Of a DNA stretch of 64,000 bases, positions 1 through 64,000 are shown piece after piece (the first letter of the stretch is position 1; each line of letters starts with the position of its first letter). Below the pieces are notes generated by a model. The model was not told the origin of the DNA, made no database searches, and saw only the letters and a program-made list of their open reading frames with translations. A program made the position numbers and the translations under genes. The DNA comes from a virus. The stretch is from positions 62,001 to 126,000 of the IMG/VR virus record IMGVR_UViG_3300028558_000016. One strand, written 5' to 3'.

Positions 1-1
1 G

Positions 2-208
2 TTAGAAGGAATCAACGTATTCGTCAATAACACTTGCATCAAGGAACAAGAAATCACACCTTACAGAAAGCTTGCTGAAGAATATGGGTATAAAACCTAT
101 GTCATTGTAGTTGAAAACAGACACGGAGGAACTAACCAACACGGCGTGCCTGAAGCAAAACTCCAAGAGATGGAGAGAAACCTAAAGAACAGCATAAAAC
201 TTAGATAA
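2..208 (+). CDS. C-terminal part of a P-loop polynucleotide kinase-like protein (5' end outside window)
   Basis: The frame is open from the first base and ends at TAA 206-208, giving the last 68 residues of a protein whose start and Walker A motif lie upstream. The residues VNNT, then a tyrosine-rich EEYGYK segment, then HGVP followed by a charged helix match the pattern VDNT...YGY...HGVP of the NEDD4BP2-like/AAA_33 family of small nucleotide and polynucleotide kinases. By inference it phosphorylates a nucleotide or nucleic-acid 5' end; if a polynucleotide kinase, it could act in tRNA repair as in T4. The substrate cannot be decided from this fragment. A strong terminator follows immediately. 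Confidence 0.55.
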   Translation, partial: LEGINVFVNNTCIKEQEITPYRKLAEEYGYKTYVIVVENRHGGTNQHGVPEAKLQEMERNLKNSIKLR

Positions 209-211
209 AAG

Positions 212-236
212 ACCGGCATTGTTTGCCGGTTTTTTT
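212..236 (+). terminator. Rho-independent terminator
   Basis: ACCGGC (212-217) pairs with GCCGGT (225-230) around a 7-base loop and is followed by a run of T. It ends the transcript of the upstream kinase-like gene. The T-rich stretch runs into TATATTTATATC, which may serve as promoter for the next gene. Confidence 0.85.
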
Positions 237-249
237 GTATATTTATATC

Positions 250-498
250 ATGAAAAATGATAAAAGCGATATTCTTTTTTCTTTTATTCTTGGATGTTTT
301 ATAACCATGATCATCTTAGCATGGACATCATGTAAACCAAAGCCAGAATTTTACATTAATGGAAAACCGTATTACACAAGAAGCGTTTGCGTCGAAAGCC
401 ATCTTGAATTAAAATTCATGGGTGAACCAACGTTTGAAACAGAATGCGACAAATACAAAATTGATACAATTGAAATTAAACCAGAATGCCTGAAGTAG
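250..498 (+). CDS. Small single-pass membrane protein, unknown function
   Basis: 82 residues from ATG 250; an upstream in-frame ATG at 223 lies inside the terminator and is rejected. Residues about 8-27 are a hydrophobic segment ending WTSC, which could be a transmembrane anchor or a lipoprotein-like signal. The remaining ~55 residues are polar with several cysteines (SC, VCVES, ECDK, ECLK). No family is recognised. It overlaps the start of the HNH gene by 13 bases, so the two are probably translated together. Confidence 0.6.
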   Translation: MKNDKSDILFSFILGCFITMIILAWTSCKPKPEFYINGKPYYTRSVCVESHLELKFMGEPTFETECDKYKIDTIEIKPECLK

Positions 499-782
499 TA
501 GGAATATGTCCGATATGTGAAAGAGAAATGTGGAAGGGACCAACCATCGACAAGCATCACTTTACTCCAAAGTGTAGAGGTGGAAAAGAATCAGAATATC
601 TACACAAGATATGTCACAGAAAAATCCATTCAATATGGACTGAGAAGGAATTAGAAAAAGAATTCAACGATCCAAACAAAGTAATAGCTCACCCTGAAAT
701 GGAGAAATTCATTGCGTGGGTTCAAAAGAAGGATCCTGAATTCATGGATAAGAACGAACAACATAACAGAAAGAAAAGATGA
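486..782 (+). CDS. HNH-type zinc protein, putative endonuclease
   Basis: 98 residues. An N-terminal CPIC pair is followed by a KHHFTPKCRGG segment and a CHRKIHS segment, the layout of small HNH proteins in which CxxC and CxxH-like ligands hold zinc and the first histidine is catalytic. The C-terminal 40 residues are charged and helical. HNH proteins in phages may be homing nucleases, packaging nucleases or DNA-processing factors. It lacks the extra DNA-binding modules of homing enzymes, so a housekeeping or anti-host role is equally possible. It overlaps both neighbours by a few bases, in an operon with the ParB-like gene. Confidence 0.7.
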   Translation: MPEVVGICPICEREMWKGPTIDKHHFTPKCRGGKESEYLHKICHRKIHSIWTEKELEKEFNDPNKVIAHPEMEKFIAWVQKKDPEFMDKNEQHNRKKR

Positions 783-1174
783 CAAAGAAACCGCCAATAA
801 CAAGCTACAAGATAAAGTGGATGGACAAGCCTGAAGCACACAACTATCCTGCAGCAGAATCTTATCTTGGATTAATTTATACTGCTGTGGAAGCAAAGAA
901 ATTGTCCAAGGATTTGAAATCAAAGAAAGTAACCTACTTTAAAGCAAAGGACATATTCAGAGCTTCCAAATTATCTCTGCTTGGAATAAGCAACTCACAC
1001 GTCGAAAAGAATTATAAGAAGATTCGTGATGGAGAAAAGATTTCACCAATACTGCTTGTGAGAGATCGCAAAAACAGAATATTGATCGTGGCTGACGGTT
1101 ACCACAGGATGTGCGCAGTGTATCATTATGACGAAGATGTTTTAATACCATGCCAAATAACAAACGGAAAATGA
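779..1174 (+). CDS. ParB/sulfiredoxin-fold protein
   Basis: 131 residues with an ATGA overlap at each end. The C-terminal half reads ISPILLVRD, then IVADGYHRMCAVYHYDED, matching the ParB/Srx pattern in which a DG(Y/F)HR motif sits after a 'preferred value' strand. Proteins with this core include nucleases, CTPases and nucleotide-dependent regulators. There is no separate helix-turn-helix for DNA binding, so it is not a partition protein in the usual sense. Its role is unknown; it is co-transcribed with an HNH protein and a deoxyribosyltransferase-like protein. Confidence 0.55.
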   Translation: MTKKPPITSYKIKWMDKPEAHNYPAAESYLGLIYTAVEAKKLSKDLKSKKVTYFKAKDIFRASKLSLLGISNSHVEKNYKKIRDGEKISPILLVRDRKNRILIVADGYHRMCAVYHYDEDVLIPCQITNGK

Positions 1175-1932
1175 AAGATAAAAACGTAATAGAAATTAAG
1201 CCTCCGGCAATGTTAGGAAAATCAAAAGAGAGATTTGACATTTTTCTTGCAGGCTCAATAGAGAACGGAAAAGCAGAACCATGGCAAGAAGCATTGGTGC
1301 AAGAGTTAGAAAAAACAGTTAAGAGACCAATAGGAATATTCAATCCTCGAAGAGAAGATTGGGATCCTACATGGAAAGAAGGAAGCAAGGAATTGATTAA
1401 CCAAATAGAATGGGAAGTTGAACGTCTCGAACAATCGGATTTGATCGTAATGTATTTACAACCTGGAACAATCTCTCCAATCTCTCTTTGGGAGCTTGGT
1501 TGCTTCTGTAAAGATGTTTATGCAATGAGAAAAAGAATGATTGTTTTATGTCCTTCTGGATTTCATAGAAAAACAAACGTAGATGTTTACTGTCAATATT
1601 TTGACATCACAATGGCTAAGGACATGAAAGATCTTATTAAAAAGACGAAGCAAGAAATAAAAGATTGGGATCCGACGCTTGATGATAAGATGCATGAATT
1701 AGGTAAAAAAATTGCTGAACTCAGTACAAACACAAAAATAAAAGAACTGAAGAAATCTCTCAAAGAGTCAAGAAAGGATTACAACAAAGCAATGGAGATT
1801 TCGTTTCAAACAAGTGAAGAGAATAATTCCCTCAAAAAAGAAATAGAGAAGCTCAAAGGAGAGAAAAAGAAAATATATTTAAGATCTCAAAAACAAGTCA
1901 CCGAAATTCAAGAATTAAAAAAGAAGAAATAA
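1171..1932 (+). CDS. Nucleoside 2-deoxyribosyltransferase-like protein with C-terminal coiled coil
   Basis: 253 residues from ATG 1171, chosen because it gives an ATGA overlap with the preceding stop; ATG 1150 is in frame as an alternative. Residues ~20-150 read IFLAGSIENGKAEPWQ, later FNPRREDW, and ISLWELG, the fold and motifs of the nucleoside 2-deoxyribosyltransferase-like family (glycosidic bond cleavage or exchange on nucleosides; GS-rich loop binds the base, Glu in WELG is catalytic in relatives). The last ~80 residues are a Lys/Glu-rich coiled coil that relatives usually lack. It could act in nucleotide salvage or degrade a nucleotide signal; substrate unknown. Confidence 0.65.
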   Translation: MKDKNVIEIKPPAMLGKSKERFDIFLAGSIENGKAEPWQEALVQELEKTVKRPIGIFNPRREDWDPTWKEGSKELINQIEWEVERLEQSDLIVMYLQPGTISPISLWELGCFCKDVYAMRKRMIVLCPSGFHRKTNVDVYCQYFDITMAKDMKDLIKKTKQEIKDWDPTLDDKMHELGKKIAELSTNTKIKELKKSLKESRKDYNKAMEISFQTSEENNSLKKEIEKLKGEKKKIYLRSQKQVTEIQELKKKK

Positions 1933-2330
1933 TGGAATTCAAATTACCAAGCGAATGCATGGAGTGCAAGACTCCTATAACAAATCAAGGACACGTAAAA
2001 TGTCTTGAATGCGAACAACCATGTGAACCGTTTGCCTTAAATCAAGAAGACCTTGATAATTTGCCTGAAGGCGAAATGACTGGACTCGATGTTAAAAGCA
2101 AATGCTGCAAGGCAGATGTAGAAATGGTAAACGTGAGAGCGACATGTTCAAAAGAATGTCATGAGAAGACTTATCTTAAAATGGAAAAGTCAATGGGTGA
2201 ATTCATTTATGATTATGATCCTGAAGGAGTATTAAGAAAAATTCCGACAAGAGACATTTTCGAAAAAGGTGGTTTAACCATGGACGAACTAAGAGCTTAC
2301 CCAAAAGCAGAAATACAAGGAGAAGCATAA
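1932..2330 (+). CDS. Cysteine-rich zinc-ribbon protein, unknown function
   Basis: 132 residues; the start overlaps the previous stop (TAATG). Cysteine pairs at CMEC, CLEC, CC and CSKEC suggest one or two zinc ribbons in the first 80 residues; the last 50 contain a DYDPEG segment and an acidic helix. No family is recognised. Zinc-ribbon proteins of this size in phages often bind nucleic acid or act as protein adaptors, but nothing here decides that. Confidence 0.55.
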   Translation: MEFKLPSECMECKTPITNQGHVKCLECEQPCEPFALNQEDLDNLPEGEMTGLDVKSKCCKADVEMVNVRATCSKECHEKTYLKMEKSMGEFIYDYDPEGVLRKIPTRDIFEKGGLTMDELRAYPKAEIQGEA

Positions 2331-2342
2331 AACACAATAATT

Positions 2343-2600
2343 ATGGAAAAACAATTAAAAACATCTTTCACAGACGTGAAAGAAGGCGACACAGTGATTC
2401 GCATGCTCGGAGGAAAAATTCCGATGGAGCTCATAGTAGGAAGAGTGGATGATACATTCATCTACACAAAATCTCCTGACGGCAAAGTAAAATTGTCTGA
2501 AGGCTGGAAATTCAGAAGAGACAACGGTGCTGAAGTTGATGCAGATCTTGGATGGGATGGAATAACTAAAACTGGTTCTTATTTAAAATCAATCAAATGA
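2343..2600 (+). CDS. Hypothetical small beta-rich protein
   Basis: 85 residues, not recognised. It reads as alternating short strands (VKEGDTVIRMLGG, MELIVGRVDD, FIYTKSPDGKV), compatible with an SH3-like barrel. It overlaps the adenylate kinase start by four bases (ATGA), so it is part of the same operon. No predicted membrane segment or signal. Confidence 0.5.
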   Translation: MEKQLKTSFTDVKEGDTVIRMLGGKIPMELIVGRVDDTFIYTKSPDGKVKLSEGWKFRRDNGAEVDADLGWDGITKTGSYLKSIK

Positions 2601-3148
2601 ACATAATACTATTTGGCCCTCCTGGGTCTGGAAAAGGAACTCAAGCGGAAAAACTTGCAAAGAAACATAATCTCGTTCACATGTCTACCGGAGACATAAT
2701 GAGAGAAGAAAAAGAAAAAGGAACTGAACTTGGAAAAAAGTTGGACCTTGGTTCTGGCAAGCTCGTTGATGACGAGACTGTTCTCGCGTTAGTAGAAAAT
2801 AAAATAAAAGAAGTCTATAGAACACATCCAAAGGATGTTGGATTCGTATTTGATGGATTTCCAAGAACAATAGAACAAGCAATATCGCTAAACCAAATGA
2901 TCGACATTGACAAAGTAATTCTACTAATGGTCAAAGACGACGAGGTGACAAGGAGAATTATAGAACGTGGAAAGAAATCTGGACGGCCAGATGACAATCC
3001 TGAAGCCATCAAAAAGAGACTTATTGAATACACTGAGAAGACTTATCCAATGAAACAGATGTATAGTCTTGAAGGAAAACTCTCAGTCATTAATGGTGCA
3101 ATGGATGTTGATGGAGTTTTTGATGCAATATGTAAAGCAATATCATGA
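2597..3148 (+). CDS. adk: Adenylate kinase (nucleoside monophosphate kinase)
   Basis: 183 residues. The Walker A loop GPPGSGKGT (residues 7-15), the NMP-binding STGD and FDGFPRT motifs and the RGKKSGRPDD segment place it in the adenylate kinase family (AMP + ATP to 2 ADP, cytosolic). The LID is the short form without zinc cysteines, which accounts for the length being about 30 residues below the bacterial norm. UMP/CMP kinase activity cannot be excluded. ATGA overlaps on both sides tie it to the deoxyribosyltransferase-like and SLOG genes, an operon with a nucleotide theme that would supply precursors during genome replication. Confidence 0.9.
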   Translation: MNIILFGPPGSGKGTQAEKLAKKHNLVHMSTGDIMREEKEKGTELGKKLDLGSGKLVDDETVLALVENKIKEVYRTHPKDVGFVFDGFPRTIEQAISLNQMIDIDKVILLMVKDDEVTRRIIERGKKSGRPDDNPEAIKKRLIEYTEKTYPMKQMYSLEGKLSVINGAMDVDGVFDAICKAIS

Positions 3149-3627
3149 TAACAAAAATTATATCAGGCGGTCAAACCGGTGCGGATCAAGGTGGATTGAA
3201 AGCTGCCAAGAGATATGGAATTGAAACTGGAGGACATTGCCCAAAGGGAGGTCTTACAGAAGATGGCAACAATCCAAACTTGATGAAGGTGTTCGGGCTC
3301 ATTGAAACCACCTCAGACAAATATCCTGCAAGGACATTTGAGAATGCTAAAAACAGCGATGGGACAATAAGATTTGCACACGATTTTAATTCAAGAGGAG
3401 AACTATTGACGCTTAAAGCAATCAACCAATATAACAAACCTCACATTGATGTGAATGTTTCTGCCAATCACCAAACAACACCTAAGATGGTTGCTGACTG
3501 GATAATCAATAACAAAATAAGCGTATTGAATGTTGCAGGAAACAGAGAGTCAACATGCGAAGGATTAGAACAATTCGTTATTGAATTTTTAAGAGAAGTC
3601 ATTAGCCTAACTAATTATGGAAACTAA
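3145..3627 (+). CDS. SLOG-superfamily protein (YpsA / MoCo-carrier-like)
   Basis: 160 residues. The N-terminus IISGGQTGADQGGLKAA followed by GHCPKGG and EDG is diagnostic of the putative molybdenum cofactor carrier/YpsA branch of the SLOG Rossmann superfamily, which binds nucleotides or nucleotide-derived ligands. RTFENAKNSDGT is the second family motif. A true MoCo role is unlikely in a phage. SLOG domains also act as sensors of nucleotide signals in bacterial defence, so a ligand-sequestering role is conceivable (inference). It follows adk with an ATGA overlap. Confidence 0.75.
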   Translation: MITKIISGGQTGADQGGLKAAKRYGIETGGHCPKGGLTEDGNNPNLMKVFGLIETTSDKYPARTFENAKNSDGTIRFAHDFNSRGELLTLKAINQYNKPHIDVNVSANHQTTPKMVADWIINNKISVLNVAGNRESTCEGLEQFVIEFLREVISLTNYGN

Positions 3628-3724
3628 AGAGATATACGTGCTCATAGCAATATTCGTCGGAAGTGTATTAGTTTGCATGATCCCTCGATATAAAAAGAAA
3701 AACAAAGATGCTGATAAAAAGTAG
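3617..3724 (+). CDS. Very small single-pass membrane protein
   Basis: 35 residues, ATG 3617 to TAG 3724, in a different frame from both neighbours and overlapping each by 11-17 bases, which is the normal packing in this operon. Residues ~6-24 (YVLIAIFVGSVLVCMIP) form one membrane helix, followed by a basic, lysine-rich tail predicted to stay in the cytoplasm. Without it there would be an 80-base hole in an otherwise gapless operon. Function unknown. Confidence 0.5.
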   Translation: METKEIYVLIAIFVGSVLVCMIPRYKKKNKDADKK

Positions 3725-4025
3725 CAGAACCATTAAATTCTTTGAATTCATTTTGAGAATGAAGATAGGTGGAATTGCAATATTCCCTTTCATCTTCGTT
3801 CCCAATAATGCATTTGTGACCAAACGACTTTTAAATCATGAGAGGATTCATCTCAGACAACAGATAGAAATGCTTGTCATTCCATTTTACATCGTCTACC
3901 TTTGGGAGTTCTTCACAAAGGGCTACATGAACGTCTCATTCGAGAAAGAAGCTTATGCTAACGACAAGAACTTAGAATACCTTAAGACGAGAAAGATGTT
4001 TGAGTCATTTAGATCTTACTTATAA
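3708..4025 (+). CDS. Small membrane-associated HExxH-like protein
   Basis: 105 residues. A HERIH motif (about residues 43-47) fits a zinc HExxH signature, followed by a hydrophobic stretch (MLVIPFYIVYLWEF) and FEKEAY, whose glutamate could be the third ligand. Similar short proteins with HE-IH followed by a membrane helix are common in Bacteroidetes genomes as uncharacterised proteins. It might be a minimal membrane metallopeptidase. Its 3' end overlaps that of the converging gene by 17 bases with no terminator visible between them. Confidence 0.55.
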   Translation: MLIKSSRTIKFFEFILRMKIGGIAIFPFIFVPNNAFVTKRLLNHERIHLRQQIEMLVIPFYIVYLWEFFTKGYMNVSFEKEAYANDKNLEYLKTRKMFESFRSYL

Positions 4026-4608
4026 ACTCTCTGATCCTGTTCTCAACGAACTTGGATTTGTTTATTGCCATCCTATCAGATATTTCCAAAAACTGTTCGT
4101 ACACATCTTCGTCAATGGTAAAAGTCACAGTCTTCTTTCCAGGATTAAATTCAGCATATCTCAAATCCCATCCAAGCGATTTATTAAACCTCTCCACAGG
4201 TCTTATCTCATATACGTAAATATATTTCGATTTAAAACCTCCACCTATTTGTAATGGTGCATCAAAATCATTCAAAGAATGTATTCGACGTGTCTTCAAC
4301 TCAATAAATTTTTTGGTGACATCTAAATCAGGAGCAACTATTGTTCCAGTGTCAGTAGATACCCAGAATGTTGGAGCATCAACGATCGTTATAACCTTTC
4401 CAGGTAATAAGCGTTTAAAGAAAGTCTCGAACGTTGATTTATTTAATTGGATATGTTCTGGATCGAAACCAACCTCAGAAAAAATCCATTCAAATGCTTC
4501 TTGTCTTGGATCATCGTAATGCGCTTTATCTGTTTTCTCTTCGGTTTTCTCAAAGGAGGAAGGTCCAGCGACTACTCTTCCAATTCCAGAACGTTTATTG
4601 TTTGCCAT
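4009..4608 (-). CDS. Ribbon-helix-helix-like DNA-binding protein, unknown role
   Basis: 199 residues. The C-terminal ~45 residues (VTFTIDEDVYEQFLEIS, then NKSKFVENRIREFI) have the strand-helix-helix pattern of ribbon-helix-helix repressors. The N-terminal 150 residues are not recognised. The gene stands just downstream of the capsid operon terminator and has its own AT-only upstream stretch with TATAAATA-like sequence, so it is probably transcribed separately. A regulator of late genes is possible but is inference. Confidence 0.5.
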   Translation of the reverse strand: MANNKRSGIGRVVAGPSSFEKTEEKTDKAHYDDPRQEAFEWIFSEVGFDPEHIQLNKSTFETFFKRLLPGKVITIVDAPTFWVSTDTGTIVAPDLDVTKKFIELKTRRIHSLNDFDAPLQIGGGFKSKYIYVYEIRPVERFNKSLGWDLRYAEFNPGKKTVTFTIDEDVYEQFLEISDRMAINKSKFVENRIREFISKI

Positions 4609-4669
4609 AATATTTATATTTATTTATATTTTATATCATGACTCTTTCCATTTGTTTCAAATTAACGTA

Positions 4670-4697
4670 AAAAAGAAAGCCCCGACTGAGTCGAGGC
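4670..4697 (-). terminator. Rho-independent terminator of the capsid operon
   Basis: On the minus strand GCCTCGAC pairs with GTCGGGGC around a short loop (one A/C mismatch), followed by a T-rich tract. It lies 30 bases after the capsid protein stop codon. Confidence 0.8.
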
Positions 4698-4727
4698 TTC
4701 TTATTACTTGTCTTATTAGGAGATCGA

Positions 4728-6251
4728 TTAAACGATTAATCCAGAAGAAGGAAGCGTGATCGAGAACGTGAAGTACATAGTTTCTGGGTGGAAACCTGCA
4801 AGTACTAAAGCGTATCTTGATTTTACCGCGATCTTTGGAGACATAGTACCTTCAGAGATAGTCTGGATAGACTCAGCCATCATGTATGGCATGAATTTAA
4901 TTCCAGGTTCGTCATCAGCACCTTTTCTACCTACAAGAACTCTTGTGTCATTCCATTTCATGTTTTGATCAACATAAACTGTCATTCCAGCAAGTGAACC
5001 AACTGGGTAAAGCGATCCGTTATTCTGCGATGCAGTGTTAGCGAATGGAGCTGTTACGAATTGGCTGATGTCTTGGATAGCAGTAGCGATTTGCGAGTTA
5101 CAAACTACGTAGTTTGCAGGACCTCTTCTACCTCTGTTAGCAACAACGTTAGCTGCAGCTAAAATTCTCGAGAAGATTCTTCTTTGGAATGTAGCTTGGT
5201 TTTCGTATGTTCCTACGGTTGGTAAAGCAGCGAGGTTTAAGTTCAACGACTGACCTTCGTTCGCAGCGAAGTTTGTCGAGTTCGTAGCTCCTTGAGTAAA
5301 CGCAGTCGACAAGATGTGCTTGTTGATCGACTGAGAGATCTCATTAACCAATGCGTTCTCAACCATGGAAACCACGTCGATACCGAATTGTTTGTTAAGA
5401 TCCTGAATTTGCTCAGTAGTTACAGAAGCAGCAACCTGGTAGGTCTTAGCTTCTACGAACTTAGTGAAAGTCTTCAGACCCATAGATCTGTAGTAAGTGC
5501 TCTCACCTGTTTCTCTGGTCATTGGACCGTCGTTACCTGTTGAGGTAGCGAAAGGACCTTCCCAGTTGTCTGTGTCAGAGTCACCAGCACCTGTAAACCC
5601 TTGGATATGGTCTTCCAATGCAGGAACTAAAGACGCAGCTACTGTTAACGGAATAGTTGCTAAAGCATCATCCGTTAAAGTGTAGGCAGAACCTACAGCG
5701 AATACAGTTGCAACTGTCAAAGTCGTCGGAGTTGAAGCCGTGATTCTGAAAATTGGGAAACCGTCAATTCTTGACTTACCTACAAACACAAGTGACATGT
5801 TGTTACCACCGTTTGCTGCAGTGTACGTAGTACCTACAGTATAAGTTCCAGTGATACCAGCTTTAATCACAAGCGGTTGAGTTGCCGAGTTCAACTGACC
5901 ACCACCATATACATAGTCAAGGTAAGTTAAAACTCCCGTTGGACCTGGCATAGGGATAACCGGAACGATGTCAAAACCAACAGTCTTCGCAGCTACCTGA
6001 ATAGCTAAAGGAAGTAAAGATGGAAATTTGTCACCAGAACCTGAAGCTGTTCTTGTAGGAGCAACTGGTTGGCCTTGGAATCCTGCTAAACCTGTTAAGG
6101 TTTGGTAAGCAGTAGATGAACTTTCGTTCAATGAGTGGTAGTGGCAGTACTTAGAAAGCCATTCCACTTTGTTAGGATCTTTGATAGAGGTTTTGCTCTC
6201 GATGATCGGAGACCAGTTATCGAAGATCTCTTGTTCGTTAATCATTTTCAT
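4728..6251 (-). CDS. Major capsid protein, T4 gp23-like
   Basis: 507 residues. The order of motifs follows T4 gp23: an N-terminal helix-rich part ending in a Gly/Ser/Thr linker, a PMPGPTGVL...YG segment near residue 105, FVEAKTYQVAASVTTEQIQDL resembling the gp23 EAKSRQLKAAYSIELAQDL region, a NYVVCNSQIA segment, and a C-terminal VLVGRKGADDEPGI...PYM loop. It should form the hexameric shell of the head. The N-terminal ~65 residues contain candidate (I/L)xE cleavage sites (for example IIE and LNE), expected for maturation by the adjacent protease. It is transcribed downstream of the protease-scaffold gene and ends at a strong terminator. Confidence 0.85.
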   Translation of the reverse strand: MKMINEQEIFDNWSPIIESKTSIKDPNKVEWLSKYCHYHSLNESSSTAYQTLTGLAGFQGQPVAPTRTASGSGDKFPSLLPLAIQVAAKTVGFDIVPVIPMPGPTGVLTYLDYVYGGGQLNSATQPLVIKAGITGTYTVGTTYTAANGGNNMSLVFVGKSRIDGFPIFRITASTPTTLTVATVFAVGSAYTLTDDALATIPLTVAASLVPALEDHIQGFTGAGDSDTDNWEGPFATSTGNDGPMTRETGESTYYRSMGLKTFTKFVEAKTYQVAASVTTEQIQDLNKQFGIDVVSMVENALVNEISQSINKHILSTAFTQGATNSTNFAANEGQSLNLNLAALPTVGTYENQATFQRRIFSRILAAANVVANRGRRGPANYVVCNSQIATAIQDISQFVTAPFANTASQNNGSLYPVGSLAGMTVYVDQNMKWNDTRVLVGRKGADDEPGIKFMPYMMAESIQTISEGTMSPKIAVKSRYALVLAGFHPETMYFTFSITLPSSGLIV

Positions 6252-6282
6252 TTTAGAAAAGAGATTTTTTTGGTTGTTGTTT

Positions 6283-8385
6283 TTACTTCTTGAAACGCTT
6301 TGCTAACTCATCAGCTACTCCCGCCATGTAGTCATTAGAATACCCTGACATGTTCGGTTTTGCGGCATTAGCTGCTGTTTCGTTCTCGTTCAGTCTGATA
6401 AGTCCCACAGTTTTTTCCTTGTTTATCCCTGGTCTTGTAGCCCAGAAGTTGTTGATCTGGTAAGCTGTATCAAGTTTCCTTAACTTGCTCGCAGATATAA
6501 TTCCTTCTTGTTCTGCAACACTCATAGATTCCCAGATTGGTTTGTACTTTTCTGGCATCTCAGTGATGAACTTCGGTTCTGTTACGACTTTCTCTTCTAA
6601 AGCTGCATCCCATTTTTTGATGACATCAACTTCCGAGAAGTAAGCGCCGTTTTCCAACGCCTTAACGACCTTTTCTTTCTTGGTCTCGTCGAGAGTTACA
6701 AATTCTTTTCTTTTGTCTTCGTTAAGAAGCTTGTAGAAAGCGTATTTGCTCTCATTCAAATTTGAAGCTGTTTTCTGATTTTTAACAGTTTCAAGCAATG
6801 AATTTATTTTCGTGGTTAATGTTGAATAATCAACTTTAACAGTTTCTTTGTTTTCGTTTACCTCTGCTTTTGCAACTTCCGGAGTGGTAGTTTTTGGAGC
6901 ATCGATATTAACGTTCTCAGCTATATACTCCGAGTACGCTATGTTTTTCTCAATTTTTTCAGCTAAATATTCAGAATATGTAATTCCTTTATCTAAAGTT
7001 TCAGAAAGGTATTCTCCATATTCAATGCTTTGATCAACTTTTTCTGCGATATATTCGCTGTAATCAAGGCTCTTATCTAAGTTCTCAGCAAGGTATTCGC
7101 CATAAGCGATTGTTCTGTCTAAGTTCTCAGCTAAGTATTCTCCGTAGGAAATGGCTTTGTCTACGTTCTCTGCAAGATACTCTGCGTAAGAAATTCCTTT
7201 CTCAAGGTTTTCTGCTAAGTAGTTTGCGTAAGTGATACTCTTGTCTAAGTTCTCTGCAAGGTATTCTCCATAAGAGATAGACTTGTCAACGTTCTCAGCT
7301 AAGTATTCGCTGTAAGAAATAGTCTTGTCAAGATTTTCAGCAAGGTATCTCGAATATTCGATAGTCTTGTCTACGTTCTCTGCCAAGTATTCCGAGTATT
7401 GAATGTTCTTGTCTACATTTTCGGCAAGATACTTCATATACTTTTCAATCCTTTCAATTCTTTCTTCAAGAACCGTAACTGTTGAGTTAGCCTCATTTGC
7501 AGTTGCAGGATTTTTAATTTTTTCTTTTAGAGCTTCTAACTCTTTTTTGATGACCTGTGAGTATCCATTAAGATCATCCACAGTTACAAAATCTCTATTA
7601 GCCATTTCTGAGATGTTATTTTTTTCTTGTACTTCCAAAGCCTTTAAAAAAGCACCTTGGTGATTTTCATCTATTCTATATATCCTTACAGATTCAGAAT
7701 TTTCACCAATAACGTTATTTGTTACATCTTCCAATGATTCTGTAACCGTTCCGTTCTTCTTTTCGTTAAATTTCATGTTTACGCTCTCGTAGATTCTCTC
7801 GAGCTCTGCCTGTTCGAAACCAGGGCTTTCAACTAAGTCATACGTAAAGATCTTTTTAATCTGAACTTTTTTATTCTCCTTAACAACACCAGCTGCTCTC
7901 GATGAGATATGTAATGGAACTCCAGCCTTAACCAAGGCTATTGCCATTTCACCTGCAGGGTGTCCTTCAATAAGTCTTATTCTGATTTTTACATGTCTTG
8001 CTTCTTTATCATATTCTAATGCTTCTACAACGTGGGAAGCATTTTTTAGAGATGTTTCGAAGTTTGCAGGGTGATCAAGTTCTCCAAGGAGACTCTTCTT
8101 TGCAATTTTCTTTTGAAGATATTCAAGATGTGGAAGATATTCTGCCTCCTCGTAAATTCTGTGGTTATTATTCTCTTTTCCAAAAACTGCTGCTATTCCT
8201 TCAAGGATATAGCCTTTGCCACCTTCATTCTTGGATTTAACTTCTACATTGGCATCTGACATCCTTTCAAGGACAAAGACCCAATCCTTACCAAATGTTC
8301 CAAGATCGTTATTTTCGTTGTTTTTCATTGACGCGAATTTAGTTTTTAATGCAGTTTTCAGTTCTCGCTTTTTGTATATATTCAC
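6283..8385 (-). CDS. Prohead protease fused to a repeat-built scaffold (gp21 + gp22-like)
   Basis: 700 residues from GTG 8385; ATG 8328 is an alternative start. Residues ~50-200 carry the T4 gp21-type serine protease: a GELDHP motif with His105 and HISSRA with Ser161, plus TYDLVESPGF. Residues 316-497 are 13 head-to-tail copies of a 14-residue unit of the type YSEYLAENVDKSIS, a regular coiled coil. A helical C-terminal region follows, ending near NDYMAGVADELAKRF. T4 makes protease and scaffold from separate genes; here one polypeptide seems to do both, so self-cleavage is expected. It is the first gene of the capsid operon, with a TATATAG box upstream. Confidence 0.8.
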   Translation of the reverse strand: MNIYKKRELKTALKTKFASMKNNENNDLGTFGKDWVFVLERMSDANVEVKSKNEGGKGYILEGIAAVFGKENNNHRIYEEAEYLPHLEYLQKKIAKKSLLGELDHPANFETSLKNASHVVEALEYDKEARHVKIRIRLIEGHPAGEMAIALVKAGVPLHISSRAAGVVKENKKVQIKKIFTYDLVESPGFEQAELERIYESVNMKFNEKKNGTVTESLEDVTNNVIGENSESVRIYRIDENHQGAFLKALEVQEKNNISEMANRDFVTVDDLNGYSQVIKKELEALKEKIKNPATANEANSTVTVLEERIERIEKYMKYLAENVDKNIQYSEYLAENVDKTIEYSRYLAENLDKTISYSEYLAENVDKSISYGEYLAENLDKSITYANYLAENLEKGISYAEYLAENVDKAISYGEYLAENLDRTIAYGEYLAENLDKSLDYSEYIAEKVDQSIEYGEYLSETLDKGITYSEYLAEKIEKNIAYSEYIAENVNIDAPKTTTPEVAKAEVNENKETVKVDYSTLTTKINSLLETVKNQKTASNLNESKYAFYKLLNEDKRKEFVTLDETKKEKVVKALENGAYFSEVDVIKKWDAALEEKVVTEPKFITEMPEKYKPIWESMSVAEQEGIISASKLRKLDTAYQINNFWATRPGINKEKTVGLIRLNENETAANAAKPNMSGYSNDYMAGVADELAKRFKK
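6895..7440 (-). repeat. 13 tandem 42-bp coding repeats
   Basis: Thirteen imperfect 42-base units inside the scaffold part of the protease gene, each encoding 14 residues (two heptads). Consensus residues are Y-x-E-Y-L-A-E-N-(V/L)-D-K-x-I-x. Units differ at the DNA level mostly at third positions and at residues 2, 9 and 12-14, which shows they are an old, selected array and not a recent slippage product. Confidence 0.9.
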
Positions 8386-8436
8386 GATTGCGAAAATTTT
8401 TCCTAAAAAATTAAAAATATTAGGAGTCCATCTTTC

Positions 8437-8446
8437 CTATATATAA
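8437..8446 (-). promoter_or_regulatory. Putative late promoter of the capsid operon
   Basis: Minus strand TTATATATAG about 50 bases before GTG 8385. The same TATATAA/TATATAG box occurs before the baseplate operon, endolysin and other presumed late genes, and resembles the role of TATAAATA in T4. No host-type TAnnTTTG box was found here. Confidence 0.5.
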
Positions 8447-8486
8447 CTTTCCTTGCGGAAATTATTCAATAGCAACAGATTAAACG

Positions 8487-8513
8487 AAAAAAGCCTGCTT
8501 GTTCAGCAGGCTT
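8487..8513 (-). terminator. Rho-independent terminator
   Basis: AAGCCTGCT (8491-8499) pairs with AGCAGGCTT (8505-8513). On the minus strand it is followed by T residues, so it ends the transcript of the methyltransferase-like gene and separates it from the capsid operon. Confidence 0.85.
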
Positions 8514-8578
8514 AAAAACACGAAAATAATTAATTATTTGTAATAGAAAATGGAAAATGAATCCAAACAGTTAGTATA

Positions 8579-9229
8579 TTACTTGTTTGAAAAAATGTAG
8601 ATTGTATTTTTGTCTCTATTCATGGATCTTGAAACGAGCCAAGGGAATTGATACATCTTCACTGGATATTTAGACAGTATAGGTTTTAATGGATGGCCTG
8701 TTGAGTTTGTGTGATTTCCAACATGAATGTATTTCTCAACACCATTCTCAAATAATAATTCCTCTTGAACGCCATACATATTTCCTGCAGTCATTCCTTC
8801 TTCAAACTTATGAGTAACCCAACAAGCAACAACAGTTTTTGGTTTATATTTTTCTACTGCACTTATTGCGTCCAATTCCTCGATGTCACTTCCATAAGTT
8901 ATCACAGGCTGTCTTGAAAGTGCATACATCAATTTTATGTCATCCCAAGTCTGCATTAAGTTGTCAGTCATCCTTATCCCAAGAGAACGTCCTATGCAAC
9001 CATTGCCTGAACCAATCTCAATCACAGAGGACTCACCAATCTCATTCTTAAGGAAATCTATAAGCTCAGTGGTAGGTAGTTGATACAACGCGTGCTTGTG
9101 ACAGAACAGCGATAAAGATTCTTGGGAAAATCCTTTCAATGAATCAAAAGGTACAGGAATTATTTTCCCGTCTTTAATCATCAAGGATTCAATTGGAGAG
9201 AGATCGATTTTATTATTTAATACCATCAT
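8579..9229 (-). CDS. SAM-dependent methyltransferase-like protein
   Basis: 216 residues, starting at ATGATG that overlaps the upstream stop. Residues ~65-80 (SSVIEIGSGNGCIGRSLG) form the glycine-rich motif I of class I Rossmann methyltransferases, and an IRMTDNL segment follows where the acidic motif II lies. A VVACWVTHKF segment is where motif IV would be. The substrate is unknown; it lacks the DPPY/NPPY motif of DNA adenine methyltransferases, so a small molecule or protein target is more likely. Operon partner: the 75-residue gene just upstream. Confidence 0.6.
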   Translation of the reverse strand: MMVLNNKIDLSPIESLMIKDGKIIPVPFDSLKGFSQESLSLFCHKHALYQLPTTELIDFLKNEIGESSVIEIGSGNGCIGRSLGIRMTDNLMQTWDDIKLMYALSRQPVITYGSDIEELDAISAVEKYKPKTVVACWVTHKFEEGMTAGNMYGVQEELLFENGVEKYIHVGNHTNSTGHPLKPILSKYPVKMYQFPWLVSRSMNRDKNTIYIFSNK

Positions 9230-9453
9230 TGGAATGCAGGATTTATTTCAAATTTATTTTCTTTTATTGCAGAAATAATCTTGGTCTGTTTTTCTTTTTC
9301 AAGATCTTCAAATGGAAAATCCATTCCTTCATTGATACAAAACACTTCTCCTTTAAATGTATAAATGCCATAAGCATCTACATACTTATCGCCAAAAATA
9401 ACTACAGCTGGATCAGTATGGTTCTTACCAAATTTTTCGATTAATTCTTTCAT
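9226..9453 (-). CDS. Hypothetical small protein
   Basis: 75 residues, not recognised. It reads AVVIFGDKYVDAYGIYTFKG, a likely beta-hairpin core, and an acidic helix toward the C-terminus. A TATATTTA box at about 9458-9467 on the minus strand may be its promoter, placing the start only ~10-15 bases from the transcript 5' end. It overlaps the downstream methyltransferase-like gene by four bases. Confidence 0.45.
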   Translation of the reverse strand: MKELIEKFGKNHTDPAVVIFGDKYVDAYGIYTFKGEVFCINEGMDFPFEDLEKEKQTKIISAIKENKFEINPAFQ

Positions 9454-9485
9454 ATCGTAAATATACCAATAATTTTTGAATAAAA

Positions 9486-9511
9486 AAAGGCCTGAATTTC
9501 TTCAGGCCTTT
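9486..9511 (-). terminator. Rho-independent terminator
   Basis: Perfect 11-bp stem AAAGGCCTGAA / TTCAGGCCTTT around a TTTC loop, followed by T on the minus strand. It ends the DUF932-like gene transcript, 20 bases after its stop. Confidence 0.9.
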
Positions 9512-9531
9512 TTATAGAGATTGAGTTTTGG

Positions 9532-10596
9532 TTATACCAAGTTTTCGGTATCGTAGTTCTTTTTGAAGAACATTTTAGTTGCATCCTTTTGGATCGAGTG
9601 TGATTCCATTGAACTCACTTTAAATCCATAATCATGGCTTGCATAATCTGTCATTGCGTTAACAACATCCCATACAGAACAATCCAAACGACAATTCTTT
9701 TGTTGTTGTGGGTTTAAATCCTTGTGAGCGATGTTACGAGTTCTTAAGTTATGCATGATGTGGTTGTAGTGAATGAACCTGTCAATGTCCTTCGCTTCTT
9801 TTGGCATGTGTTGTAATGCAGTATTCAATTCAAACAAGGACGCTTTAGCACCGCTTGCTCTTTTGATTCTCTCGCCAAATCCAACCGGCAAGAAATCTGT
9901 TTTTGCAATCTTACCAATGTTTTCATAAAGAGAACGCATGATGTCATCATCGTAACCAATTTGAATTTTCACATCGTCAATGCCAAACATTCCATTTGTA
10001 CAAACCTCTCTCCACATGTATTGCGAAAGTTGTGTTCCTTTTTCAGGACTTTGAGTGAAGTTCATTCCTGCAAGGAAATCTTCATCCTTACCAAAGTTAA
10101 ATGGTTTGTTAGGATTTAAAGTATCAACGCGCAATTGTCCTCTGTCATTAACGTAAAAATCGCTAAGGATCAAATTAGGATTGTCATTCAATGTATCTTC
10201 AACAAGTTTCATGAATGAAGCACCGGAAATATATTTATGGTTTGAAGACTTAACATCAATTATAGAACCTGTTGTTGGAGAACCAATCAACATGATGTTT
10301 TTGTTTTTAGAACCAAGGCCGGTGGCGATGTGGTTAATTAATTTGTTTCTTCCTTCTTCACCAAATATTTTCGCATACTTAGTAATGAATGTAGAAGGAA
10401 TTCCCATGGTTTCTGCAAGCTGCGTAATTCCATTATTTGAGAAGTTTGCTTTTACATCATTGATGAATAATTCATCGCTTTTAATTTTGATGTCTCCGGT
10501 GTTTACAATTTTTCTTACCGGCGCACTTTCAAGTGCGATTTTTTTCTTCGCTTCAAACTCTGTAGAGCTGATTGCTTTTTGTTTTGGTTGTTTCAT
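9532..10596 (-). CDS. DUF932-like phage protein
   Basis: 354 residues. The general layout (N-terminal helical segment, a central SGASFMKLVEDTL...YVNDRGQLRVD beta region, a REVCTNGMFG segment and a helical C-terminus with HNLRTRNIAH) resembles the DUF932 phage/plasmid-like family, which is abundant in phages and of unknown function. Monocistronic: it has its own TATATTTG promoter at 10621-10628, a 24-base leader including AAACCAACC, and a strong terminator. An early, high-level product is likely from that arrangement. Confidence 0.5.
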   Translation of the reverse strand: MKQPKQKAISSTEFEAKKKIALESAPVRKIVNTGDIKIKSDELFINDVKANFSNNGITQLAETMGIPSTFITKYAKIFGEEGRNKLINHIATGLGSKNKNIMLIGSPTTGSIIDVKSSNHKYISGASFMKLVEDTLNDNPNLILSDFYVNDRGQLRVDTLNPNKPFNFGKDEDFLAGMNFTQSPEKGTQLSQYMWREVCTNGMFGIDDVKIQIGYDDDIMRSLYENIGKIAKTDFLPVGFGERIKRASGAKASLFELNTALQHMPKEAKDIDRFIHYNHIMHNLRTRNIAHKDLNPQQQKNCRLDCSVWDVVNAMTDYASHDYGFKVSSMESHSIQKDATKMFFKKNYDTENLV

Positions 10597-10620
10597 GTTT
10601 TTACTTTTTGGTTGGTTTTA

Positions 10621-10628
10621 CAAATATA
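10621..10628 (-). promoter_or_regulatory. Host-type promoter box TATATTTG
   Basis: Minus strand TATATTTG matches the Bacteroidetes -7 element TAnnTTTG, 25 bases before ATG 10596. The leader contains AAAACCAACC. Confidence 0.6.
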
Positions 10629-10671
10629 TGAATTAATAATTATTCTATAAAATTTATTTTTCTTCCTTCCT

Positions 10672-11796
10672 TTATTCCTGAGCTACTTTCTTCCTTTTCT
10701 TCTTTTTCCCAGGGTTAGGATTTACGCCTTTGTCGTCTTTAGCAAACAAGGTGGTGAATGTTGTATCTTCTTTTGCTAATTCGCCTTTTTCCTGTGCTGC
10801 TCTTAAATCAAGCAATTGGTCTTTTTTCCAACGGTCAAGGTCATAAATAACATCTCCATTCTTGTCCAATGTATAATATAACTTTCTGAACAAATCGTTT
10901 CCGTTTCTGCGATTTTTTTCTGCAGTTAAAAAACGTTTTCCTTCTTCGTCAAATTCAGCATGGATGAAAGCAGTTGTATCATGTTTTTGATCGTTTGAAC
11001 CTTTAAACACTCCACCTTTAGTTACTTGTTGAATAACCAAGAATGTTGTATGATGTCCAGTTTTAAAAGCATCGTCGTTATGTTTTGCCATCATTTCAAG
11101 CATCCATTCTTCAGGATTTCTAACACCTTGCGCTTTTAATCTCCGGCACAAGTGATCAAGAGAATCAACAAGAACAAAATCCCATCCCATCAATAAAACA
11201 TTTTCAATTGCTTTTTTAGAATTGGTATATTCTGCAAGAAGGAAAATATCTTCAATCTCATTTAACGATGGACGTTCAAGTCTTTCTGCTGCCAAGTCAA
11301 GCGGTTTCATTTCACTGTTCAAATACAAACCTTTCTTTTTAGGTTGCAATTTTTTAATAGAAACAAGCGTGTCAGTTCCAGAAGTTGTTTTTCCAGTTCC
11401 AGGACCACCGTCAAACATAACTGTAGTTCCTGGCATAAAACCTCCACCATCAATTTTCGAAATCATTAAGTCGATTGGTTTTCCAGTTTTCATCGGAATG
11501 AAAAGCTTTGGATCTGGTTTGTACTTCTTAAGGGAAAACAAAACAATTTTCTCCGCTTCTTTTGTTGTGGATTTTGTGATGATGCTTTGACCAAGAGTTC
11601 CACCTTTATATTTTGAAAAAGATGGGTCGGTCATTTCCCTCATGTAATATTTGAATGTAGGGAATTTTACTTCAATGCCTGGATTTATTTTTTCAAATAA
11701 TTCTAAATCGGCTTCATAATTACCGAGCTGAAGTTTGTCGGCGTTCTTTTGTGCAAATTCATGCACTCGCATTTGTAGCGTTACTTTTTTGGCCAT
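10672..11796 (-). CDS. RadA-like RecA-family ATPase
   Basis: 374 residues. Walker A is GGPGTGKTT at ~130-138, followed by GLYLNSEM (compare the VSGEES region of RadA), a DFVLVDSLDHL Walker B, VTKGGVFKG and AEKNRRNG (compare the VTKEG and KNRFG motifs of RadA/Sms). The zinc finger and the Lon-like domain of bacterial RadA are absent; the N-terminal 100 residues are unique. It probably promotes branch migration or strand exchange in recombination-dependent replication, the place T4 gives to UvsX, though a helicase-loading role is possible. Its own TATATTTG promoter at 11823-11830 suggests early or middle expression. Confidence 0.7.
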   Translation of the reverse strand: MAKKVTLQMRVHEFAQKNADKLQLGNYEADLELFEKINPGIEVKFPTFKYYMREMTDPSFSKYKGGTLGQSIITKSTTKEAEKIVLFSLKKYKPDPKLFIPMKTGKPIDLMISKIDGGGFMPGTTVMFDGGPGTGKTTSGTDTLVSIKKLQPKKKGLYLNSEMKPLDLAAERLERPSLNEIEDIFLLAEYTNSKKAIENVLLMGWDFVLVDSLDHLCRRLKAQGVRNPEEWMLEMMAKHNDDAFKTGHHTTFLVIQQVTKGGVFKGSNDQKHDTTAFIHAEFDEEGKRFLTAEKNRRNGNDLFRKLYYTLDKNGDVIYDLDRWKKDQLLDLRAAQEKGELAKEDTTFTTLFAKDDKGVNPNPGKKKKRKKVAQE

Positions 11797-11822
11797 GGTT
11801 GGTTGGTTTAAAATTTACACTA

Positions 11823-11830
11823 CAAATATA
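11823..11830 (-). promoter_or_regulatory. Host-type promoter box TATATTTG
   Basis: Minus strand TATATTTG, 26 bases before the RadA-like start codon, with the leader sequence AAACCAACCAACC directly before ATG. Confidence 0.6.
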
Positions 11831-11891
11831 CGCATTATTTCCGACACGGAGATGGAAATATATGAATTCTAACTACTTGGAAATCAATAGG

Positions 11892-12365
11892 TTAGGAAGT
11901 TCCATTCCTGGGAGGATCGTTTCTGTCAATGAATTCTTCAATTTTTTTCAATATGACTATCACAGTCACAATTGTGATGGAAGCAAAAAATGGAACAACA
12001 TATAAACCAGCTCCGGCCATTACGCCAAGCGCACATGAAGTCCATATCATTGCAGAGGAAGTTAATCCTAAAAGTTTGCTTTGCGTTTGACTCATGAATA
12101 TAACTCCAGCGCCAAGAAATCCTATTCCAGTTATTATTTGACCTATAATTCTTGTTGGATCTGATTGTGGGTATAAGATGTGAAGATAGAAAGAAAGCGA
12201 TGAAAACAAACATGATCCAAGACTAACCAACACAATGGTCTTTATTCCTGCAGCATGATTTGTCAATGTTCTTTCAATACCAATTATGAAACCTGTTACA
12301 ATTGCAACGGCAGCTCTTATACCGAAGAATTTCATTATGCCAAATGTTGTTATGACGTCTTCCAT
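11892..12365 (-). CDS. MgtC/SapB-family inner-membrane protein
   Basis: 157 residues with four or five hydrophobic helices. The family motifs are clear: GFIIGIER near residue 30, HAAGIKT, SLGSCLF, DPTRIIGQIITGIGFLGAG and a GLTSSAMIWTSCALGVMAGAG segment. It covers the membrane domain only; the cytoplasmic ACT-like domain of long MgtC is missing. In bacteria MgtC supports growth under magnesium limitation and acidic stress and inhibits the F1Fo ATP synthase. In a phage it could adjust host membrane energetics or Mg2+ during infection (inference). It overlaps the upstream gamma-glutamylcyclotransferase-like gene by 16 bases. Confidence 0.9.
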   Translation of the reverse strand: MEDVITTFGIMKFFGIRAAVAIVTGFIIGIERTLTNHAAGIKTIVLVSLGSCLFSSLSFYLHILYPQSDPTRIIGQIITGIGFLGAGVIFMSQTQSKLLGLTSSAMIWTSCALGVMAGAGLYVVPFFASITIVTVIVILKKIEEFIDRNDPPRNGTS

Positions 12366-12937
12366 ATATTCATTAATTCTTTTGACTCCTGTAAATATTT
12401 AATTCCCTCTTCATTAAACATGCCATTCGCATAAGCATCAAAACCCTCATTTATTTTATCAATGTATTTCTCACTGATCAAAAGATTCGATGGAGCCGTT
12501 TTTTCTGGAACTGCGATGTATGTAAATGCATTCAATAACCTATCTTGAATTCTTGCACATACACAAGTCCTTTGATAATTATTTGGATAACCTTCTTTTT
12601 TATCGAGGATAGACAAATTAATTGTGATGTGTTCCAATGCAATTAATCTTTGAGAGTCGGTTGCATCCTTCATCAATAATGTTGTTCCTACCGGTTCATT
12701 TGCCATGTCATATAAAACTCCATAAACTCTGCTTCCCCAAAATGGAATTATGTTTGCAAATCCAATTGAATTATCTTTAGTTGAAATCTTATTGAACATC
12801 AATTTGTAATGGTCCAAATAAGCAACTCCAACTGGACGTATCTTTAGACCGCGTTCTTTGATGCTTGATGGCGCCATGTTTGAACCATAAGCAAAATACA
12901 ATCGAAGATCTTTTGTTGATTCTAAATTAACGCTCAT
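12350..12937 (-). CDS. Gamma-glutamylcyclotransferase-like (AIG2/GGCT fold) protein
   Basis: 195 residues. YFAYGSNM near residue 15 is the substrate-loop signature of the family and GSRVYGVLYDM follows at ~70; the middle has a candidate catalytic acidic residue in LIALEHI. Family members release 5-oxoproline from gamma-glutamyl amines or peptides. The substrate is not predictable. It sits in a four-gene minus-strand run with MgtC, an M23-like protein and a hypothetical protein, each overlapping the next by a few bases. Confidence 0.65.
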   Translation of the reverse strand: MSVNLESTKDLRLYFAYGSNMAPSSIKERGLKIRPVGVAYLDHYKLMFNKISTKDNSIGFANIIPFWGSRVYGVLYDMANEPVGTTLLMKDATDSQRLIALEHITINLSILDKKEGYPNNYQRTCVCARIQDRLLNAFTYIAVPEKTAPSNLLISEKYIDKINEGFDAYANGMFNEEGIKYLQESKELMNIWKTS

Positions 12938-13404
12938 TTTAAAATTTTTGTTGGATCAAGAAGAGATGCTGGTTTTTCTTTTCCAAGCTTCCACCAAACT
13001 ACATCCTTTGTTCCGTGTTTATATAATTCCATGTGTAACATGGTCATTGGTTTTCCTTTATCCTTTTGCAATACTGTTATAACTTCTCCAATCATTTCTC
13101 CGCATTCAACATTATCTCCAACCTTTAATCCTTCTCTTTCTTTCACTTCACCATAAACAACCACACCAGAATTTCCTTCGATAAGAATTGCTCTTGTGTC
13201 ATTCCACCAAGGACTATCCGCCTTTGATCCAGTGAAATCAATTATAGCAACAACAACTCCTTTCTCGATCGAATAAACTTTATCGAATGGATTGCAGTAT
13301 AAATCCACTCCAGTATGAACATCGTGTTTTCGTGTAAATCCAAAAGCTCCATCATGCTGTCCAACAGGAATCTCAGGCATTGGATTAAGCGGTGATTTAT
13401 TCAT
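12934..13404 (-). CDS. M23 (LytM)-fold protein, probably lacking the catalytic histidine
   Basis: 156 residues. The N-terminal half has GFTRKHDVHTGVDLY, where the His and Asp of HxxxD are zinc ligands, and a beta core (VYSIEKGVVVAIID, GVVVYGEV, GEMIGEV). The usual HLHFE motif is MLHMELY: the zinc-binding second His is kept but the first, the general base, is Met. There is no signal peptide. It may bind peptidoglycan or have become structural; residual hydrolase activity cannot be excluded. Confidence 0.65.
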   Translation of the reverse strand: MNKSPLNPMPEIPVGQHDGAFGFTRKHDVHTGVDLYCNPFDKVYSIEKGVVVAIIDFTGSKADSPWWNDTRAILIEGNSGVVVYGEVKEREGLKVGDNVECGEMIGEVITVLQKDKGKPMTMLHMELYKHGTKDVVWWKLGKEKPASLLDPTKILK

Positions 13405-13750
13405 TTATTGGAATTTTTACATTGTTCTCGGCAAGAACAATCTTAATGTAGTGCATGGTATCGAGACATTGATTTATCTCGTCAGTTGTCCAATTGCTTG
13501 CATCCACAAATAATATCGCATCAGAAAGTTTCTTTGAAAATTCTGACTCAACTGAAGAAGACATTAATTTCTCCTTCATTTCATTGTAATACTTTTTCAC
13601 ACGTTCGTATTCTCCGTGTTTTATGACAATAGGATCCCTCGAAGGATAGCCATAACAATCCACGACCATTCCGATTTTTTTAATCTTATCGTCAATGGAA
13701 AGTTCCCCATCCTTTAAGGTAAAACCCTCTTGCGTTTTTTCGTATTTCAT
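13397..13750 (-). CDS. Hypothetical protein
   Basis: 117 residues, not recognised. Two long amphipathic helices (ERVKKYYNEMKEKL and EFSKKLSDAILFVD, then DEINQCLDTMHYIKIVL) suggest a helical bundle. It overlaps the M23-like gene by eight bases and is preceded by a 31-codon membrane peptide gene. Confidence 0.45.
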   Translation of the reverse strand: MKYEKTQEGFTLKDGELSIDDKIKKIGMVVDCYGYPSRDPIVIKHGEYERVKKYYNEMKEKLMSSSVESEFSKKLSDAILFVDASNWTTDEINQCLDTMHYIKIVLAENNVKIPINE

Positions 13751-13752
13751 TT

Positions 13753-13848
13753 TTAATCTTTGCTGAATTGTCCAATAACAAAATCAATGAACACAACTGC
13801 AGCGCACACAGCGCATATACATTGTCCTACTAATTCAAAATGTTCCAT
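13753..13848 (-). CDS. Tiny membrane protein
   Basis: 31 residues from ATG 13848 to TAA 13753-13755. A single hydrophobic helix with four cysteines/alanines (QCICAVCAAVVFIDFVIG) spans most of its length. It has a TATATTTG promoter box only 5 bases upstream of the start (13853-13860), so the mRNA would be almost leaderless, and the next gene starts 2 bases after its stop. The promoter and spacing are the reason to accept so short a gene. Confidence 0.45.
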   Translation of the reverse strand: MEHFELVGQCICAVCAAVVFIDFVIGQFSKD

Positions 13849-13852
13849 AACA

Positions 13853-13860
13853 CAAATATA
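13853..13860 (-). promoter_or_regulatory. Host-type promoter box TATATTTG
   Basis: Minus strand TATATTTG in front of the tiny membrane protein gene, probably driving the run down to MgtC. Confidence 0.55.
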
Positions 13861-13876
13861 GTTAAAATGTTTGTAA

Positions 13877-13903
13877 AATAAAAATGGGCTCCGAAGAGCC
13901 CAT
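13877..13903 (-). terminator. Rho-independent terminator
   Basis: ATGGGCTC (13884-13891) pairs with GAGCCCAT (13896-13903) around CGAA; T-rich on the minus-strand 3' side. Ends the transcript of the 13922-14707 gene. Confidence 0.85.
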
Positions 13904-13921
13904 TCTAAAAATTATCTAATG

Positions 13922-14707
13922 TTAATCTATCTTAAATCCCATCTTTCTGGCATGCGCGAGAAATGGTAGGATGTTATCACTGCTGAATTGATTGCATATT
14001 GCAACATTCTTCACCGGTCCAGCAAGACGAACCAATTGGTCATCGTGCAAGAAAAACCTTTTTACTTTTTTGGAAATCTCCATTGCCTTTTCGTACGATT
14101 GAAAAATTCCATAGCCTTTAAGCAATTCATCTGGAAAAGCTTTCTTCAAAAGATCATAATTCGTCTTAGGATTATCCTTGACGTATTTTCTTATCACAGC
14201 AAGAACCAATGGACCTTTTTTGTATTCTTCACCACCGAATTTCAATAGTGTTAGATCACGAACTCCTTTTTCTTTTTGTGCTTTAGGAGTCTTAGGTAAT
14301 TTTACCTTTGGTTCCTTCTTTGCAGGTTTAGCACCTTTTTTAGGACGTGGTGGACCATCATCGTCGTCGCCTACAAATGATCCTCCGCCTCCACCTTTTA
14401 ATGTCTCTGCAAATTCCAACGCTTTTCTTCTTTCTTCTTTCTTCTTTTTCTCTTGCTCAACAAGTTTTTTGTACTCAGGCGAGCTTTTATACTCATCTGA
14501 TTGACGGTACTTTTCAAAGTACTCATTTGAAACTGGTCTGTACTTCTCTGCATACTTTACATAAGAAGCTTCATCCATTGCTTTAAGGAGATTAAGCAGC
14601 TTTCCTATTTCTGCTTCTTTAGGTGTCTTCTCACCTTTTTGAATTTCTTTTATCGCTTTATCAATCCTTAATTCAAGCGATTTGATGTCTTTTTCATTGT
14701 TTGCCAT
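13922..14707 (-). CDS. Unknown protein with helical, low-complexity and C-terminal globular parts
   Basis: 261 residues. The first ~100 are charged helices, followed by a GGGGG/DDDD linker and a Lys/Pro-rich hinge (residues ~105-150). The C-terminal ~110 residues are globular: GPLVLAVIRKYVKDNP, LLKKAFPDEL, FFLHDDQLVRLAG, then VAICNQFSSDNI and ARKMGF. The pattern V-x-x-CNQ-x4-NI ending in A-x-x-x-GF is one I have seen in uncharacterised bacterial proteins, perhaps a winged-helix-like nucleic-acid module. Transcribed alone, ending at a strong terminator. Its leader also carries AAAACCAACC. Confidence 0.5.
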   Translation of the reverse strand: MANNEKDIKSLELRIDKAIKEIQKGEKTPKEAEIGKLLNLLKAMDEASYVKYAEKYRPVSNEYFEKYRQSDEYKSSPEYKKLVEQEKKKKEERRKALEFAETLKGGGGGSFVGDDDDGPPRPKKGAKPAKKEPKVKLPKTPKAQKEKGVRDLTLLKFGGEEYKKGPLVLAVIRKYVKDNPKTNYDLLKKAFPDELLKGYGIFQSYEKAMEISKKVKRFFLHDDQLVRLAGPVKNVAICNQFSSDNILPFLAHARKMGFKID

Positions 14708-14884
14708 AGTTCATGGTTGGTTTTTTGAGTTTGATAGCGCTAAATTAAACTCTATTGAATATCAGTAATAACCAACTCGAATTAGTTTTAAGCAATGACA
14801 TGTTAATATCCCGTAAGCTCAACAAAGACAAGGCCTCGGGAGGTTTTTATTTATTAACATAAATATTAACAGAGTTATTAACAA
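14708..14884. other. Intergenic region without a recognised gene
   Basis: No plausible ORF. It holds the leader of the minus-strand gene 13922-14707 (TTTAATTTAGCG is a weak promoter-like box near 14740) and a GC-richer patch near 14825-14845 containing CCTCCCGAGG (minus strand), a short palindrome of unknown meaning. Confidence 0.4.
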
Positions 14885-14913
14885 GAAAAAAGGTGACCGA
14901 AATAGTCACCTTT
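14885..14913 (-). terminator. Rho-independent terminator of prs
   Basis: AAAGGTGAC (14889-14897) pairs with GTCACCTTT (14905-14913); minus-strand T tract follows. Confidence 0.85.
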
Positions 14914-14956
14914 ATCTAAAATTTATCTAAAATATTTTTTTGTTTAAAATATTTTG

Positions 14957-15964
14957 TTAATGTGTTCGTAGATATTTATAAAAGATAGGTGATACATCAA
15001 AAGCTTCAAAGAATAAACCATTCACGCCATTTTTCGTTGCCCATTCCTTTAATTCATTAGCTTTTGGATGAGTGTTAGTAACAAACACTTTTTCAAACAC
15101 ACCGGAATTCATTAATTTCAAAAGAGACTCACCAGGAAGAACACCGTGAGTTGCAACTGCATATACCTTAGAAGCTCCGGCATCTTTATATGCTTGACCC
15201 GCACTTATCAAAGAACCACCGGTTCTTATCATGTCATCATAAATGACAACTTTCTTTCCTTTAACGTCGGCATTTATACCAACAATTTCAGTGTCTGTTC
15301 CGCTTTTTCTTCTCTTTGTGATTATCGCACAGTCAACTCCCATTTCATTTGCAAGGGACTCAACCCACTTAGCTCTTCCAGCGTCTGTACTTGCCAATAC
15401 AAAATCAGTATTTGTTTTATAATCCTGCCCTTCTTCGTTGGAAATCTTTTTGCACATTTTCATTATGATCTTCTTGCCATATAAATGCACTGGTTGAATT
15501 GAACCTTCAAGGTAATGAGGAGTTCCTTCACTGTGCAAATCCATAAATATAACACGCATGCGTGTTGCTGGAATTGCTGAAAGCAATCTTGCTCTCGTTT
15601 TTGCTTTAACTATTTCTCCAGGTTGAACTGCTCTTTCCATTGTCGAATAACCAAAATATGGAATAATCAATGTTATGGATAAAGCCTGAGATTTTGCAGC
15701 ATGACATGCCAAATCGAATAACTCAAGTGTCTCAGAATCAGTTGTAGTTCCTCCTATAATTATAACTTGTTTTCCTGCCACAGGATCCATGAACCTGTGA
15801 TAAACTTCACCATCAGGAAATGCTTTTGTTTCCATGGATCCATCTCTTACTATTCTTGCATCTGTTCCACCATAAGATGTTGGCGGTTGATGTTTTGTTT
15901 GGTACGCTAAGAACGCTTGTTCCAGATACTTGTAATTTGTTGTCGAAAATAATATACGTTTCAT
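14957..15964 (-). CDS. prs: Ribose-phosphate pyrophosphokinase (PRPP synthetase)
   Basis: 335 residues from ATG 15964; an in-frame ATG at 15988 overlaps the promoter box and is rejected. Residues include FPDGEVYHRF, then LIIPYFGYSTMER in the flexible loop region, DLHSEGTPHY, and KKVVIYDDMIRTGGSL, the PRPP-binding loop of the phosphoribosyltransferase fold. It makes PRPP from ribose 5-phosphate and ATP in the cytosol. In large phages prs often partners a nicotinamide phosphoribosyltransferase in NAD+ rebuilding; no partner is in this window. It is monocistronic, with TATATTTG at 15986-15993 and the AAACCAACC leader. Confidence 0.9.
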   Translation of the reverse strand: MKRILFSTTNYKYLEQAFLAYQTKHQPPTSYGGTDARIVRDGSMETKAFPDGEVYHRFMDPVAGKQVIIIGGTTTDSETLELFDLACHAAKSQALSITLIIPYFGYSTMERAVQPGEIVKAKTRARLLSAIPATRMRVIFMDLHSEGTPHYLEGSIQPVHLYGKKIIMKMCKKISNEEGQDYKTNTDFVLASTDAGRAKWVESLANEMGVDCAIITKRRKSGTDTEIVGINADVKGKKVVIYDDMIRTGGSLISAGQAYKDAGASKVYAVATHGVLPGESLLKLMNSGVFEKVFVTNTHPKANELKEWATKNGVNGLFFEAFDVSPIFYKYLRTH

Positions 15965-15985
15965 ACGGTTGGTTTTATAACAGTA

Positions 15986-15993
15986 CAAATATA
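15986..15993 (-). promoter_or_regulatory. Host-type promoter box TATATTTG of prs
   Basis: Minus strand TATATTTG followed 6-7 bases later by the probable start site and the leader TTATAAAACCAACCGT before ATG 15964. Confidence 0.6.
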
Positions 15994-16011
15994 CTAATTA
16001 AATGTCTAAAA

Positions 16012-16041
16012 TAAAAATGCCCGGATCTATGACCCGGGCAT
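16012..16041 (-). terminator. Rho-independent terminator after the DUF2828 gene and its 3' RNA
   Basis: ATGCCCGG (16017-16024) pairs with CCGGGCAT (16034-16041); TTTTTAT on the minus strand. Confidence 0.85.
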
Positions 16042-16045
16042 CAAT

Positions 16046-16091
16046 TGGTGGGGAATAAGGATTCTCACCAATGCATCATTAAAGATTCCCC
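16046..16091 (-). ncRNA. Second tRNA-like hairpin ending in ACCA (3' of the Ro-like gene)
   Basis: Minus strand: GGGGAAT (16091-16085) pairs with ATTCCCC (16056-16050), followed directly by ACCA (16049-16046), like an acceptor stem with discriminator and CCA. The 28-base interior has no canonical T arm. It lies between the first element and the terminator. Confidence 0.4.
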
Positions 16092-16094
16092 AAT

Positions 16095-16153
16095 TGGTGG
16101 GGAAGGAAGACTCTCGCCTCAAGCACGACAACGAATCGTCGAGCACCTTCCCC
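16095..16153 (-). ncRNA. First tRNA-like hairpin ending in ACCA; candidate Y-RNA-like partner of the DUF2828 protein
   Basis: Minus strand: GGGGAAGG (16153-16146) pairs with CCTTCCCC (16106-16099), followed by ACCA (16098-16095). Inside is a second hairpin, CGACGA-TTCG-TTGTCG, with a UUCG-type loop. The closing end-to-end stem recalls Y RNAs, and the ACCA end recalls the tRNA-like module of bacterial Y RNAs. It begins 12 bases after the stop codon of the Ro-like gene on the same strand. RNA status is inferred from structure and position only. Confidence 0.45.
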
Positions 16154-16165
16154 TTATAATGGAAA

Positions 16166-17626
16166 TTAGATTTGTACTACGTCGTATCTTTTATCTGAAA
16201 TGGTTTTCATCATCACGCTGTATGGTGTAAACTCTTCAAGACCGCCTTTAACAATTGATTGCAACAATGCTGGACTAAATCCAGAAACAAGTGCTGAACC
16301 TGTTTGAGAGAATTGAACAGGATTGTTATCCTGTCTTGCATGTACTTTCCACCAAACAGTTTTTGGAACAACATACACGATGTCAGAACCAGAAGCTTTT
16401 AATTTTGCATTTGCCTCAGCATATAATCTCACGACTAATTGTTGTGCTGTTGGATTATCCCAACCTTTGAATGCATCAAATTCCATATCGGAAATAACAA
16501 GCATCATTGTTGGCATTTCATCCTGAACAACTTTATGCTTAACTGCATGATCAAGCAATGAACGGTAAGCAGCTTCAATGTTAGTGTTGTAACCAACATG
16601 TCCACCGATTTGGTTCATTCTGCTTGGAAGATCTTTTCCTTTTAAATACTGAAGCGTTGGAACATCAGTAAATGTCATGAACGCATCTTTAAATGGTCCT
16701 TCGTTTCTTTCGCAAATATACAATGCCAATGACAATGCAACATCCAATGCGCTCAAGTTGTTGTTTCCACCAACTGCACGTTGCATTGAACCTGAAACGT
16801 CAGCCATAGGCATGATTCTTTCGGTTGCACCTTCAAGGAAGTTAGGAAGAGTTTCCCACTGTTTTTGATTAACAATTTTATCTCCACCATGTTTCAATGA
16901 CTTGATAATATCGTATGGATAAACTGCTCCAGCGTTTACTTTAACTCCAACTTCGCCTTTCTTAAGGGCTTCTCTATATTTCACAAAGCGGTCCGTATCT
17001 TGCTTGTGGAAAGCGGTCATGTATCTCGACATGGCCAATGATGGAACATGACTGTAATTAATTGCGCCAAATTCTTTAGCACACATCTTTTGCTCAACAG
17101 TATTGGAAAGCTTCACAAGAAGCTGTCTGAATTCTTTTGGAGATACCTCCATGTGTTTTCTTATCTTGTTAGCAAAAGTTCCTTTACGTGGCATCCACTT
17201 AGCACAAAGACCATGTTCGGATTTAAGCGCGGCAATTATAAATTCGATAGCTGGTTTTTCCAACTCAGTATTTTCAGTAATTAGAAGGTCATCCCATCTT
17301 CCAAACTCAGGAATAATGGAAATATTCTTCTCAGCAACATCCGGATGGTTTGTTGCAAGGAATAATTGGAACACATCACGGAAAACTTGACGCTCGCCAG
17401 AACCTCCACGCACATCACGTGCCCAGAATAAAATTCTCATTGCTGTCATAGGGTCTTCGCCGTATGCAGCAGAGAAAAGCTTAATAAGCCTTTGTTTATC
17501 CTGTCCTCTCATTGCACCAATGTCACCATAAAGGTCAACACACGCATTAAGGGTTGTGGTATTAGTAGTCATACCATTTTCGGTACGACCTGTCTCTGTT
17601 CTCATCGCGTCTACTAATCTTGTCAT
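16166..17626 (-). CDS. DUF2828 protein: Ro/TROVE-like helical repeats plus vWA domain
   Basis: 486 residues. Residues ~55-260 carry the DUF2828/TROVE signature (ILFWARDVRGGSGERQVFR, IPEFGRWDDLL, AKWMPRKG, INYSHVPSLAMSRY). Residues ~290-480 form a von Willebrand A domain with the MIDAS motif DVSGSM near residue 295 and a later MLVISDMEFD. Ro proteins form an RNA-binding ring that handles misfolded RNAs and Y RNAs and can cooperate with PNPase. A phage version may protect or sort phage RNAs or tRNAs. Its 3' UTR holds two structured elements with ACCA ends. A TATATTAG box lies upstream near 17655. Confidence 0.8.
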   Translation of the reverse strand: MTRLVDAMRTETGRTENGMTTNTTTLNACVDLYGDIGAMRGQDKQRLIKLFSAAYGEDPMTAMRILFWARDVRGGSGERQVFRDVFQLFLATNHPDVAEKNISIIPEFGRWDDLLITENTELEKPAIEFIIAALKSEHGLCAKWMPRKGTFANKIRKHMEVSPKEFRQLLVKLSNTVEQKMCAKEFGAINYSHVPSLAMSRYMTAFHKQDTDRFVKYREALKKGEVGVKVNAGAVYPYDIIKSLKHGGDKIVNQKQWETLPNFLEGATERIMPMADVSGSMQRAVGGNNNLSALDVALSLALYICERNEGPFKDAFMTFTDVPTLQYLKGKDLPSRMNQIGGHVGYNTNIEAAYRSLLDHAVKHKVVQDEMPTMMLVISDMEFDAFKGWDNPTAQQLVVRLYAEANAKLKASGSDIVYVVPKTVWWKVHARQDNNPVQFSQTGSALVSGFSPALLQSIVKGGLEEFTPYSVMMKTISDKRYDVVQI

Positions 17627-17697
17627 GTCTTTATCTTTTTAATGTGTTAAGGCTAATATAGAAAAATTCTATTAATCAGAAATAAAAAAGTTTCAAA

Positions 17698-18366
17698 TTA
17701 TTTTTTGTCGTGCTCTCTAATAACTGAAGCCATATCAGAAATTTTACTCTTTAGATCTGTAAATTCCTTGCTTTCCTTCTTTTCAATTGGCTTTTCAATA
17801 ACAATTGGCTTTTGCGAAACTTCAGCTTTTGTGGTAAATTTTTGACTTATTGCAGGTTCCATGTATAAACCATCTCCAGGAGTATGGAACATATTTCCAT
17901 TCATTGCTGCAACTATTCTATCTTCAGCTCCGCCAAACGCATGTGGATGTCTCACATCATGTGTATAACTTACACTAAATATGTTCACTCCTCCCATCCT
18001 CCAATTTTCAGTAACTGAATGAATGTCACAACAAGAAAATATATCCCTATTCATATCAATCCTAACAACATATCGTATTCCTCTTCTAATTTCAATATCC
18101 ATTAACACTCTTAATGGAATTGGAGAACTTAAAATGTGTGGATCATATCCTGTGTCAAAATTTATTCTATAATCATGCAATGTTCCATCTCTGAATAAAG
18201 AATCAGCCCAAACGCTAATCATCTCTTGTAATCTTGGATGGACCCTATGAAGAGGGGACATGTTAAGACCTTCGCTTCTATAGTTGTATATTCTATAAAT
18301 CAAAGATTGAACCAGTCCTGGCCAACGAAAATTATAATCATTCAAAGATAAAACTAATGGTGCCAT
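17698..18366 (-). CDS. Hypothetical protein
   Basis: 222 residues, not recognised. The first ~165 are a mixed alpha/beta globular region with many arginines and aromatic residues (for example RRGIRYVVRIDMNRD, a short beta-hairpin); the last ~45 are a low-complexity Lys/Glu coiled segment (KPIVIEKPIEKKESKEF). It starts one base from the stop of the gene upstream, so it is the third-last gene of a translationally coupled run from 20966. Confidence 0.45.
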   Translation of the reverse strand: MAPLVLSLNDYNFRWPGLVQSLIYRIYNYRSEGLNMSPLHRVHPRLQEMISVWADSLFRDGTLHDYRINFDTGYDPHILSSPIPLRVLMDIEIRRGIRYVVRIDMNRDIFSCCDIHSVTENWRMGGVNIFSVSYTHDVRHPHAFGGAEDRIVAAMNGNMFHTPGDGLYMEPAISQKFTTKAEVSQKPIVIEKPIEKKESKEFTDLKSKISDMASVIREHDKK

Positions 18367-18743
18367 TATTTTTTAATTTTTCCCTCTTCTTTCCATTTCT
18401 TTCCGAGCTCAAGTCCCATATTAAATGCTTCTGAGGAAGTAGGAGTTGAATTTCCAAACACTGGATGGAAACTTCCAAACACTGCATGTACTTTTTCTAT
18501 AGTTCCTTTTTCGCTGTAACCCGCCCAATATCCAAGGTTTGAGTGGACTATTCTTTCTGCCTCTTCTCTATCAACATTATCCTCAGGTCTTTCTATCTTT
18601 GACAGCTTTACGCAATGTTCAACCAAAGCGTCAAAGTATTTTTTTGCTTCTTCAGTGTCTCCACTTTTTGCTATGTCAATTGCTGGATTGTATAGATCCC
18701 CAATTGTAGCATCATCTTTTATGTTTGCAAATTTAGTTTTCAT
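18366..18743 (-). CDS. Hypothetical protein
   Basis: 125 residues, not recognised. Helical: IDIAKSGDTEEAKKYFDALVEHC looks like one TPR-type hairpin, followed by an ERPEDNVDREEAERIVHSNLGYWAGY segment. It overlaps the membrane-protein gene upstream by four bases. Confidence 0.45.
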   Translation of the reverse strand: MKTKFANIKDDATIGDLYNPAIDIAKSGDTEEAKKYFDALVEHCVKLSKIERPEDNVDREEAERIVHSNLGYWAGYSEKGTIEKVHAVFGSFHPVFGNSTPTSSEAFNMGLELGKKWKEEGKIKK

Positions 18744-18943
18744 GATTTCTTTTTTGAGTTCCGTAAGTTTTTAAATGCTAAATAAACAAATACTATAATT
18801 ATCGATATTGGCCAAATCAAATAAGCAAGCAAACTAAACAATGGATATTTGTATTCATATTTGGTTGCATTGACTAAATATAAAATACCTCCAAGAGTTA
18901 TTATCATAGTGAATAACGTCGCTATGACTATCGTCACTATCAT
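18740..18943 (-). CDS. Small two-helix membrane protein
   Basis: 67 residues with two hydrophobic helices (about 2-24 and 36-58) and a basic C-terminus (KNLRNSKKKS), so both termini are predicted in the cytoplasm or the tail inside. Function unknown. Coupled by four-base overlaps to both neighbours. Confidence 0.5.
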   Translation of the reverse strand: MIVTIVIATLFTMIITLGGILYLVNATKYEYKYPLFSLLAYLIWPISIIIVFVYLAFKNLRNSKKKS

Positions 18944-19185
18944 TCACCCAAAATTGGTTTGACCGCTTTTAACTCATCTGGAAGTCCTGGAACTTCCTTG
19001 TGAATAAAGCTTGGAACTTTTCCACACTTCTCACATAAATGCAATTCTATTGGAATCATGTGTTCAATTCCATCAGGACTCATCAACGGTGATAGTCTTT
19101 TAACAGCTGTTGCTGATCTGAATAGAATTCCACCACATTCACACGGCTGCCAAGGAGCTTGTGATATATTTACTTTTGTGTCCAT
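18940..19185 (-). CDS. Small zinc-binding protein
   Basis: 81 residues. CECGG near residue 15 and CEKCGK near residue 52 form a probable zinc ribbon. No family is recognised; such proteins commonly bind nucleic acids or partner proteins. Confidence 0.5.
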   Translation of the reverse strand: MDTKVNISQAPWQPCECGGILFRSATAVKRLSPLMSPDGIEHMIPIELHLCEKCGKVPSFIHKEVPGLPDELKAVKPILGE

Positions 19186-19186
19186 A

Positions 19187-19717
19187 TTATTTCTTTTTAT
19201 TTTTTTTCTTCAATTCTTTTATTGCATTAACATCTCCATCAACTACTTCTGCTTCTTCCTCCACAACCATTATTTCTCCTTTACCATCGCTTTCAAGAGT
19301 TAATCCTGGATTTCCTTTTCCGTCATCGATCAAATAAAACACGCACAGATAATCTCCAGCTATTATTTCACGGTCGCCTAATCCGTGCTCTATGAACCTG
19401 ACATTTATTCTGTCAGTCATCTTTCTTTTCAAGATTCCATAATACGGCTTGAATTTTTCCATTATCTCCTCACTTGCCATCGTTGTATCAAGCACGCAAG
19501 TCATCTCTTCGAGAGGTCTGAAATTATCCTCAACGAATTCATCGTCATAATCTTCACTTCTGAATTCATCATCTGGATCAAATGCCAAATGAAAAATCAT
19601 TCTGCCAACATACGACGGAGAAATTCCTTTTCTCTTCATTATGACTTCAACCTCTTTTCCATGATGGCTGTGCCATTGTGCATTTAGGATGTATCTTCCT
19701 TTTTTTACTATCTTCAT
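19187..19717 (-). CDS. Hypothetical protein with acidic tail region
   Basis: 176 residues, not recognised. A central acidic block (DPDDEFRSEDYDDEFVEDN) and a C-terminal VVEEEAEVVDG stretch ending in a poly-lysine tail give it an unusual charge pattern. The middle (YLCVFYLIDDGKG) is beta-rich. Coupled to the metallophosphatase gene by a four-base overlap. Confidence 0.45.
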   Translation of the reverse strand: MKIVKKGRYILNAQWHSHHGKEVEVIMKRKGISPSYVGRMIFHLAFDPDDEFRSEDYDDEFVEDNFRPLEEMTCVLDTTMASEEIMEKFKPYYGILKRKMTDRINVRFIEHGLGDREIIAGDYLCVFYLIDDGKGNPGLTLESDGKGEIMVVEEEAEVVDGDVNAIKELKKKNKKK

Positions 19718-20562
19718 AATATTGTAACTATTTCAACGTAATCTTTTATTCCGTTCATTTCTTTTGAGTCCTCACAAATAATCACAGGATGCAATTGACC
19801 CAATGTTCCACATCCACATCCGCAATCTGCCATTATGACAGTCTTTGATTTTCCACCATGTACATAATGCTCAATTCTCGGAAAATTAATTCCTTCACTT
19901 AACCTGTGGAAATGTCCATGCACTGACATCGCTTTATTACCTGGAACTTTAAATGCAGAATCCAACTTATCATAATCACGGCTTCTTCCCCATAACAAAG
20001 TATCATCAGTAACATTCTTTGGATCAGACTGCTGTGCATGACAGAAGAAAATCAAATCAGTCTCATGTTTTCTTTTTCCATGCATTTTTAAGAATTTATA
20101 TTCCTCACTTTCTTTTATGATAGGAATATAATCGTATAAATCCAATTTGTATTGTATCTCAAGCGAGTTTAATCCAGTTGTATCAAATGGAATTCCAAAC
20201 ATCTGAACACATGTTTTCATTCCTCCGTTATTCAACCACATCACATGATTTGAGCCGTATGCCTTTTGATCCTCGAAATAAATCTTACTGTCTTCAACGG
20301 TTCCTATCAAGAATTGATCATGATTTCCTATTAAACAAATGGCACCTCTCTCTTGAACGTATTCTTTTACTTTTGCCAATACGTATTTTGAATCAGGACC
20401 TCTGTCGATATAATCTCCAAGGAAAATGAATTGAATTGTAGCATCAATTTTGATGGTTCCATTCTTCTGTTGAATTTCAATCCACGCATCGACATCGGCC
20501 AAAGCCTTATCGAGCTTGTCTCTCGTTCCATGTATATCTGCTATGACAACGTAATATTTCAT
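19714..20562 (-). CDS. Calcineurin-like metallophosphatase (PP2A/ApaH type)
   Basis: 282 residues. The five metal-binding motifs are in order: ADIHG (~8-12), GDYIDRGPDS (~49-58), GNHD (~79-82), CHAQQ (~175) and HGHFHR (~220). This is the layout of serine/threonine phosphatases and diadenosine-tetraphosphate hydrolases, as in lambda NinI-type phosphatase. Possible roles are dephosphorylating host proteins or removing Np4N alarmones or RNA caps. It overlaps its upstream neighbour by four bases in the 21254-17698 run. Confidence 0.85.
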   Translation of the reverse strand: MKYYVVIADIHGTRDKLDKALADVDAWIEIQQKNGTIKIDATIQFIFLGDYIDRGPDSKYVLAKVKEYVQERGAICLIGNHDQFLIGTVEDSKIYFEDQKAYGSNHVMWLNNGGMKTCVQMFGIPFDTTGLNSLEIQYKLDLYDYIPIIKESEEYKFLKMHGKRKHETDLIFFCHAQQSDPKNVTDDTLLWGRSRDYDKLDSAFKVPGNKAMSVHGHFHRLSEGINFPRIEHYVHGGKSKTVIMADCGCGCGTLGQLHPVIICEDSKEMNGIKDYVEIVTIL

Positions 20563-20948
20563 ACTACTATTTGTGGATATTTGTTTTTAATCTCTTCGCA
20601 TAATTCCCATTCATCATTCGCAAAAGCATCTTCAAAAATAATCTTTATCGCATTTATGTGTCCTTGCTCTGCCTCTTCCCATGTGCAATATCTTTCTTGA
20701 TATTCATCATAATGAACTCCCATTCTTCCACCAAATATCATCGTCTCAAATAATACCGGAGGTCCATCATCTCCCCAATTATGATCTATCCCAAGAAAAA
20801 CAGTTGACACCGTGATGGAATCATTATTCAATCTATCAAACGCAACTCGCCTTACATCTTTTTGTTCAAACCACTTAGCCCATTCCAACAACTCAGCTTC
20901 AACCGGTTTTTTATCGACCAATATGTAGTTTCCCATTTTCATGTTCAT
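20559..20948 (-). CDS. Conserved phage hypothetical protein
   Basis: 129 residues from ATG 20948; a GTG at 20966 directly after a stop is a less likely start. It contains a VSTVFLGIDHNWGDDGPPVL segment and FETMIFGG, then YCTWEEAEQGH, a pattern I recognise from short uncharacterised phage proteins. No catalytic motif is evident. It is the first gene after a GC-rich, possibly structured 100-base segment. Confidence 0.5.
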   Translation of the reverse strand: MNMKMGNYILVDKKPVEAELLEWAKWFEQKDVRRVAFDRLNNDSITVSTVFLGIDHNWGDDGPPVLFETMIFGGRMGVHYDEYQERYCTWEEAEQGHINAIKIIFEDAFANDEWELCEEIKNKYPQIVV

Positions 20949-21065
20949 AATGTTTTTCGTGGACACCTAACAGCGAGCAGGATTCCTTCACGTAATCCCC
21001 TGTGTCTATGCGCGTGAAACGCTCAGGGTTCCTGGTTTGTGCCCGGTACTTCGACCCCTTTTTCC
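20949..21065 (-). other. GC-rich, foldable intergenic segment
   Basis: About 100 bases clearly richer in G+C than the surroundings. On the minus strand CCCTG/CAGGG encloses a GCG-TTTCA-CGC hairpin, and GACAC/GTGTC encloses GGATT-N9-AATCC. It lies in the 5' leader of the 20559-20948 gene. It could be a regulatory RNA or processing signal; no riboswitch class is recognised. Confidence 0.35.
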
Positions 21066-21254
21066 CTATATCGTCTTCTTTTTTGCTTTGACCAGTTTGT
21101 CATCAAGCTTATGGAGCTTCTTGTACATCTCAGTCCTCGACTTTTCCAAGAAGCGAATGGTAGCACTTATTTGCATAAGTGCACCAAACGTTTCTGTACG
21201 CTCTTTTTTAATTTCAGAAAACTTCTGAAGAGATTTTAATTTCTTTGTTTCCAT
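21066..21254 (-). CDS. Small coiled-coil protein
   Basis: 62 residues from ATG 21254, chosen because it follows the upstream stop (TAAAATGG) like neighbouring genes; the longer frame to 21380 runs through that gene. Entirely helical and charged (KSLQKFSEIKKERTETF, EKSRTEMYKKLHKLDD), ending in KAKKK. No function recognised. Confidence 0.5.
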   Translation of the reverse strand: METKKLKSLQKFSEIKKERTETFGALMQISATIRFLEKSRTEMYKKLHKLDDKLVKAKKKTI

Positions 21255-21255
21255 T

Positions 21256-22020
21256 TTATTTGTATTCTGAATTCCAAACTTCTTTAGAAACATTTCTTTC
21301 CAAGAATGAGGTCGATAATCTTCTTGGTTCAAAGAACCTTGAAAATAAGAAATGCACAATGGAAGCCGCAGCAAACACAAATGATAAAGCCCAATGCCAA
21401 TTTAAAAACTTTACAGCAATGAAAGCAAGAGGAACATAAATCTGAAGCGTGTTCACAATATACCATGACCAAAAGCTTCTGAACTTAATTCCTTTGAACC
21501 ATCTTGCAATGGAAATATCATTTCCCCATTTATGAACGAGATAATAAAATCCATCGCCTATTGGATAAAACAACAAAGGATCAACTGGATGCTCCTTCAA
21601 TTCAAAACTTTCCTTTGGAGCAACTATTTTAAAATCACAATGATCCATTTTACGGTTTCCAGTCGATTCATACATTTTTTGAAACTCATTGATCTTGTTT
21701 GGTAACATTGGATCAACGTGTCCTTTGTAGTGACGGATATTTAAACATCTCAACTTGTATGCGAAGCAAAGGTTTTTTATCTCATTGCTGGAAAATACTC
21801 TCGAAAGGTCAAGACCCTTCATGTAATTTTTTCTTCCTTCAATAACATCTTTCTTTTTAACTGCATAATCAAGTCCCATCTTCTTTAGAACTTCGATGTC
21901 CTCATCTAAATTCTTTTCCAAGATATTGTTAGCTTCATCAATGATGAGCTGTTCTTCTTTTGTGAAGATGCTGTTGCTCTTCCGTGCAATCAGCCTTTTT
22001 TCGAGATTAAGTTTAAACAT
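21256..22020 (-). CDS. Membrane protein, paralogue A of the SPFH-linked pair
   Basis: 254 residues. It shares start (MFK-NLEK) and blocks such as TKEEQ, ILKKMGLDY, RVFSSNEIKNLC, VDPLLFYPI, LVHKWGNDIS and a C-terminal WNSEYK with the gene at 25572-26360. The N-terminal ~170 residues are soluble; two hydrophobic helices follow (about 188-225). The pair flanks an AAA+ ATPase and an SPFH protein, suggesting common work at the membrane. No known family is recognised beyond the paralogy. Confidence 0.6.
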   Translation of the reverse strand: MFKLNLEKRLIARKSNSIFTKEEQLIIDEANNILEKNLDEDIEVLKKMGLDYAVKKKDVIEGRKNYMKGLDLSRVFSSNEIKNLCFAYKLRCLNIRHYKGHVDPMLPNKINEFQKMYESTGNRKMDHCDFKIVAPKESFELKEHPVDPLLFYPIGDGFYYLVHKWGNDISIARWFKGIKFRSFWSWYIVNTLQIYVPLAFIAVKFLNWHWALSFVFAAASIVHFLFSRFFEPRRLSTSFLERNVSKEVWNSEYK

Positions 22021-22038
22021 GTTTTTATTTTTTAGTTA

Positions 22039-23049
22039 TTATTTCTTTCCACCAAAACCAAGTCCGCCGCTGCCGGCTGATTGTCTTGATGATTTTGGTT
22101 TTTTCATTTCACCGAAGTGCTTCATTACATCATCGAAATCTTTTCCAAGAATCATCGTTGATACGACAAGTTCTTTGATGTGCGACAACGAAAGTCCTTC
22201 TGTGTCATTCACCCATTTCTTCATATCAATCTTCTTAAGATCTGATTCATGGAGTTTGTGTCTGATGAAGTATTCTCTAACTTCCGCATTTGGATGTGGA
22301 ATTTCGTAAACTCTATCAAACCTTGAAGGTCTGTTGGAAATCCTATCCTGTAATCTCTCTGGATAGTTTGTGGTCGCAAGATACACAACGTTCTCAATTT
22401 GATTCACTCCATCCAACACATTCAACAATGCAGACAATAATCCTTGACCAGCTGTAACGATGTTATCGATGTCCTCAATAATAACTACCAATGGACGCTT
22501 AGGTTCGATCTGTCTGAATATCTGCGTGAAATCAGTAAACAATGAAACCGCTCTTTCTCCGTTTAAAGAGAATACTATTCCATCTTTCTTTATTATTTTG
22601 TTGATCAAGTTCTGCATCAAATAACTCTTTCCACAACCCGGAGGCCCATGTAAAAGAATTCCACGTTTGTGAACCATCTTGTATTTCTTGAAACGACTTT
22701 CCATTTCCCAGAAACTATCGATGTCCAAAAGAATCTCCTTCATCTCATCGATAGGAAGCTCCATGATGCTATCACTCAATACAACTTTTTGTCGTTGCAA
22801 GTAATATCCTTTATTTGGATCGCTTAATATCTCGTAAACACCCGGAGGAGTTTTACCAGTGGTAGTGAATGTCGGAAAATAACATCCATCCTGACCAACA
22901 GCCCATTGACAGTAACCTGCCATTCTTTCTGCTGCGTCCTCAATGGAAATTTCCTTCTTTTCTTTGACAGTTTCAGTTTCAACTGCTTCTTCCGTCACAG
23001 CAGTTTCTGCTACCGCCAATTCTTCTGTTTTTTTAGATCCTTTTGCCAT
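22039..23049 (-). CDS. AAA+ ATPase (Bcs1/FtsH/Vps4-like core)
   Basis: 336 residues. Walker A GPPGCGKS (135-142), Walker B VVIIEDID (188-195), sensor 1 in ATTNYPE (~230) and the arginine-finger region NRPSRFDRVYEI (~243) are intact. The N-terminal ~40 residues are acidic and disordered, followed by a ~80-residue unique domain; the C-terminus is a Gly-rich tail ending LGFGGKK. No protease domain or membrane helix. It should be an unfoldase or remodelling ATPase acting on a protein partner; adjacency to an SPFH protein recalls FtsH with HflKC. Confidence 0.8.
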   Translation of the reverse strand: MAKGSKKTEELAVAETAVTEEAVETETVKEKKEISIEDAAERMAGYCQWAVGQDGCYFPTFTTTGKTPPGVYEILSDPNKGYYLQRQKVVLSDSIMELPIDEMKEILLDIDSFWEMESRFKKYKMVHKRGILLHGPPGCGKSYLMQNLINKIIKKDGIVFSLNGERAVSLFTDFTQIFRQIEPKRPLVVIIEDIDNIVTAGQGLLSALLNVLDGVNQIENVVYLATTNYPERLQDRISNRPSRFDRVYEIPHPNAEVREYFIRHKLHESDLKKIDMKKWVNDTEGLSLSHIKELVVSTMILGKDFDDVMKHFGEMKKPKSSRQSAGSGGLGFGGKK

Positions 23050-23070
23050 AGTGTTTATTTAATTAATTGT

Positions 23071-23379
23071 TTATTTTCCTAATGCTCCATTAACTTCATC
23101 CATCAATTTATTCTCCATCAAATACCTCTTAAGCATAAGAAGTTTTCCTTGTAGAATCTTGGCATCCTCTGTAAGCATTTCTTTTTCATGCTCAGATTTT
23201 TTTCTCTGTTGATCCATCTTTCTTTGAGCCTCTTCTGGTATATGTCCCTTTAGAACAGTTCCAGCCATGATGTCAAATAAAACTTCACTCGTCTTTCCAG
23301 CATTAGGCAATGCATCAAGACCATCAACCAACATTTTAAAATCCTTTTCAGTAAGGTTTAAGTTTTTAATATTTTCCAT
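23071..23379 (-). CDS. Small coiled-coil protein between AAA+ and SPFH genes
   Basis: 102 residues, wholly helical (LTEKDFKMLVDGLDALP; AQRKMDQQRKKSEHEKEML). It starts one base from the end of the SPFH gene and ends 21 bases before the AAA+ start. Likely an adaptor between the two, by position only. Confidence 0.5.
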   Translation of the reverse strand: MENIKNLNLTEKDFKMLVDGLDALPNAGKTSEVLFDIMAGTVLKGHIPEEAQRKMDQQRKKSEHEKEMLTEDAKILQGKLLMLKRYLMENKLMDEVNGALGK

Positions 23380-23380
23380 G

Positions 23381-25252
23381 TTATTTTTTCTTTTCGTTCT
23401 TATCTTCCTTCTTTTCAGATTCAGTACCGATTTTATTTCCCATGCTCTCCAACAACTTCAATCCAAGCAATCCATCCATCGCGCCATTGTTGTTTTGTCC
23501 CATGATTAATATCTCCGGCATAACTTTAATTTTATCCTTGCCAATAGACTCAGTCACCTTTAATTGGGTGAAGTTGTCTTTGCCCATTGCATCAACGGAT
23601 AATTTATAAGCTTCTGCTGTTGATTTTCCAATTGCTAATATCTTAGCAGCCTCAGCAGTACCAGTCACAGTAATCTTTTCAGCCTCAGCATTCGCTTTCA
23701 ACTTAACTGCTTTCGCTTCAGCATCCGCAGAAAGTTCCACCGATTTAGCTTCACCAGTTGCTTTCTTAACTGCGGCATCCGCAATCTTCTCAGCAATTTC
23801 CACACCCTGATTAGCTTCAACTATTTTAGATTGCATGTCTGCAATTGCTCTCGCCTTCTCAAATTCTTGGCGAGTCTCTTCTGATTTCTTCTGAGCACCA
23901 AAAGTTATTTGTTGTTCATCAGCAAGTTTTCTATCGCTCAATGTCTTCATGATTGAAGCTGGTGGAACTATATCTCCAATCAATGTGTCAACACCTTCAA
24001 CATTATATTGGTGCAACACTTTGTCGATATGCTCTTTCGCTTCTTTCTGTCTTTCTGACCTCTTCTCTAAGAATGCAAGTACATCCGAGCTCTGTGCAGA
24101 ATTTCTGAAGTAGTTTCCAATTGTAGGTTCCAATACCTGTGACACGAGGTTATTCATGTTTCCAAATCTTGCAATAACCTTAGGAGCTTCTGTCATTGGA
24201 ATGTGTATGATCTGAGACACATCCAAATTAAATTGGAAACCGTCTTTAGAACGAACAGTGATTGTGGATAAATGCTTGTCTAAGTTGTGAGACTCATTAC
24301 GTGCATCTGCCCAATTTAAAACCAAGTTAGTAGTTGGAACAGTTTCAACCTTCATCGTGTATCTGTTTATCGGATACTTACCTGGTCCGAATGTTTCCAC
24401 CCAAACACCTTTTTGCCCTTTGGCAACTAAATTTCCATGCTTGAATGCATCACCTGTTACGTCTTTACCTTCTTCACCAATGAATGAGATAACAACACCA
24501 ACGTGACCAATTGGAATTTCAGTCATCTGAGTTTCCTCAATAACAACTGCCCATGGGTTTATATTATATGAACCAGCAAGAATAACTTGTGGCTGCAATC
24601 CTTTGTTTCCACCTGATTTTAAAAACTCATCAAACTTTTGAAAGTTATTATGTCCCTCAATAGTTCTACCAGCGATTTGTCCTTCTTCCAATGGAAGACC
24701 ATCCAATGTCGTTACAATACCAACTTTATTCTCAGCGATGTTTGTTATGTTAACAAGCGTTACTGTAAACAAATGGCTGTTGATACGATAAGAACCTGCT
24801 GTTATGTAAGATGTTTGTCTTCCTTTGTGTCCACCATTCTTTAAGAATTGATCTGCGTTTTGAAATGAATCACAATCAACGTGGCGTCCGAGAATTGAAC
24901 CAACTGGAATTGAAGCTCCGTCCTTCGCAAGAACCAATCCTATTTTTCCTTCCGGAATGATAAGGAAATTCTCTTGAACTATCTCATATTGCCAAGGCCA
25001 AATCCAGAAGTAAAGTCCTGGAGCAAGAGTTGTCGCTTGAAATCCGGATTCACCTTTCGTTGCTATGATCTTTCCATCAGGCAAGTTTCTATTTGAACCG
25101 AATAACACGAATTTTTTTGTCACTAATCCTATTTTATCTTCGGGAATTATTACCACGCCGAATAGTCTCAACACTAATTTGTAAAAAATTATTGCGAGTA
25201 TTGGAAAAATAAGCCACCAATAGTGTGCTGCATTATGCAAGAAGTCTTTCAT
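23381..25252 (-). CDS. SPFH/flotillin-like membrane scaffold protein
   Basis: 623 residues. One transmembrane helix (about 13-34) is followed by four beta-repeats, each ending in a (P/A)G-x-Y-x-IN type motif (LAPGLYFWI, ITAGSYRIN, ILAGSYNIN, FGPGKYPIN), then an SPFH core (~310-440) and a long Ala/Glu/Lys helix (~440-560) typical of flotillins, ending in a low-complexity tail. Such proteins oligomerise into membrane rings or cages and organise AAA+ proteases or microdomains. In phages they are unusual; it may reshape or protect the host membrane, or block host membrane defences (inference). Confidence 0.85.
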   Translation of the reverse strand: MKDFLHNAAHYWWLIFPILAIIFYKLVLRLFGVVIIPEDKIGLVTKKFVLFGSNRNLPDGKIIATKGESGFQATTLAPGLYFWIWPWQYEIVQENFLIIPEGKIGLVLAKDGASIPVGSILGRHVDCDSFQNADQFLKNGGHKGRQTSYITAGSYRINSHLFTVTLVNITNIAENKVGIVTTLDGLPLEEGQIAGRTIEGHNNFQKFDEFLKSGGNKGLQPQVILAGSYNINPWAVVIEETQMTEIPIGHVGVVISFIGEEGKDVTGDAFKHGNLVAKGQKGVWVETFGPGKYPINRYTMKVETVPTTNLVLNWADARNESHNLDKHLSTITVRSKDGFQFNLDVSQIIHIPMTEAPKVIARFGNMNNLVSQVLEPTIGNYFRNSAQSSDVLAFLEKRSERQKEAKEHIDKVLHQYNVEGVDTLIGDIVPPASIMKTLSDRKLADEQQITFGAQKKSEETRQEFEKARAIADMQSKIVEANQGVEIAEKIADAAVKKATGEAKSVELSADAEAKAVKLKANAEAEKITVTGTAEAAKILAIGKSTAEAYKLSVDAMGKDNFTQLKVTESIGKDKIKVMPEILIMGQNNNGAMDGLLGLKLLESMGNKIGTESEKKEDKNEKKK

Positions 25253-25275
25253 TTGTTTAGTTTAGTTAAAGTCGT

Positions 25276-25572
25276 TTAGTCTCCAGAACAATTATGCAAA
25301 AGAAGAATGGTATCACTCTTCATAACTTGCATGTCAACCTTCGGCCATGATGCCTGTGAATATTTCACCTCGGCTCTAATTTGATAGTAGTGGGCTAATT
25401 TACCATCTATTGCGTAATCCTCAGCAAAGTAAGTTCCAAGGATAACATTCTTTTCTGTGATCGGTCTGGAATACTTATTCCATTCAATCGTTGTATTAAA
25501 AGCATAAATGATCGCTGCAACACATAGCATTGCAGCGACTATTATGAAATTTATTTTGTGTTTCGCTTTCAT
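25276..25572 (-). CDS. Small membrane-anchored extracytoplasmic protein
   Basis: 98 residues with an N-terminal hydrophobic helix (about 8-25) after a basic start (MKAKHK), so either a signal anchor or an uncleaved signal. The rest is a small beta-rich domain (EVKYSQASW, MQVMKSDTILL) ending with one cysteine. Starts at a TAATG overlap with paralogue B; function unknown. Confidence 0.5.
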   Translation of the reverse strand: MKAKHKINFIIVAAMLCVAAIIYAFNTTIEWNKYSRPITEKNVILGTYFAEDYAIDGKLAHYYQIRAEVKYSQASWPKVDMQVMKSDTILLLHNCSGD

Positions 25573-26360
25573 TAATCCTTAAACTCGCTGTTCCAGTTAT
25601 CCTCAGTCCATCTTCCACTGAAGTAATCACCCTCAGTCACAATGTGCAGTATCAAACTCAGTGCTAACGATGCAGTCACTCCAATTCCTAAAAATGAAGC
25701 AAGCTTGAAGTTGATGTTGAACAACCAACCGGCAATCATTAATAATGGAGCAACATATAACGTGAATAAACCAGTCACCCACGTAAAGAAGTTTCTGTTT
25801 CTCCAACTCTTAACTGCGTTGAATGCAGAAATGTCGCTTCCCCATTTGTGAACGAGGAAATAATCCAATGTATCACCATTAGAGTTTTTGATAGGATAAA
25901 ACAATAAAGGATCCTTAGGTCTTTCAGAAAGCTGAAAGCTATCCTTTGGCGCGCAGATCATGAAGTGATCGTATCTGAATTCGTTTCTCCAAGATTTTTC
26001 CATTACCTGGTTGTAAACTGCTTCAAACTCTTTCACTTTGCTTGGGACAAGCGGATCAATCTCTCCTTTGAATTTATCAATAGGAAGAAATCTCAATCCA
26101 TAAGTAATGCAAAGATCTTTGATCTCATCTTTAGAAAAGACTCTCGTCTTGTCAAACGCCTTGATGAACTTAATCTTGTTCTCAAGGGTTTTGCTTTTCT
26201 CAACTGAGTAGTTGAGTCCCATCTGTTTCAGGATGGCGATGTCCTCTTCGGTGGAGTTAGATAAGATCTTCTCGGCTTCAGCGAGAACAACTTGTTCCTC
26301 CTTTGTAAGAGAAGCTCTCTTGGAGTTTACTAACTCCTTCTCAAGATTCACTTTAAACAT
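25572..26360 (-). CDS. Membrane protein, paralogue B of the SPFH-linked pair
   Basis: 262 residues from ATG 26360, chosen because it aligns with the MFKLNLEK start of paralogue A; an in-frame ATG at 26387 adds nine unmatched residues. Shared blocks with paralogue A include TKEEQ, ILKQMGLNY, RVFSKDEIKDLC, DPLLFYPI, LVHKWGSDIS and WNSEFK. Two hydrophobic helices lie at about 195-240. It is the first gene of the membrane module and follows the divergent control region. Confidence 0.6.
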   Translation of the reverse strand: MFKVNLEKELVNSKRASLTKEEQVVLAEAEKILSNSTEEDIAILKQMGLNYSVEKSKTLENKIKFIKAFDKTRVFSKDEIKDLCITYGLRFLPIDKFKGEIDPLVPSKVKEFEAVYNQVMEKSWRNEFRYDHFMICAPKDSFQLSERPKDPLLFYPIKNSNGDTLDYFLVHKWGSDISAFNAVKSWRNRNFFTWVTGLFTLYVAPLLMIAGWLFNINFKLASFLGIGVTASLALSLILHIVTEGDYFSGRWTEDNWNSEFKD

Positions 26361-26706
26361 GTTTGGTTTGTTTTGATGGTTAAACAATTTAGTACACGAT
26401 CGGCGGGGAAGGTTGTTGGGATTCGTGTTATCTTTGGTCCGCTTACTCGCTAATATAAGAAACTTCGGCGTAAAGTCTTATAAAACTTCTAAAATTTTCT
26501 TGAAATGTTTAACCGCTGTTAAAGAATGAAACTTTCTATTAGAAAGACTTTACTGGTGGGATATTGATTAATAGTTTTATGCCCCTCTCTTATCCTTTGT
26601 TTCAGTTGTTCAAAAATATTTTTCAGATGACTAAACAGAGCACATAATACGTGTAATTAGAAACTTATCATTGTAGAAAATGTAAAACTATGTAAATACA
26701 TTTTCC
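26361..26706. promoter_or_regulatory. Divergent control region between the minus-strand and plus-strand gene blocks
   Basis: About 345 bases without a plausible gene. The minus side has TATATTAG near 26450 and a long leader containing AAACAAACC before ATG 26360. The plus side has AT-rich sequence up to ATG 26707 with TAATACG and TATGTAAATAC near 26650-26700. A GC-richer patch near 26395-26420 could fold. It must hold promoters for both the SPFH module and the glycosylation island; exact starts are not evident. Confidence 0.45.
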
Positions 26707-28506
26707 ATGATTAAATACAGCATCATTATTCCCCACTGGCATAACTGGGAAGAACTGCTCAAGCCTTGTTTAGAATCTATTTTGATGAACACTTCTACAG
26801 CAAGACTTGCTGAGACTGAAATAATTATCGTATGTAACGGTGCAAGCGAAGCAGTGAACATCCACAATTTAGAGAATAAGAATTATTCTAATCCTCACGT
26901 AAGTTGGATGGATGGCATGAAGCTGAATATTAAAATAATAAAATATCCAGAAGCAATTGGATACACGCGTGCGACCAATGCTGGAATCAAAGAAGCAATA
27001 GGTGAATTCATAATATTGATGAACGATGATTGTGTCATTCTTGATTATGCTCCTAAGGATGAATGGATGGACATACTCGAAAGACCATTCGTCGATCCAA
27101 CAGTTGGTGTGACTGGTGCAAAAAAGATTTTTAGCCAACAAGCAAAAGCAAGCTTTCTCGTATTCTTTCTTGTGATGATCAAGAGAAGCACTTTTGACAG
27201 GGTCGGTCTGCTCGATGAATCCTTTTCTCCAGGTGGTGGAGAAGACATCGACTTTTGTTTGAAGTTGAAGAAGCATGGACTCAGAGCGGCCAAAGCACCA
27301 AAAGACGATGAGAACTATGATTATGGAACCGAATATCCAATTTATCACGCAGGAGAAAAAAGCGTTCACGACGTGGAAGGATGGGAAGAAGGTTTTTGGA
27401 AGAGAATGTCTGTCATAGAACAAAGAGTAAATTCTTTCTATTACGAAACTCACGCCAATGTCACTGCTTACGTTTCAACTAAAGGAAGATACTTAACAAC
27501 TCTTCCAATGTGCTTGACTGCCATCGCAAATCAAACTCTTCCTCCAAAACACATAATCATATTTCAAGACGATCATCAATCTTTCAATATGCAAGAGTCA
27601 TCCGTGTACAAAAATATTTTATACGGATTATTTCCAAGCAAAGGAATAGAATGGGCAGTTGTTTTCGGAGAAGGAATAGGACAAGTTGCAAATCATCAAA
27701 AGGCTTTAGAGATTGCAAAGACCGAATGGTTATGGAGGGTCGATGACGATAACGTTCCTGAGCCTAATGTTCTTGAAGGGCTTTGTAAACACATTGACAG
27801 AAACGTTGGAGCAATTGCTTCTTCAGTTGTTGATCCATTGTACAAGCCAAGCAATTTATTCACATCGCCAAAAATTGAACACATCAACATATCTCCAAAC
27901 CTTCAATGGACGAAGACGAATATGGTGGTGTCAGCCGATCATTTATACAGCAGCTTCTTATTTAGAAAAGAAGCTGGAAAGCATGGATACAATAAACAGC
28001 TTTCTGTAGTTGGACACAGAGAAGAAACCTTGTTCACCTATGAGATGAAATTAAGCGGTTGGGATTTAATAATAGATGGAACACTCGTCACCTGGCATCT
28101 GAGAGAAGCTTCTGGAGGAATTAGAAGCTTTAATGATGGAAGTCTTTGGGATGATGACGAAAAAATATTCAATAAGAAGCTTGGTGAATGGGGAGTGAAA
28201 CTTGCTGGAATGGTTCCGATAAACATGGATAATGGATTGGGAGATCATTGGATGTTCAAACCTGCCATAGAAAAAATATTAAAGAAGAACGTGCACAGCA
28301 TGGTTTATGTCGCTGCATGTTACCCTGCGGTGTTTGAAGATCTTGTTTCCAAATATAACAATCTCCAGTTGATAAGCATTGCGGACGGAAATACCATGTT
28401 TGGAAAAGATAAAATGGATAGTCTAAATGTGTACAGATACTGCGACCAATTGAAATGGGACAAGCACGTATCAAAAGCATTTGAAATATTATATCAAACA
28501 AATTAA
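26707..28506 (+). CDS. Multi-domain glycosyltransferase (two GT-A domains plus GT9-like tail)
   Basis: 599 residues. Domain 1 (1-~230): YSIIIPHWHNWEELLKPCLE and LMNDDCVI, a GT2 fold with a DD(C) acidic motif, then GGGEDIDFCLKLKKHG. Domain 2 (~240-490): TAYVSTKGRYLTTLP, FQDDHQS and WRVDDDNVPEP, a second GT-A with its own DDD motif. The C-terminal ~90 residues (INMDNGLGDHWM...) resemble the start of a heptosyltransferase-like domain. Probably transfers two sugars in sequence onto a virion or cell-surface glycan. First gene of the glycosylation island. Confidence 0.75.
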   Translation: MIKYSIIIPHWHNWEELLKPCLESILMNTSTARLAETEIIIVCNGASEAVNIHNLENKNYSNPHVSWMDGMKLNIKIIKYPEAIGYTRATNAGIKEAIGEFIILMNDDCVILDYAPKDEWMDILERPFVDPTVGVTGAKKIFSQQAKASFLVFFLVMIKRSTFDRVGLLDESFSPGGGEDIDFCLKLKKHGLRAAKAPKDDENYDYGTEYPIYHAGEKSVHDVEGWEEGFWKRMSVIEQRVNSFYYETHANVTAYVSTKGRYLTTLPMCLTAIANQTLPPKHIIIFQDDHQSFNMQESSVYKNILYGLFPSKGIEWAVVFGEGIGQVANHQKALEIAKTEWLWRVDDDNVPEPNVLEGLCKHIDRNVGAIASSVVDPLYKPSNLFTSPKIEHINISPNLQWTKTNMVVSADHLYSSFLFRKEAGKHGYNKQLSVVGHREETLFTYEMKLSGWDLIIDGTLVTWHLREASGGIRSFNDGSLWDDDEKIFNKKLGEWGVKLAGMVPINMDNGLGDHWMFKPAIEKILKKNVHSMVYVAACYPAVFEDLVSKYNNLQLISIADGNTMFGKDKMDSLNVYRYCDQLKWDKHVSKAFEILYQTN

Positions 28507-28507
28507 T

Positions 28508-30613
28508 ATGTCAAAAATAAACGCCAAAGATAAACGAACCGTAGCAATTGTGATGCCGGTTCATAATGCAGAGAAATTCTTGAAGAAGACCATTCAATGT
28601 ATTCTTGATCAATCATATTCCAATTGGGAATTGTTTGCCATAGAAGATGGAAGCAAAGATTCTTCTTTATCAATATTAAACAAATTTACAGATCCAAGAA
28701 TAAAAGTATTCTCTACAGCAGACAAAGTCGTGTTGTCGACAAACGAAAGCGGATTGATCGTGGCATCAGAAAAAGAAAACACTGGACCTGCCGCAACAAG
28801 AAACAGAGCTCTTGACGCAATAAGAAATTCTAAAGATTACGATTACATTGCATTCTGTGACAGTGACGATAGATGGAAGCAAAACCATTTGGAGGTCGCT
28901 CTAAAAAACATTATCGGATATGACATGGTTTATTCCGATTGTGATTTCGTTTTAGAAAATGGATCTCCAGCAGTAACATACGGAGTTCCTTATTACGAAA
29001 AGTTCGAGAGAACAAATCTAAATAAACAAAATTTCATTTATATATCAACTGTCGTGATGAGCGTTGATTGCTTGAAGGCTGGAAATTTCGATCCTCTTTG
29101 TGTTCCAATGGAAGATTATGACATGTGGCTCAGAATAAGCCGTAGCTTTAACATCAAGCATGTTCCAACAATAACTGCCACATACATGTATAAAGCAGGA
29201 GGAAGCTATTACACAAATGAACAGAGCATGAGAGCACAAGGAATAGTTCATATAAAAAACTCCATAATATCTTCTGATATTAATACACTTCAAATTCAAT
29301 TGCAAGAAATAAAAAATGCAAAGATGGAATTGGTCAAAATACAAAAATACGAGGAAGTGGCAAGATTAAGAGATTTGGAAAAACAAATAGAACAAAACAT
29401 ATTGGACAAGACAGGACCTCAAACCATTCAAGGATGGTTAAGCACAGTAGAAGGAGAAGCATTGGCAACGTATGGTGAAGGAAAAGATTGTCTTGAGATC
29501 GGTTCTTTTAAAGGTAAAAGCGCAAATTATATTGCGCCCAAAGCAAACAGTCTTGTTTGCATAGATCCTTTCAGAGCCGATGAGTCAGGTCAAAATCAAT
29601 TCATAGATTACACAACGCTTCAAGAATTTCTCAAGAACACGAGCAGATTTAAAAATATCATTCCTGTAATTGGAAAATCAGAAGACGTACACAGCCAATT
29701 CAAGGATGGTCAATTTGAAATGATCTTCATTGATGGAATGCATGATTATGATTCTGTTGTGAATGACATTAAAAATTATTGGCCTAAATTAAAAATGGGC
29801 GGACACATGTGCTTTCATGATTATCAAAAAGATTGGAACGGCGTGATACAAGCCGTTGATGAATTCTTCATTAAACCCGATGAATTGTATGACTCCATTG
29901 CAGTTGTTCTCAAGAAATCTGAAGAATTGGAAAAGAAATCTGAAGAGTCCATAACATTAAAAGAACAATTAGAAAATAAAATGTTATTGATGAAGTACCT
30001 TCATTTGTCTTTAGAAGACATCGATAAAATGGATTTTTATCGATTTGAAGAATGCGTTAAATTGGTTAAAGAGAAAATTCTATCATTAGATACACCAGTT
30101 ACACCCGATAGAGATACACCAGCAATTACACCGGATAGAGTCATTAAAAAAGTAGTAGTAGTTTGTCCGTTCAGCAGGAACTTGCCAACGGGTGAAGAAA
30201 ATCCTAAAAACTTTCCATATTGGGAAGAACTTGTTCAGCAAATGAAAGACTCTGGATGTTATGTCATTCAAATAGGAGTGGCTGGAGAAAAATTAATTGG
30301 TGCCGATGAGATCGTGTTCAATGCTTCAAATGAGCGATTGTTAGAAGTTTTGAACAACTGTGATACATTTATTAGCATTGATTCTTTCTTCCCACACTTT
30401 GCTCATTATCATGGAAAACACGGAATCGTAATTTTCAGCCAATCTGATCCAAAATTATTTGGTTACGAAGAAAATTTAAACATCTTGAAGTCAAGAGATT
30501 ATCTAAGAAAAGAACAATTTTGGTTGTGGACCCAAGCAAAATTTAATAAGGACGCTTTCATTTCTTCAAAAAGTGTTTTAGATAAAGTGCTGGAAATCTT
30601 ACAGTTGAAATAA
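28508..30613 (+). CDS. Glycosyltransferase-methyltransferase fusion with GT9-like tail
   Basis: 701 residues from ATG 28508 (the frame runs open upstream inside the previous gene). Residues 1-~245 are GT2: VAIVMPVHNAEKFLKKTIQ, AIEDGSKD and FCDSDDRW. A helical linker with UVR-like EEVARLRDLEKQIE follows. Residues ~310-470 are a class I methyltransferase (CLEIGSFKGKSANYIA; MIFIDGMHDYDSV; GGHMCFHD). The C-terminal ~150 residues (VVVVCPFSRNLPTG...) resemble a GT9 sugar-nucleotide-binding half. One chain may add a sugar and methylate it as a cap. Confidence 0.75.
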   Translation: MSKINAKDKRTVAIVMPVHNAEKFLKKTIQCILDQSYSNWELFAIEDGSKDSSLSILNKFTDPRIKVFSTADKVVLSTNESGLIVASEKENTGPAATRNRALDAIRNSKDYDYIAFCDSDDRWKQNHLEVALKNIIGYDMVYSDCDFVLENGSPAVTYGVPYYEKFERTNLNKQNFIYISTVVMSVDCLKAGNFDPLCVPMEDYDMWLRISRSFNIKHVPTITATYMYKAGGSYYTNEQSMRAQGIVHIKNSIISSDINTLQIQLQEIKNAKMELVKIQKYEEVARLRDLEKQIEQNILDKTGPQTIQGWLSTVEGEALATYGEGKDCLEIGSFKGKSANYIAPKANSLVCIDPFRADESGQNQFIDYTTLQEFLKNTSRFKNIIPVIGKSEDVHSQFKDGQFEMIFIDGMHDYDSVVNDIKNYWPKLKMGGHMCFHDYQKDWNGVIQAVDEFFIKPDELYDSIAVVLKKSEELEKKSEESITLKEQLENKMLLMKYLHLSLEDIDKMDFYRFEECVKLVKEKILSLDTPVTPDRDTPAITPDRVIKKVVVVCPFSRNLPTGEENPKNFPYWEELVQQMKDSGCYVIQIGVAGEKLIGADEIVFNASNERLLEVLNNCDTFISIDSFFPHFAHYHGKHGIVIFSQSDPKLFGYEENLNILKSRDYLRKEQFWLWTQAKFNKDAFISSKSVLDKVLEILQLK

Positions 30614-30638
30614 ATTATCGGAACAAAAAGTGTTCTGA

Positions 30639-30646
30639 TATATAAA
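30639..30646 (+). promoter_or_regulatory. Putative late-type promoter box TATATAAA
   Basis: TATATAAA 38 bases before the RNR start, directly after a 7-bp hairpin (30619-30638, CGGAACA/TGTTCTG). Matches the TATATA(A/G) box seen upstream of the structural genes. Confidence 0.4.
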
Positions 30647-30683
30647 ACTGTCGTCTAAAAATTCAAAAAAACAAAACTAAATT

Positions 30684-33263
30684 ATGATTGAAGAAGTGAT
30701 CAACAAAGAGCAGCCAATTTCGGCACCCACAGATTCCCAAGAAAGACCAACCTACAGCTACACACATGCTTTTGAAGCTTCAAAAGATTACTTCAATGGC
30801 GAAGAATTGCCTGCTAAAGTATTCGTTGATAAGTATGCGATGAAAGATCTTGATGGCAAGATTTACGAGAACACTCCAGACCAAATGCACATCAGGCTTG
30901 CAAAAGAATTTGGACGAATCGAAAGATCGTACATGGAGAACAAACTTAACGGCAACGATGCGTCTAAGTTAAGTGAGTATGGCAAAACAAGAGAGATTTT
31001 ATCTCCAGCAAGAATTTACGAAATGTTTAAAGACTTCAAGTACATCGTTCCTCAAGGAAGCGTTATGGCAATACTTGGGAATGAATTCGTGATTGGTTCT
31101 TTGAGCAATTGTATTGTTCTTCCTGAATTGCACGATTCATACGGAGGAATTCTTTATGCAGATCAAGAACTCGTTCAACTAATGAAGAGAAGATGCGGAG
31201 TTGGTTTAGACCTTTCAACATTGAGACCATCTGGTTCTTCGGTTACAAATGCAGCAGGCAGTTCAACTGGACCTGTGTCATTCATGGAAAGATTCTCTAA
31301 CACAACAAGAGAAGTTGCACAAAGCGGAAGACGTGGTGCGTTAATGTTAACGATAGACATTGCACACCCTGACGTAGAGAATTTCGTGAACATAAAACAA
31401 GACTTGACCAAGGTGACCGGAGCAAACATCTCAGTGAGACTCTCCGATGAATTCATGCAAGCTGTAAAAGACGACACGGATTACACCCACAGATGGCCAA
31501 TTGAAGGAACACCTATAATGACAAAGGTTGTTAAAGCAAAAGACCTTTGGAACACAATGATAAAAGCTGCTCACACAAGCGCAGAACCTGGATTAATATT
31601 CTGGGACAGACAACACAAATATTCGACTTCATCGGTTTATCCCGGTTTCAAAAACACATCGACAAATCCTTGTTCTGAGATTGCGATGCAAGGTGGTGAC
31701 TCATGCAGATTAATTGCCATGAACTTGTTTGGTTGTGTTGTAAATCCATTTTCTCCTGAAGCATATTTTGATTATGATAAATTTTATCAAGTCACTTATG
31801 AGTCACAAAGATTAATGGATGACCTTGTTGAACTCGAATTAGAAGCTGTTTCAAAAATAATTGCTAAGATCGAATCTGATCCAGAGCCAGACAAAATTAA
31901 AAGTGTTGAACTTGAAACTTGGAAAATGCTTTACGAAGCAGGTAAAAAAGGAAGAAGAACAGGACTTGGTTTCACGGCTCTCGGTGATGCTATCGCAGCT
32001 CTTGGTTTTAAATATGACAGCCCAGAAGGAATAGAGACAATCGACAAGATCATGCGCACAAAATTAAGAGGCGAGTTTGACTCTTCAATTGACATGGCTA
32101 TCGAAAGAGGAACTTTTGAAGGATTCAATAAGGAAATTGAATTGACTTCTGAATTTGTTCACATGATGAGAGACGAATTCAACGATGTATATGGAAGAAT
32201 GTTAGCTTACGGAAGAAGAAATATCTCAATAAGCACAGTTGCACCAACAGGTTCTCTTTCCATATTAACGCAGACATCTTCAGGTCTTGAACCGGTGTTC
32301 ATGCTTTCTTACAAGAGAAGAAAGAAGATCAACGATGTGTCAGACAAGAATGCAAAAGTTGATTTCACAGATTCAATGGGAGATAAATGGCAAGAATTTG
32401 TTGTGTATCATCCTAAATTAAAAATGTGGATGGATGTAACAGGTGAAACTGACGAATCAAAAAGTCCTTACGCAGGTTCAACAGCTCCTGAAATTGATTG
32501 GGTGAAACGTGTTGAGATACAATCCGTGATCCAAAAATACATCACACACTCGATAAGTTCAACAATAAATCTTCCAGCAGATGTTGAAGTAGAAAAAGTT
32601 GGTGAGATCTACATGAAGAGCTGGGAAATGGGATTAAAAGGAATCACAGTTTACAGAGACGGTTCACGAAGCGGAGTTCTAATTGCGAATGACGTTAAAA
32701 AAGAGCCAACTACAATATACGAGAACAACGCGCCTAAGAGACCTAAGTCACTTGACTGCGATGTAATAAGATTCACCAACAAGGGAGAAAAATGGATTGG
32801 ATTCGTTGGCCTATATGAAGGAAGACCTTACGAGGTGTTCACTGGTAAAGCTGATGACATGAAGATTCCATATTACGTCGAAGAAGGAAAGATCAGAAAG
32901 ACTAAGGTCGAAGAAGGTAGCAAATACGATTTCGTTTATTCTGACAAGGATAAAGTTGAGGTTGTTGAAGAATGGTTGAACAAGACGTTCGATAAGCACT
33001 ATTGGAATTACGCCAAAATGCTTTCTGGAATCTTGAGACATGGCATGCCACTTCCTTACGTTGTTGATCTCGTCAACTCTTTGAACCTGGATGATGATTT
33101 GATTACCACCTGGAAGAACGGTATTTCAAGAATGATCAAGAAATACATTCCAGACGGAACAGAAGCAACCGATAAACAGTGTAAGCAGTGTAAATCTGAG
33201 TCAGTCATCTATCAAGAAGGATGCCTCGTTTGTAATAATTGCGGAAGCTCGAAATGCGGATAA
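30684..33263 (+). CDS. nrdJ: Adenosylcobalamin-dependent (class II) ribonucleotide reductase
   Basis: 859 residues. Motifs of class II enzymes: GSLSNCIVLPE (first redox cysteine), TNPCSEIAMQ (substrate-binding loop with the radical cysteine), HSISSTINLP, and GLKGITVYRDGSRSG. The C-terminus ends in CKQC...EGCLVCNNCGSSKCG, a zinc/redox tail typical of NrdJ. It reduces ribonucleotides to deoxynucleotides without oxygen dependence but needs cobalamin, so the phage depends on host B12. No NrdB-like small subunit is in this window, as expected. It provides dNTPs together with adk, the guanylate-kinase-like gene and prs. Embedded between glycosyltransferase genes. Confidence 0.92.
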   Translation: MIEEVINKEQPISAPTDSQERPTYSYTHAFEASKDYFNGEELPAKVFVDKYAMKDLDGKIYENTPDQMHIRLAKEFGRIERSYMENKLNGNDASKLSEYGKTREILSPARIYEMFKDFKYIVPQGSVMAILGNEFVIGSLSNCIVLPELHDSYGGILYADQELVQLMKRRCGVGLDLSTLRPSGSSVTNAAGSSTGPVSFMERFSNTTREVAQSGRRGALMLTIDIAHPDVENFVNIKQDLTKVTGANISVRLSDEFMQAVKDDTDYTHRWPIEGTPIMTKVVKAKDLWNTMIKAAHTSAEPGLIFWDRQHKYSTSSVYPGFKNTSTNPCSEIAMQGGDSCRLIAMNLFGCVVNPFSPEAYFDYDKFYQVTYESQRLMDDLVELELEAVSKIIAKIESDPEPDKIKSVELETWKMLYEAGKKGRRTGLGFTALGDAIAALGFKYDSPEGIETIDKIMRTKLRGEFDSSIDMAIERGTFEGFNKEIELTSEFVHMMRDEFNDVYGRMLAYGRRNISISTVAPTGSLSILTQTSSGLEPVFMLSYKRRKKINDVSDKNAKVDFTDSMGDKWQEFVVYHPKLKMWMDVTGETDESKSPYAGSTAPEIDWVKRVEIQSVIQKYITHSISSTINLPADVEVEKVGEIYMKSWEMGLKGITVYRDGSRSGVLIANDVKKEPTTIYENNAPKRPKSLDCDVIRFTNKGEKWIGFVGLYEGRPYEVFTGKADDMKIPYYVEEGKIRKTKVEEGSKYDFVYSDKDKVEVVEEWLNKTFDKHYWNYAKMLSGILRHGMPLPYVVDLVNSLNLDDDLITTWKNGISRMIKKYIPDGTEATDKQCKQCKSESVIYQEGCLVCNNCGSSKCG

Positions 33264-33319
33264 GCATGAAACAAAATAACGACAGGATCGTATAAATCTA
33301 AATTAACAACCAAATAGCT

Positions 33320-33571
33320 ATGGAAAATACACAACCACAAACGCCTCCAACTGGAACAGTTCCTGCAGAACTAAATCCACAACAGGCAATTTCTGTTCTA
33401 ATTCAAGCAGTTAACTTTGCTCAAAGCAAAGGAATTTATAGCCTCGAAGATGCTGAAATTTTAAGCAAGGCAGTAAAAGTGTTCGTAAAGAAAGAAGATA
33501 AACCAGCTGCTGACGCACCAGTAACTGATCCAACAGCGGAAACTGTTGCTCCTATCACACCGAACAACTAA
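33320..33571 (+). CDS. Small acidic protein
   Basis: 83 residues. Pro/Thr-rich ends flank a helical middle (QQAISVLIQAVNFAQSKG, then LEDAEILSKAVKVFVKK). This helix pair resembles small phage or Bacteroidetes proteins of unknown function. Separate terminator follows. Confidence 0.5.
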   Translation: MENTQPQTPPTGTVPAELNPQQAISVLIQAVNFAQSKGIYSLEDAEILSKAVKVFVKKEDKPAADAPVTDPTAETVAPITPNN

Positions 33572-33592
33572 GAAACTAAACCTTGGAAGGCA

Positions 33593-33625
33593 AAATCCTG
33601 GATGCGAAAGTATCTGGGATTTTTT
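33593..33625 (+). terminator. Rho-independent terminator
   Basis: AAATCCTGGAT (33593-33603) pairs along 11 bp (two wobbles) with ATCTGGGATTT around GCGAAAGT, followed by T residues. Confidence 0.8.
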
Positions 33626-33647
33626 GTTTATGGGTGTCTCTTTCAGA

Positions 33648-33655
33648 TATATAAG
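33648..33655 (+). promoter_or_regulatory. Late-type box TATATAAG just before a start codon
   Basis: TATATAAG ends two bases before ATG 33658. If it works as a -10 element the transcript would start near or after the ATG, so either the mRNA is leaderless or the box has another role. It follows the 33593-33625 terminator, so a new transcript must begin about here. Confidence 0.4.
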
Positions 33656-33657
33656 AC

Positions 33658-35283
33658 ATGAAACACCTGCAACTATTTGAGTCGCATTCCAATGATCTGA
33701 GGAAGTTCTATCTGTTCAGCCACAGCGACAGGTTTTCTTTTTCTCATATTGATTCATTGGTTCGTTCTGTTGCCGGAGAATTGTTTATGTTGTTGATGCC
33801 TCCAGGAATATTTGCAAACTCAATAGATCCAGAAATTCCAATATTTAATTATGGCAACACGCCAGAGCTTCAACAATTGTTGGATGATGGTGTTGTGTTA
33901 GAAAAGAACGTATACAATCTTCCAAAGAATCTCGTTAACGCGAATTCAAAGGTTGAATTTCATAAGAAGACCGATAAACTTGATTTCGTTCCTAAAACTG
34001 TATTTACTAAGTCAGAAGCAGAAGGATTAAAGTTTCCTATAATTGCTAAACCAGCAGGCGGAAGCAAAGGCGAAGGAATAAAAGTATTCAAGACAAAAGA
34101 AGAATTAAATAGCAGCGAAGATAAATTCGATGTGTTCTCTGAGAAGTTTGATTTGAAAAGAGAATTCAGAGTCATTTCCATAAAAGGTGATCTCGTATTC
34201 ATTGCGGAAAGAATTCCTGAGAACGACAAAGCAAATTCATTGAGAGAGTCCGAAGAAGAAACAAAACAACATCAATACAAAGACATATTTGACAGAGAGG
34301 GAACTCTTTCAGGAAGAAGCTCTTACAAATGGGTGAAGGTTGAATATGGCAAAGATGGAATTCCAAGCGAAGCTGAATTCAAGAAGATATGTTCTTCTAT
34401 AAATGAGTCATTGAGCCTTGAATTTCTTGGAGTTGATATTGGTTTGGATGAAAAAGGAAAAATATGGTGTATTGAAGCAAACACTTGTCCTGGATTAAAT
34501 AAGGATCAAATTGTCTTGATATACATTTCTCTTTTCAAGGATTTTTACAAGAGAGAACCAAACGAATATACGATGAAATCTCTGAAGCAATACCAAGATG
34601 AGCTTATGAGATCGAACGAGGACCCGGCTAAATTTTCATTTGCTCCTCATCAAGGAAATAGATTTTATTATTACGATGACAAAGTAAATCACGAGACAGG
34701 AGAGAGACAAGGAAGAGCACTTCTAACAACGAAGTATAACATAGAAAAAAGCTTTGGAGACACCATGCTAAACATTAAGAAGAAATACGAATCCAGATTA
34801 ATGGATTTTAAAGCGTTTGTTTTGAACGAAAACGAAACAACAAAACCAGATGCTGAAAAAGTCATAGACGACTTTTTAAGCGGCAAGCTGAAACCTACTC
34901 AAGTATCGCCAAAAGATCCTAAGGATAAAACTAAATTTATGCTAACAGAGCCTGACGAAAAAGAAGGCGGAGACGTAAACGAAGAAGCAGAAATATATTT
35001 ACCGAACAACGAATCATTATTCATTAATTTTTCTTGGTCTTATTCCTATAAAGAAGGACAAAAAAGCGGAGACAGAGATGTTCCAGATGATGCTGGTGAA
35101 TACATCCTCGAGTCATTAGAAATAGAATCTGTGAATTTTTATTATAATAATGGAGAAGATGAAGAGAAAGTGGAATTAACTCCTGCTATTGAAAATAAAT
35201 TGAAAAATTATTTCGAGCAATTTATTATGGTGAGCGATCAAAGTTATAGTTACGCAAAAGAAGCAAAGAAGAGAAGTGTATAA
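33658..35283 (+). CDS. ATP-grasp ligase with capsid-targeting-like N-terminus
   Basis: 541 residues. Residues ~115-310 form an ATP-grasp domain: FPIIAKPAGGSKGEGIKVF (ATP-binding loop), FAERIPE-like strand, GVDIGLDEKGKIWCIEANTCPG (metal-binding Glu/Asn, RimK-like). Residues ~310-400 contain a basic helical part; the last ~90 are a beta-rich acidic domain. The first residues MKHLQLFESHSN resemble T4 capsid-targeting leaders, with an L-F-E cleavage-like triplet. It may be packaged in the head and modify a host protein or peptide (for example glutamate ligation) after injection. Substrate unknown. Confidence 0.7.
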   Translation: MKHLQLFESHSNDLRKFYLFSHSDRFSFSHIDSLVRSVAGELFMLLMPPGIFANSIDPEIPIFNYGNTPELQQLLDDGVVLEKNVYNLPKNLVNANSKVEFHKKTDKLDFVPKTVFTKSEAEGLKFPIIAKPAGGSKGEGIKVFKTKEELNSSEDKFDVFSEKFDLKREFRVISIKGDLVFIAERIPENDKANSLRESEEETKQHQYKDIFDREGTLSGRSSYKWVKVEYGKDGIPSEAEFKKICSSINESLSLEFLGVDIGLDEKGKIWCIEANTCPGLNKDQIVLIYISLFKDFYKREPNEYTMKSLKQYQDELMRSNEDPAKFSFAPHQGNRFYYYDDKVNHETGERQGRALLTTKYNIEKSFGDTMLNIKKKYESRLMDFKAFVLNENETTKPDAEKVIDDFLSGKLKPTQVSPKDPKDKTKFMLTEPDEKEGGDVNEEAEIYLPNNESLFINFSWSYSYKEGQKSGDRDVPDDAGEYILESLEIESVNFYYNNGEDEEKVELTPAIENKLKNYFEQFIMVSDQSYSYAKEAKKRSV

Positions 35284-35300
35284 CCTTTAATTTTTTTAAG

Positions 35301-35954
35301 ATGAAAATCGGTGCATTAATACCAACAAGAGGTGACAGACCAGAACTTTTGAAATTTGCCCTCGATCAAATGAGTCGTCAGACGAGAAAACCTGACATCA
35401 TACAAGTAGTAAATGATCCACCTGTAAATCAAAACAAGGACATAACTTGGAGATACAGGATTGGATGCGAAAGGATTTTTAAGAATGACATTGATGTTGT
35501 TCTTTTAATTGAAGACGATGATTGGTATGATCCAACCTATATTGAGAGAATGGTTTCCGAATGGGACAAGGCTGGAAAGCCACAAATATTTGGAGTAGGA
35601 GAAACCACTTACTATCATTTAGGAATAAGAGCTTACAACGAAGAAAAACATTTCGGAAGAGCTTCTGCAATGAGCACACTCTTAACAAGAGATGTTCTTG
35701 GAATTCAATGGCCAAACGATAATTACGTTTTCACAGATGTAGAACTTTGGAAGAAATTAAAAGGAAGCACTTGTTTGTTTGAAAGACTTTTATCTCTTGG
35801 AGTTAAACACGGAATTGGATTGACAGGTGGAATTGGACACAATAAACAATGGGCAGGATACAAACAAAAAGATCCCGAATTGGATTGGTTGAAAAAAACC
35901 GTAGATGAAAAAGCATTTGAATTCTACAAAAATATCTCTGAAAGAATAAAATGA
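35301..35954 (+). CDS. GT2-like glycosyltransferase
   Basis: 217 residues. MKIGALIPTRGDRPELLKFAL is the GT-A nucleotide-binding start; LLIEDDDWYDPTYIERM carries the DxD-type metal motif; VFTDVELWKKL follows where the acceptor acidic residue lies. Shorter than most GT2 enzymes by about 50 residues but complete in its core. It overlaps the next gene by four bases, linking it to a putative internal head protein. Confidence 0.7.
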   Translation: MKIGALIPTRGDRPELLKFALDQMSRQTRKPDIIQVVNDPPVNQNKDITWRYRIGCERIFKNDIDVVLLIEDDDWYDPTYIERMVSEWDKAGKPQIFGVGETTYYHLGIRAYNEEKHFGRASAMSTLLTRDVLGIQWPNDNYVFTDVELWKKLKGSTCLFERLLSLGVKHGIGLTGGIGHNKQWAGYKQKDPELDWLKKTVDEKAFEFYKNISERIK

Positions 35955-36586
35955 GAATTAAAACATTTGAGCAGTACATAAATGAAAGCGTAAACGAGAG
36001 AGCTGTTTCGGCTGAAGACGTTATATCAAATGAACCGGATACCGGTGTGATAAAATCTCTTACAAAGAAGCCGTCGAAAGAATATATGAAGCTCATATTG
36101 TTCAACTTCAAAACTAAAACAGTTGAAGGTTATTTGGCAATGGAAAGATTCAAGAGCGATAAAGAATTCATGATTCAAAGAACCTTTGCCATCGACAAAC
36201 ATGGACCATTGATGTATGATCTTGCACTGTCCATGGTTTCTCCAGAAGGAATTATTCCAGACAGGATGATAAGACCTGCTGCACAGAAAATTTGGTCATA
36301 TTTCGATAAGAACAGACCAGACGTAAGAAAAACAGTGATGAAACCAAAGGACACATGGTTCACGAAAGAATATGACGTCGACATTGAACATGAGCACTTG
36401 AAAGACAAGGAAGTTCTTGATTTAATAAACAAAGTTTATTCTCTTGATAAACCAATCCACAACATGGATGAATTATTAGCAAAGGGAGAAAAATTAATGA
36501 AGGATAACGGATTAAAACCAATGGACCTAATCAAGAAAGGCGACGAAGCTTTTCAAGAGAGGTACAATAAAGAATTTGCAGAATGA
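35951..36586 (+). CDS. Putative internal head protein with capsid-targeting leader
   Basis: 211 residues. The start MRIKTFEQYINES closely resembles the T4 internal-protein leader MKTYQEFIAEA: short basic start, aromatic, then (F/Y)I-x-E, and I-N-E fits the gp21 cleavage rule (I/L)-x-E. The mature part (~15-211) has a DKHGPLMYDLALSMVSPEG segment and a helix ending KIWSYF, which recalls small phage acetyltransferase-like proteins, but no acetyl-CoA motif is clear. If processed, the product would be packaged and injected with the DNA. Confidence 0.55.
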   Translation: MRIKTFEQYINESVNERAVSAEDVISNEPDTGVIKSLTKKPSKEYMKLILFNFKTKTVEGYLAMERFKSDKEFMIQRTFAIDKHGPLMYDLALSMVSPEGIIPDRMIRPAAQKIWSYFDKNRPDVRKTVMKPKDTWFTKEYDVDIEHEHLKDKEVLDLINKVYSLDKPIHNMDELLAKGEKLMKDNGLKPMDLIKKGDEAFQERYNKEFAE

Positions 36587-37359
36587 AATTAGGAATAGCA
36601 TATAACATTTTTGATGGTGTTGAACTGCTTGAATTTTCGGCAAAGAGCGTAAGAAGTTCTGCTGATTACATATTAGCTGTTTATCAAGATGTTTCCAATT
36701 ACGGAAATCCAAGCACCATAGATCTTTTAAAACTATTAAATGATTTAAAGGATAAAGGTTTGATCGATGACATCATTCAATACCATCCAATAATGGGATT
36801 GAAAGGACACGGCAACGAAATAGCAAAAAGGAATTTAGGACTTGAAACATGTAAGATGTCAGGATGCTCGCATTTCATGACAATGGACATTGATGAGTTC
36901 TACAAAGAAGAAGAATTGAAATACGTGAAAGCTTTAATGGTAAGCGACAATTATGATTCTGCTGCATGTCAAATGCAAACTTATTACAAGACTGCAGAAT
37001 GGGCAATTAATCCACCAGAGACTTATTATGTCCCTCTCATTTATAAAATAGATGAAAGGAGATTCAACATGAATGTCAGATGGCCAATAACAGCAGATCC
37101 AACAAGAAGACTTGAACCAAAAAACATGATGGTGTTCATGAGAAATAAAATCGAAATGCACCACATGAGTTACGTAAGGAAAGACATAAGAGCAAAGTTA
37201 AACAATTCATCGGCCAATGTTAATTGGAAGAACAGAATAGAGTCTCTCGCATCTTATCATGATAATTGGAGTCCTACACAAAAAGCACAGTTTGCTGGAT
37301 CGGAAGAAAGATTTTATGACGTCGTACAGGTTCCAAACATTTTTGGGATCAATATATAA
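36583..37359 (+). CDS. Glycosyltransferase (GT-A, GT92/GT2-like)
   Basis: 258 residues. MKLGIAYNIFDGVELLEFS opens a GT-A fold; MTMDIDEFYKEEEL holds a DxDEF motif that binds the metal-nucleotide; the C-terminal half has a FMRNKIEMHHMSYVRKDI segment. This pattern fits eukaryote/viral-type GT92 and bacterial GT2_4-like enzymes. Overlaps the previous gene by four bases. Confidence 0.65.
   Translation: MKLGIAYNIFDGVELLEFSAKSVRSSADYILAVYQDVSNYGNPSTIDLLKLLNDLKDKGLIDDIIQYHPIMGLKGHGNEIAKRNLGLETCKMSGCSHFMTMDIDEFYKEEELKYVKALMVSDNYDSAACQMQTYYKTAEWAINPPETYYVPLIYKIDERRFNMNVRWPITADPTRRLEPKNMMVFMRNKIEMHHMSYVRKDIRAKLNNSSANVNWKNRIESLASYHDNWSPTQKAQFAGSEERFYDVVQVPNIFGINI
37353..37359 (+). promoter_or_regulatory. 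Late-type box TATATAA
   Basis: TATATAA overlaps the stop of the preceding gene and lies 21 bases before ATG 37381. Confidence 0.35.
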
Positions 37360-37380
37360 TAAAAATATAGGTATTTAAAC

Positions 37381-37647
37381 ATGGAACAACAAGGCAAAGA
37401 TAAAGTAGAAGAAAGGTACAAGCTCAAAGGCTATGATGGTTTCTCTATTGATTTAACCGAAGATGGCGAAGGTGGACCTGCTGTTGGTGCAGCGACACTT
37501 GCCGCAACCCCTGGAATGGGTGCTCCTGTTTACGCAGGAAGAGGATTTGATGGAAGCGGTGACGTTCCAAGTCCTGCTGCTAAAATCGGAAAGAAAAAAG
37601 GAAAAAAGAAAAGAGTAAAGAGCTTTGACCAATTCACTAAGAAATAA
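37381..37647 (+). CDS. Small Gly/Ala/Pro-rich protein with basic tail
   Basis: 88 residues. Residues 1-30 are charged, 31-70 are Gly/Ala/Pro-rich and probably disordered (GGPAVGAATLAATPGMG), and the tail is strongly basic (KIGKKKGKKKRVK) ending SFDQFTKK. SFDQF resembles the (T/S)F(E/D)Q(F/Y) core of the capsid-targeting-like leaders nearby, but at the C-terminus. It could be a DNA-binding or head-associated peptide. Preceded by a late-type promoter box. Confidence 0.45.
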   Translation: MEQQGKDKVEERYKLKGYDGFSIDLTEDGEGGPAVGAATLAATPGMGAPVYAGRGFDGSGDVPSPAAKIGKKKGKKKRVKSFDQFTKK

Positions 37648-39704
37648 TGGGCATATTGATTTTCCACATTGGCATGGGTGCAGTGCCGGCAATCTCAAGG
37701 GAGCTTGCCAAGCTTGGTCCGTACCGATTTTTGGATTGGACAACATACATGGAACTTGGCCAAGGTGCTAAAGAACTTCTAAACAGAGACATCCTCAAAT
37801 TTTCTTCTGAATTAAAACCTGCAATTACTTTTCTACACATACAGCGACCTGGAGTAATATCTCCTGAGATCGCTGCTCAACTAAAAGGAGTTGTCATAAA
37901 TTATACTTATGACGTTTCTCTTCCAGTCCCAGAGTGGTATTATGACGTTGGTGCAAACATAAGCACAACTATATTTTCTTCTGAGAAGGAAGTATGGGAC
38001 TTAAAAGCAAAAGGAATAGAATCCCAGTTCCAACACGTTGGATACGATAATCTTGTTTTCAGAACAGATGGGTCAAGAGGAGAATATGGTGACATAGTTT
38101 TTCTTGGAAACAATTATACAGCCGATCAGAATTTCGAGTTGACAGACATGAGGCTTGACATGGTCAACTTTCTCAAGGACAAATACGGAGATCAATTTAA
38201 AGTTTATGGAAATAAATGGCCATATAACGACGGTAATCTCATGTACAGAGAATTGAAAGAAGCTGAATGTTACAGAAGCTGTAAGATAGCAATAAACATC
38301 TCGCATTTTGATCTCGAAAGATATACATCTGACAGAATGTTTAGAATAATGGGAAGCGGAGCTTTCTGTTTAACTAAATGGTACCCAGGTATAGAGAAAG
38401 ATTTCATTGACGGAGAACATCTGAGAGTATGGAAAGACTTCGATGAACTTAAAACTCTCATTGACTATTATTTGACACACGAAGAAGAACGTAATAAAAT
38501 AGCCCAAGCCGGAAATAAATATGTAAGTGAGCATTTGACATGGGAAATCAGAATTAAAAACATCATTGATATGGCACGAGCAAGATTAAGTAAGGAATAC
38601 AAGAGCAGGGTTGTAAAAGTTCAACAGCAAAATTATTATAAAGATCCAAGAGATGGAACTCAAATGAACATGCCCTTAAATATGGAGGAAGCTCCAAACG
38701 TTGTTGATCCAGATCAAGAAGAAACATATTTTCAACAAAAGGATATAGTTGAACCAGTTCATACTATAGAATTTTTATCTGAGATTCCAATATTACAAAC
38801 TCCGACTGGAGTAAATCCTCCTGAATATTTAAAACTGTATGGCGAAAGAAGAATTGATTATGAAAGATTAAGGAACACTTGTTTCTTTCAATTGAATAAT
38901 AAAAATGAAGTGGATGTATCTGTTATAATACCAGTTAGATCAAGGACAAATTTCAATAAGGTTCTCGTGAGACATCTTAAAGCGGCAATGGCAGCTTTCC
39001 CAGAAGTTACGTATGCAATAACTTTCGTAGAATACAGCGTTGAAATGGAACACAGAGCATTGTGTACTGAAGATGTTAATTACATAAACATTCCGTTCGG
39101 AGGATATTTCAATAAATGTCTATCGTTTAATGTTGGAGCAATGTTTTCTAACAAGGCAAAATACTATTTGTTCCATGATCTTGATATTGTCATGGACAAG
39201 AAATTCTTTACTAACATATTTGAAAATTTAAAGAGAAGCGGAAATGTAGCTCTTCAAACTTTTAGACTAAGAAGAGTTCTTTATTGTAATGAGAACCTTT
39301 CAAAAACAATAATCAGCGGGCAAGTTCCAATAGAACAGCTTCATACAAGATACCCAGGTATAACAGAACCTAATCTGCCTGAACAAATGAGAGCACCAGG
39401 CGGGTCGATATTCGTTTCAAGAGACCAATTCGTTCAAGCTGGAGGATATGACCCAGAATTATTTTTTGGATACTCAATAGAGGACCAATTCTTTTACGAC
39501 AAATTAAGCTTGACCGGTGGGATAGGTTCTTGTAACACTCCTGGAATAGAGGTTTACCATTTATACCATCCACCATTATGGAGCAGCAATCCATTTTTAA
39601 CTCACCACCATTCGATATACCAGGAATTTTCAGGAAAACCGCTGAGTGAAAAGAAAGCATTTTTTGAATTAGAAAGAGGTAACATAGCTAAGTTTGTAAA
39701 ATGA
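37647..39704 (+). CDS. Two-domain glycosyltransferase (CgeB-like GT-B plus GT-A)
   Basis: 685 residues. Residues 1-~320 resemble the CgeB/DUF3880 GT-B family: IFSSEKEVWDLKAKG, IVFLGNNYT, KIAINISHFDLERYTSDRMFRIMGSGAFCL, then a helical tail. Residues ~430-680 are a GT-A domain: VDVSVIIPVRSRTNF, YYLFHDLDIVMDK with the DxD motif, APGGSIFVSRDQFVQAGGYD and FFGYSIEDQFFYDKL, as in family GT7 C-terminal-type enzymes. Starts one base from the previous stop. Likely acts on the same glycan as the neighbouring enzymes. Confidence 0.75.
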   Translation: MGILIFHIGMGAVPAISRELAKLGPYRFLDWTTYMELGQGAKELLNRDILKFSSELKPAITFLHIQRPGVISPEIAAQLKGVVINYTYDVSLPVPEWYYDVGANISTTIFSSEKEVWDLKAKGIESQFQHVGYDNLVFRTDGSRGEYGDIVFLGNNYTADQNFELTDMRLDMVNFLKDKYGDQFKVYGNKWPYNDGNLMYRELKEAECYRSCKIAINISHFDLERYTSDRMFRIMGSGAFCLTKWYPGIEKDFIDGEHLRVWKDFDELKTLIDYYLTHEEERNKIAQAGNKYVSEHLTWEIRIKNIIDMARARLSKEYKSRVVKVQQQNYYKDPRDGTQMNMPLNMEEAPNVVDPDQEETYFQQKDIVEPVHTIEFLSEIPILQTPTGVNPPEYLKLYGERRIDYERLRNTCFFQLNNKNEVDVSVIIPVRSRTNFNKVLVRHLKAAMAAFPEVTYAITFVEYSVEMEHRALCTEDVNYINIPFGGYFNKCLSFNVGAMFSNKAKYYLFHDLDIVMDKKFFTNIFENLKRSGNVALQTFRLRRVLYCNENLSKTIISGQVPIEQLHTRYPGITEPNLPEQMRAPGGSIFVSRDQFVQAGGYDPELFFGYSIEDQFFYDKLSLTGGIGSCNTPGIEVYHLYHPPLWSSNPFLTHHHSIYQEFSGKPLSEKKAFFELERGNIAKFVK

Positions 39705-40384
39705 TATTGATGATCACACATAAAAATCCAGATGAAGTTGAAAAAATGATAGAATCTGGAGAAAAGGAATTAAAATTCATGGATACCCTTTATGAATGGA
39801 ATGTTTCTGAAGGAGATAAAACTTTCAGACTTGATTATCCTCTTGATAAAAATTCAATAGTTATTGACCTTGGCGGATATTTGGGCGATTGGGCTGCATC
39901 AATTTGTTGTATGCATGATAGTCCACGCATGTTTATTTTTGAACCGGTTCCACAATTTTATAATATAATCAAAAGAAGATTTTTAAAGAATAAGCAAGTC
40001 AGCGTATTTGATTTTGGACTTTCTAACGAAAACAGAAAAGTTCTCATTGATCTGAAAGGAGACGCAACGTCTTTGTATTATGTAAATCAACAGCATGACC
40101 AAAATATAGAAATATCCTTGGTAGATATTGTAGAATTTTTTAATGGAAATAAATTCACTAAGATAGACCTTTTGAAATTAAACATAGAAGGTTCTGAATA
40201 TGATGTTCTCGAAAGATTGATTGAGAGTGGTTGGATAAATAATATAGAACATATCCAGGTTCAATTTCATGATTTTGTGGAAGGCGCAGAAGAAAGAAGA
40301 AATAAAATAAGAGAACAGCTATCACACACTCACGTAGAAAAATATAATTTCGATTTTATTTGGGAAGGATGGACTAAAAAATGA
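39701..40384 (+). CDS. FkbM-family methyltransferase
   Basis: 227 residues. VIDLGGYLGDWAASIC is motif I, FIFEPVPQFYNIIKRR motif II and KIDLLKLNIEGSEYDVLERL the signature FkbM motif. FkbM enzymes O-methylate sugars in glycans. Coupled by four-base overlaps to glycosyltransferases on both sides, so it probably caps or decorates the same sugar chain. Confidence 0.85.
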   Translation: MILMITHKNPDEVEKMIESGEKELKFMDTLYEWNVSEGDKTFRLDYPLDKNSIVIDLGGYLGDWAASICCMHDSPRMFIFEPVPQFYNIIKRRFLKNKQVSVFDFGLSNENRKVLIDLKGDATSLYYVNQQHDQNIEISLVDIVEFFNGNKFTKIDLLKLNIEGSEYDVLERLIESGWINNIEHIQVQFHDFVEGAEERRNKIREQLSHTHVEKYNFDFIWEGWTKK

Positions 40385-41172
40385 AAGCACGAGTTTTTTC
40401 AGGATGGGGTTTGACGGTGTCTCGAGAATTCGATAGACCCATAGATGTATATGTTGATACCGATGTAATAAATCAGGATAGTATTGGAATTAAAATTCTG
40501 CTTCTTGTAGAGCCTCCTGAAATATTAACAAGGACGACAGATTACGCTCTAAACAATTATCACAAGTACGATTATGTTTTCACTTACAATGATAGAGTTT
40601 TAAAGAATTGTCCTAACGCAAGATTCTTTATAGCAAATGATACATGGATAAAAGATGATTATATTCTTGGAAACAAAGCATTTGAAGTTTCTTCTATAGT
40701 TGGATTTAAAGCTGGAACGATAGGTCATAGAATGAGGCACCAATTATGGAATTCCAAAAATAGAATAACAATGCCTAAGAAATTTTATGCGAGCTCTGCT
40801 GGAGCACCTCCAAATACATTAAAGGAAGATATGGTTCTTGGTCATAGTAAATATCCATTATTTGATTCTCAATTTCACATAGTTATAGAAAATGTTCAAA
40901 TGATTAATATGTTTACTGAAAAATTAATTGATTGTTTTATGACTAAGACAATTCCCATTTTATGGGGATGTCCTAATATAGGAGATTTTTTTGATGTCAG
41001 AGGCATTTGTGTTGTTAACAGCGTAGAACAAATAATAGAAACATGCAATGTATTGAATCACACATCATACGATAGTGCAAAGGAATTCGTTGAAATAAAT
41101 CATGAGAAAGGTAAAAAATACGCTAACCTTGATTATAGATTAGGAGAAGCAATTCAGTCTATCTTATCTTGA
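40381..41172 (+). CDS. GT10-like (fucosyltransferase-type) glycosyltransferase
   Basis: 263 residues. The C-terminal half has FHIVIENVQMINMFTEKLID and TIPILWGCPNIGDFFD, matching the GT10 consensus ENS...YVTEK...PVYWG. The N-terminal half is a GT-B-like acceptor domain. GT10 enzymes use GDP-fucose; with the GDP-mannose dehydratase encoded opposite, a GDP-6-deoxysugar donor is likely. Its 3' end overlaps the converging gene by 14 bases. Confidence 0.7.
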   Translation: MKARVFSGWGLTVSREFDRPIDVYVDTDVINQDSIGIKILLLVEPPEILTRTTDYALNNYHKYDYVFTYNDRVLKNCPNARFFIANDTWIKDDYILGNKAFEVSSIVGFKAGTIGHRMRHQLWNSKNRITMPKKFYASSAGAPPNTLKEDMVLGHSKYPLFDSQFHIVIENVQMINMFTEKLIDCFMTKTIPILWGCPNIGDFFDVRGICVVNSVEQIIETCNVLNHTSYDSAKEFVEINHEKGKKYANLDYRLGEAIQSILS

Positions 41173-41482
41173 TCAATCCTCTAAGTCTGTCAGCTTCATC
41201 ATCGTCAAGCAATCTTTTTAAATTACTTCCAAACTCTCTTACATATATTGTTTTTCCGCCATCCGGAGATTCATAAATCTTTTTTTCTGCGTCCTCTGGT
41301 TCCGCTATCATTCTTGTATCAATAAAAATTGCACAAAGATCTCCGTCATCATATTTCTTCTTAAACACTTCGTGAACCTTTAAATAAGACTCGTCTTCAT
41401 ATTCCATGAATAACGGAGAAGGTTCTTCTCCAGTCGACAAGCTTATCATCGACCATATTTGATAAACAGTTACAGTTCTCAT
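41159..41482 (-). CDS. Hypothetical acidic protein
   Basis: 107 residues, not recognised. It has a YDDGDLCAIFIDTRMI strand and an acidic DDDEADRLRG C-terminal helix. It overlaps the stop of gmd by four bases and is last in the GDP-sugar operon. Confidence 0.45.
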   Translation of the reverse strand: MRTVTVYQIWSMISLSTGEEPSPLFMEYEDESYLKVHEVFKKKYDDGDLCAIFIDTRMIAEPEDAEKKIYESPDGGKTIYVREFGSNLKRLLDDDEADRLRGLIKIR

Positions 41483-42471
41483 CTATGTGATTGTTTTCCT
41501 TGTAATACATCCATCCAGTGATCGCACATCTCATGCATCATCTCAACGAATGTGTAGGTTGGTTTCCAACCAAGAGCTGTTCTTATTTTAGTAGAGTCTC
41601 CTTTCAAATAAGGAAGTTCTTCTGGTCTTAAAAATTTATCGTTTTGTACAACATAATCTTTGTAATCTAATCCAAGGTAGTTGAACACAACATCACACAT
41701 TTCTCTTACCGAATGTGTCTCCATCGTCGACACAACGAAATCATCGGCAACATCATGTTTCATCATTGCGTGCATTGCTTTTACGTAATCCTTAGAATGT
41801 CCCCAATCCCTGAATGAATCCATGTTACCCATTTCTAATTTGGTTTGCTTTCCAAGTTTTATCATGCAAGCTCCCTTGACAACTTTGTTGGTCACAAAGT
41901 TTGAACCTCTTCTTGGCGATTCATGATTGAATAATATTCCATTTACTGCATGAAGCTTGTAAGCTCTTCTGTAATGTCTTACAACGTTATATCCAAAAAC
42001 TTTTGAGCAGCCATAAGGAGAAACAGGATTCATGACAGTTGTTTCTCTTTGAAATCCATCTGAGTCAACCGTTAATCCAAACATCTCAGATGAACTTGCT
42101 TGGTAGAATTTTGCGTTTGGGCAAATTCTCTTATAAGCTTCTAACATATTAATAACTCCGACTGCATTTGTTTGTACAGTAAATTGTGGAATGTCAAAAC
42201 TTATTCTCACGTGGCTTTGCGCTCCTATATTATAAATCTCATCTGGTTTTATTTCTGTCAATAGTTTTTCTATTGACGTTTGATCCATTAAATCTCCGTA
42301 AAAAACGTTTATCTTGTCTTGAATCAATTCAAGTCTTGATTGTTGATTTTCGGGAACAGAATTTCTTCTTACCATTCCATAAACCTCGTAACCGAGATCC
42401 AATAAATATTCGGCGAGGTAACTTCCGTCTTGTCCGCCAATTCCAGTGATGAATGCTTTTTTAGCTTGCAT
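41479..42471 (-). CDS. gmd: GDP-mannose 4,6-dehydratase
   Basis: 330 residues from ATG 42471 (the longer frame starts with TTG). ITGIGGQDGSYLAEYLL is the NAD(P)-binding Rossmann motif with the GxxGQDG form specific to this family, SSSEMFG holds the catalytic Ser/Thr-Glu pair and YGCSK the Tyr-Lys pair; VRRNS and NHESPRRG are further Gmd motifs. It converts GDP-D-mannose to GDP-4-keto-6-deoxy-D-mannose. The next enzymes for perosamine-type sugars lie directly upstream in the same operon; a GDP-fucose synthase is not in the window. Confidence 0.95.
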   Translation of the reverse strand: MQAKKAFITGIGGQDGSYLAEYLLDLGYEVYGMVRRNSVPENQQSRLELIQDKINVFYGDLMDQTSIEKLLTEIKPDEIYNIGAQSHVRISFDIPQFTVQTNAVGVINMLEAYKRICPNAKFYQASSSEMFGLTVDSDGFQRETTVMNPVSPYGCSKVFGYNVVRHYRRAYKLHAVNGILFNHESPRRGSNFVTNKVVKGACMIKLGKQTKLEMGNMDSFRDWGHSKDYVKAMHAMMKHDVADDFVVSTMETHSVREMCDVVFNYLGLDYKDYVVQNDKFLRPEELPYLKGDSTKIRTALGWKPTYTFVEMMHEMCDHWMDVLQGKQSHR

Positions 42472-43081
42472 ATTTTTCAAATATTTTCATTTTAGTTAAA
42501 TCCGGCCAATCTTCAGTAACCCACTGTCTTGGCGTATTATTAATTGCTTCTGGTAATTTTTCCAATCCAAGCTTTGCAGTTTCTGGAGTCATGTAATAAT
42601 GATACCCCATTGTGTTTATGTTTTGGCTTCTCCAAGGAATGTTTGGCAACCTACCATCATAGCTCATCTTTTTTAATTCGAGTGCAACATCATCATCGTC
42701 ACAAAGAATCATACCGCCTCTTCCAAGGCTCAAGTGTTTTTGATATTGAAAACTAACACTCATGAATGTTCCTGGAATGTAACTATCTTTTTTCCAAAGA
42801 ACAGCCGCATCAATTATAGTAGGAGTCAGTCTGTAATAGTCAATCCACTTTTCATCATTCCAAACTAAATTAATTCCTAATTTAGTTGCCAAAAACGGAA
42901 TTGAAATGTATGTGTGTTTAGGACAATCAAATGATTTGACATTAAAATATCTCAAGCATAGCTCAATTCCATGTGTGCATGAATCTATTGAGATGCCATG
43001 TTTAGCTCCAAAGAATTTTGAAACTTCCTTTTCAAAGTCTCCAACAGAACTAAAATCGATAGGTTTTATTTTATTTTCCAT
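42461..43081 (-). CDS. Minimal DegT/DnrJ-family sugar aminotransferase
   Basis: 206 residues from ATG 43081 (a TTG four codons earlier is rejected). It has the DegT fold in compressed form: DFEKEVSKFFGAKHGIS, a SCTHGIELCLRYF helix (PLP phosphate-binding region), PTIIDAAVLW and SFQYQKHLSLGRGGMI with the Schiff-base lysine. Typical members have ~370 residues; the central insertion and the C-terminal small domain are missing. With Gmd it would make a GDP-4-amino-4,6-dideoxymannose (perosamine-type) sugar if active. Confidence 0.7.
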   Translation of the reverse strand: MENKIKPIDFSSVGDFEKEVSKFFGAKHGISIDSCTHGIELCLRYFNVKSFDCPKHTYISIPFLATKLGINLVWNDEKWIDYYRLTPTIIDAAVLWKKDSYIPGTFMSVSFQYQKHLSLGRGGMILCDDDDVALELKKMSYDGRLPNIPWRSQNINTMGYHYYMTPETAKLGLEKLPEAINNTPRQWVTEDWPDLTKMKIFEKYAS

Positions 43082-43082
43082 T

Positions 43083-43628
43083 TTAGTATCCAAGTTTTTT
43101 TGCGTATTCCAATATATTTTCTTTATTTCTTATCTTAACCGGTTTAGCCGGGCTTCCCACGTATATCGTCCAAGGTTCAGCATTTTTAGTCAATAAAGAA
43201 TTAGCCCCAAGTATTGCTCCTTCGCCAAGAGTAACGCCAGGCATGATTGAACAATTTACTCCGCATCCAGCAAACTTTTCGAAAGTTACATTTTTTAAAA
43301 TCAATTTTCTGTATTCTATTGGAATTGTTGGTCCAACCAATCCTTCACCAGTATAATCTTCGCTTCCAGTTATAATTTTAGTACCAGCTGCAACGAAAGA
43401 AAAATCCTTTAAAATTACAGTGGTAGTTTTTCCTCCTATGGTGACAACATAAGGAGCAATGTGAACATAGTCTCCTATCTCAACCATCGTTGAGAATGTA
43501 ACTCCATTGTCAATTGCAACATGACTTCCAACAGTACATAGTTGTGGATGCTTTATTATGGCAGTGTCATGTATGAAAACATCTATTCCATAAGTTTTGA
43601 ATTCTAATACTCTTTCGCTGTTATCCAT
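43083..43628 (-). CDS. Left-handed beta-helix acyltransferase
   Basis: 181 residues with at least six hexapeptide turns (IHDTAII, VGSHVAI, IGDYVHI, LKDFSFV, then CSIMPGVTLGEGAILGANSL and IYVGSPAKPVK). This is the WbbJ/PerB-type fold that O- or N-acetylates sugars with acetyl-CoA. In this operon N-acetylation of the 4-amino sugar is the natural guess. It ends one base before the aminotransferase ATG. Confidence 0.8.
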   Translation of the reverse strand: MDNSERVLEFKTYGIDVFIHDTAIIKHPQLCTVGSHVAIDNGVTFSTMVEIGDYVHIAPYVVTIGGKTTTVILKDFSFVAAGTKIITGSEDYTGEGLVGPTIPIEYRKLILKNVTFEKFAGCGVNCSIMPGVTLGEGAILGANSLLTKNAEPWTIYVGSPAKPVKIRNKENILEYAKKLGY

Positions 43629-44037
43629 TTATAAAAGTCTTGTCTAATTTTTGTCCTTCATAAGGTCCTGTTTTATATTCATATACAACAGTATCTTCTT
43701 CTAATATCTCATACGTATGTCCTCCATATAATGTAAAGCTTGCATCGCCTGCTTCAAGAATTGGAGTTGCTATTACTGTGTCATCAATGTCATAAAATAT
43801 ACATTTGACTTTTCCTCTTATCACCACCCAAGACTCTTGGGCTATTTGTTCTGTATATGCTCTTGATTTAGTTATATGCTTATGAGGTGGAAAAGTTTTT
43901 CCGTTTGGCATTTTTAATGTAGCACATTGTATGAAATTATTAGCAGGAACGACTTCTTGTCTTCCTTCAATCTCTGTGAGCCTATTGATAATATGTAATA
44001 GCTTTTCTGGTTCTATTTTTGAATATATTAATTCCAT
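43621..44037 (-). CDS. Cupin-fold protein of the sugar operon
   Basis: 138 residues. Beta-barrel pattern with PPHKHITKSRAY (metal-binding HxH-like motif), SWVVIRGKVKCIFYD and GDASFTLYGGHTYEILEED. Similar small cupins accompany sugar-nucleotide genes and act as epimerases, isomerases or binding proteins. It overlaps the acyltransferase gene by eight bases. Confidence 0.65.
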   Translation of the reverse strand: MELIYSKIEPEKLLHIINRLTEIEGRQEVVPANNFIQCATLKMPNGKTFPPHKHITKSRAYTEQIAQESWVVIRGKVKCIFYDIDDTVIATPILEAGDASFTLYGGHTYEILEEDTVVYEYKTGPYEGQKLDKTFING

Positions 44038-44040
44038 GTT

Positions 44041-44841
44041 TTAAACGTATATTTTTATCCAGCTTTCTGGAAGTATGTCCTGTGATGCAATGCTCTGTTC
44101 ATTGAACCATCTCAACGGTCCAACCACCTTCTTGTTAGGATTTTTATTCAACCATGCCGCCCACCAAGAGAATGAAGAATTCGACGTTATTTGATGATTA
44201 CACATGCTCATGAGAAATAGGTCAACGTAATCTTTTTCTCCTTCAATAAACACAAATTTATCACCTTTAAAATTATCTTTGCACCATTGAATGTCATCGC
44301 TGAATACAACATATTTTTGAACGTCTCCAATTGCTTCCATTCCCTGTCTGAAGTACTCAATATCTTGTACGCAATGGACGTGTTGAAGTTTCAAATAGTC
44401 TCCTCTTCTGACATGAATTGCACAGGTTTCTATATTTAATAAATCAGAATATTTTCCAATAATGTATGCTTTTATAGAATCATTAGGCTCATACATATCA
44501 AGTATTAAATCCCTATTGTGTTTAAAGAATTTCTCGCATTGAAAAAAGCCGCTATAACTTGCTCTGTCTTCGTATGGAATTTCAGCAAACATGAACGGAA
44601 TTGAAATGGTTCTTGACGAAGCAACATTATCTTGCTTCAGGTTTAGGTTCTTGAATATGGTTGCATATTCCTGTGCGTATGTAAGTTTTGGATTGTGGTG
44701 AGTGTCTTTGTTCATCGCATCAAGTTGAGAACTAAAATTAGGAAAGCTTACTTCTGTATTTTTGTCTTTAGCAAAAGATCTCATTGCAGCAATCTGAAAC
44801 ATTATGTTGGCAAGTCCACCTTGCAATGTGCATGTTATCAT
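44041..44841 (-). CDS. GT11 alpha-1,2-fucosyltransferase-like enzyme
   Basis: 266 residues. CTLQGGLANIMFQIAAMR at the start is the GGLGNQMFQ motif of GT11, CAIHVRRGDYL is the HxRRGDY motif, VVFSDDIQWCKDNF and NSSFSWWAAWLN are the third and fourth motifs. Donor is normally GDP-fucose; here another GDP-6-deoxysugar made by this operon is possible. Four-base overlap with the GT25 gene. Confidence 0.85.
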   Translation of the reverse strand: MITCTLQGGLANIMFQIAAMRSFAKDKNTEVSFPNFSSQLDAMNKDTHHNPKLTYAQEYATIFKNLNLKQDNVASSRTISIPFMFAEIPYEDRASYSGFFQCEKFFKHNRDLILDMYEPNDSIKAYIIGKYSDLLNIETCAIHVRRGDYLKLQHVHCVQDIEYFRQGMEAIGDVQKYVVFSDDIQWCKDNFKGDKFVFIEGEKDYVDLFLMSMCNHQITSNSSFSWWAAWLNKNPNKKVVGPLRWFNEQSIASQDILPESWIKIYV

Positions 44842-45461
44842 ATATTTTTAGGTTTCATGAATGATGTATAGTCTTGAAAAACGTTGTGTATGTCGCTGAC
44901 TCCAGGTCTTTGCCATGCGATTGCTGGGTTGAATGTAAAACTTCTCGTTCCGGCGTGAAATTCGGAATATGCAACGTCAACTTGGTTTGCAAAAGCTTCT
45001 ATTCTTTGTATAACTGCTTTTGCCATGTTCAACGATATTCCATAATGACTCGTCGTATAGGTTCTTGTTATTCTGCTTATTGCATTGTTTATTGGTATTG
45101 GAGGGTTCAAATGATTTCCTCCGAAATATAACATGTCCCAATCAGTTGGAATGTTTGCAACATTAGCCTCAAAATATTCTTGAACATTTGGTATGAATAC
45201 TGCATCGTCCTCAAGAACCAATATCTTGTTCCAATTGTTTTCAACCATTTTCTTAAGTATTCCAGAATGACTCAGCGAGCATCCCATCTCGCCTGCGGTG
45301 ATACTTCCTGTTGGTCTTAGTGTTTGTCCATCTACTCCGGAAACTCTTTCCACAGTCAATCCTATTCTATCGAATTCTGCGGTTGACTCAGCCCATTTGT
45401 CTGGTCTTCTATCAAGGTTTATACAGAAAACCTTGTCAAAAAAGTGGTTAATTGCGCTCAT
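44838..45461 (-). CDS. GT25-type glycosyltransferase
   Basis: 207 residues from ATG 45461 (six codons after the first in-frame ATG, which falls in the divergent promoter box). VFCINLDRRPDKWAEST, GEMGCSLSHSGILKKM, ILVLEDDAVF and DMLYFGGNH are GT25 motifs (LPS-type galactosyl/glucosyltransferases). First gene of the GDP-sugar operon, divergent from the endolysin gene with only 38 bases between start codons. Confidence 0.8.
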   Translation of the reverse strand: MSAINHFFDKVFCINLDRRPDKWAESTAEFDRIGLTVERVSGVDGQTLRPTGSITAGEMGCSLSHSGILKKMVENNWNKILVLEDDAVFIPNVQEYFEANVANIPTDWDMLYFGGNHLNPPIPINNAISRITRTYTTSHYGISLNMAKAVIQRIEAFANQVDVAYSEFHAGTRSFTFNPAIAWQRPGVSDIHNVFQDYTSFMKPKNI

Positions 45462-45499
45462 GGTATATATATCAAACAACCAAAATCACAGATAAAACC
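45462..45499. promoter_or_regulatory. Divergent late-type promoter (GGTATATATATC)
   Basis: A near-palindromic TATATATA box at 45463-45471 lies between the divergent GT25 and endolysin start codons. On the plus side the leader contains AACAACCAAAA. It could drive both operons; on the minus side the transcript would be nearly leaderless. Confidence 0.45.
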
Positions 45500-46183
45500 A
45501 TGAGCTACATAGCAACGTTGACACCAGAACAAAGAAATAATATGAATATTATTCTTAACACGTGCCCAAGAAAAGGCATAACAAACACCTTCGCAAAGGC
45601 GGCCGTATTAGCCGTTGCAAGCAAGGAGTGTGAATTGAAATTGCACAAAGAAGCAAGTTATGCACATACTTCCAATGAAAGGATCAGAGCCATCTTTGGC
45701 CACCATTTTACAGGAGTGACTGAAGAACAATTAAATGCAATCAAGGTAAACGATAAGTTATTTTTTAACAAAGTATACGGAAATTTATACGGTAACGGTC
45801 CAGACAATGGATGGATGTACGTTGGCCGTGGGTTCAACCAAATAACGTTTCTTGGAAACTATAGAGCGCTTGGATTGAAACTGAACGTTGACCTCGTCAA
45901 CCATCCTGAATTGTTAGACAATCCACAAATTGCCGCTGAAGCATTGTGCCAATATTTTATTGATCGTTTTCACTCTATAACAGCAGAAGCAATTAATGAA
46001 GACCATACGGCTGACATCAACGGATTCACTAACCTAAATGACTCATTGATAGGAATTTACCACGCTAACGCAGGTTGGGGTAAAAAAATATTCCCAGATG
46101 AAACAGGTGGGTTTGCTAAAGCCAAATCAAGGATAGATGAATTTTATCATTTAGTCTCAGCACCAACAGCACCAACGGCTTAA
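45500..46183 (+). CDS. GH19-type endolysin (chitinase/lysozyme fold)
   Basis: 227 residues from ATG 45500 (the frame is open upstream). AAVLAVASKECELKLHKEASY and ERIRAIFGHHF carry the catalytic glutamate region; MYVGRGFNQITFLGNYRALG is the family's YxGRGxxQLT...NY motif, and a HPELLDNPQIAAEAL helix follows. It should cleave peptidoglycan at lysis. No signal peptide, so a holin is required; no obvious holin is adjacent. Ends in a short Ala/Pro/Thr tail. Confidence 0.85.
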   Translation: MSYIATLTPEQRNNMNIILNTCPRKGITNTFAKAAVLAVASKECELKLHKEASYAHTSNERIRAIFGHHFTGVTEEQLNAIKVNDKLFFNKVYGNLYGNGPDNGWMYVGRGFNQITFLGNYRALGLKLNVDLVNHPELLDNPQIAAEALCQYFIDRFHSITAEAINEDHTADINGFTNLNDSLIGIYHANAGWGKKIFPDETGGFAKAKSRIDEFYHLVSAPTAPTA

Positions 46184-46238
46184 AAGCGTTGAAACATTAC
46201 TCTTCTTAAGGATATAAGAATTGAGTAAAAGTAATTCA

Positions 46239-46715
46239 ATGAAAATAATCCTTGTAGGTCCAGGCGCAGGTGGAAAAGACCATCTAAAAAAGAAATTCCT
46301 TGGAAGAGGATTCAAACAATCTGTTTCGTACACTACACGTCCGCCGAGGACAAATGAAAGAGATGGAGTTGATTATCACTTCATCAGCGAGGATGAGTTC
46401 AAAGAAATGATCGACTCAAAAGATTTTCGTGAATGGAATATCTTCGGAGATCAAAAGTGGTATTACGGAACCACTCTAAGAGAATTCAATGCAGCAAGTC
46501 TTTTTGTGATGACACCATCTGGAATACGTGCATTGTCGACTCAAGAACGAAAAGAATGTTTTGTTATTTACATTGACATACCGGAAGAAGTGAGAAGAGA
46601 ACGATTAAAAGCAAGACAGGACGCAGATGATCCTGAGAGGCGAATTAGAACAGACATCGAAGACTTCAAAGACTTCAAAGATTATGACATGAGGGTTACG
46701 AATCCTGATTTTTGA
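46239..46715 (+). CDS. Guanylate kinase-like protein
   Basis: 158 residues from ATG 46239 (TTG 46221 is an alternative). The GMP-binding region is clear: SVSYTTRPPRTNERDGVDYHFISEDEF is the guanylate kinase core, then FREW and YYGTT. The P-loop is GPGAGGKDHL: the Ser/Thr after the lysine is Asp, seen in few kinases. The C-terminus is shortened (~190 residues usual). GMP/dGMP phosphorylation is likely but the P-loop change may alter the phosphate donor site. Confidence 0.75.
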   Translation: MKIILVGPGAGGKDHLKKKFLGRGFKQSVSYTTRPPRTNERDGVDYHFISEDEFKEMIDSKDFREWNIFGDQKWYYGTTLREFNAASLFVMTPSGIRALSTQERKECFVIYIDIPEEVRRERLKARQDADDPERRIRTDIEDFKDFKDYDMRVTNPDF

Positions 46716-46737
46716 TAACATAAAAACTTCCCCACTC

Positions 46738-47310
46738 ATGTGGTTTAAAAATTTATTCAAAAAGAAAAAGAAAATGATTTCAGCAGACAAAATAGAGGAT
46801 CTTAAGGCATATCTGTCTGGCTTCTCTAAATACCAATGGTTAAAATCCGAGAGAGCTGGAGCCATCACTGAATTTCTAAATGTCGCCATCGAACAAGATG
46901 GGTCTGTCATGGTGGAATTTGCAGATGGCAGCAGGTGTAAGTATGAGCTCATGAACGAATTTCTTATTAAAACCAACAATGAACATGAATTGCTTGATGT
47001 GGAACCTCCTGCAAATGCTCCTGTTGGAGAACAGAAGACTAACACGAATATAAGCAACGTTCAAGTAAGAACTCAACCAAAAGCTCCTGACAATCCAATT
47101 CATACTTTGCTCAAAAAGCAAAAACCAAATCCAGTCAATATTGATATTACGATGGAGCTAAATATTCCATCAGCAGAATTATACGGAGTCATCTGTCAAT
47201 CATTTGAAGATGCTGAAGAAGAGATAGTCAATTATATAGTATCAGGATTGGACATTGATACAATCAAGAACTCCGTTAAGGAGGCGATTAAAAAATATTA
47301 TTCTCAATGA
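46738..47310 (+). CDS. Hypothetical protein
   Basis: 190 residues, not recognised. A basic start (WFKNLFKKKKK) precedes two small domains (13-~75 and ~125-190) joined by a Pro/Asn-rich linker. The second begins with a VNIDITMELNIPSAELYGV strand and ends with helices. It overlaps the Nudix gene by four bases. Confidence 0.45.
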   Translation: MWFKNLFKKKKKMISADKIEDLKAYLSGFSKYQWLKSERAGAITEFLNVAIEQDGSVMVEFADGSRCKYELMNEFLIKTNNEHELLDVEPPANAPVGEQKTNTNISNVQVRTQPKAPDNPIHTLLKKQKPNPVNIDITMELNIPSAELYGVICQSFEDAEEEIVNYIVSGLDIDTIKNSVKEAIKKYYSQ

Positions 47311-48065
47311 TGGAATCAGAAAAGAAAGTTCTTAGCAGCAACGAATATTTCGAGGTCATTCAAAAAGATGGAATGTTCGGAATAGAACCAACCGATCTTT
47401 GTGTGGTCATTATGCCTTTTGAAAGAGACACAAGAGGTCTTCCTAAAACGCTTGGGGTTCTTAAGGAATATAATCCAATGCGTGACGGAAACTATTCGAT
47501 CACTCTAATAACTGGAAGAGCTGAGGGTGAAGACCCAGATGTTCTTTCAACTGCTATAAGAGAATTGAAAGAAGAAAGCGGATATGACGTTCAAGATCCA
47601 GAAAGATGGTTTTACCTTGGGCTTATGACAACCTCTAAAGTTGTCTTGCAAGAACATCCATGTTTTGCAGTTGACGTTACAGGATTGGAAAAAGCTCCTA
47701 AGGAAGGAGATGGCAGCGTGTCAGAAGCAAAAAGCCAATACATGCAAATGAGCGTGAAAGAAGCTTTAAACACCAATGATGCATTTGTTCCAACATTGTT
47801 CATGAAAATATTCAGATACATATTTGGATTTGATATTGGAAAAGAAGAAGAAAATCAAGATGACAAGATACACAATCTCAAGAAAAAGATTGACATCACA
47901 TATTTAAACATTGATGGAGTTCTTGGTTCATTGGTTAGACACGACATACAAGGAGAACCTTACATTGAATATACTGTCAGAGCGATAACCGATGACATTA
48001 ATAGAATACCGAAACAAGTTGATGGAGTTAACATAATAATTAAAATCGCTGAGAGCGAATTATAA
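47307..48065 (+). CDS. Nudix hydrolase with extra C-terminal domain
   Basis: 252 residues. The Nudix box is complete: GRAEGEDPDVLSTAIRELKE followed by ESGYDV (about residues 71-96), giving the metal-binding glutamates. The family releases NMP or phosphate from nucleoside diphosphates linked to X. Residues ~190-250 form a second beta-rich domain of unknown role. Substrate not predictable; a structural or DNA-associated role is suggested only by the small basic genes that follow. Confidence 0.75.
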   Translation: MMESEKKVLSSNEYFEVIQKDGMFGIEPTDLCVVIMPFERDTRGLPKTLGVLKEYNPMRDGNYSITLITGRAEGEDPDVLSTAIRELKEESGYDVQDPERWFYLGLMTTSKVVLQEHPCFAVDVTGLEKAPKEGDGSVSEAKSQYMQMSVKEALNTNDAFVPTLFMKIFRYIFGFDIGKEEENQDDKIHNLKKKIDITYLNIDGVLGSLVRHDIQGEPYIEYTVRAITDDINRIPKQVDGVNIIIKIAESEL

Positions 48066-48067
48066 CC

Positions 48068-48391
48068 ATGGAAGAAAACAACATTTCAAAAGAAGTAGCA
48101 GAACAGGTAAAAGGAATTTTACCGGATGCAAACAAAGTAGAAGGCGGAACGCTTTCTGATTCTATCGATCCTACAAAATCATTGGAAGAAGCAACACAGG
48201 ATGCTGAATCTGAAATGAGCGTTGAGGACCAACAAGCAATACTTAAACAAATATTGCAACAGTCAAAACAAAAATCGACAATGGGTTTCTTGAAGAAGGC
48301 TTCAAAGCAAAAAAGCTTGAATGCTGAAAAGAAAAGGAAATCAAAAAACAAGGCTCAGAAGAAATCAAGAAAAATAAACAGAAAGAAATAA
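48068..48391 (+). CDS. Small protein with acidic N-terminus and very basic tail
   Basis: 107 residues. The first half is acidic (SLEEATQDAESEMSVEDQQ), the last ~35 residues are almost all Lys/Arg/Ser/Asn. Such bipolar proteins bind nucleic acid or assemble as scaffolding pieces. No family recognised. Two bases separate it from the next gene. Confidence 0.45.
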   Translation: MEENNISKEVAEQVKGILPDANKVEGGTLSDSIDPTKSLEEATQDAESEMSVEDQQAILKQILQQSKQKSTMGFLKKASKQKSLNAEKKRKSKNKAQKKSRKINRKK

Positions 48392-48392
48392 T

Positions 48393-48698
48393 ATGGCACA
48401 CTACAATAGAAAAGAGAGAAAGAATCTCGCTAAGAGACTTGGACTTAAAAACAACAACGAGACCACTTCACAAAGGCAAGAAAGGATCGAAAGATCAAGA
48501 ATTGCTGGAAATCAGATACATCAGCAATTTCTAATGCAAGTGGAGAACGATCAGAGAAATCAACTTGTAGAAAAAGAAGCACAAGTATTAAAGTCATTGA
48601 CTGAAAGCGTTGGCGCTGAGGAAGCTGCAAGAATAATTGCAAGCAACAAAGCTGCTGAAGAAAAAAGGAGATTAAAACTCCAAAAAAGAAACAAATAA
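48393..48698 (+). CDS. Small basic coiled-coil protein
   Basis: 101 residues, almost wholly helical and rich in Arg, Lys, Gln, Glu (RKERKNLAKRLGLKNN; EEKRRLKLQKRNK). Possibly a nucleic-acid-binding or scaffold partner of the preceding gene product. Function unknown. Confidence 0.45.
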   Translation: MAHYNRKERKNLAKRLGLKNNNETTSQRQERIERSRIAGNQIHQQFLMQVENDQRNQLVEKEAQVLKSLTESVGAEEAARIIASNKAAEEKRRLKLQKRNK

Positions 48699-48702
48699 TT
48701 TT

Positions 48703-49065
48703 TTGAAAATTATCTTCACGAAGGAGGACAAAAAGGTTGTCCGCAAAACCATTGACGGTTTTAGACAAAGCTACATCATAGATGCTCGAGAGATTATTCT
48801 TGAGTTTGACTATGTTGAAACTCCTGTTATCAATAGTCCTCAGGACTTTATAATAAACAAGGAATTGGAAAAGAAACTTGCGCAAGCTCTTATCAACAAG
48901 AAGAGTCAACAAGTTATTTATTTCCATTACACTCTCTCAGGCACGTTCATAAAGAACATCAAAGCATTTTTTAAGGTGCATGGAATAAGACCTGAATACT
49001 GCATCTTTGATCCAAACAAGGACTCAAAAAAGATTTGGCACTTATTCGACGAAGTGCTTGTATAA
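48703..49065 (+). CDS. Hypothetical protein
   Basis: 120 residues from TTG 48703, the first start in frame. Mixed alpha/beta (IIFTKEDKKVVRKTI; QQVIYFHYTLSGTFIKNIKAFF; PEYCIFDPNKD). Not recognised. Last gene before a two-way terminator. Confidence 0.4.
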   Translation: MKIIFTKEDKKVVRKTIDGFRQSYIIDAREIILEFDYVETPVINSPQDFIINKELEKKLAQALINKKSQQVIYFHYTLSGTFIKNIKAFFKVHGIRPEYCIFDPNKDSKKIWHLFDEVLV

Positions 49066-49067
49066 AA

Positions 49068-49092
49068 AAAGCCTGCATCACGCAGGCTTTTT
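49068..49092. terminator. Bidirectional Rho-independent terminator
   Basis: AAAGCCTGC pairs with GCAGGCTTT around ATCAC, with A residues before and T residues after. It sits between converging genes and can stop transcription from both sides. Confidence 0.9.
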
Positions 49093-49112
49093 CTTTTCCA
49101 TAATTTACCGGT

Positions 49113-49553
49113 TTAAAGAACAGTAGACGCGTTCTTAATAACTGAGGTTGCATGTATTTCAAGTTTGTCGATGTTCTCGATTTGCTTGTCAATTGCTTCC
49201 ACACTGTTTAAGTGCTCCTGTTTTTTCGCGATCAATTTGCTTTTCATTGAAACTGTGTCCAATACCGTTGTCGATTTTTTGAACGGTAAAGCTTTTTTAA
49301 CAGCGATCGGTGCTGTTTTTTTCGGAGCTGATTTTGCTTTGCTCACTGTTCCAGGAAGTGCATAAACTCCTGCATCCACGCGAGTGATCAAACCGTCCTT
49401 CATCATTGTTGGAAGCAAATAATTCATTGAAGCCCTTGATTTGGCTTTAGTGATTTTCATTGCCTGGTCAGTAGTTATTTTACGACCTGGTTTTTCATTT
49501 AAGTAGTTTATAACTACGTCTGATTGTTTTACTTTTTTACTTGTTGTACTCAT
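49113..49553 (-). CDS. Winged-helix DNA-binding protein
   Basis: 146 residues from ATG 49553 (the longer frame starts before the promoter leader). Residues ~8-65 form a winged helix-turn-helix (SDVVINYLNEKPGRKITTDQ, then MNYLLPTMMKDGLITRVDAG and VYALPG). A Lys/Ala/Pro linker and a C-terminal coiled coil follow. A transcription regulator is likely. It has a host-type TATGTTTG promoter 20 bases upstream and is transcribed away from the baseplate operon. Confidence 0.65.
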   Translation of the reverse strand: MSTTSKKVKQSDVVINYLNEKPGRKITTDQAMKITKAKSRASMNYLLPTMMKDGLITRVDAGVYALPGTVSKAKSAPKKTAPIAVKKALPFKKSTTVLDTVSMKSKLIAKKQEHLNSVEAIDKQIENIDKLEIHATSVIKNASTVL

Positions 49554-49572
49554 ATTTATATGGTTTAGAATA

Positions 49573-49580
49573 CAAACATA
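49573..49580 (-). promoter_or_regulatory. Host-type promoter box TATGTTTG
   Basis: Minus strand TATGTTTG fits TAnnTTTG, 20 bases before ATG 49553; leader includes TAAACC. Confidence 0.55.
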
Positions 49581-49689
49581 CTCATTATTTCTCAAATATA
49601 AAAATATTTCGAAAAATAATGAAAATGAGACAGTTAGCTGTCAATAAGTTAGCCTGTTTCTATGCAATGGTCATTATAGAAGAGGCAAA

Positions 49690-49696
49690 TATATAG
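49690..49696 (+). promoter_or_regulatory. Late-type promoter box TATATAG of the baseplate operon
   Basis: TATATAG 26 bases before ATG 49722, preceded by an AT-poorer stretch; equivalent to the box in front of the capsid operon. Confidence 0.5.
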
Positions 49697-49721
49697 AATA
49701 ACAAACATAATAGAGACCAAC

Positions 49722-51452
49722 ATGGCATTCGCTCCTTTAAGTAATAACACAGGCACAACGGACACAAATTCCATTGACAAGTTCTTTGCAGATAAAACTG
49801 GACAATCATTTAATCCAGATTATCAGAATGGAACTTTGTCATACGCGTTTTCGGATAACTTACAAGCCGACGATGCGCCATTCATGGGAACCAAATCCAT
49901 ATTCAATGAGTATGCGATTTTCAGAATGGAGACTGCGGCAGGCGATAACAAGCTGTTGCATGATTTAACTGGGCAACCAGGCATCACTCCTTTTTATTCA
50001 AGAAACCCGTCGGCATCAAATATTATAGCTTGGTCGCAAGAACAACACTCTGGATACTCTCCATTTGGTTCTGCCCCATATTCTTATGCTGACTTTTTAT
50101 ATTGCAAGTATCATGCTGAGATTCCTAATAACTACCTCGTAACTTTAAGAAGGTATCCTATACCAATGCTTGACAACTTGAAGACCGATGACGGAAGCAA
50201 TATTCCACCGTTGGCACAAGCTGTTACATGGTTTGGTTCTGAAACCGGAAACTCGTTGAAGGACATAATGAAATTCACGTTCGGACAAAATTGGAAAGAG
50301 ATTGAAGCAAGTGTGCAGGAAGTTATTGGTAACGAAAGAGGGTTTGACGACGGAGCATTGGCTGGAGTTCCCGGAGGAAATGCCGTCAAAGGTGCACTCG
50401 CGTTTTTAAATCCAAAAGATTATTCTGGATTATCACAAGCCACTTCTGACTATGCTCAAAAGACTTACGGAAGCGAAGGTCCATACGCAAATAAAGTTTA
50501 TGGTCCTGTTAACGTAATTCACAAGACTTTCGTTAGAGATAGAGGTATGCATTTTGAAGGAGACATCAGCATCAATTTCCACTATTCTTTAAAGTCTATC
50601 GGAAACATAAATCCAAAAGCTGCAATGCTCGATTTAATGTCGAACATTCTTACATTGACATACAACAATGCTAAATTCTGGGGTGGTGCCATAAGGTATT
50701 TTCCTCAATATCCAAGGGTTAGACAATTTGGTGACCAAAAGAAATTTTATAGCGGTGACATAGACGGATATTTAAGTTCATTGTCTGCTGAATTTGGAAA
50801 ATTGAGCGACACGTTCATGAAGACTCTTTCAGGACTGTTAGATAATCCTTTACAGGCATTACAGGAGTTGACAAAGGGTGGTGGTAAAATGTTCTTAGCT
50901 AATAAGGCAGCACAGAACAGACCACAAATCCTGGCAATGAGATCCTTATTAACTGGTGACCCAGTGGGTGAATGGCATCTTGTTGTAGGAAATCCTATGA
51001 ATCCAATCGCAATGATAGGAAACTTAATATGCACTGACGTTGATTTTGAATTCAATGATGAATTAGGAAATGACGACTTCCCAACTGAATTAAAAGTTAA
51101 CATAAAATTGAAACATGGGAAACCAAGAGACAAAGGTGACATAGAATCTATGTTTAACCTTGGTAATGGTAGAATGTATTACGGAATAAATGATTCAGCA
51201 TTCTCTTCTGCGCACAATTCTGTTGTTGATACTTCAAAGTGGAAAGGAAACGTAGAAAATGCTGGACTCACATCGAATAAATCTCAAAATGTCGTGCAGC
51301 CAACAAGCGTGACTGCATCTAATTTGAACAATTCAAATAACACTGCGAGAAAATCCATGTGGGGTAACTCTTTCAGAAAGAACGAATATGACTTAACAAA
51401 GGCATGGGCTGGAAGTGCACCACCTCCACCGCAAACTAAACCTAAGAAATAA
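49722..51452 (+). CDS. Tail/baseplate structural protein
   Basis: 576 residues. No catalytic motif; long beta-rich segments, a central helical part with a VRDRGMHFEGDISINFHYSLK region, and near the C-terminus a GEWHLVVGNPMNPIAMIGN segment followed by KVNIKLKHGKPRDKGDIESMFN, which I associate with tail tube- or baseplate-linked proteins of large myoviruses. The Asn/Ser-rich C-terminus ends APPPPQTKPKK. First gene of an operon whose other products are baseplate wedge and spike proteins, so a virion role is likely. Confidence 0.6.
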   Translation: MAFAPLSNNTGTTDTNSIDKFFADKTGQSFNPDYQNGTLSYAFSDNLQADDAPFMGTKSIFNEYAIFRMETAAGDNKLLHDLTGQPGITPFYSRNPSASNIIAWSQEQHSGYSPFGSAPYSYADFLYCKYHAEIPNNYLVTLRRYPIPMLDNLKTDDGSNIPPLAQAVTWFGSETGNSLKDIMKFTFGQNWKEIEASVQEVIGNERGFDDGALAGVPGGNAVKGALAFLNPKDYSGLSQATSDYAQKTYGSEGPYANKVYGPVNVIHKTFVRDRGMHFEGDISINFHYSLKSIGNINPKAAMLDLMSNILTLTYNNAKFWGGAIRYFPQYPRVRQFGDQKKFYSGDIDGYLSSLSAEFGKLSDTFMKTLSGLLDNPLQALQELTKGGGKMFLANKAAQNRPQILAMRSLLTGDPVGEWHLVVGNPMNPIAMIGNLICTDVDFEFNDELGNDDFPTELKVNIKLKHGKPRDKGDIESMFNLGNGRMYYGINDSAFSSAHNSVVDTSKWKGNVENAGLTSNKSQNVVQPTSVTASNLNNSNNTARKSMWGNSFRKNEYDLTKAWAGSAPPPPQTKPKK

Positions 51453-51453
51453 A

Positions 51454-52062
51454 ATGCTCTCATTAGATACATTAACAAAAAAGACGACAGCAGTAAATCA
51501 ATTCGGTGAGAACATCATCGATTTGACGTTTGCTTCATTTCTCTATAACAGAGATGTGACCGTCACAGCGAGTACAATGGTGACCGATGATTTTGAGATG
51601 AGGCCAGATCTTATCGCAAGAATATATTATGGAAATATTAGCAAGCTTGATTACATTCTTAAATTCAACGGAATATCAAACCCATTTTCTTTAGAACGTG
51701 GAACGATTTTATTGATTGGCGACTTAAAAGAAATGGAATCAAATTTCGTCAATGTTACAACAAACAGTCCTGAAACTAAATCTGCGGATCTAAGAGCAAA
51801 ATTCTTTGACAAGAACAGATTGAGCAAGAAGGACGTGAAGAGATTGGAACTTGTTCAACAAAAATCCAGTCAATTCCAAAATGCTGCTTCAAACCTTCCG
51901 CCAAACATGGCCGATATTGGATCTCAAGAAATTAAGGTTGAAAACGGAGTTGTTGTATTTGGTGGAGATGTTGTTGCAAACAAGGATAACTGTCCTGAAG
52001 TTCTTTCAAGAGCAAAGGTTAAAGCTAAATTATTGGAAAAGAAAATCTTTCAAAATACTTAA
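51454..52062 (+). CDS. Baseplate wedge protein, gp53-like
   Basis: 202 residues from ATG 51454, one base after the previous stop. Residues ~30-85 read DFEMRPDLIARIYYGNISKL and FNGISNPFSLERGTILLIGD, the pattern (R-P-D-L-I-A...YG...NGISNPFS...G) shared by T4 gp53-like baseplate proteins and LysM-like tail proteins. The C-terminal half is helical and charged. Confidence 0.65.
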   Translation: MLSLDTLTKKTTAVNQFGENIIDLTFASFLYNRDVTVTASTMVTDDFEMRPDLIARIYYGNISKLDYILKFNGISNPFSLERGTILLIGDLKEMESNFVNVTTNSPETKSADLRAKFFDKNRLSKKDVKRLELVQQKSSQFQNAASNLPPNMADIGSQEIKVENGVVVFGGDVVANKDNCPEVLSRAKVKAKLLEKKIFQNT

Positions 52063-52065
52063 TAA

Positions 52066-53532
52066 ATGAGTTTAGATAGGAAAATACTTACTATAACAAA
52101 ACCAACTATTCAAATTGAACAAATGGATCAACCAAACACGGCTGATCCAAACATGCCGCTTCTCTCTACTGAGAATAGGTTTAATCAAGCTGGAGATAGG
52201 TGGCCTCTCATTGAAATAAATAAACATCAATTCGGAGAAAACGACATCGATAGTTTTTATTTGGATGAGACTGGATTCATTCCAAGAATAAGAATAGGAG
52301 TAACAATCACAGATGGTTTGTTCATGTCCAAATATTTTCCTAAGGATGGAGATCCAATGTCTCTATTCATAAGAAGCAAGACCGACGAATTTAAGCCGAT
52401 CAGATGTGATTTTGAAATAACATTTGTAAATGCATTTCCAAGCAAATCAGAAACAGGAGACGTTCAAGCTTTCACGATAGAAGGAATTTTAAGAGTTCCC
52501 GGACTTTATGGAGAATGGTGCAAGACGTTTAAGGACAAAACTTCCTTTGATGCAATCATAGATATATGCAACGAATTGAAAGTAGGATTTGCAAGCAATG
52601 AGACTACAACAAACGATAAACAAAGCTGGATAAATCCATTTGATACATACGAGAAATTCATCAACGATGTTACATTAGCTTCTTACAAAGACGATGACAG
52701 CTTCTTTAAGGGATTTTTTGATCATTATTATTACATGAACTTCGTGAACATGAATAATCAATTTTCAGACGAGTTCGAGCTTGAAGATGCAATAGAGACT
52801 TTAACTTTCAACGATGACTTTTTCAAGGACAAAAGAATTGAAAAGATAGACACACAAATAATGTTGCTCAACAGTAATCAAGTTAGAGCTACTGGAAATT
52901 ACATCCAAGGATACACCCTTATAAATAAGGCAGGACAGGTTGTTATTGATAATGGTTATAGAAGATTCTTACAACATTATGATGCACAATTGTCTGAGAC
53001 AGATCCTCAAAAGAAATATAAAAGCTATTTCGTTGAACCATTGAGTACCAAAGGAACAGACAATAAAATACTTTTAAAGGGAAGACCCAAAGAAGATTTC
53101 TTTGGAAGCGGACCAGACAGAAGCAATTCCAAATTCAATAAACATAAGTGGTTCGGAACTCAATATGGATTGCCTGATGGAAATTGCCATGAAAATTATC
53201 TTCATGCAATAGTTCAAAATAGGCAGAACAATGAAGAGATCGAAAAGATGATGTTGAGAGTTAATCTTGGAAAATGTAACTTCAATCTTTACAGAGGACA
53301 AAGAGTTCCTGTATTAATAGTGAACGTTGCAAATCAATCAAGACAGAAACAAACCGCTGATGACTCACAAAGCGACGATAGCAGTTTCAGTTTCGATAAG
53401 TTCCTCACAGGATACTATACAATATATGGAATGACTTACTCTTGGAGTTCAAGCGATGGTTTGTTCGTTCAGGAATTAATGTTAACCAGAAGAGAATGGC
53501 CTATACCAAATTTCTCAGCCGTAGTTAATTAA
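52066..53532 (+). CDS. Baseplate hub protein, gp27/gpD-like (tentative)
   Basis: 488 residues. N-terminal ~150 residues beta-rich (PRIRIGVTITDGLFMSKYFP, EGILRVPGLYGEWCKTFKDK), then helices with SFDAIIDICNELKVGFASNE and a C-terminal beta domain. A 'phage late control D' style layout (two barrel domains around helices) and its position before the OB-fold spike support hub assignment. No sequence motif is decisive. Confidence 0.5.
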   Translation: MSLDRKILTITKPTIQIEQMDQPNTADPNMPLLSTENRFNQAGDRWPLIEINKHQFGENDIDSFYLDETGFIPRIRIGVTITDGLFMSKYFPKDGDPMSLFIRSKTDEFKPIRCDFEITFVNAFPSKSETGDVQAFTIEGILRVPGLYGEWCKTFKDKTSFDAIIDICNELKVGFASNETTTNDKQSWINPFDTYEKFINDVTLASYKDDDSFFKGFFDHYYYMNFVNMNNQFSDEFELEDAIETLTFNDDFFKDKRIEKIDTQIMLLNSNQVRATGNYIQGYTLINKAGQVVIDNGYRRFLQHYDAQLSETDPQKKYKSYFVEPLSTKGTDNKILLKGRPKEDFFGSGPDRSNSKFNKHKWFGTQYGLPDGNCHENYLHAIVQNRQNNEEIEKMMLRVNLGKCNFNLYRGQRVPVLIVNVANQSRQKQTADDSQSDDSSFSFDKFLTGYYTIYGMTYSWSSSDGLFVQELMLTRREWPIPNFSAVVN

Positions 53533-53544
53533 ATTTTTTAATAC

Positions 53545-54876
53545 ATGAATAACGCAATAGATCAAAATATAAATAAATTCTTCAAGGGATTTTTAACTAC
53601 CAAGCAAGGTGGATTCGAAGATCCTACTTATCTTGGATTTAGACTTGTTTTCGATTTTACACCTAACCAAAGAAATTTGGAAACAGGACAGACCGATGAT
53701 CCTTTATTTGCTGAAGACCCAACTCTCGAAAGCGCTATAAGATATTTGGAAGCCACTGGTTATCCAAATAGAGCTGGCATGCTTCGTACGTTCAAGGCTA
53801 ATTTGCAATACATAAACAAGGAGACTCCATGGTACTTTCAAACCATTAGCGGATTAAATGATATTTGGAAAATAGAATTTGGAGAAAATTTTAACCCGTT
53901 CAGAGGTAAAGATAAAGTTCTTGAGATAGCCTGTCTTGAAAGCATTGATTTAAGAATTACTGCTCTCGCGGATTTATATAGAAAAGCAACGTTCGATGCG
54001 AAGTACATGAGGTCTCTTGTTCCTGAAAATCTTAGATGGTTTACAGTGAGAGTTCAATTGGCTGAGATAAGACAATTCCAAAGAGTAAAATCTTCCATTG
54101 ATAAAATAAATGGTAATATAGTAAATCAAAATCCAAACACTGAAGATTTTACTTCGGGTGCAGCTTTAAGTGATTTAGCATTTACTGGAAGTTCAGCTTC
54201 CACAGATCCAGAAATAGAAAACATAGATAATCTTGTTTCGTTAATGGAATTTCATCTGTCTCATTGCACGTTTGATTTCTGGGAAAGTTTCCCGTCAGAC
54301 AAAGAGATTTCTATGAACGGAGAAATGGAGATGGCAAAACAAAAGTTTAAGATACACGTAGGACATATTAAAGAGCAACATCAATATAAGCTTCTTGATT
54401 TAGTGTTAAAAGATGGATTGACTGGTGAGAACGGAAACAACTTAAAAAGTATTCCAGACTTTGATAAGGCTTTCAACAACAGACCTGACAACATATTAAA
54501 GAATACTATAAGTGGAATTGGAAGTAGCCTTCAAGACAAATTGAACCAGATTGCTGGAGTTCCAGCAAATTTAATATCAAGAGGAGTAAATGCAGCAGGT
54601 GCAGCAATAACAACTCAAGTTCTTGGAAATGTTTATGATTTGAGAAACCAATCATTACAAACAATTTTCAACGCCTTCGTTGGACAGGCTCAGCAATTGG
54701 TTGGAAATGTTTTACCAACCATTCAAAAAGGAGCTCAGTCACTGACTGACGTGTTTCCAAATGTTCCTGGTTCTGATTTGATCACCAAATCAACCGCTAA
54801 CATGGGTAATGCGTTACCAACACCTGCAACTCGTGCAGCAAATCTTAATGAAAATCTCGGAAACGTTTATAAATAA
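53545..54876 (+). CDS. Tail/baseplate structural protein
   Basis: 443 residues. N-terminal 300 residues mixed (YLGFRLVFDFTPNQRN; HCTFDFWESFPSD). The C-terminal ~130 residues are Ala/Gln/Val-rich and may be helical, membrane-active or trimerising (VNAAGAAITTQVLGNVYD). Operon position between hub-like and spike genes supports a baseplate role; the exact part is unknown. Confidence 0.5.
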   Translation: MNNAIDQNINKFFKGFLTTKQGGFEDPTYLGFRLVFDFTPNQRNLETGQTDDPLFAEDPTLESAIRYLEATGYPNRAGMLRTFKANLQYINKETPWYFQTISGLNDIWKIEFGENFNPFRGKDKVLEIACLESIDLRITALADLYRKATFDAKYMRSLVPENLRWFTVRVQLAEIRQFQRVKSSIDKINGNIVNQNPNTEDFTSGAALSDLAFTGSSASTDPEIENIDNLVSLMEFHLSHCTFDFWESFPSDKEISMNGEMEMAKQKFKIHVGHIKEQHQYKLLDLVLKDGLTGENGNNLKSIPDFDKAFNNRPDNILKNTISGIGSSLQDKLNQIAGVPANLISRGVNAAGAAITTQVLGNVYDLRNQSLQTIFNAFVGQAQQLVGNVLPTIQKGAQSLTDVFPNVPGSDLITKSTANMGNALPTPATRAANLNENLGNVYK

Positions 54877-54881
54877 TTATC

Positions 54882-55655
54882 ATGATCAAAAGAGAACAGT
54901 GGATAAAAGATGATTTGAGAGAGATGGATTTTCTCGGAGTAGTCGTCAATAACGATGATCCAAAAAAGATTGGACGTTGTAGAATAAGAGTATTTGGAAA
55001 ATTCGATGAACTTGATGATGCAGATCTTCCATGGGCAAATCCGATGAGAGGTTTATCTTTCGGACAAGACGGCGGGTCAGGACAATTTTCAACACCAAAG
55101 AAGGATGCAGTAGTTAAAGTAAAATTTAACAACGGCAACATATATTCGCCTGAATATTATTCAATACAAGAACTCGCAACTGATCTTAAGAATGAAATAA
55201 ATGGTTCTTACCAAAATGCGCACTCATTGATTTATGATAATGATGAGAAGCTAAGAATGTATTACACTCAACAAAAGGGTATTACTATATTTCTAAAAGA
55301 CTCGAGAATAAACATTGCCAATGATAATGCAATAGTTATTGAACACAAAGACACAAGTGCCATAATAGAATTAAGAGGTAATAACATAACCATCACTGCT
55401 AACTCAGAAATAAACTTAACCGGTGGTTCGAGAATAAAAGCAACAGCTCCAGAAGTATGGATGGATGGCAAAGAAACAAAAGCAGGACATGTGCCTTCAT
55501 ACAGCATGGTTCTCGGTGAACCTCTTTTTGCTTTTCTAAAAACTCTCGCAGCAACAGTTGACGCAAAACTTTATCCCACTCCTGGTGCAATGGCAACAGC
55601 ATGTACAACAGCTGAGCAACTAAGTTTGTCAAATACTTGTAAAGTTGCTAAATAA
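54882..55655 (+). CDS. Baseplate spike protein, gp5-like (OB fold plus beta-helix)
   Basis: 257 residues. Residues ~15-110 form a gp5/VgrG-type OB domain: FLGVVVNNDDPKKIGRCRIR, LPWANPMRG and SPEYYSIQ. From ~130, repeating short strands (INIANDNAIVIEH, IIELRGNNITITANSEINLT, GGSRIKATAP) build the triple beta-helix needle. No lysozyme insertion as in T4 gp5. Membrane puncture at infection is the expected role. Confidence 0.8.
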   Translation: MIKREQWIKDDLREMDFLGVVVNNDDPKKIGRCRIRVFGKFDELDDADLPWANPMRGLSFGQDGGSGQFSTPKKDAVVKVKFNNGNIYSPEYYSIQELATDLKNEINGSYQNAHSLIYDNDEKLRMYYTQQKGITIFLKDSRINIANDNAIVIEHKDTSAIIELRGNNITITANSEINLTGGSRIKATAPEVWMDGKETKAGHVPSYSMVLGEPLFAFLKTLAATVDAKLYPTPGAMATACTTAEQLSLSNTCKVAK

Positions 55656-55735
55656 ATTTTTCTATTACTTAATTTTTCACTAAATTCGTTCATCCCCTAA
55701 ATTGCCCCTGATATTATTTAAGAGTAGACATTAAC

Positions 55736-56551
55736 GTGAAGAAAGCGTATCATTATACAGATTGGCGATTGAACGATAAGAAGGAATTCTGCGGAATAAA
55801 CTTCGGATACGATTTTTGCGCTGAACATGAATTTGGAATTGCTGGGATAAGAGAAGGGTTTGGAATCAAAACATACACCGGAAACCAAACCATAAATGCA
55901 ATAAAGAAATTTGTCGGAACTCTAAAACCAACGTTGGGAATAGATGCAAGACTCATAACTCAAAAACCTCTTACTTTACAGTTCAGACAGAAAGGTGATT
56001 TCTGCGCAGTATATTACGCATCATCAAAATTCAGCGATTCAATCTTAGAAGAAGGAATTAAATCTCTTGCATGGGAAATGAATAAGCCGCATGGAAAAGA
56101 TTTGCTGTGTTATTGGGGAGATGACAGCTTCATGATTATCACGACTAATCAAGATTATTATCTGCTTATTAGAAAAGCTTTTGCAGAGAACAACATTGCA
56201 ATATTTACTGCTGGAAAAAATGGGCTTGTTATTTGCATGCCTAACAAACTTGACGACAGAACAAAGACCGAGCTTTATTCAAGCGATCTTAACATGTGGG
56301 AGCTTAAACAGGCATCCGATGAAACAGGAATAGAAAGAGAATTAAAATCAGCCAAGAAAGAAATGCTGGTGTTGACTCCTGGATGGAAAAACAGAACAAC
56401 CAAAGAGGTTCATTATTGGATGAATCCAAAAGACCAACAGAAATATAATCATGGTTGGTTTACGGCTGCGGAATTAAAGGAATGGATAAACGAAAAAGGA
56501 CCTATAATTAAAACCACAGAAACAAAAATCAAAAATGGAAACACTAAATGA
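55736..56551 (+). CDS. Hypothetical protein
   Basis: 271 residues from GTG 55736. Alpha/beta with FGYDFCAEHEFGIAGIREGFG near the start and a C-terminal GWFTAAELKEWINEKGP segment. No family recognised. The first ~35 residues with many aromatic residues may form the core of an enzyme fold. Followed by a small helical gene with a 17-base overlap. Confidence 0.45.
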   Translation: MKKAYHYTDWRLNDKKEFCGINFGYDFCAEHEFGIAGIREGFGIKTYTGNQTINAIKKFVGTLKPTLGIDARLITQKPLTLQFRQKGDFCAVYYASSKFSDSILEEGIKSLAWEMNKPHGKDLLCYWGDDSFMIITTNQDYYLLIRKAFAENNIAIFTAGKNGLVICMPNKLDDRTKTELYSSDLNMWELKQASDETGIERELKSAKKEMLVLTPGWKNRTTKEVHYWMNPKDQQKYNHGWFTAAELKEWINEKGPIIKTTETKIKNGNTK

Positions 56552-56819
56552 TACGCAACGAACTCTGATAAGAACTCAGAAAGTTCAGGACTGTCAGACT
56601 ATTAGTGACTTAGAAAAACTGTTTGATGAATTTAAAACTATTCAAGGCGCAAGCAAAGAATACAGTTCTGAGACACTCAAATTCAAATTAGAACAATTGA
56701 GATTTTTATTAAACAGCGAATTAAAATTCGATGATGTTCCATGGAACGTGATAACAAGATCACATGGCATAAGAGCCAAATGCATGGAATTATTTTACTA
56801 CGAAAAACATGGAGTTTAA
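56535..56819 (+). CDS. Small helical protein
   Basis: 94 residues, all-helical by pattern (TISDLEKLFDEFKTIQG; LKFKLEQLRFLLNSELKF). Not recognised. It lies between the hypothetical gene and the Thg1 gene, 14 bases before the latter. Confidence 0.45.
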   Translation: METLNDTQRTLIRTQKVQDCQTISDLEKLFDEFKTIQGASKEYSSETLKFKLEQLRFLLNSELKFDDVPWNVITRSHGIRAKCMELFYYEKHGV

Positions 56820-56833
56820 GCACTACACAAACT

Positions 56834-57673
56834 ATGTCCATAAAAGATATTTTTAAAGGAATTTTTGATAAAGCATTTCAGACTCTTGGAGACCGAATGA
56901 AAGGTTACGAGAAAGCAGATAAGAGAAAGCTTGAACCAAAAACTCCGGTTATTATAAGGCTCGACGGAAGAGCTTTTCACACATATACAAGAGGGTTTAA
57001 GAAACCTTATGACGAAGTCATTGGTAACGCTATGAAATACACCACAATAAAATTGTGCGAGGAAGTTCAGAACGTCAGGCTTGCGTATTCACAATCGGAC
57101 GAGATAACATTATTCTTGGCTGATTATGGAAATAAAAACACTCAGCAATGGTTCAACGGAGAAGTTGACAAGATCGTTTCATTGTCTGCTTCTATTGCAA
57201 CGTATTACTTCAATGAGTATATGGAAATACATCATTGGAGCAAATACCCAGAGAAGAAAAAACCTGCCACATTTGATTCAAGGTCATTCAACATTCCAAG
57301 ACATGAGGTCACCAATAATTTTATTTGGAGACAACAAGATGGAATAAGAAATTCCATATCGGGGTTGGCACAAGCTAATTATTCAGATAAAGAACTTCAT
57401 CGTAAAAGCACAGCTCAAATGTTATCCATGTTAGAAGATAAAAAAGTACATTGGGATGAGATGAGCACTTACAAGAAAAGAGGTTTTTGCGTAACTAAAG
57501 AATATTTCGTGCTTGAAGCTTCTGAACTCAATCTTCCTGAAAATGTGAAGGTTACAGAACCCATAATGAGATCTAAATGGGTTGTGGATGAGGACGTACC
57601 AATCTTTTCAGAAGATAAATCCTATATAGAGGTTTTGGTAACATTAGGAGAACTTGCCAATAAATATGAATAA
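56834..57673 (+). CDS. tRNA-His guanylyltransferase family protein (Thg1/TLP)
   Basis: 279 residues from ATG 56834 (the frame is open upstream). IIRLDGRAFHTYTRGFKKPYDE is the N-terminal metal-binding motif, AYSQSDEITLFL the second carboxylate motif, and FDSRSFNIPRHEV a further conserved block. Thg1 adds G(-1) to tRNA-His; Thg1-like proteins repair 5'-truncated tRNAs by 3'-5' nucleotide addition. No tRNA-His is in this window, so the repair (TLP) role fits better with the tRNA array 4 kb downstream. Confidence 0.88.
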   Translation: MSIKDIFKGIFDKAFQTLGDRMKGYEKADKRKLEPKTPVIIRLDGRAFHTYTRGFKKPYDEVIGNAMKYTTIKLCEEVQNVRLAYSQSDEITLFLADYGNKNTQQWFNGEVDKIVSLSASIATYYFNEYMEIHHWSKYPEKKKPATFDSRSFNIPRHEVTNNFIWRQQDGIRNSISGLAQANYSDKELHRKSTAQMLSMLEDKKVHWDEMSTYKKRGFCVTKEYFVLEASELNLPENVKVTEPIMRSKWVVDEDVPIFSEDKSYIEVLVTLGELANKYE

Positions 57674-57700
57674 TTAGCAAATTTTTAGTACTTTTACAAT

Positions 57701-58870
57701 ATGAAAGAGGATACTAAGAAAAGAGCAGTTACCATATTGCTTCATAACGATGATGGAGACATCCTCGCAGTGTCTCGTAAGAATGACATCAATGATTTCG
57801 GATTGCCTGGTGGAAAAATCGATGAAGGTGAAACAGAAGAGCAAGCAATCATAAGAGAAACTAAAGAAGAAACAGGCCTTGACGTTTCAAACCTGCGTCC
57901 ATTCTTTGTAAGAGAAGACGGCGAATATATCAGCACAACTTTTATAGGAAATTATTCAGGTGAAATTTCAACCTCGGAAAAAGGTAAAGTTATTTGGACA
58001 AATTTCGATAAAATCAAAAAAGGTTCATTTGGAAAATACAATGAACAATTAGAAACTTATTTAAAACAGCAACACAAATTCCAGGAACGTGACCTGATAT
58101 TAAATCCTGCAACAGGCGAGGCATTCTTAATATTGCATAAGACAGAAGAAAGTCCGTTAGCAGCTGGAGGATATTTCGTGAAAGCATTTTGTTCAACCAT
58201 TGGATTTGGCTTTATTAAAAAGACGGCATTCGATAATATTAGAATGTATTTGGTTGCTTCGGCTTCGATGATTGGTCCAAATGGTCAAATGATCGAAGGG
58301 TTTGAATCAAAAGATTTTCCACTTAACAAGCTGTTGGAATCTCATTTCACGACTGCTGTTAAAGCTCGCCAGTTTGCGTGTCAATCACATTTTGATGCAA
58401 ATCAATACTACAAGCTTAATAATGAAGTTGATGTTTTATATTCATATCATTTAAGAAAGGTCGTAGATGTTGGAAGAAGATTTCAACACTTGATTCCAGC
58501 AATAGATTGGCCCTATGTTGAAGGAGGTCTTTGGAACCACGATTGTGTTGAAGATGCAAGACAAACCTTCAATGACCTGAAATCTGCAGTAGGAGAAAGA
58601 TCCGCTGTAATAGCATTTGCATTAACCAATTCAACCGGAACAATCAGAAGCGAAAGAGCTGACGATAAGTATTACTTGAAAATAAGAACTACTGAATATG
58701 GAACTTTTGCAAAACTGTGCGACAGGATTGCTAATATCGAACATGGATTAAAACATGGAAGCTCAATGACCAAAAAATACAAGAAAGAACATGAGCATTT
58801 CAAAAAGGAATTATATGTGGCTGGAGAACTCGAGCCAATGTGGGAGTATCTGGAAAACTTGATAGCGTAG
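57701..58870 (+). CDS. Nudix-HD fusion, putative alarmone hydrolase
   Basis: 389 residues. Residues ~8-130 are Nudix: FGLPGGKIDEGETEEQAIIR with ETKEETGLDV. Residues ~190-389 are an HD domain of the RelA/SpoT hydrolase or MESH1 type: SYHLRKVVDV (His), GLWNHDCVEDARQT (HD...ED) and AKLCDRIANIEHGL. MESH1-type enzymes remove pyrophosphate from (p)ppGpp; Nudix enzymes also degrade alarmones. One chain would then attack two nucleotide signals or the same one in two ways. Confidence 0.8.
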   Translation: MKEDTKKRAVTILLHNDDGDILAVSRKNDINDFGLPGGKIDEGETEEQAIIRETKEETGLDVSNLRPFFVREDGEYISTTFIGNYSGEISTSEKGKVIWTNFDKIKKGSFGKYNEQLETYLKQQHKFQERDLILNPATGEAFLILHKTEESPLAAGGYFVKAFCSTIGFGFIKKTAFDNIRMYLVASASMIGPNGQMIEGFESKDFPLNKLLESHFTTAVKARQFACQSHFDANQYYKLNNEVDVLYSYHLRKVVDVGRRFQHLIPAIDWPYVEGGLWNHDCVEDARQTFNDLKSAVGERSAVIAFALTNSTGTIRSERADDKYYLKIRTTEYGTFAKLCDRIANIEHGLKHGSSMTKKYKKEHEHFKKELYVAGELEPMWEYLENLIA

Positions 58871-58897
58871 TTGTAGTATAACTTTAAACTTATTGGA

Positions 58898-59332
58898 ATG
58901 GGAGCACATGCAAGCGCATATTTATATTGGGGCATCGACTTCAATGATGTGTATGTAGAAAAGATCGAGAAAGAAGAATATGACATTCATGATCAAAAGA
59001 CTGGAAAGAAGACAGGTAAAAAAGGAACAGAGTCAAAGACCTATTATGTGAATAAACATAATGGAAAAAAATATGACCACGATGATTATTCTCTTGGCAT
59101 AAAAGAAAAATACATCCATAAAATGGAACAGGAGTCTGATTCAAAAATTATCGGAGTATTGGTTGGAGAAGTATCTGAACAGAATGGAGGATCTCACGAC
59201 ATCGATGACTCAATGTTGCAAAAAGCAAAAGATGAGCTTGATAAAGTTTTGTTGACACATCTTCTTACTGGAACTGGATTGATTGCAAAAGTTAAGCCGA
59301 GATTAATTTTAAACCTTTATTGGAGCTATTAA
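58898..59332 (+). CDS. Hypothetical protein
   Basis: 144 residues, not recognised. N-terminal WGIDFNDVY strand, a highly charged middle (DQKTGKKTGKKGTESKTYY) and a C-terminal helix ending LLTHLLTGTGL. It overlaps the next start by one base (TAATG). Confidence 0.45.
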   Translation: MGAHASAYLYWGIDFNDVYVEKIEKEEYDIHDQKTGKKTGKKGTESKTYYVNKHNGKKYDHDDYSLGIKEKYIHKMEQESDSKIIGVLVGEVSEQNGGSHDIDDSMLQKAKDELDKVLLTHLLTGTGLIAKVKPRLILNLYWSY

Positions 59333-59577
59333 TGAAAACAACAATAAAAATAGAAAAAGAAGACATCGTCACATCCAGATTTGGAATGAATGTCGAAGTG
59401 CAGTTGAACGAGAACACAAGCCTTGTTTTTACTCCAGAAGCTCTTGATGAACTTGTTAAGGATTATGAAGTCATCAAAGAAGAGATCGAAAGAACAAACA
59501 GCCAAATAGTGGAAAGTCTTAGGACTGCCCATGATATTAGTCAATTAGAATTTCCATTCGATGAAGTTAGGATTTGA
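59332..59577 (+). CDS. Small hypothetical protein
   Basis: 81 residues from ATG 59332. Beta strands (FGMNVEVQLNENTSLVF) then a helix (EALDELVKDYEVIKEEIERT). No family recognised. It overlaps the nucleotidase-fusion gene by 17 bases. Confidence 0.45.
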   Translation: MKTTIKIEKEDIVTSRFGMNVEVQLNENTSLVFTPEALDELVKDYEVIKEEIERTNSQIVESLRTAHDISQLEFPFDEVRI

Positions 59578-60217
59578 TTATTATATTGAAAACGGATATA
59601 AAGTATTTACAAAGGAGCATCACCTCAAACGAGGAACATGTTGCCAAAACGGTTGCAGACATTGCCCGTGGAATTTTAAACTTAAGAAAATGAACAAAGA
59701 CGATTTATTTTTTGACATGGATGGCGTAATGGCAGATTTTCATGGAAAAATTGACAAGCTCATCAAAGAGCATTATGCAGATGAAACGATCACTGAGAAA
59801 ATAGTTCCAGTAGAAGAACTAACGGAAAATATTTATGTTGAAGGACATCCAGAAAGAGAACCATTCACTGAAGCGTTTGAAAGTCTTCCTGGATTTTACA
59901 GAGATCTTGTTCCAATAGAAGGAGCAATAGAAGCGTACAAAGAACTGTACAAACACTATAATGTGTTTATTTTGTCGACTGCAAGCTGGGGAAATCCATC
60001 TTGTTTCACGGATAAACGTTTATGGGTAGAAGAACACCTTGGAGAATTTGCACACAAGCGTTTAATATTAACACACCACAAAGAACATTTTACTGGAAGA
60101 GCACTTATAGATGACAGAACAAAGAATGGAGCCATCGATTTCAAAGGAGAGCACATTCATTTCAGAACGGATAAATTTAAAGATTGGAACACAGTTTTAA
60201 AATATTTATTACCATGA
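59561..60217 (+). CDS. DUF5522 - 5'(3')-deoxyribonucleotidase fusion
   Basis: 218 residues. The first ~40 residues (YYIENGYKVFTKEHHLKRG, CCQNGCRHCPW) are the cysteine-rich DUF5522 motif, normally a separate short protein. Residues ~45-218 are a HAD phosphatase: DLFFDMDGVMADFHG (DxDGVxAD), FILSTASW (motif II Ser/Thr) and GRALIDDRTKNG (motif IV), as in NT5C-type deoxyribonucleotidases. An internal ATG at 59690 could release the phosphatase alone. It would dephosphorylate dNMPs, perhaps degrading host or modified nucleotides. Confidence 0.8.
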   Translation: MKLGFDYYIENGYKVFTKEHHLKRGTCCQNGCRHCPWNFKLKKMNKDDLFFDMDGVMADFHGKIDKLIKEHYADETITEKIVPVEELTENIYVEGHPEREPFTEAFESLPGFYRDLVPIEGAIEAYKELYKHYNVFILSTASWGNPSCFTDKRLWVEEHLGEFAHKRLILTHHKEHFTGRALIDDRTKNGAIDFKGEHIHFRTDKFKDWNTVLKYLLP

Positions 60218-60642
60218 TAAAAGAAGATGTTAAAGACACACCAGAATGTAGAAAAACAATGATTTCCTACATTGAATATCTCGAGAAGGATGGAGAATTT
60301 CTCGATAACGGTTTTCTTATTTATGTTTCAGAGAAAATTTTAAGCAAGTCTTCTTTGATAGCATTAAAGGAAGTTCTCGAAAAAGTAACTGCAAAACTCA
60401 GCATTGACGTAGACAATAAATTTAAAACAAAAGAGCAAGCTGAAGTTGCATTCAATCAAGCGAGAGATAAAGCATTTAAGCATTGCTTGATCCTTGAATT
60501 GAAACACAATGTTTCAAAAACAATTGATCTTGAAAAAATTGAAAAGAAATCTAAGGCCATGGATAAAACTGCAGGTGATGCTTTATTCGACGGTTTAGGA
60601 TCAACTATTTCGATGTTGCTTAAAAAACATATCAAAAAATAA
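60214..60642 (+). CDS. Small helical protein
   Basis: 142 residues from ATG 60214, overlapping the previous stop (ATGA). Helical throughout (FLIYVSEKILSKSSLIALKE; KAFKHCLILELKHN), ending in a basic KKHIKK tail. Not recognised. Confidence 0.45.
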   Translation: MIKEDVKDTPECRKTMISYIEYLEKDGEFLDNGFLIYVSEKILSKSSLIALKEVLEKVTAKLSIDVDNKFKTKEQAEVAFNQARDKAFKHCLILELKHNVSKTIDLEKIEKKSKAMDKTAGDALFDGLGSTISMLLKKHIKK

Positions 60643-60655
60643 AGTACATTAGCTT

Positions 60656-61024
60656 ATGAGAAGCAGCTTCATAGATTGGCTGATAGAACAACAGGAAGCA
60701 GATGGTAAAGCTGGAATACTTTCTCGTTGGGTTCTCTCTGAAATCGAATTCGAGCCTCTTGAATTCCATGACATTTTAGAGAGAATAATAAATGATCCAC
60801 ATGGAACCGTGGATGATAAAGCTGAGATGAAAGCCATCGCAGTTTATTGCTTGGTGGATTATGCTTCATTTCTTGCTGAAGAAGGAATAGGAATAAAAAT
60901 AATTGAAGATGCAGAGATCGATAAAGAAAGACTCAACATTGCTTTGAAAAATGAAAATTACGAAGAGGCCGCAAAATTAAGAGACAGATTAAATAAATTA
61001 AAAGATGGAAATAAAGAGGAGTAA
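60656..61024 (+). CDS. Protein with C-terminal UVR motif
   Basis: 122 residues. The last 30 residues (ERLNIALKNENYEEAAKLRD) match the UVR (UvrB-UvrC interaction) helical hairpin, also found in other adaptor proteins. The first 85 residues are a helical domain (SSFIDWLIEQQEADGK) of unknown type. It might dock on UvrB/UvrC or a ClpC-type partner. Overlaps the YggL-like gene by 20 bases. Confidence 0.6.
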   Translation: MRSSFIDWLIEQQEADGKAGILSRWVLSEIEFEPLEFHDILERIINDPHGTVDDKAEMKAIAVYCLVDYASFLAEEGIGIKIIEDAEIDKERLNIALKNENYEEAAKLRDRLNKLKDGNKEE

Positions 61025-61445
61025 ACACAGTCGCAGAAGAAGAAAGAAATTACACGTTGGTGAATACCAATTGTTTGGTTTTACGATTCTTATTAAAACA
61101 AAAGAAGCTGATTACAATAATCCAGATGATATTGAATTCATTCATGCGCTTGACGATGCCGTGATCGACATAATAGAGTCAGAAGGTTTATGTTGTGCAG
61201 GCGGTGGAGGAAAAGATTATACCATGTTTGCTATGTCACCAATCGGCAAGAAAAACAATGTAACAGAGGATAAAATTTCCAATGTCTTAAAAAGAGTCAA
61301 AGCTATTGACTCTGTTATAGATGCAGTCACTTTTCCCATGATAGATGCATGGCATTTTTCGGATGCAGATGATAAGAAAGAAGAGGCTCTTATATTAGAA
61401 GCGGTTAATCGTCTCGGAATAAAAGATTACAAAATAATAAAATAA
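61005..61445 (+). CDS. YggL (DUF469)-like 50S-ribosome-binding protein
   Basis: 146 residues. KRSKHSRRRRKKLHVGEYQLFGF matches the RSRRLRKKLHVGEFQELGF start of YggL, which binds the 50S subunit; the rest is an alpha/beta domain (GGGGKDYTMFAMSPIG). Longer than bacterial YggL (~105 residues). It stands directly before the tRNA-array promoter. A role in tuning host ribosomes during infection is plausible but inferred. Confidence 0.75.
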   Translation: MEIKRSKHSRRRRKKLHVGEYQLFGFTILIKTKEADYNNPDDIEFIHALDDAVIDIIESEGLCCAGGGGKDYTMFAMSPIGKKNNVTEDKISNVLKRVKAIDSVIDAVTFPMIDAWHFSDADDKKEEALILEAVNRLGIKDYKIIK

Positions 61446-61471
61446 ATTTTTTCGTTTCAAATATTGTTCCT

Positions 61472-61479
61472 ATATTTGT
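61472..61479 (+). promoter_or_regulatory. Host-type promoter box TATATTTG of the tRNA array
   Basis: TATATTTG fits the Bacteroidetes -7 element. It opens the leader region of the tRNA array. A second, late-type box TATATAG lies at 61503-61509. Confidence 0.6.
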
Positions 61480-61525
61480 AAAAGAAATTAGAAACAAAAA
61501 GATATATAGTTAATAGAATAAGCAA

Positions 61526-61615
61526 ATGACAACTACTTTAACATACACGAACAGGTTTACTGCGGATTGCGCGGATGAACAATTGTTGGGTTTGTTAAAC
61601 AGTCCGATGCGATAA
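61526..61615 (+). CDS. Threonine-rich leader peptide (putative)
   Basis: 29 codons, ATG 61526 to TAA 61615. Six of the first twelve residues are Thr (MTTTLTYTNRFT), then ADCADEQLLGLLN. Codons 21-25 lie over the left arm of a 12-bp pairing that competes with the following terminator. This is the architecture of translational attenuation leaders; protein function as such is unlikely. Confidence 0.45.
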   Translation: MTTTLTYTNRFTADCADEQLLGLLNSPMR

Positions 61616-61664
61616 AATATTTCATCAACTTTAACAAACCCGAGCTAACCACTCGGGTTTTTTT
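61588..61664 (+). promoter_or_regulatory. Attenuator-like competing hairpins before the tRNA array
   Basis: GGGTTTGTTAAA (61588-61599) is perfectly complementary to TTTAACAAACCC (61630-61641). The terminator AAACCCGAG (61636-61644) / CTCGGGTTT (61652-61660) plus T tract uses six of the same bases, so the two structures exclude each other. Confidence 0.6.
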
Positions 61665-61688
61665 GTCTTGTATCGAAGGTAATTATAC

Positions 61689-61760
61689 GGTTCTGTAGTC
61701 AAAGGGTTACGATTTTTGGTTGTCAACCAAGAGGTGCGGGTTCGAGTCCCGTCAGAATCG
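61689..61760 (+). tRNA. tRNA-Asp (GTC), divergent D arm
   Basis: Acceptor GGTTCTG/CAGAATC (one wobble), anticodon stem TTTGG/CCAAG with loop TTGTCAA (anticodon GTC), T arm GCGGG-TTCGAGT-CCCGT, discriminator G73 as expected for Asp. The D stem is only 3 bp (GTC/GAT) with loop AAAGGGTTAC. No CCA encoded. Confidence 0.75.
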
Positions 61761-61762
61761 CT

Positions 61763-61833
61763 GGAGGAAACATGGGTTCGAATCCCATACGAAATGGAAA
61801 CACATTTCGTTCGTTTAGTGGCAGGACGTCTCC
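61763..61833 (+). tRNA. Candidate permuted tRNA: 3' half precedes 5' half
   Basis: 3' part: GGAGG (61763-61767), AAAC, T arm ATGGG-TTCGAAT-CCCAT (61772-61788), acceptor strand ACGAAAT (61789-61795), G96. Linker GAAACAC. 5' part: acceptor strand ATTTCGT (61804-61810), T8, D arm GTT-TAGTGGCAG-GAC, G26, TCTCC (61829-61833). Rejoined, this gives acceptor 7/7, anticodon stem TCTCC/GGAGG 5/5 (one wobble), variable loop of 4-5 and a canonical T arm. The anticodon itself falls at the break and cannot be read. Alternative: remnants of two tandem copies. Confidence 0.55.
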
Positions 61834-61848
61834 CCGAATTGGAAGTTT

Positions 61849-61919
61849 GGTCCGGTGGCCGAGTGGTTAGGCGGAGCTCTGCAAAAGCTCATACGGCGGT
61901 TCGAATCCGTCCCGGACCT
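61849..61919 (+). tRNA. tRNA-Cys (GCA)
   Basis: Acceptor GGTCCGG/CCGGACC, D stem GCC/GGC, anticodon stem GAGCT/AGCTC with loop CTGCAAA (anticodon GCA), T arm GGCGG-TTCGAAT-CCGTC, discriminator T73 as in Cys tRNAs. No CCA encoded. Confidence 0.88.
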
Positions 61920-62038
61920 CGTGGTGTAGAAGAGTATTGTGAAAATGGAAACCGTGCAAGGTGTAACAGTAAACAAAATGCTTCGTTCGTAAATGATTGG
62001 TCACATGAATTAATTCACTTGGCCATAACTGTAAAATT
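61920..62038 (+). other. Spacer in tRNA array, possibly structured
   Basis: 119 bases without a standard tRNA or a plausible ORF. GGTC-ACA-TGAATTAATTCA-CTT-GGCC (62000-62025) can fold. The string TTCGTTCGT at 61981-61990 repeats the one in the 5' part of the permuted tRNA candidate, and a GAAAATGGAAAC string near 61940 recalls its linker, so a decayed or second permuted element is possible. Confidence 0.35.
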
Positions 62039-62112
62039 GGTGGCGTAGTTCAGCTGGTTAGAATGCCTGCCTGTCACGCAGGAGGTCACGGGTTCGAGTC
62101 CCGTCGTCACCG
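62039..62112 (+). tRNA. tRNA-Asp (GTC)
   Basis: Acceptor GGTGGCG/CGTCACC, D arm GTTC...GAAT, anticodon stem CCTGC/GCAGG with loop CTGTCAC (GTC), T arm ACGGG-TTCGAGT-CCCGT, G73. Close to the bacterial tRNA-Asp consensus; the second Asp tRNA of the array. Confidence 0.93.
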
Positions 62113-62129
62113 CAAATGTTCTTTGAAAT

Positions 62130-62203
62130 GGTCCTATGGTGGAATTGGTTAACACGTCAGTTTCTCAAACTGAAGATTACGGGTTCGATCCCCGTTGGGA
62201 CTA
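62130..62203 (+). tRNA. tRNA-Glu (CTC)
   Basis: Acceptor GGTCCTA/TGGGACT (wobbles at ends), D arm with GTGGAATTGGTTAACAC, anticodon stem TCAGT/ACTGA with loop TTCTCAA (anticodon CTC), T arm ACGGG-TTCGATC-CCCGT, A73. Confidence 0.82.
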
Positions 62204-62208
62204 CGAAT

Positions 62209-62300
62209 GAATTAAGCCGATAGACTGGTTAATGGCGCGTCGACAACGTCCGTGATAAGGTTTCCATGATGAAACTCATGCTGATCACGTAGGCTAATTC
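62209..62300 (+). ncRNA. Unidentified structured RNA element in tRNA array
   Basis: GAATTA(A)GCC at 62209-62218 pairs with GGCTAATTC at 62292-62300 (9 bp with one bulge). Inside, GTGAT pairs with ATCAC and encloses GTTTC-CATGAT-GAAAC. There is a D-arm-like stretch (ACTGGTTAATGGC) but no T-arm consensus. It has tRNA-like length (~92 bases) and sits where a tRNA would be expected. Confidence 0.4.
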
Positions 62301-62308
62301 ACTTATTT

Positions 62309-62385
62309 GGGGCCTTAGCTCAGTTGGCCAGAGCACCTGCCTTGCACGCAGGGGGTCATCGGTTCGAATCCGATAGGCTCCACCA
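62309..62385 (+). tRNA. tRNA-Ala (TGC) with encoded CCA
   Basis: Acceptor GGGGCCT/AGGCTCC (G3 faces T70, the G3:U70 alanine identity pair), D arm GCTC...GAGC, anticodon stem CCTGC/GCAGG with loop CTTGCAC (TGC), T arm ATCGG-TTCGAAT-CCGAT, A73, then CCA. Confidence 0.95.
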
Positions 62386-62449
62386 AATGATTAGTTGAAG
62401 TAGATGGAAAATCGTTCTGTTGGTAACCATTTTCCAAATTAATGTGATG

Positions 62450-62671
62450 ATGTCTCAGACTTATATCACGAACCAACAAAGAGTGGTGAACTTAAAAATC
62501 ACCGTGAGTAAAAAAGAAGATAACGTTCTTTTGATATTTAAAAACAAGAAGTCGATGATCTACCTTGAAAAAGGTGAATCAACGAAAGTTCCGATCCCAA
62601 TGATCACAACGTGTTTTACGTTGAAGAAGTTTAGATTGAAATTATCGTTCGACTTAATGTGTGAAAAATAA
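62450..62671 (+). CDS. Small protein inside the tRNA array
   Basis: 73 residues from ATG 62450 (ATG 62447 also in frame). Beta-rich N-terminal part (RVVNLKITVSKKEDNVLLIF) followed by a lysine-rich C-terminal part (TLKKFRLKLSFDL). Not recognised. It ends six bases before the next tRNA; its low-complexity codon use is like that of other phage genes. Upstream, GGAAAAT/ATTTTCC (62405-62435) forms a hairpin. Confidence 0.4.
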   Translation: MSQTYITNQQRVVNLKITVSKKEDNVLLIFKNKKSMIYLEKGESTKVPIPMITTCFTLKKFRLKLSFDLMCEK

Positions 62672-62677
62672 TTTCAC

Positions 62678-62751
62678 GCTCCTGTAGTGGAACTGGTTAA
62701 CACGTCCGCCTTTCACGCGGAAGATCGCGGGTTCGAACCCCGTCGGGAGTA
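62678..62751 (+). tRNA. tRNA-Glu (TTC)
   Basis: Acceptor GCTCCTG/CGGGAGT, anticodon stem TCCGC/GCGGA with loop CTTTCAC (TTC), T arm GCGGG-TTCGAAC-CCCGT, A73. The D arm (GTGGAACTGGTTAACAC) is nearly the same as in tRNA-Glu (CTC). Confidence 0.88.
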
Positions 62752-62756
62752 CAAAT

Positions 62757-62842
62757 GTTGCCGTATGCAAATTGGTTTAAGCGAACAGACTTTCAATCTG
62801 TGTTCCGTATGGAACGTGCGGGTTCGAACCCCGTCGGCAATA
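62757..62842 (+). tRNA. Class II tRNA with anticodon TTC
   Basis: 86 bases. Acceptor GTTGCCG/CGGCAAT, D stem TGC/GCG, anticodon stem ACAGA/TCTGT with loop CTTTCAA (anticodon TTC), long variable arm GTTCC-GTAT-GGAAC, T arm GCGGG-TTCGAAC-CCCGT, A73. A long variable arm belongs to Leu, Ser or Tyr tRNAs, while TTC is a Glu anticodon; A73 favours a Leu body. Amino-acid identity is therefore open. Confidence 0.8.
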
Positions 62843-62928
62843 CAAAAATAAAATAATAGGAGGACCCAGGCTGTGGACGCAACAAAAATGTAATTTCTCT
62901 TTACGAACAGTTTTGCAAAGAGAACGGA

Positions 62929-63720
62929 GTGGAATTTGAAATAGTAAAATCCGTAATTCCACATGATGACACAACTCTTTTCTGCTGTTCAGGAATGCAA
63001 CAGTATAAAAGCAAGTTTAAAGATCAAAATTATAAATGCACGATTTCAAACATCCAACCGTGCATCAGATTAAATGATCTTGAAGAAATAGGAGACAGCA
63101 CTCATTTCCTATACTTCAACATGATGGGATTCTTTTCTTTCAGAGAATGGACTGTGAAAAGAACAATTGATTTTTGGATGTCGTTCATTAATAAGATTGG
63201 TCTTAAAGTGGATTATGTTACAATCCATCCAGACAAAAAAGAATGGAAAGACTTTTATATTGAATACAATGTTGAAGTAAAAGAAGATCTCGAATGCACT
63301 TGGACTGATGGAGACCTTGGAGGATACTGCACAGAATTTTATGTGAACGGTATTGAGATAGGAAACATAGTCAATTGCAATGGTGATTGCATAGATGTTG
63401 GATTTGGTTTAGAAAGACTTGACATGCTTGTCAACAATAAAACAAAAGATGAGATAAGCGTGTTGAAGGAAACCATTGAAAAGATAATTGAAAGCGGTTA
63501 TGTCCCTGGACCTAAACAGCAGGGATACATCTTGAGAAAGCTTTTGAGATTGTTATATGTGAAAGGTGGAAGTATCGATCATGAATTCTTTGTCAAGGAA
63601 AAAGAAAGACAGGAACGATTGGTAAGAAAATATTCTTTGCTAAAACAAAAGCACAAAGACAAAAGCAAAGAATGGTGGTATGGAACACATGGAATTGATT
63701 TGAATGAAATGGGGCCTTAG
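62929..63720 (+). CDS. Minimal alanyl-tRNA synthetase (catalytic core only)
   Basis: 263 residues from GTG 62929, but homology-like sequence (SLYEQFCKENG) runs upstream in frame to 62893 or beyond; see the finding on its 5' end. Class II AlaRS motifs in order: SGMQQYKSKF, QPCIRLNDLEEIGDSTHFLYF (motif 1/2 region), MMGFFSFREWTVK, a TWTDGDLGGYCTEFY loop, then VGFGLERLDMLV (motif 3) and GYILRKLLRLLYVKGG. After WWYGTHGIDLNE it stops; the rest of the tRNA-recognition domain, editing domain and C-Ala domain are absent. Its stop lies inside tRNA-Ala (GGC). Confidence 0.82.
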   Translation: MEFEIVKSVIPHDDTTLFCCSGMQQYKSKFKDQNYKCTISNIQPCIRLNDLEEIGDSTHFLYFNMMGFFSFREWTVKRTIDFWMSFINKIGLKVDYVTIHPDKKEWKDFYIEYNVEVKEDLECTWTDGDLGGYCTEFYVNGIEIGNIVNCNGDCIDVGFGLERLDMLVNNKTKDEISVLKETIEKIIESGYVPGPKQQGYILRKLLRLLYVKGGSIDHEFFVKEKERQERLVRKYSLLKQKHKDKSKEWWYGTHGIDLNEMGP

Positions 63721-63785
63721 CTCATTTGGCTTAGAGCGCTTGCCTGGCAGGCAAGAGGTGACGGGTTCGAAACCCGTAGGCTCCA
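63711..63785 (+). tRNA. tRNA-Ala (GGC)
   Basis: Acceptor GGGGCCT/AGGCTCC with G3:T70, anticodon stem CTTGC/GCAAG with loop CTGGCAG (GGC), T arm GACGG/ACGGG-type with TTCGAAA loop, A73, no CCA. The AlaRS-like stop codon (TAG 63718-63720) lies within its 5' end. Confidence 0.92.
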
Positions 63786-63855
63786 CTATCGGAAAGGATC
63801 ACAACATCCCGTACGAGAAAGAACGACACAACTGTTGTGAGTTGGAAAGTTCTTC
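63786..63855 (+). other. Spacer in tRNA array
   Basis: 70 bases, no gene seen. CACAAC-T-GTTGTG (63826-63838) is a short palindrome. Nothing further recognised. Confidence 0.4.
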
Positions 63856-63927
63856 GGGATCATAGTATAAGGGCAAGTACGCATCCCGCTCAGGGATGAA
63901 ATGCAGGTTCGAATCCTGTTGGTTCTA
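63856..63927 (+). tRNA. Atypical tRNA, anticodon probably CTC (Glu-like)
   Basis: Acceptor GGGATCA/TGGTTCT has three wobbles; D arm GTA-TAAGGGCAAG-TAC; anticodon stem CATCC/GGATG with loop CGCTCAG, so position 33 is G in place of the near-universal U; T arm GCAGG-TTCGAAT-CCTGT; A73. The anticodon reads CTC if the 7-base loop is right. Confidence 0.65.
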
Positions 63928-63930
63928 CAA

Positions 63931-64000
63931 TTGGGGAATTGATTTGAAATTGGCTATCATGTTAGACTTGCAATCTTTCGTTACGGGTTCGAGCCCCGTA
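63931..64000 (+). tRNA. tRNA cut by the window end, anticodon probably TGC
   Basis: Starts near 63931 with D arm GAT-TTGAAATTGGCT-ATC, an AGA-CTTGCAA-TCT anticodon arm (TGC) with weak outer pairs, and T arm ACGGG-TTCGAGC-CCCGT reaching base 64000. The acceptor 3' strand is outside the window. Confidence 0.55.

What the first reader, a model, noticed from the sequence alone, without database searches (positions are those of the whole stretch)
61472..61664. Attenuator with a threonine-rich leader peptide controls the tRNA array
Between the TATATTTG promoter and the first tRNA lie a 29-codon ORF with six Thr in its first twelve residues, a perfect 12-bp pairing GGGTTTGTTAAA/TTTAACAAACCC and a terminator that uses six bases of the same right arm. 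Ribosome progress over codons 21-25 would melt the left arm and favour termination; early stalling, for example on Thr codons, would favour read-through into the tRNAs. This mirrors amino-acid operon attenuators but regulates phage tRNAs, so the array would switch on when translation falters.
Basis: partly seen in the sequence, partly recalled or inferred. Interest (0 to 1): 0.75.

Follow-up and report, generated by a model that had tools for sequence, protein, structure and literature searches.

The report
Phage tRNA operons with leader-peptide attenuators
A giant bacterial virus appears to place a tiny "test gene" in front of each of its tRNA gene clusters, rich in exactly the amino acids those tRNAs carry, so that a ribosome running short of them stalls there and switches the cluster on; the same layout recurs in other giant phages.

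Summary
The control codons are not Thr. They are Ala-Asp-Cys-Ala-Asp-Glu (codons 13-18), the amino acids of this operon's own tRNAs (Asp, Cys, Asp, Glu, Ala, Glu, Glu, Ala, Glu).

The record (482 kb) has seven tRNA operons that together cover all 20 amino acids. Each is headed by a leader ORF rich in its own amino acids (ADCADE, NNNNQQQYQQNNY, ITRIIRIRRR, HIHKHQIWH, LSLSLSLSLSLS, TTGTTTTTKTGKGK, PQFQFVVPF), then an intrinsic terminator.

A mechanical survey of 16 phages gave 50 units in 13. Leader composition tracks each operon's tRNA set (0 of 200,000 permutations reach it). An antiterminator pairing is significant in 32 of 50 units against 0 of 94 control terminators. Where tRNAs are grouped differently, the leaders change accordingly. 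In 14 leaders the predicted switch codon falls at the end of the control run (r = 0.94). Five aminoacyl-tRNA synthetase genes lying in four of the operons are all cognate.

Not shown: transcription, translation, read-through. I found no report of this in the searches made. It works like a classical leader-peptide attenuator, but on viral tRNA genes.

The parts
61440..61478 (+). promoter region shared with other tRNA operons of the genome; -7 box TATATTTG at 61471-61478
   Evidence: five copies within 3 mismatches in the 482-kb record, all upstream of tRNA operons, 0 on the other strand and 0 for the reversed control pattern
61491..61508 (+). conserved leader element GAAACA..RTATATA, role unknown
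   Evidence: 8 matches in the record, 7 of them in the seven tRNA-operon leaders; 4 matches of the reversed control pattern
61526..61615 (+). leader ORF MTTTLTYTNRFTADCADEQLLGLLNSPMR
   Evidence: orthologue MKTNSTYLFMLTAADCAEEDNIGLVELTMR in G001
61562..61579 (+). control codons 13-18: Ala Asp Cys Ala Asp Glu, matching the operon's tRNAs
   Evidence: best window; 13 of 5000 simulated leaders as good
61588..61599 (+). segment 2, left arm of the antiterminator GGGTTTGTTAAA
   Evidence: 12 of 12 pairs kept in G001 with 2 compensatory changes and 1 wobble
61630..61641 (+). segment 3, right arm of the antiterminator TTTAACAAACCC, overlapping the terminator
61636..61664 (+). intrinsic terminator (9 bp stem, T run)
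61689..63928 (+). tRNA array Asp Cys Asp Glu Ala Glu Glu Ala Glu (nine by ARAGORN; continues past the window end)
62929..63717 (+). alanyl-tRNA synthetase-like gene (catalytic part only) inside the array; an aspartyl-tRNA synthetase follows outside the window at G000:126571-127833
   Evidence: PF01411 E 8.7e-20; TIGR00344, below its cut-off; AspRS NF003483

Best explanation
The stretch is a ribosome-mediated transcription attenuator of an amino-acid-matched phage tRNA operon. RNA polymerase starts near 61485 and a ribosome translates the leader. If the charged tRNAs for Ala, Asp, Cys and Glu are plentiful, the ribosome passes codons 13-18, covers the left arm, the terminator forms and the array stays off. 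If any of them is scarce, the ribosome stalls on ADCADE, the left arm stays free, GGGTTTGTTAAA pairs with TTTAACAAACCC, the terminator cannot form and the tRNAs (and the Ala- and Asp-tRNA synthetase genes) are made. Six sister operons do the same for the other 16 amino acids, so each module is supplied on demand. Shown from sequence: anatomy, match of leader to tRNA set, mutually exclusive pairings, geometry, conservation. Inferred: transcription start, translation, stalling, read-through and its biological trigger (depletion of host tRNAs or high demand late in infection).
For: Seven leaders match their seven tRNA sets: the true pairing is the single best of 5040 permutations. The seventh (Pro, Phe, Val) was predicted from its tRNAs and then read as PQFQFVVPF. 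G001 has the same seven operons with diverged leaders of the same composition. G006 groups its tRNAs differently and its two leaders follow the new grouping. Fifty mechanically picked units in 13 of 16 phages: sum of z 132.6 against permutation sd 9.6, 0 of 200,000 globally and 0 of 200,000 within phages; without the two close relatives 107.8, 0 of 100,000. Antiterminator z < -2 in 32 of 50 units vs 0 of 94 control terminators. Folding truncated at the terminator 5' arm: antiterminator probability falls at the end of the control run in 14 leaders, r = 0.94, 0 of 100,000 permutations. In the window leader 12 of 12 pairs are kept in G001, 2 compensatory. Leader codons can be read by 35 of 38 distinct operon anticodons. 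All five synthetase genes found in four operons are cognate.
Against: No transcript, ribosome or reporter data. Over its whole ORF the window leader is not enriched for its tRNA amino acids (6 of 28, p 0.51); only the run is. Equilibrium folding of the complete leader keeps the terminator at every ribosome position in 10 of 14 leaders; the switch appears only when folding is truncated as during transcription, which assumes a kinetic decision. 18 of 50 units lack a significant antiterminator. The mechanical rule gives 15 of 50 units with z <= 2, some from wrong ORF picks, some perhaps real failures. One off-frame control (reverse complement +1) was also above chance: 56 of 20,000. The pair count on two sequences alone is not significant by shuffling (127 of 500). 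Coupling of ribosome and polymerase in the unknown host is assumed.
Confidence: 0.87

Rival explanations
1. A threonine-responsive attenuator, as first read: stalling on the six Thr codons near the start turns on the array.
For: Six Thr in the first twelve residues. In folding, a ribosome anywhere from about codon 5 to 17 leaves the left arm free, so Thr stalling would also give read-through.
Against: No tRNA-Thr in the operon; three Thr instead of six in the first twelve residues of the G001 orthologue while AADCAEED is kept; the Thr operon has its own Thr-rich leader; leaders of other operons without tRNA-Thr also begin MTT or MKT.
Confidence: 0.03
2. The hairpins matter but a protein or other factor, not a translating ribosome, picks between them; the ORF is incidental.
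For: A conserved element GAAACA..RTATATA of unknown role sits in all seven leaders; phage antiterminator proteins are known in general (recalled).
Against: The amino-acid match is confined to the reading frame: three of four other frames are at chance; the switch point tracks the end of the control run.
Confidence: 0.05
3. The leader peptide reports tRNA supply but acts after transcription (RNA processing or stability of the tRNA precursor) or through Rho, with the terminator a plain insulator.
For: Some leaders with matching composition lack a detectable antiterminator (18 of 50 units lack one); the phage G leader matches in composition without one (z +0.4).
Against: 32 of 50 units do have the pairing, 0 of 94 control terminators do.
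Confidence: 0.05
4. Chance: an ordinary terminator behind an upstream gene and a meaningless short ORF.
For: Promoter and terminator scans taken alone are at chance level.
Against: All group statistics.
Confidence: 0.005

Closest known systems
Leader-peptide (ribosome-mediated) attenuators of amino-acid biosynthetic operons (trp, his, thr, leu, phe, ilv of enterobacteria; recalled)
   Same: short ORF with runs of control codons, antiterminator and terminator sharing a segment, stall = read-through
   Different: controls tRNA genes (non-coding product), in phages; many leaders mix two to a dozen amino acids; the controlled product is the very tRNA that reads the control codons, so the loop closes on the sensor itself
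Leader-peptide attenuators of aminoacyl-tRNA synthetase genes: pheST in gamma-proteobacteria; candidates upstream of leuS and trpS in Streptomyces (PMC1262725, passages)
   Same: leader codes for the amino acid of the translation gene controlled; here too cognate synthetase genes lie in the operons
   Different: bacterial single-amino-acid units without tRNA genes; that paper's text has no occurrence of 'tRNA gene'
T-box riboswitches (recalled)
   Same: sense tRNA charging and control translation genes by antitermination
   Different: bind uncharged tRNA directly, without a leader ORF; no T-box matched here
Leader-peptide candidates in Bacteroidetes hosts: Flavobacterium psychrophilum amino-acid operons (PMC9723704, passage); leader-like sORFs in B. 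thetaiotaomicron (PMC7366714, passage)
   Same: show the mechanism is plausible in the likely host phylum
   Different: host metabolic genes, not phage tRNAs

Membership tests
Ribosome-mediated (leader-peptide) transcription attenuators | short ORF upstream of the controlled genes with a run of codons for the regulating amino acids | tested here: met
Ribosome-mediated (leader-peptide) transcription attenuators | intrinsic terminator between leader ORF and first controlled gene | tested here: met
   (7 of 7 in this genome); required by the selection rule
Ribosome-mediated (leader-peptide) transcription attenuators | antiterminator that uses the terminator's 5' arm | tested here: met
   window; group: 32 of 50 vs 0 of 94 controls
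Ribosome-mediated (leader-peptide) transcription attenuators | control codons placed so that a stalled ribosome spares, and a passing one covers, the antiterminator's left arm | tested here: met
   (truncated folding); equilibrium folding of the full leader switches in only 4 of 14
Ribosome-mediated (leader-peptide) transcription attenuators | protector/pause hairpin 1:2 | tested here: inconclusive
   present in the minimum-energy fold; 0 of 7 such pairs in the truncated folds
Ribosome-mediated (leader-peptide) transcription attenuators | leader is translated and read-through depends on charging of the cognate tRNAs | not testable with these tools
   needs reporter or in vitro transcription-translation
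Rfam leader families (Thr, His, Trp, Leu, Phe leaders) | match to the family covariance model at its gathering score | tested here: not met
   only RF00005 (tRNA) at gathering in 13 loci; in the window leader best Leu_leader 22 bits vs cut-off 50 and Trp_leader 18.2 vs 41, no Thr_leader up to E 10
T-box riboswitch | match to T-box models | tested here: not met

The most novel reading that the evidence does not exclude
Huge phages run a virus-encoded, twenty-amino-acid translation-supply network: their tRNA genes are sorted into amino-acid regulons, often with the cognate synthetases, and each regulon is switched on by a leader that measures, codon by codon, whether the ribosome can find those tRNAs. 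This closes a feedback loop on tRNA supply, would let the phage answer tRNA-cutting host defences one amino acid at a time, and arose early in the lineage that includes Lak and the largest known phages, with look-alikes in unrelated cultured phages (Bacillus phage G, Agrobacterium phage Atu_ph07).
Probability: 0.6. Interest if true: 0.95.

Novelty: new variant of a known kind. Interest (0 to 1): 0.92.

Why it matters
[quoted passage not shown] passages). The leaders say in their own sequence what the phage monitors: the supply of the very tRNAs that follow. That makes the question testable, leader by leader, with simple reporters. It also extends classical attenuation from enzymes that make amino acids to the tRNAs themselves, gives a set of 35 units with clearly matching composition (z > 2) as amino-acid-specific switches to test, and offers a way to recognise tRNA operons and their boundaries in uncultivated phages.

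Tried and rejected
Thr control codons: rejected (see rivals). Known leader or T-box families: none at gathering score. Closer relatives by the upstream YggL-like gene: none found. Exact promoter pattern in IMG/VR: 0 matches. A 15-mer of the control codons in IMG/VR: 92 matches, 80 listed as loci, only the G001 leader had a leader-terminator-tRNA context, so covariation of the window leader rests on two sequences. AlaRS relatives: one of six loci had tRNAs; the mechanical rule found no leader unit there. Equilibrium folding as a test of switching: mostly negative, replaced by truncated folding; both are reported.

Scope of the survey: 28 records were censused for tRNAs. Leaders were looked for in 16; the other 12 had no tRNA (7), one or two tRNAs (4: G003, G005, G008, G009) or duplicated G006 (G007). 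In the 16, only stretches around tRNA clusters were fetched, not every single tRNA (for XacN1 one of two terminal repeats; for Atu_ph07 several lone tRNAs left out; the row list was cut). Three of 16 gave no unit (T5, pT24, PAU). KVP40 has a candidate leader but its tRNA set covers 19 amino acids and tests nothing (z -0.7); XacN1 z -0.1; phage G 1 of 2 units matching (z 4.1) without antiterminator; Atu_ph07 large operon z 0.8 with antiterminator z -2.9. Mechanical mis-picks kept in the counts: the LS leader of G000, the IR leader of G001, the Leu unit of LR756501, a false second unit in the PFV operon; the IR unit of G000 is missed by the rule.

Literature: ten full-text searches found no report of leader peptides before phage tRNA operons. 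'attenuat', 'leader' and 'terminator' have 0 occurrences in PMC7162821, PMC6784885 and PMC8346664; 'attenuat' and 'leader' 0 in PMC7824862. Of all papers cited I saw passages and search listings only. Supplements and subscription journals were not seen.

Full report
What was checked. The first tRNA begins at 61689. The leader folds better than all 200 shuffles, and the pairing is rare in shuffled sequence (2 of 2000; 0 of 300). Generic promoter and terminator scans on their own are at chance level.

What it belongs to. The window is bases 62001-126000 of a 482,156-base virus record. Its tRNA census gives 62 matches, 61 over the cut-off. The promoter sequence of the finding recurs in front of other tRNA clusters of the same genome. 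Reading those clusters shows seven tRNA operons that divide the 20 amino acids among them: Asp/Cys/Glu/Ala (the window), Asn/Gln/Tyr, Ile/Arg, Trp/His, Leu/Ser, Lys/Thr/Met/Gly (with one Asn), Pro/Phe/Val. Each has a short ORF and a terminator before its first tRNA.

The key fact. Each ORF is rich in its own operon's amino acids: ADCADE; NNNNQQQYQQNNY; ITRIIRIRRR; HIHKHQIWH; LSLSLSLSLSLS; TTGTTTTTKTGKGK; PQFQFVVPF. The seventh was predicted from its tRNAs before its leader was read. The true pairing of leaders and tRNA sets is the best of all 5040. Leader codons can be read by 35 of 38 distinct anticodons of their operons with wobble (one distant Arg tRNA counted with the Ile/Arg operon), so different isoacceptors are sampled as well as amino acids. 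The window's Thr residues are not part of this: no tRNA-Thr is in the operon.

Relatives. The major head protein leads to related phages. G001 (IMG/VR record of 373,759 bases, head protein 76% identical) has the same seven operons with diverged leaders of the same composition, e.g. MKTNSTYLFMLTAADCAEEDNIGLVELTMR, MKKYNAYQQYNQNQNQ.., MKNLIHIHHIW.., MKQMINIVRISRRR.., MKKNLSLSSLLSLSLLS... G006 (343,544 bases, 59%) groups its tRNAs differently; its two leaders..FFGNIAINFMPQGNNPFVQVGIAKWYNGQYEKP.. and ..TLSSLHLDTTSTSCELSLC.., follow that grouping. The named huge phages LR756500, LR756504, LR756501, LR745206, Lak-C1 and Lak-B3 have the same kind of unit, for example MKAISVHIIHIWEHLLEEV.. before His, Glu, Val, Trp, Leu, and MKAMILSLCLSLSLSL.. 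before Leu, Leu, Ser, Cys, Ser, Ser, Leu, Leu.

Statistics on a mechanical rule. Rule: terminator with a tRNA start within 400 nt downstream; longest ATG ORF of 15-60 codons ending from 110 nt before to 25 nt after the start of the T run; tRNA set = tRNAs up to the next unit. Over 16 phages this gives 50 units in 13. Sum of z for own sets 132.6; permutation mean 0.1, sd 9.6, 0 of 200,000 reach it; within-phage permutation 0 of 200,000; without G001 and Lak-B3 107.8, 0 of 100,000. 35 of 50 units have z > 2; own set ranks first in 20 and in the top three in 36. On the first 36 units, three of four other reading frames are at chance and one (reverse complement +1) is above it, 56 of 20,000. Wrong ORF picks are kept in these counts.

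Structure. In all seven leaders of this genome a pairing joins the stretch just after the control codons to the terminator's 5' arm, with its left end 4-14 nt after the first base of the last control codon and 0 to 60 of 2000 shuffles as good. Over all 50 units 32 have such a pairing at z < -2, against 0 of 94 terminators not followed by tRNAs. In the orthologous window and G001 leaders all 12 pairs are kept, two by changes on both sides and one by a wobble; sliding the arms breaks them. With two sequences the shuffle control of that count is not decisive (127 of 500).

How it should work. Folding the window leader with a ribosome footprint: with the A site on codons 5-17 the antiterminator forms, with codon 20 to the stop the terminator forms, and codons 18-19 are mixed. 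For 14 leaders of two phages, folding truncated when the terminator's 5' arm has just been made shows the antiterminator probability falling at the end of the control run: offsets -1 to +3 codons, r = 0.94, 0 of 100,000 permutations (the two phages' leaders are orthologous pairs, so the 14 are not independent). Equilibrium folding of complete leaders, by contrast, gives the terminator at every position in 10 of 14, and for the window leader its outcome depends on where the transcript is cut (compare); the switch must be a kinetic one, as in known attenuators (recalled). Without translation the window leader folds into the terminator form when complete.

Operon content. Synthetase genes sit in the matching operons: Ala-like (catalytic part) and Asp in the window's operon, Tyr in Asn/Gln/Tyr, Pro in Pro/Phe/Val, Leu in Leu/Ser; five of five found are cognate. 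SmpB, a release-factor domain protein and RNA ligases also lie there or next to them.

Known or new. It works like a classical leader-peptide attenuator. Synthetase genes under such control are known or proposed (pheST, leuS, trpS: PMC1262725, passages), and leader-peptide control is proposed in Flavobacterium (PMC9723704, passage). I found no report of leader peptides controlling tRNA genes, in phages or elsewhere, in ten searches, and the papers that describe these phages do not contain the words. A possible reason for such control is that hosts deplete tRNAs during infection (PMC10264068, passages). I rate it a new variant of a known kind: known mechanism, new target, new design (multi-amino-acid, self-referential, covering all 20) and new kind of genome.

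Limits. No RNA or protein data exist here. Phage G and Atu_ph07 are leads only. Direction and trigger are inferred.

Noticed in passing
window 61762-61848; L148 (Lak-C1) reverse strand about 1310-1430; L269 (LR745206) about 5560-5660: Candidate circularly permuted tRNA genes: the 3' half (T arm and acceptor strand) lies upstream of the 5' half, with the acceptor strands facing each other over a short spacer. ARAGORN calls a tRNA on the doubled segments (anticodon ambiguous); 1 of 5 window tRNA spacers does so. Six scan hits in all, three without a normal upstream partner, so chance is not excluded.
   Followed up: partly
G000:372969 (L018:1970) and G001 L111:955: The suppressor tRNA (anticodon CUA) clusters of both phages are preceded by a peptidyl-tRNA hydrolase (PTH2) gene with an in-frame UAG at codon 3 (MK*INTYPK.., MK*VQKLY..). 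Two more genes of that G000 cluster have UAG at codon 3 or 4. Early UAG is not in excess in the window. Perhaps the same logic: the codon read by the tRNA gates its own operon.
   Followed up: partly
window 61491-61508 and six other places in G000: Element GAAACA..RTATATA occurs 8 times in 482 kb, 7 times in the tRNA-operon leaders. Function unknown.
   Followed up: partly
window 62929-63717; G000:126571-127833, 387479-388666, 393722-394849, 321227-322687: Aminoacyl-tRNA synthetase genes (Ala-like, Asp, Tyr, Pro, Leu) lie in the tRNA operons of the same amino acid.
   Followed up: yes
window 56741-57673 and 61005-61445: Other translation genes upstream: a tRNA-His guanylyltransferase (Thg1, PF04446) and a YggL-like 50S-binding protein just before the promoter.
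   Followed up: no
L161 1582-1716 (Bacillus phage G, JN638751): ORF MMKCSWFEFDTDFTDVFYCEYTFYSLYTFLDIRK.. before tRNAs Cys Asp Phe Tyr Glu Thr Ser: matching composition (z 4.1) and a terminator, but no antiterminator found. A possible independent case in a cultured phage.
   Followed up: partly
L278 reverse strand 955-1134 (Agrobacterium phage Atu_ph07, MF403008): ORF ..EIIAIERNVFVRAEAAMFWYPI.. before Ala Arg Phe Pro Ile Tyr Trp Met Glu..; antiterminator z -2.9, composition z only 0.8 because the tRNA set is large.
   Followed up: partly
L164 reverse strand 3884-4044 (Vibrio phage KVP40): A 37-codon ORF and terminator sit just before the tRNA array; the set covers 19 amino acids, so composition cannot be tested.
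   Followed up: no

What the first reader, a model, noticed from the sequence alone, without database searches (positions are those of the whole stretch)
61763..61833. Candidate circularly permuted tRNA gene in a phage tRNA array
The 3' half of a tRNA (GGAGG, variable loop, perfect T arm, acceptor strand ACGAAAT) lies directly upstream of its 5' half (ATTTCGT, T8, D arm, TCTCC). When joined in tRNA order all stems pair: acceptor 7/7, anticodon 5/5, T 5/5, D 3. Neither half has a linear partner: tRNA-Asp ends 2 bases before and tRNA-Cys begins 15 bases after. In the linear transcript the acceptor strands form an 8-bp hairpin with loop GAAACA. The break is in the anticodon loop, where phage tRNA repair (kinase plus ligase) works. 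I am not aware of a described permuted tRNA gene in a bacteriophage. The simpler alternative is two decayed halves of a former tandem pair; the loop sequences at the two ends (CCGAATT versus AATCGCT) do not agree, which leaves it open.
Basis: partly seen in the sequence, partly recalled or inferred. Interest (0 to 1): 0.85.

Follow-up and report, generated by a model that had tools for sequence, protein, structure and literature searches.

The report
Permuted tRNA mimic in phage array
Between two tRNA genes of a very large phage lies a small RNA gene built like a tRNA with its two halves swapped, the same layout as the known 'Y RNA' tRNA mimics, so it is more likely a tRNA look-alike (or the remains of a doubled tRNA gene) than a tRNA that gets cut and rejoined.

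Summary
At 61763-61833 a tRNA 3' half precedes its own 5' half. Acceptor pairing is 7/7 (an 8-bp hairpin), anticodon 5/5, T 5/5, D 4/4. No cross-pair of halves from 55 tRNAs of this 482-kb Lak-like phage has seven Watson-Crick acceptor pairs. The joined halves most resemble tRNA-Glu.

A permuted tRNA gene that is rejoined to decode is not supported: C33, no anticodon, no C74, and four tRNA-Glu genes already present.

The order T arm, acceptor hairpin, D arm is that of the Rfam Y RNA YrlA, a tRNA mimic bound by Ro60 and already reported in phages. I found about 27 such elements in 240 viral tRNA loci. Most have an outer stem and TACAGCAA, and all 10 TACAGCAA-type records searched whole encode a Ro60-like protein. 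This phage encodes one too (DUF2828/DUF7788; best fold match a TROVE crystal structure).

The candidate lacks the outer stem and motif and does not match RF02553. It abuts tRNA-Asp and tRNA-Cys, whose maturation would release it.

Best reading: a stem-less permuted tRNA mimic (0.48). Main rival: a remnant of a tandem tRNA-Glu (0.36). A rejoined permuted tRNA: about 0.07.

The parts
61689..61761 (+). tRNA-Asp(GTC); its 3' maturation would free the 5' end of the element
   Evidence: ARAGORN; Rfam tRNA 57.7 bits
61763..61767 (+). 3' strand of anticodon stem (GGAGG), here the outer 5' strand
   Evidence: sequence; fold
61768..61771 (+). variable loop AAAC (C = position 48, pairs with G15)
   Evidence: sequence
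61772..61788 (+). T arm, 5/5 pairs, loop TTCGAAT
   Evidence: sequence; model R2
61789..61810 (+). acceptor hairpin ACGAAATG-GAAACA-CATTTCGT, 8 Watson-Crick pairs
61811..61828 (+). T8, C9, D arm (GTTT AGTGGCA GGAC) and G26
   Evidence: sequence; R2
61829..61833 (+). 5' strand of anticodon stem (TCTCC)
   Evidence: sequence; fold
61763..61833 (+). whole permuted tRNA-like element
   Evidence: 40.0 bits with model R2 built only from other phages' elements; 38 bits with R1 made of artificially permuted tRNAs
61834..61848 (+). 15-nt tail CCGAATTGGAAGTTT up to tRNA-Cys; GGAAG may be the remnant of a linear anticodon 3' strand
   Evidence: sequence; inference
61849..61920 (+). tRNA-Cys(GCA); RNase P at its 5' end would set the 3' end of the element
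   Evidence: ARAGORN
16169..17626 (-). Ro60/TROVE-like protein (DUF2828 + DUF7788, phrog_850), vWA MIDAS motif DxSGSM

Best explanation
The element is a non-decoding tRNA mimic with the circularly permuted layout of the YrlA Y-RNA module (T arm, acceptor hairpin closed by a loop, D arm, with its own ends where a tRNA has its anticodon). It derives from a tRNA-Glu-like sequence. It lacks the Ro-binding stem of classical Y RNAs. Instead it would be punched out of the array transcript by maturation of its neighbours: 3' processing of tRNA-Asp makes its 5' end and RNase P cleavage of tRNA-Cys makes its 3' end, giving an 87-nt RNA with 5'-phosphate and 3'-hydroxyl, held shut by the GGAGG/TCTCC stem. 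It would then act on proteins that recognise tRNA elbows and acceptor stems, as a decoy or adaptor in the phage's RNA-repair and RNA-processing set (Rnl1, three Rnl2-family matches, Thg1-like, Ro60-like protein). Shown: sequence, layout, pairing, neighbours, these genes, and a recurrent class with the same layout. Inferred: transcription, excision, lack of decoding, and any partner.
For: The Rfam YrlA consensus has exactly this order, with TAGCTCA..GGTAGAGC after the hairpin. The same layout recurs as about 27 distinct partnerless elements in 240 IMG/VR loci, and model R2 made from 19 of them scores this site at 40 bits, the only strong G000 hit that overlaps no annotated tRNA (one search read). 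The two other elements without outer stem and motif, L281:7065-7132 and L299:2411-2488, also sit 0-5 nt after a tRNA 3' end. The phage encodes a Ro60-like protein and RNA ligases. The loop gives no usable anticodon and C74 is absent, against decoding. Among the other orphan T arms of G000 tested for a linear 5' acceptor partner all but one had one, so loose tRNA halves are rare in this genome.
Against: No Ro-binding stem and no TACAGCAA motif; no match to RF02553 at E<=10. No homologue was found: none in the syntenic array of the closest long relative, none with the same stems in IMG/VR. Folding energy is not better than shuffles (z -0.3). The stem-less class rests on three sequences. The two other records of that class show no Ro-like gene. 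No transcript data.
Confidence: 0.48

Rival explanations
1. Non-functional remains of a tandem duplication of a tRNA-Glu gene: the first copy lost its 5' half next to tRNA-Asp, the second lost its 3' half next to tRNA-Cys. The pairing is inherited from the two identical copies.
For: Both halves resemble one tRNA type, best match a tRNA-Glu(TTC) in relative G020 with the same GTCTCC..GGAGG arm. GGAAG 7 nt after TCTCC could be the remnant of the second copy's anticodon 3' strand. No conservation in relatives. Such arrays contain broken tRNAs, e.g. a tRNA lacking its anticodon arm in G005 near 52461-52512. Four other tRNA-Glu genes make a further one dispensable.
Against: All 21 stem pairs are intact, which needs recent decay. 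Two independent losses must both end at the anticodon stem. Other loose T-arm halves are rare in this genome. The same layout recurs in unrelated phages with clear function-like context.
Confidence: 0.36
2. True circularly permuted tRNA gene: the excised RNA is sealed by a phage RNA ligase into a circle and reopened at the acceptor stem by RNase P and 3' processing to give a working tRNA.
For: Perfect acceptor, T, D and anticodon stems and tertiary partners; linker of 8 nt lies in the 1-74 nt range of known permuted tRNAs; ligases present and the expected ends (5'-P, 3'-OH) suit Rnl1/Rnl2 (own knowledge).
Against: U33 absent (C33), no recognisable anticodon, 16-17 nt loop unless trimmed, C74 missing, redundant tRNA-Glu set, no RtcB, no bulge-helix-bulge motif seen at the junction by eye, and bacteria have no tRNA splicing endonuclease.
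Confidence: 0.07
3. Classical Y RNA bound by the phage's Ro60-like protein, with a Ro-binding stem that is not recognised here.
For: Ro60-like gene in the same genome; same module layout.
Against: Flanks are complete tRNA genes, leaving 1 and 15 nt; no outer stem, no TACAGCAA or GAATGC/CTTGTC motif. The genome has another candidate with stem and motif at G000:413638-413742.
Confidence: 0.04

Closest known systems
YrlA bacterial Y RNA (Rfam RF02553), tRNA-mimic module
   Same: Order T arm, acceptor-like hairpin, D arm, closed by a short stem at the anticodon side; known in bacteria and phages beside Ro60/Rsr.
   Different: No Ro-binding basal stem; embedded directly between two tRNA genes; not matched by RF02553.
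Circularly permuted tRNA genes of red and green algae, a nucleomorph and Thermofilum (Soma 2014, PMC3978253)
   Same: 3' half upstream of 5' half, short intervening sequence, break in the anticodon region like type II.
   Different: Those give working tRNAs with proper anticodon loops (U33) via bulge-helix-bulge splicing; none of that is seen here.
Phage elements with outer stem + TACAGCAA + permuted tRNA module (found here, e.g. L388:2124-2193, L418:3118-3186)
   Same: Same module, same kind of tRNA-array setting.
   Different: Those have a 7-10 bp outer stem and motif and co-occur with a Ro60-like gene.
Two-piece (permuted) tmRNA
   Same: Permuted gene in which the acceptor strands are joined by a short loop (from own knowledge).
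   Different: No tag-coding part; far smaller.

Membership tests
YrlA-type Y RNA | tRNA-like module in the order T arm, hairpin, D arm | tested here: met
YrlA-type Y RNA | basal stem of the RNA ends that binds Ro60/Rsr | tested here: not met
   flanks are tRNA-Asp and tRNA-Cys, no outer stem beyond the 5-bp anticodon stem
YrlA-type Y RNA | match to Rfam RF02553 | tested here: not met
   no match at E<=10 on the 236-nt stretch
YrlA-type Y RNA | Ro60/Rsr protein encoded in the same genome | tested here: met
   DUF2828/DUF7788 protein, fold match to TROVE 9kop E 3.2e-9, full length; PF05731 itself not matched
YrlA-type Y RNA | binding to Ro60 and PNPase | not testable with these tools
   needs pull-down
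circularly permuted tRNA gene | 3' half encoded upstream of 5' half, all stems pair | tested here: met
circularly permuted tRNA gene | rejoined molecule has U33 and a valid anticodon | tested here: not met
   5' side CC.., 3' side AATCGCT; joining the two sides at any point to a 7-nt loop gives no U33 (by hand)
circularly permuted tRNA gene | bulge-helix-bulge at the junction | tested here: not met
   flanks inspected by hand for a bulge-helix-bulge pairing; sequence
circularly permuted tRNA gene | circular intermediate and mature tRNA in RNA | not testable with these tools
   no RNA data
decayed tandem tRNA pair | remnants of the lost halves outside | tested here: inconclusive
   GGAAG remnant possible (about 5% by chance); nothing on the Asp side

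The most novel reading that the evidence does not exclude
A working circularly permuted tRNA gene in a phage, whose ends are made by processing of the neighbouring tRNAs and sealed by phage Rnl1/Rnl2 ligase, without any splicing endonuclease.
Probability: 0.07. Interest if true: 0.9.

Novelty: new variant of a known kind. Interest (0 to 1): 0.5.

Why it matters
It shows that 'half-swapped' tRNAs are a recurrent feature of phage tRNA arrays, missed by tRNA finders, and links most of them to Ro60-like proteins. In this small sample all 10 records with the TACAGCAA type that were searched whole encode such a protein, 9 of them from the little-known DUF2828/DUF7788 family. If the stem-less variant here is a real RNA, phages make tRNA mimics simply by placing them between tRNA genes; possible roles are decoys for host anticodon nucleases or adaptors for RNA repair. 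The idea is directly testable by small-RNA sequencing.

Tried and rejected
Exact and degenerate DNA patterns of the hairpin in IMG/VR: no hit. Neighbouring proteins as bait (YggL-like, 53545-54873): no relatives. AlaRS bait: one related but rearranged array (L025). BLAST of the element, and of the joined tRNA, against phage and plasmid records: only T-arm matches and one weak 71% hit. RtcB: absent. Group I intron: considered for the outer-stem class and rejected by hand (flanks far too short, no terminal G before the 3' exon). Spacer-structure idea (all inter-tRNA spacers form closed RNAs): shuffles give no general signal. Rfam on the candidate: no ribozyme or Y RNA. The YrlA papers themselves (Chen 2014, Wang 2018) were not held, so I rely on reviews and phage papers that cite them.

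Full report
CHECK OF THE OBSERVATION. The sequence is as described. Reading 61763-61833 gives GGAGG, AAAC, a perfect T arm, ACGAAAT, an 8-nt linker, ATTTCGT, TC, a D arm, G and TCTCC. Joined in tRNA order the stems pair 7/7, 5/5, 5/5 and 4/4, and the standard tertiary partners are present. ARAGORN gives tRNA-Asp to 61761 and tRNA-Cys from 61849 and nothing between. To ask how surprising this is, I cut all 55 tRNAs of the record at the anticodon and paired every 3' half with every other tRNA's 5' half: 4 of 2970 pair 7/7 and 5/5 with G-U allowed, none with seven Watson-Crick acceptor pairs. A strict scan of this 482,156-nt record and a 373,759-nt relative finds only this site, and in 2.37 Mb of relatives no second site with a GG/CC T arm was found. 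It is not chance.

WHERE IT IS. The record is a large virus whose gp23-like capsid protein is 46% identical to an uncultured 462-kb phage and about 41% to Prevotella Lak phages. The tRNA array follows a syntenic gene block also present in the relative G005, whose corresponding array (Asp, Ala, Cys, Glu, Glu, Ala) has no such element. The phage carries an RNA-repair set: Rnl1-type ligase and three Rnl2-family matches above cut-off, a Thg1-like enzyme 4 kb upstream, no RtcB. Such sets are described in jumbo phages (PMC7824862).

WHAT THE HALVES ARE. Among the tRNAs of the relatives the joined molecule is closest to tRNA-Glu(TTC) of G020, which shares GTCTCC-loop-GGAGG. The loop sides do not make a tRNA loop: CC on the 5' side (C33), AATCGCT on the 3' side, which is the end of tRNA-Asp plus one base. 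The base after the discriminator is G, whereas nearly all tRNAs of this genome encode C there. Four tRNA-Glu genes already lie in the window. All this argues against a decoding tRNA.

THE SAME LAYOUT ELSEWHERE. I fetched 120 viral loci with adjacent T- and D-arm motifs and ran the same detector. Besides ordinary tandem tRNAs it found several permuted modules with no linear partner. Most lie inside a 7-10 bp outer stem, and many have the motif TACAGCAA (or a one-letter variant) directly after the 5' strand of that stem. A second set of loci chosen by TACAGCAA and a T-loop raised the number to about 27 distinct elements. The relaxed detector has background: 9 T arms of ordinary tRNAs (669 tandem neighbours) also pass it, so single weak cases may be chance, but outer stem and motif were not used as criteria for the first set. 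On 19 elements the stems are 95% paired with changes on both sides in 19 of 21 pairs; since pairing was a selection criterion, this shows diversity more than it proves structure. Some elements keep a canonical anticodon loop on the 3' side (e.g. L418 CTGAAAA, L388 and L433 ATCATAA, L329 TTTGTAA); whether these decode is open.

WHAT THE CLASS IS. Rfam matches several of them to RF02553, YrlA, up to 50.5 bits (below its gathering score of 69). The printed consensus has outer stem, second stem, T arm, hairpin, TAGCTCA..GGTAGAGC D arm, closing strand: a circularly permuted tRNA. YrlA is a Y RNA whose basal stem holds the Ro60 homologue Rsr and whose tRNA-like domain binds PNPase and is modified by DusA and TruB (review PMC8394870); Y RNAs have been reported in phages (PMC12282133, PMC7765460). 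Four records with elements lacking TACAGCAA encode a TROVE protein. The TACAGCAA type goes with another protein: DUF2828/DUF7788 (phrog_850), the family of window 16169-17626. It lies in the same short locus in 8 of 15 TACAGCAA loci against 2 of 108 element-free tRNA loci (Fisher p 2.5e-7). In whole records all 10 TACAGCAA-type records searched have a Ro60-like gene, 9 of DUF2828 type and one TROVE, against 3 of 11 control records. AlphaFold of the G000 protein (pLDDT 84.8, 15 sequences) matches a TROVE crystal structure, 9kop, over its full length at E 3.2e-9, the only match below 0.001, and the DxSGSM residues of its vWA site are invariant. So this phage has a Ro60-like protein and, at G000:413638-413742, an outer-stem/TACAGCAA/T-arm element.

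HOW THE CANDIDATE FITS. A model built only from other phages' elements scores it at 40.0 bits. But it has no outer stem and no motif and does not match RF02553. With L281:7065-7132 and L299:2411-2488 it forms a small third group: no outer stem, 5' end 0-5 nt after a tRNA. The records of L281 and L299 show no Ro-like gene, which fits a Ro-independent element, or simple debris. I therefore do not file it as a Y RNA; it is laid out like the tRNA-mimic part of one.

MECHANISM. Shown: the layout, the neighbours, the enzymes. Inferred: processing of tRNA-Asp and tRNA-Cys, which in bacteria leaves 5'-phosphate and 3'-hydroxyl ends (own knowledge), releases 61762-61848; the anticodon stem holds it closed; the T arm stacked on the acceptor hairpin and the D/T elbow make it a tRNA mimic. 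What it binds is unknown. The rival, a recent remnant of a duplicated tRNA-Glu, is nearly as likely, because no relative shows conservation and energy is not unusual (z -0.3). The literature model for the origin of permuted genes is itself tandem duplication with loss of the outer halves (PMC3978253), so the two readings share an origin and differ in use.

VERDICT. Observation confirmed; the religated permuted tRNA not supported; closest known kind is the YrlA tRNA mimic, of which this would be a stem-less, tRNA-punctuated variant.

Noticed in passing
viral loci L238, L264, L280, L334, L347, L365, L376, L379, L388, L418, L421, L433, L434, L438, L445: Recurrent class: outer stem + TACAGCAA (or one-letter variant) + permuted tRNA module; all 10 such records searched whole encode a Ro60-like protein (9 DUF2828/DUF7788 type, one TROVE). 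L238 has three permuted elements within about 420 nt.
   Followed up: yes
G000:413638-413742 (outside the window): AGATTGCTT + ACAGCAA, T arm, AGGCAATCT: probable Y-RNA-like element of this phage without a clear D arm.
   Followed up: partly
window 62757-62843; G000 7373-7464, 386605-386692, 387507-387591, 414375-414464; likewise G005: Second copies of Glu, Lys, Asn, Gln and His tRNAs have long variable arms beside ordinary copies of the same isoacceptor.
   Followed up: no
G000 417828-417974 and c7775-7880; G005 24106-24242: ARAGORN reads tRNAs with 33-73 nt insertions in the anticodon loop, too short for group I introns, in phages rich in RNA ligases.
   Followed up: no
G005 near 52461-52512: tRNA-like gene with acceptor, D and T arms and CCA but no anticodon arm.
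   Followed up: no
G000 about 223297-223700; homologous 3' end in G005 near 131670: tmRNA-like gene missed by ARAGORN; by eye its tag reading frame looks unusually long (about 44 codons).
   Followed up: no
window 56741-57673: Thg1-like (tRNA-His guanylyltransferase family) gene upstream of the array.
   Followed up: no
window 62929-63720: AlaRS-like catalytic fragment inside the tRNA array, between tRNA-Glu and tRNA-Ala, conserved in other viral contigs (54-69% identity).
   Followed up: partly
all tRNA genes of G000: Genes mostly end N73-C-A rather than CCA.
   Followed up: no
G000 358020, 368276, 374278: Three tRNAs with anticodon CTA, possible amber suppressors.
   Followed up: no
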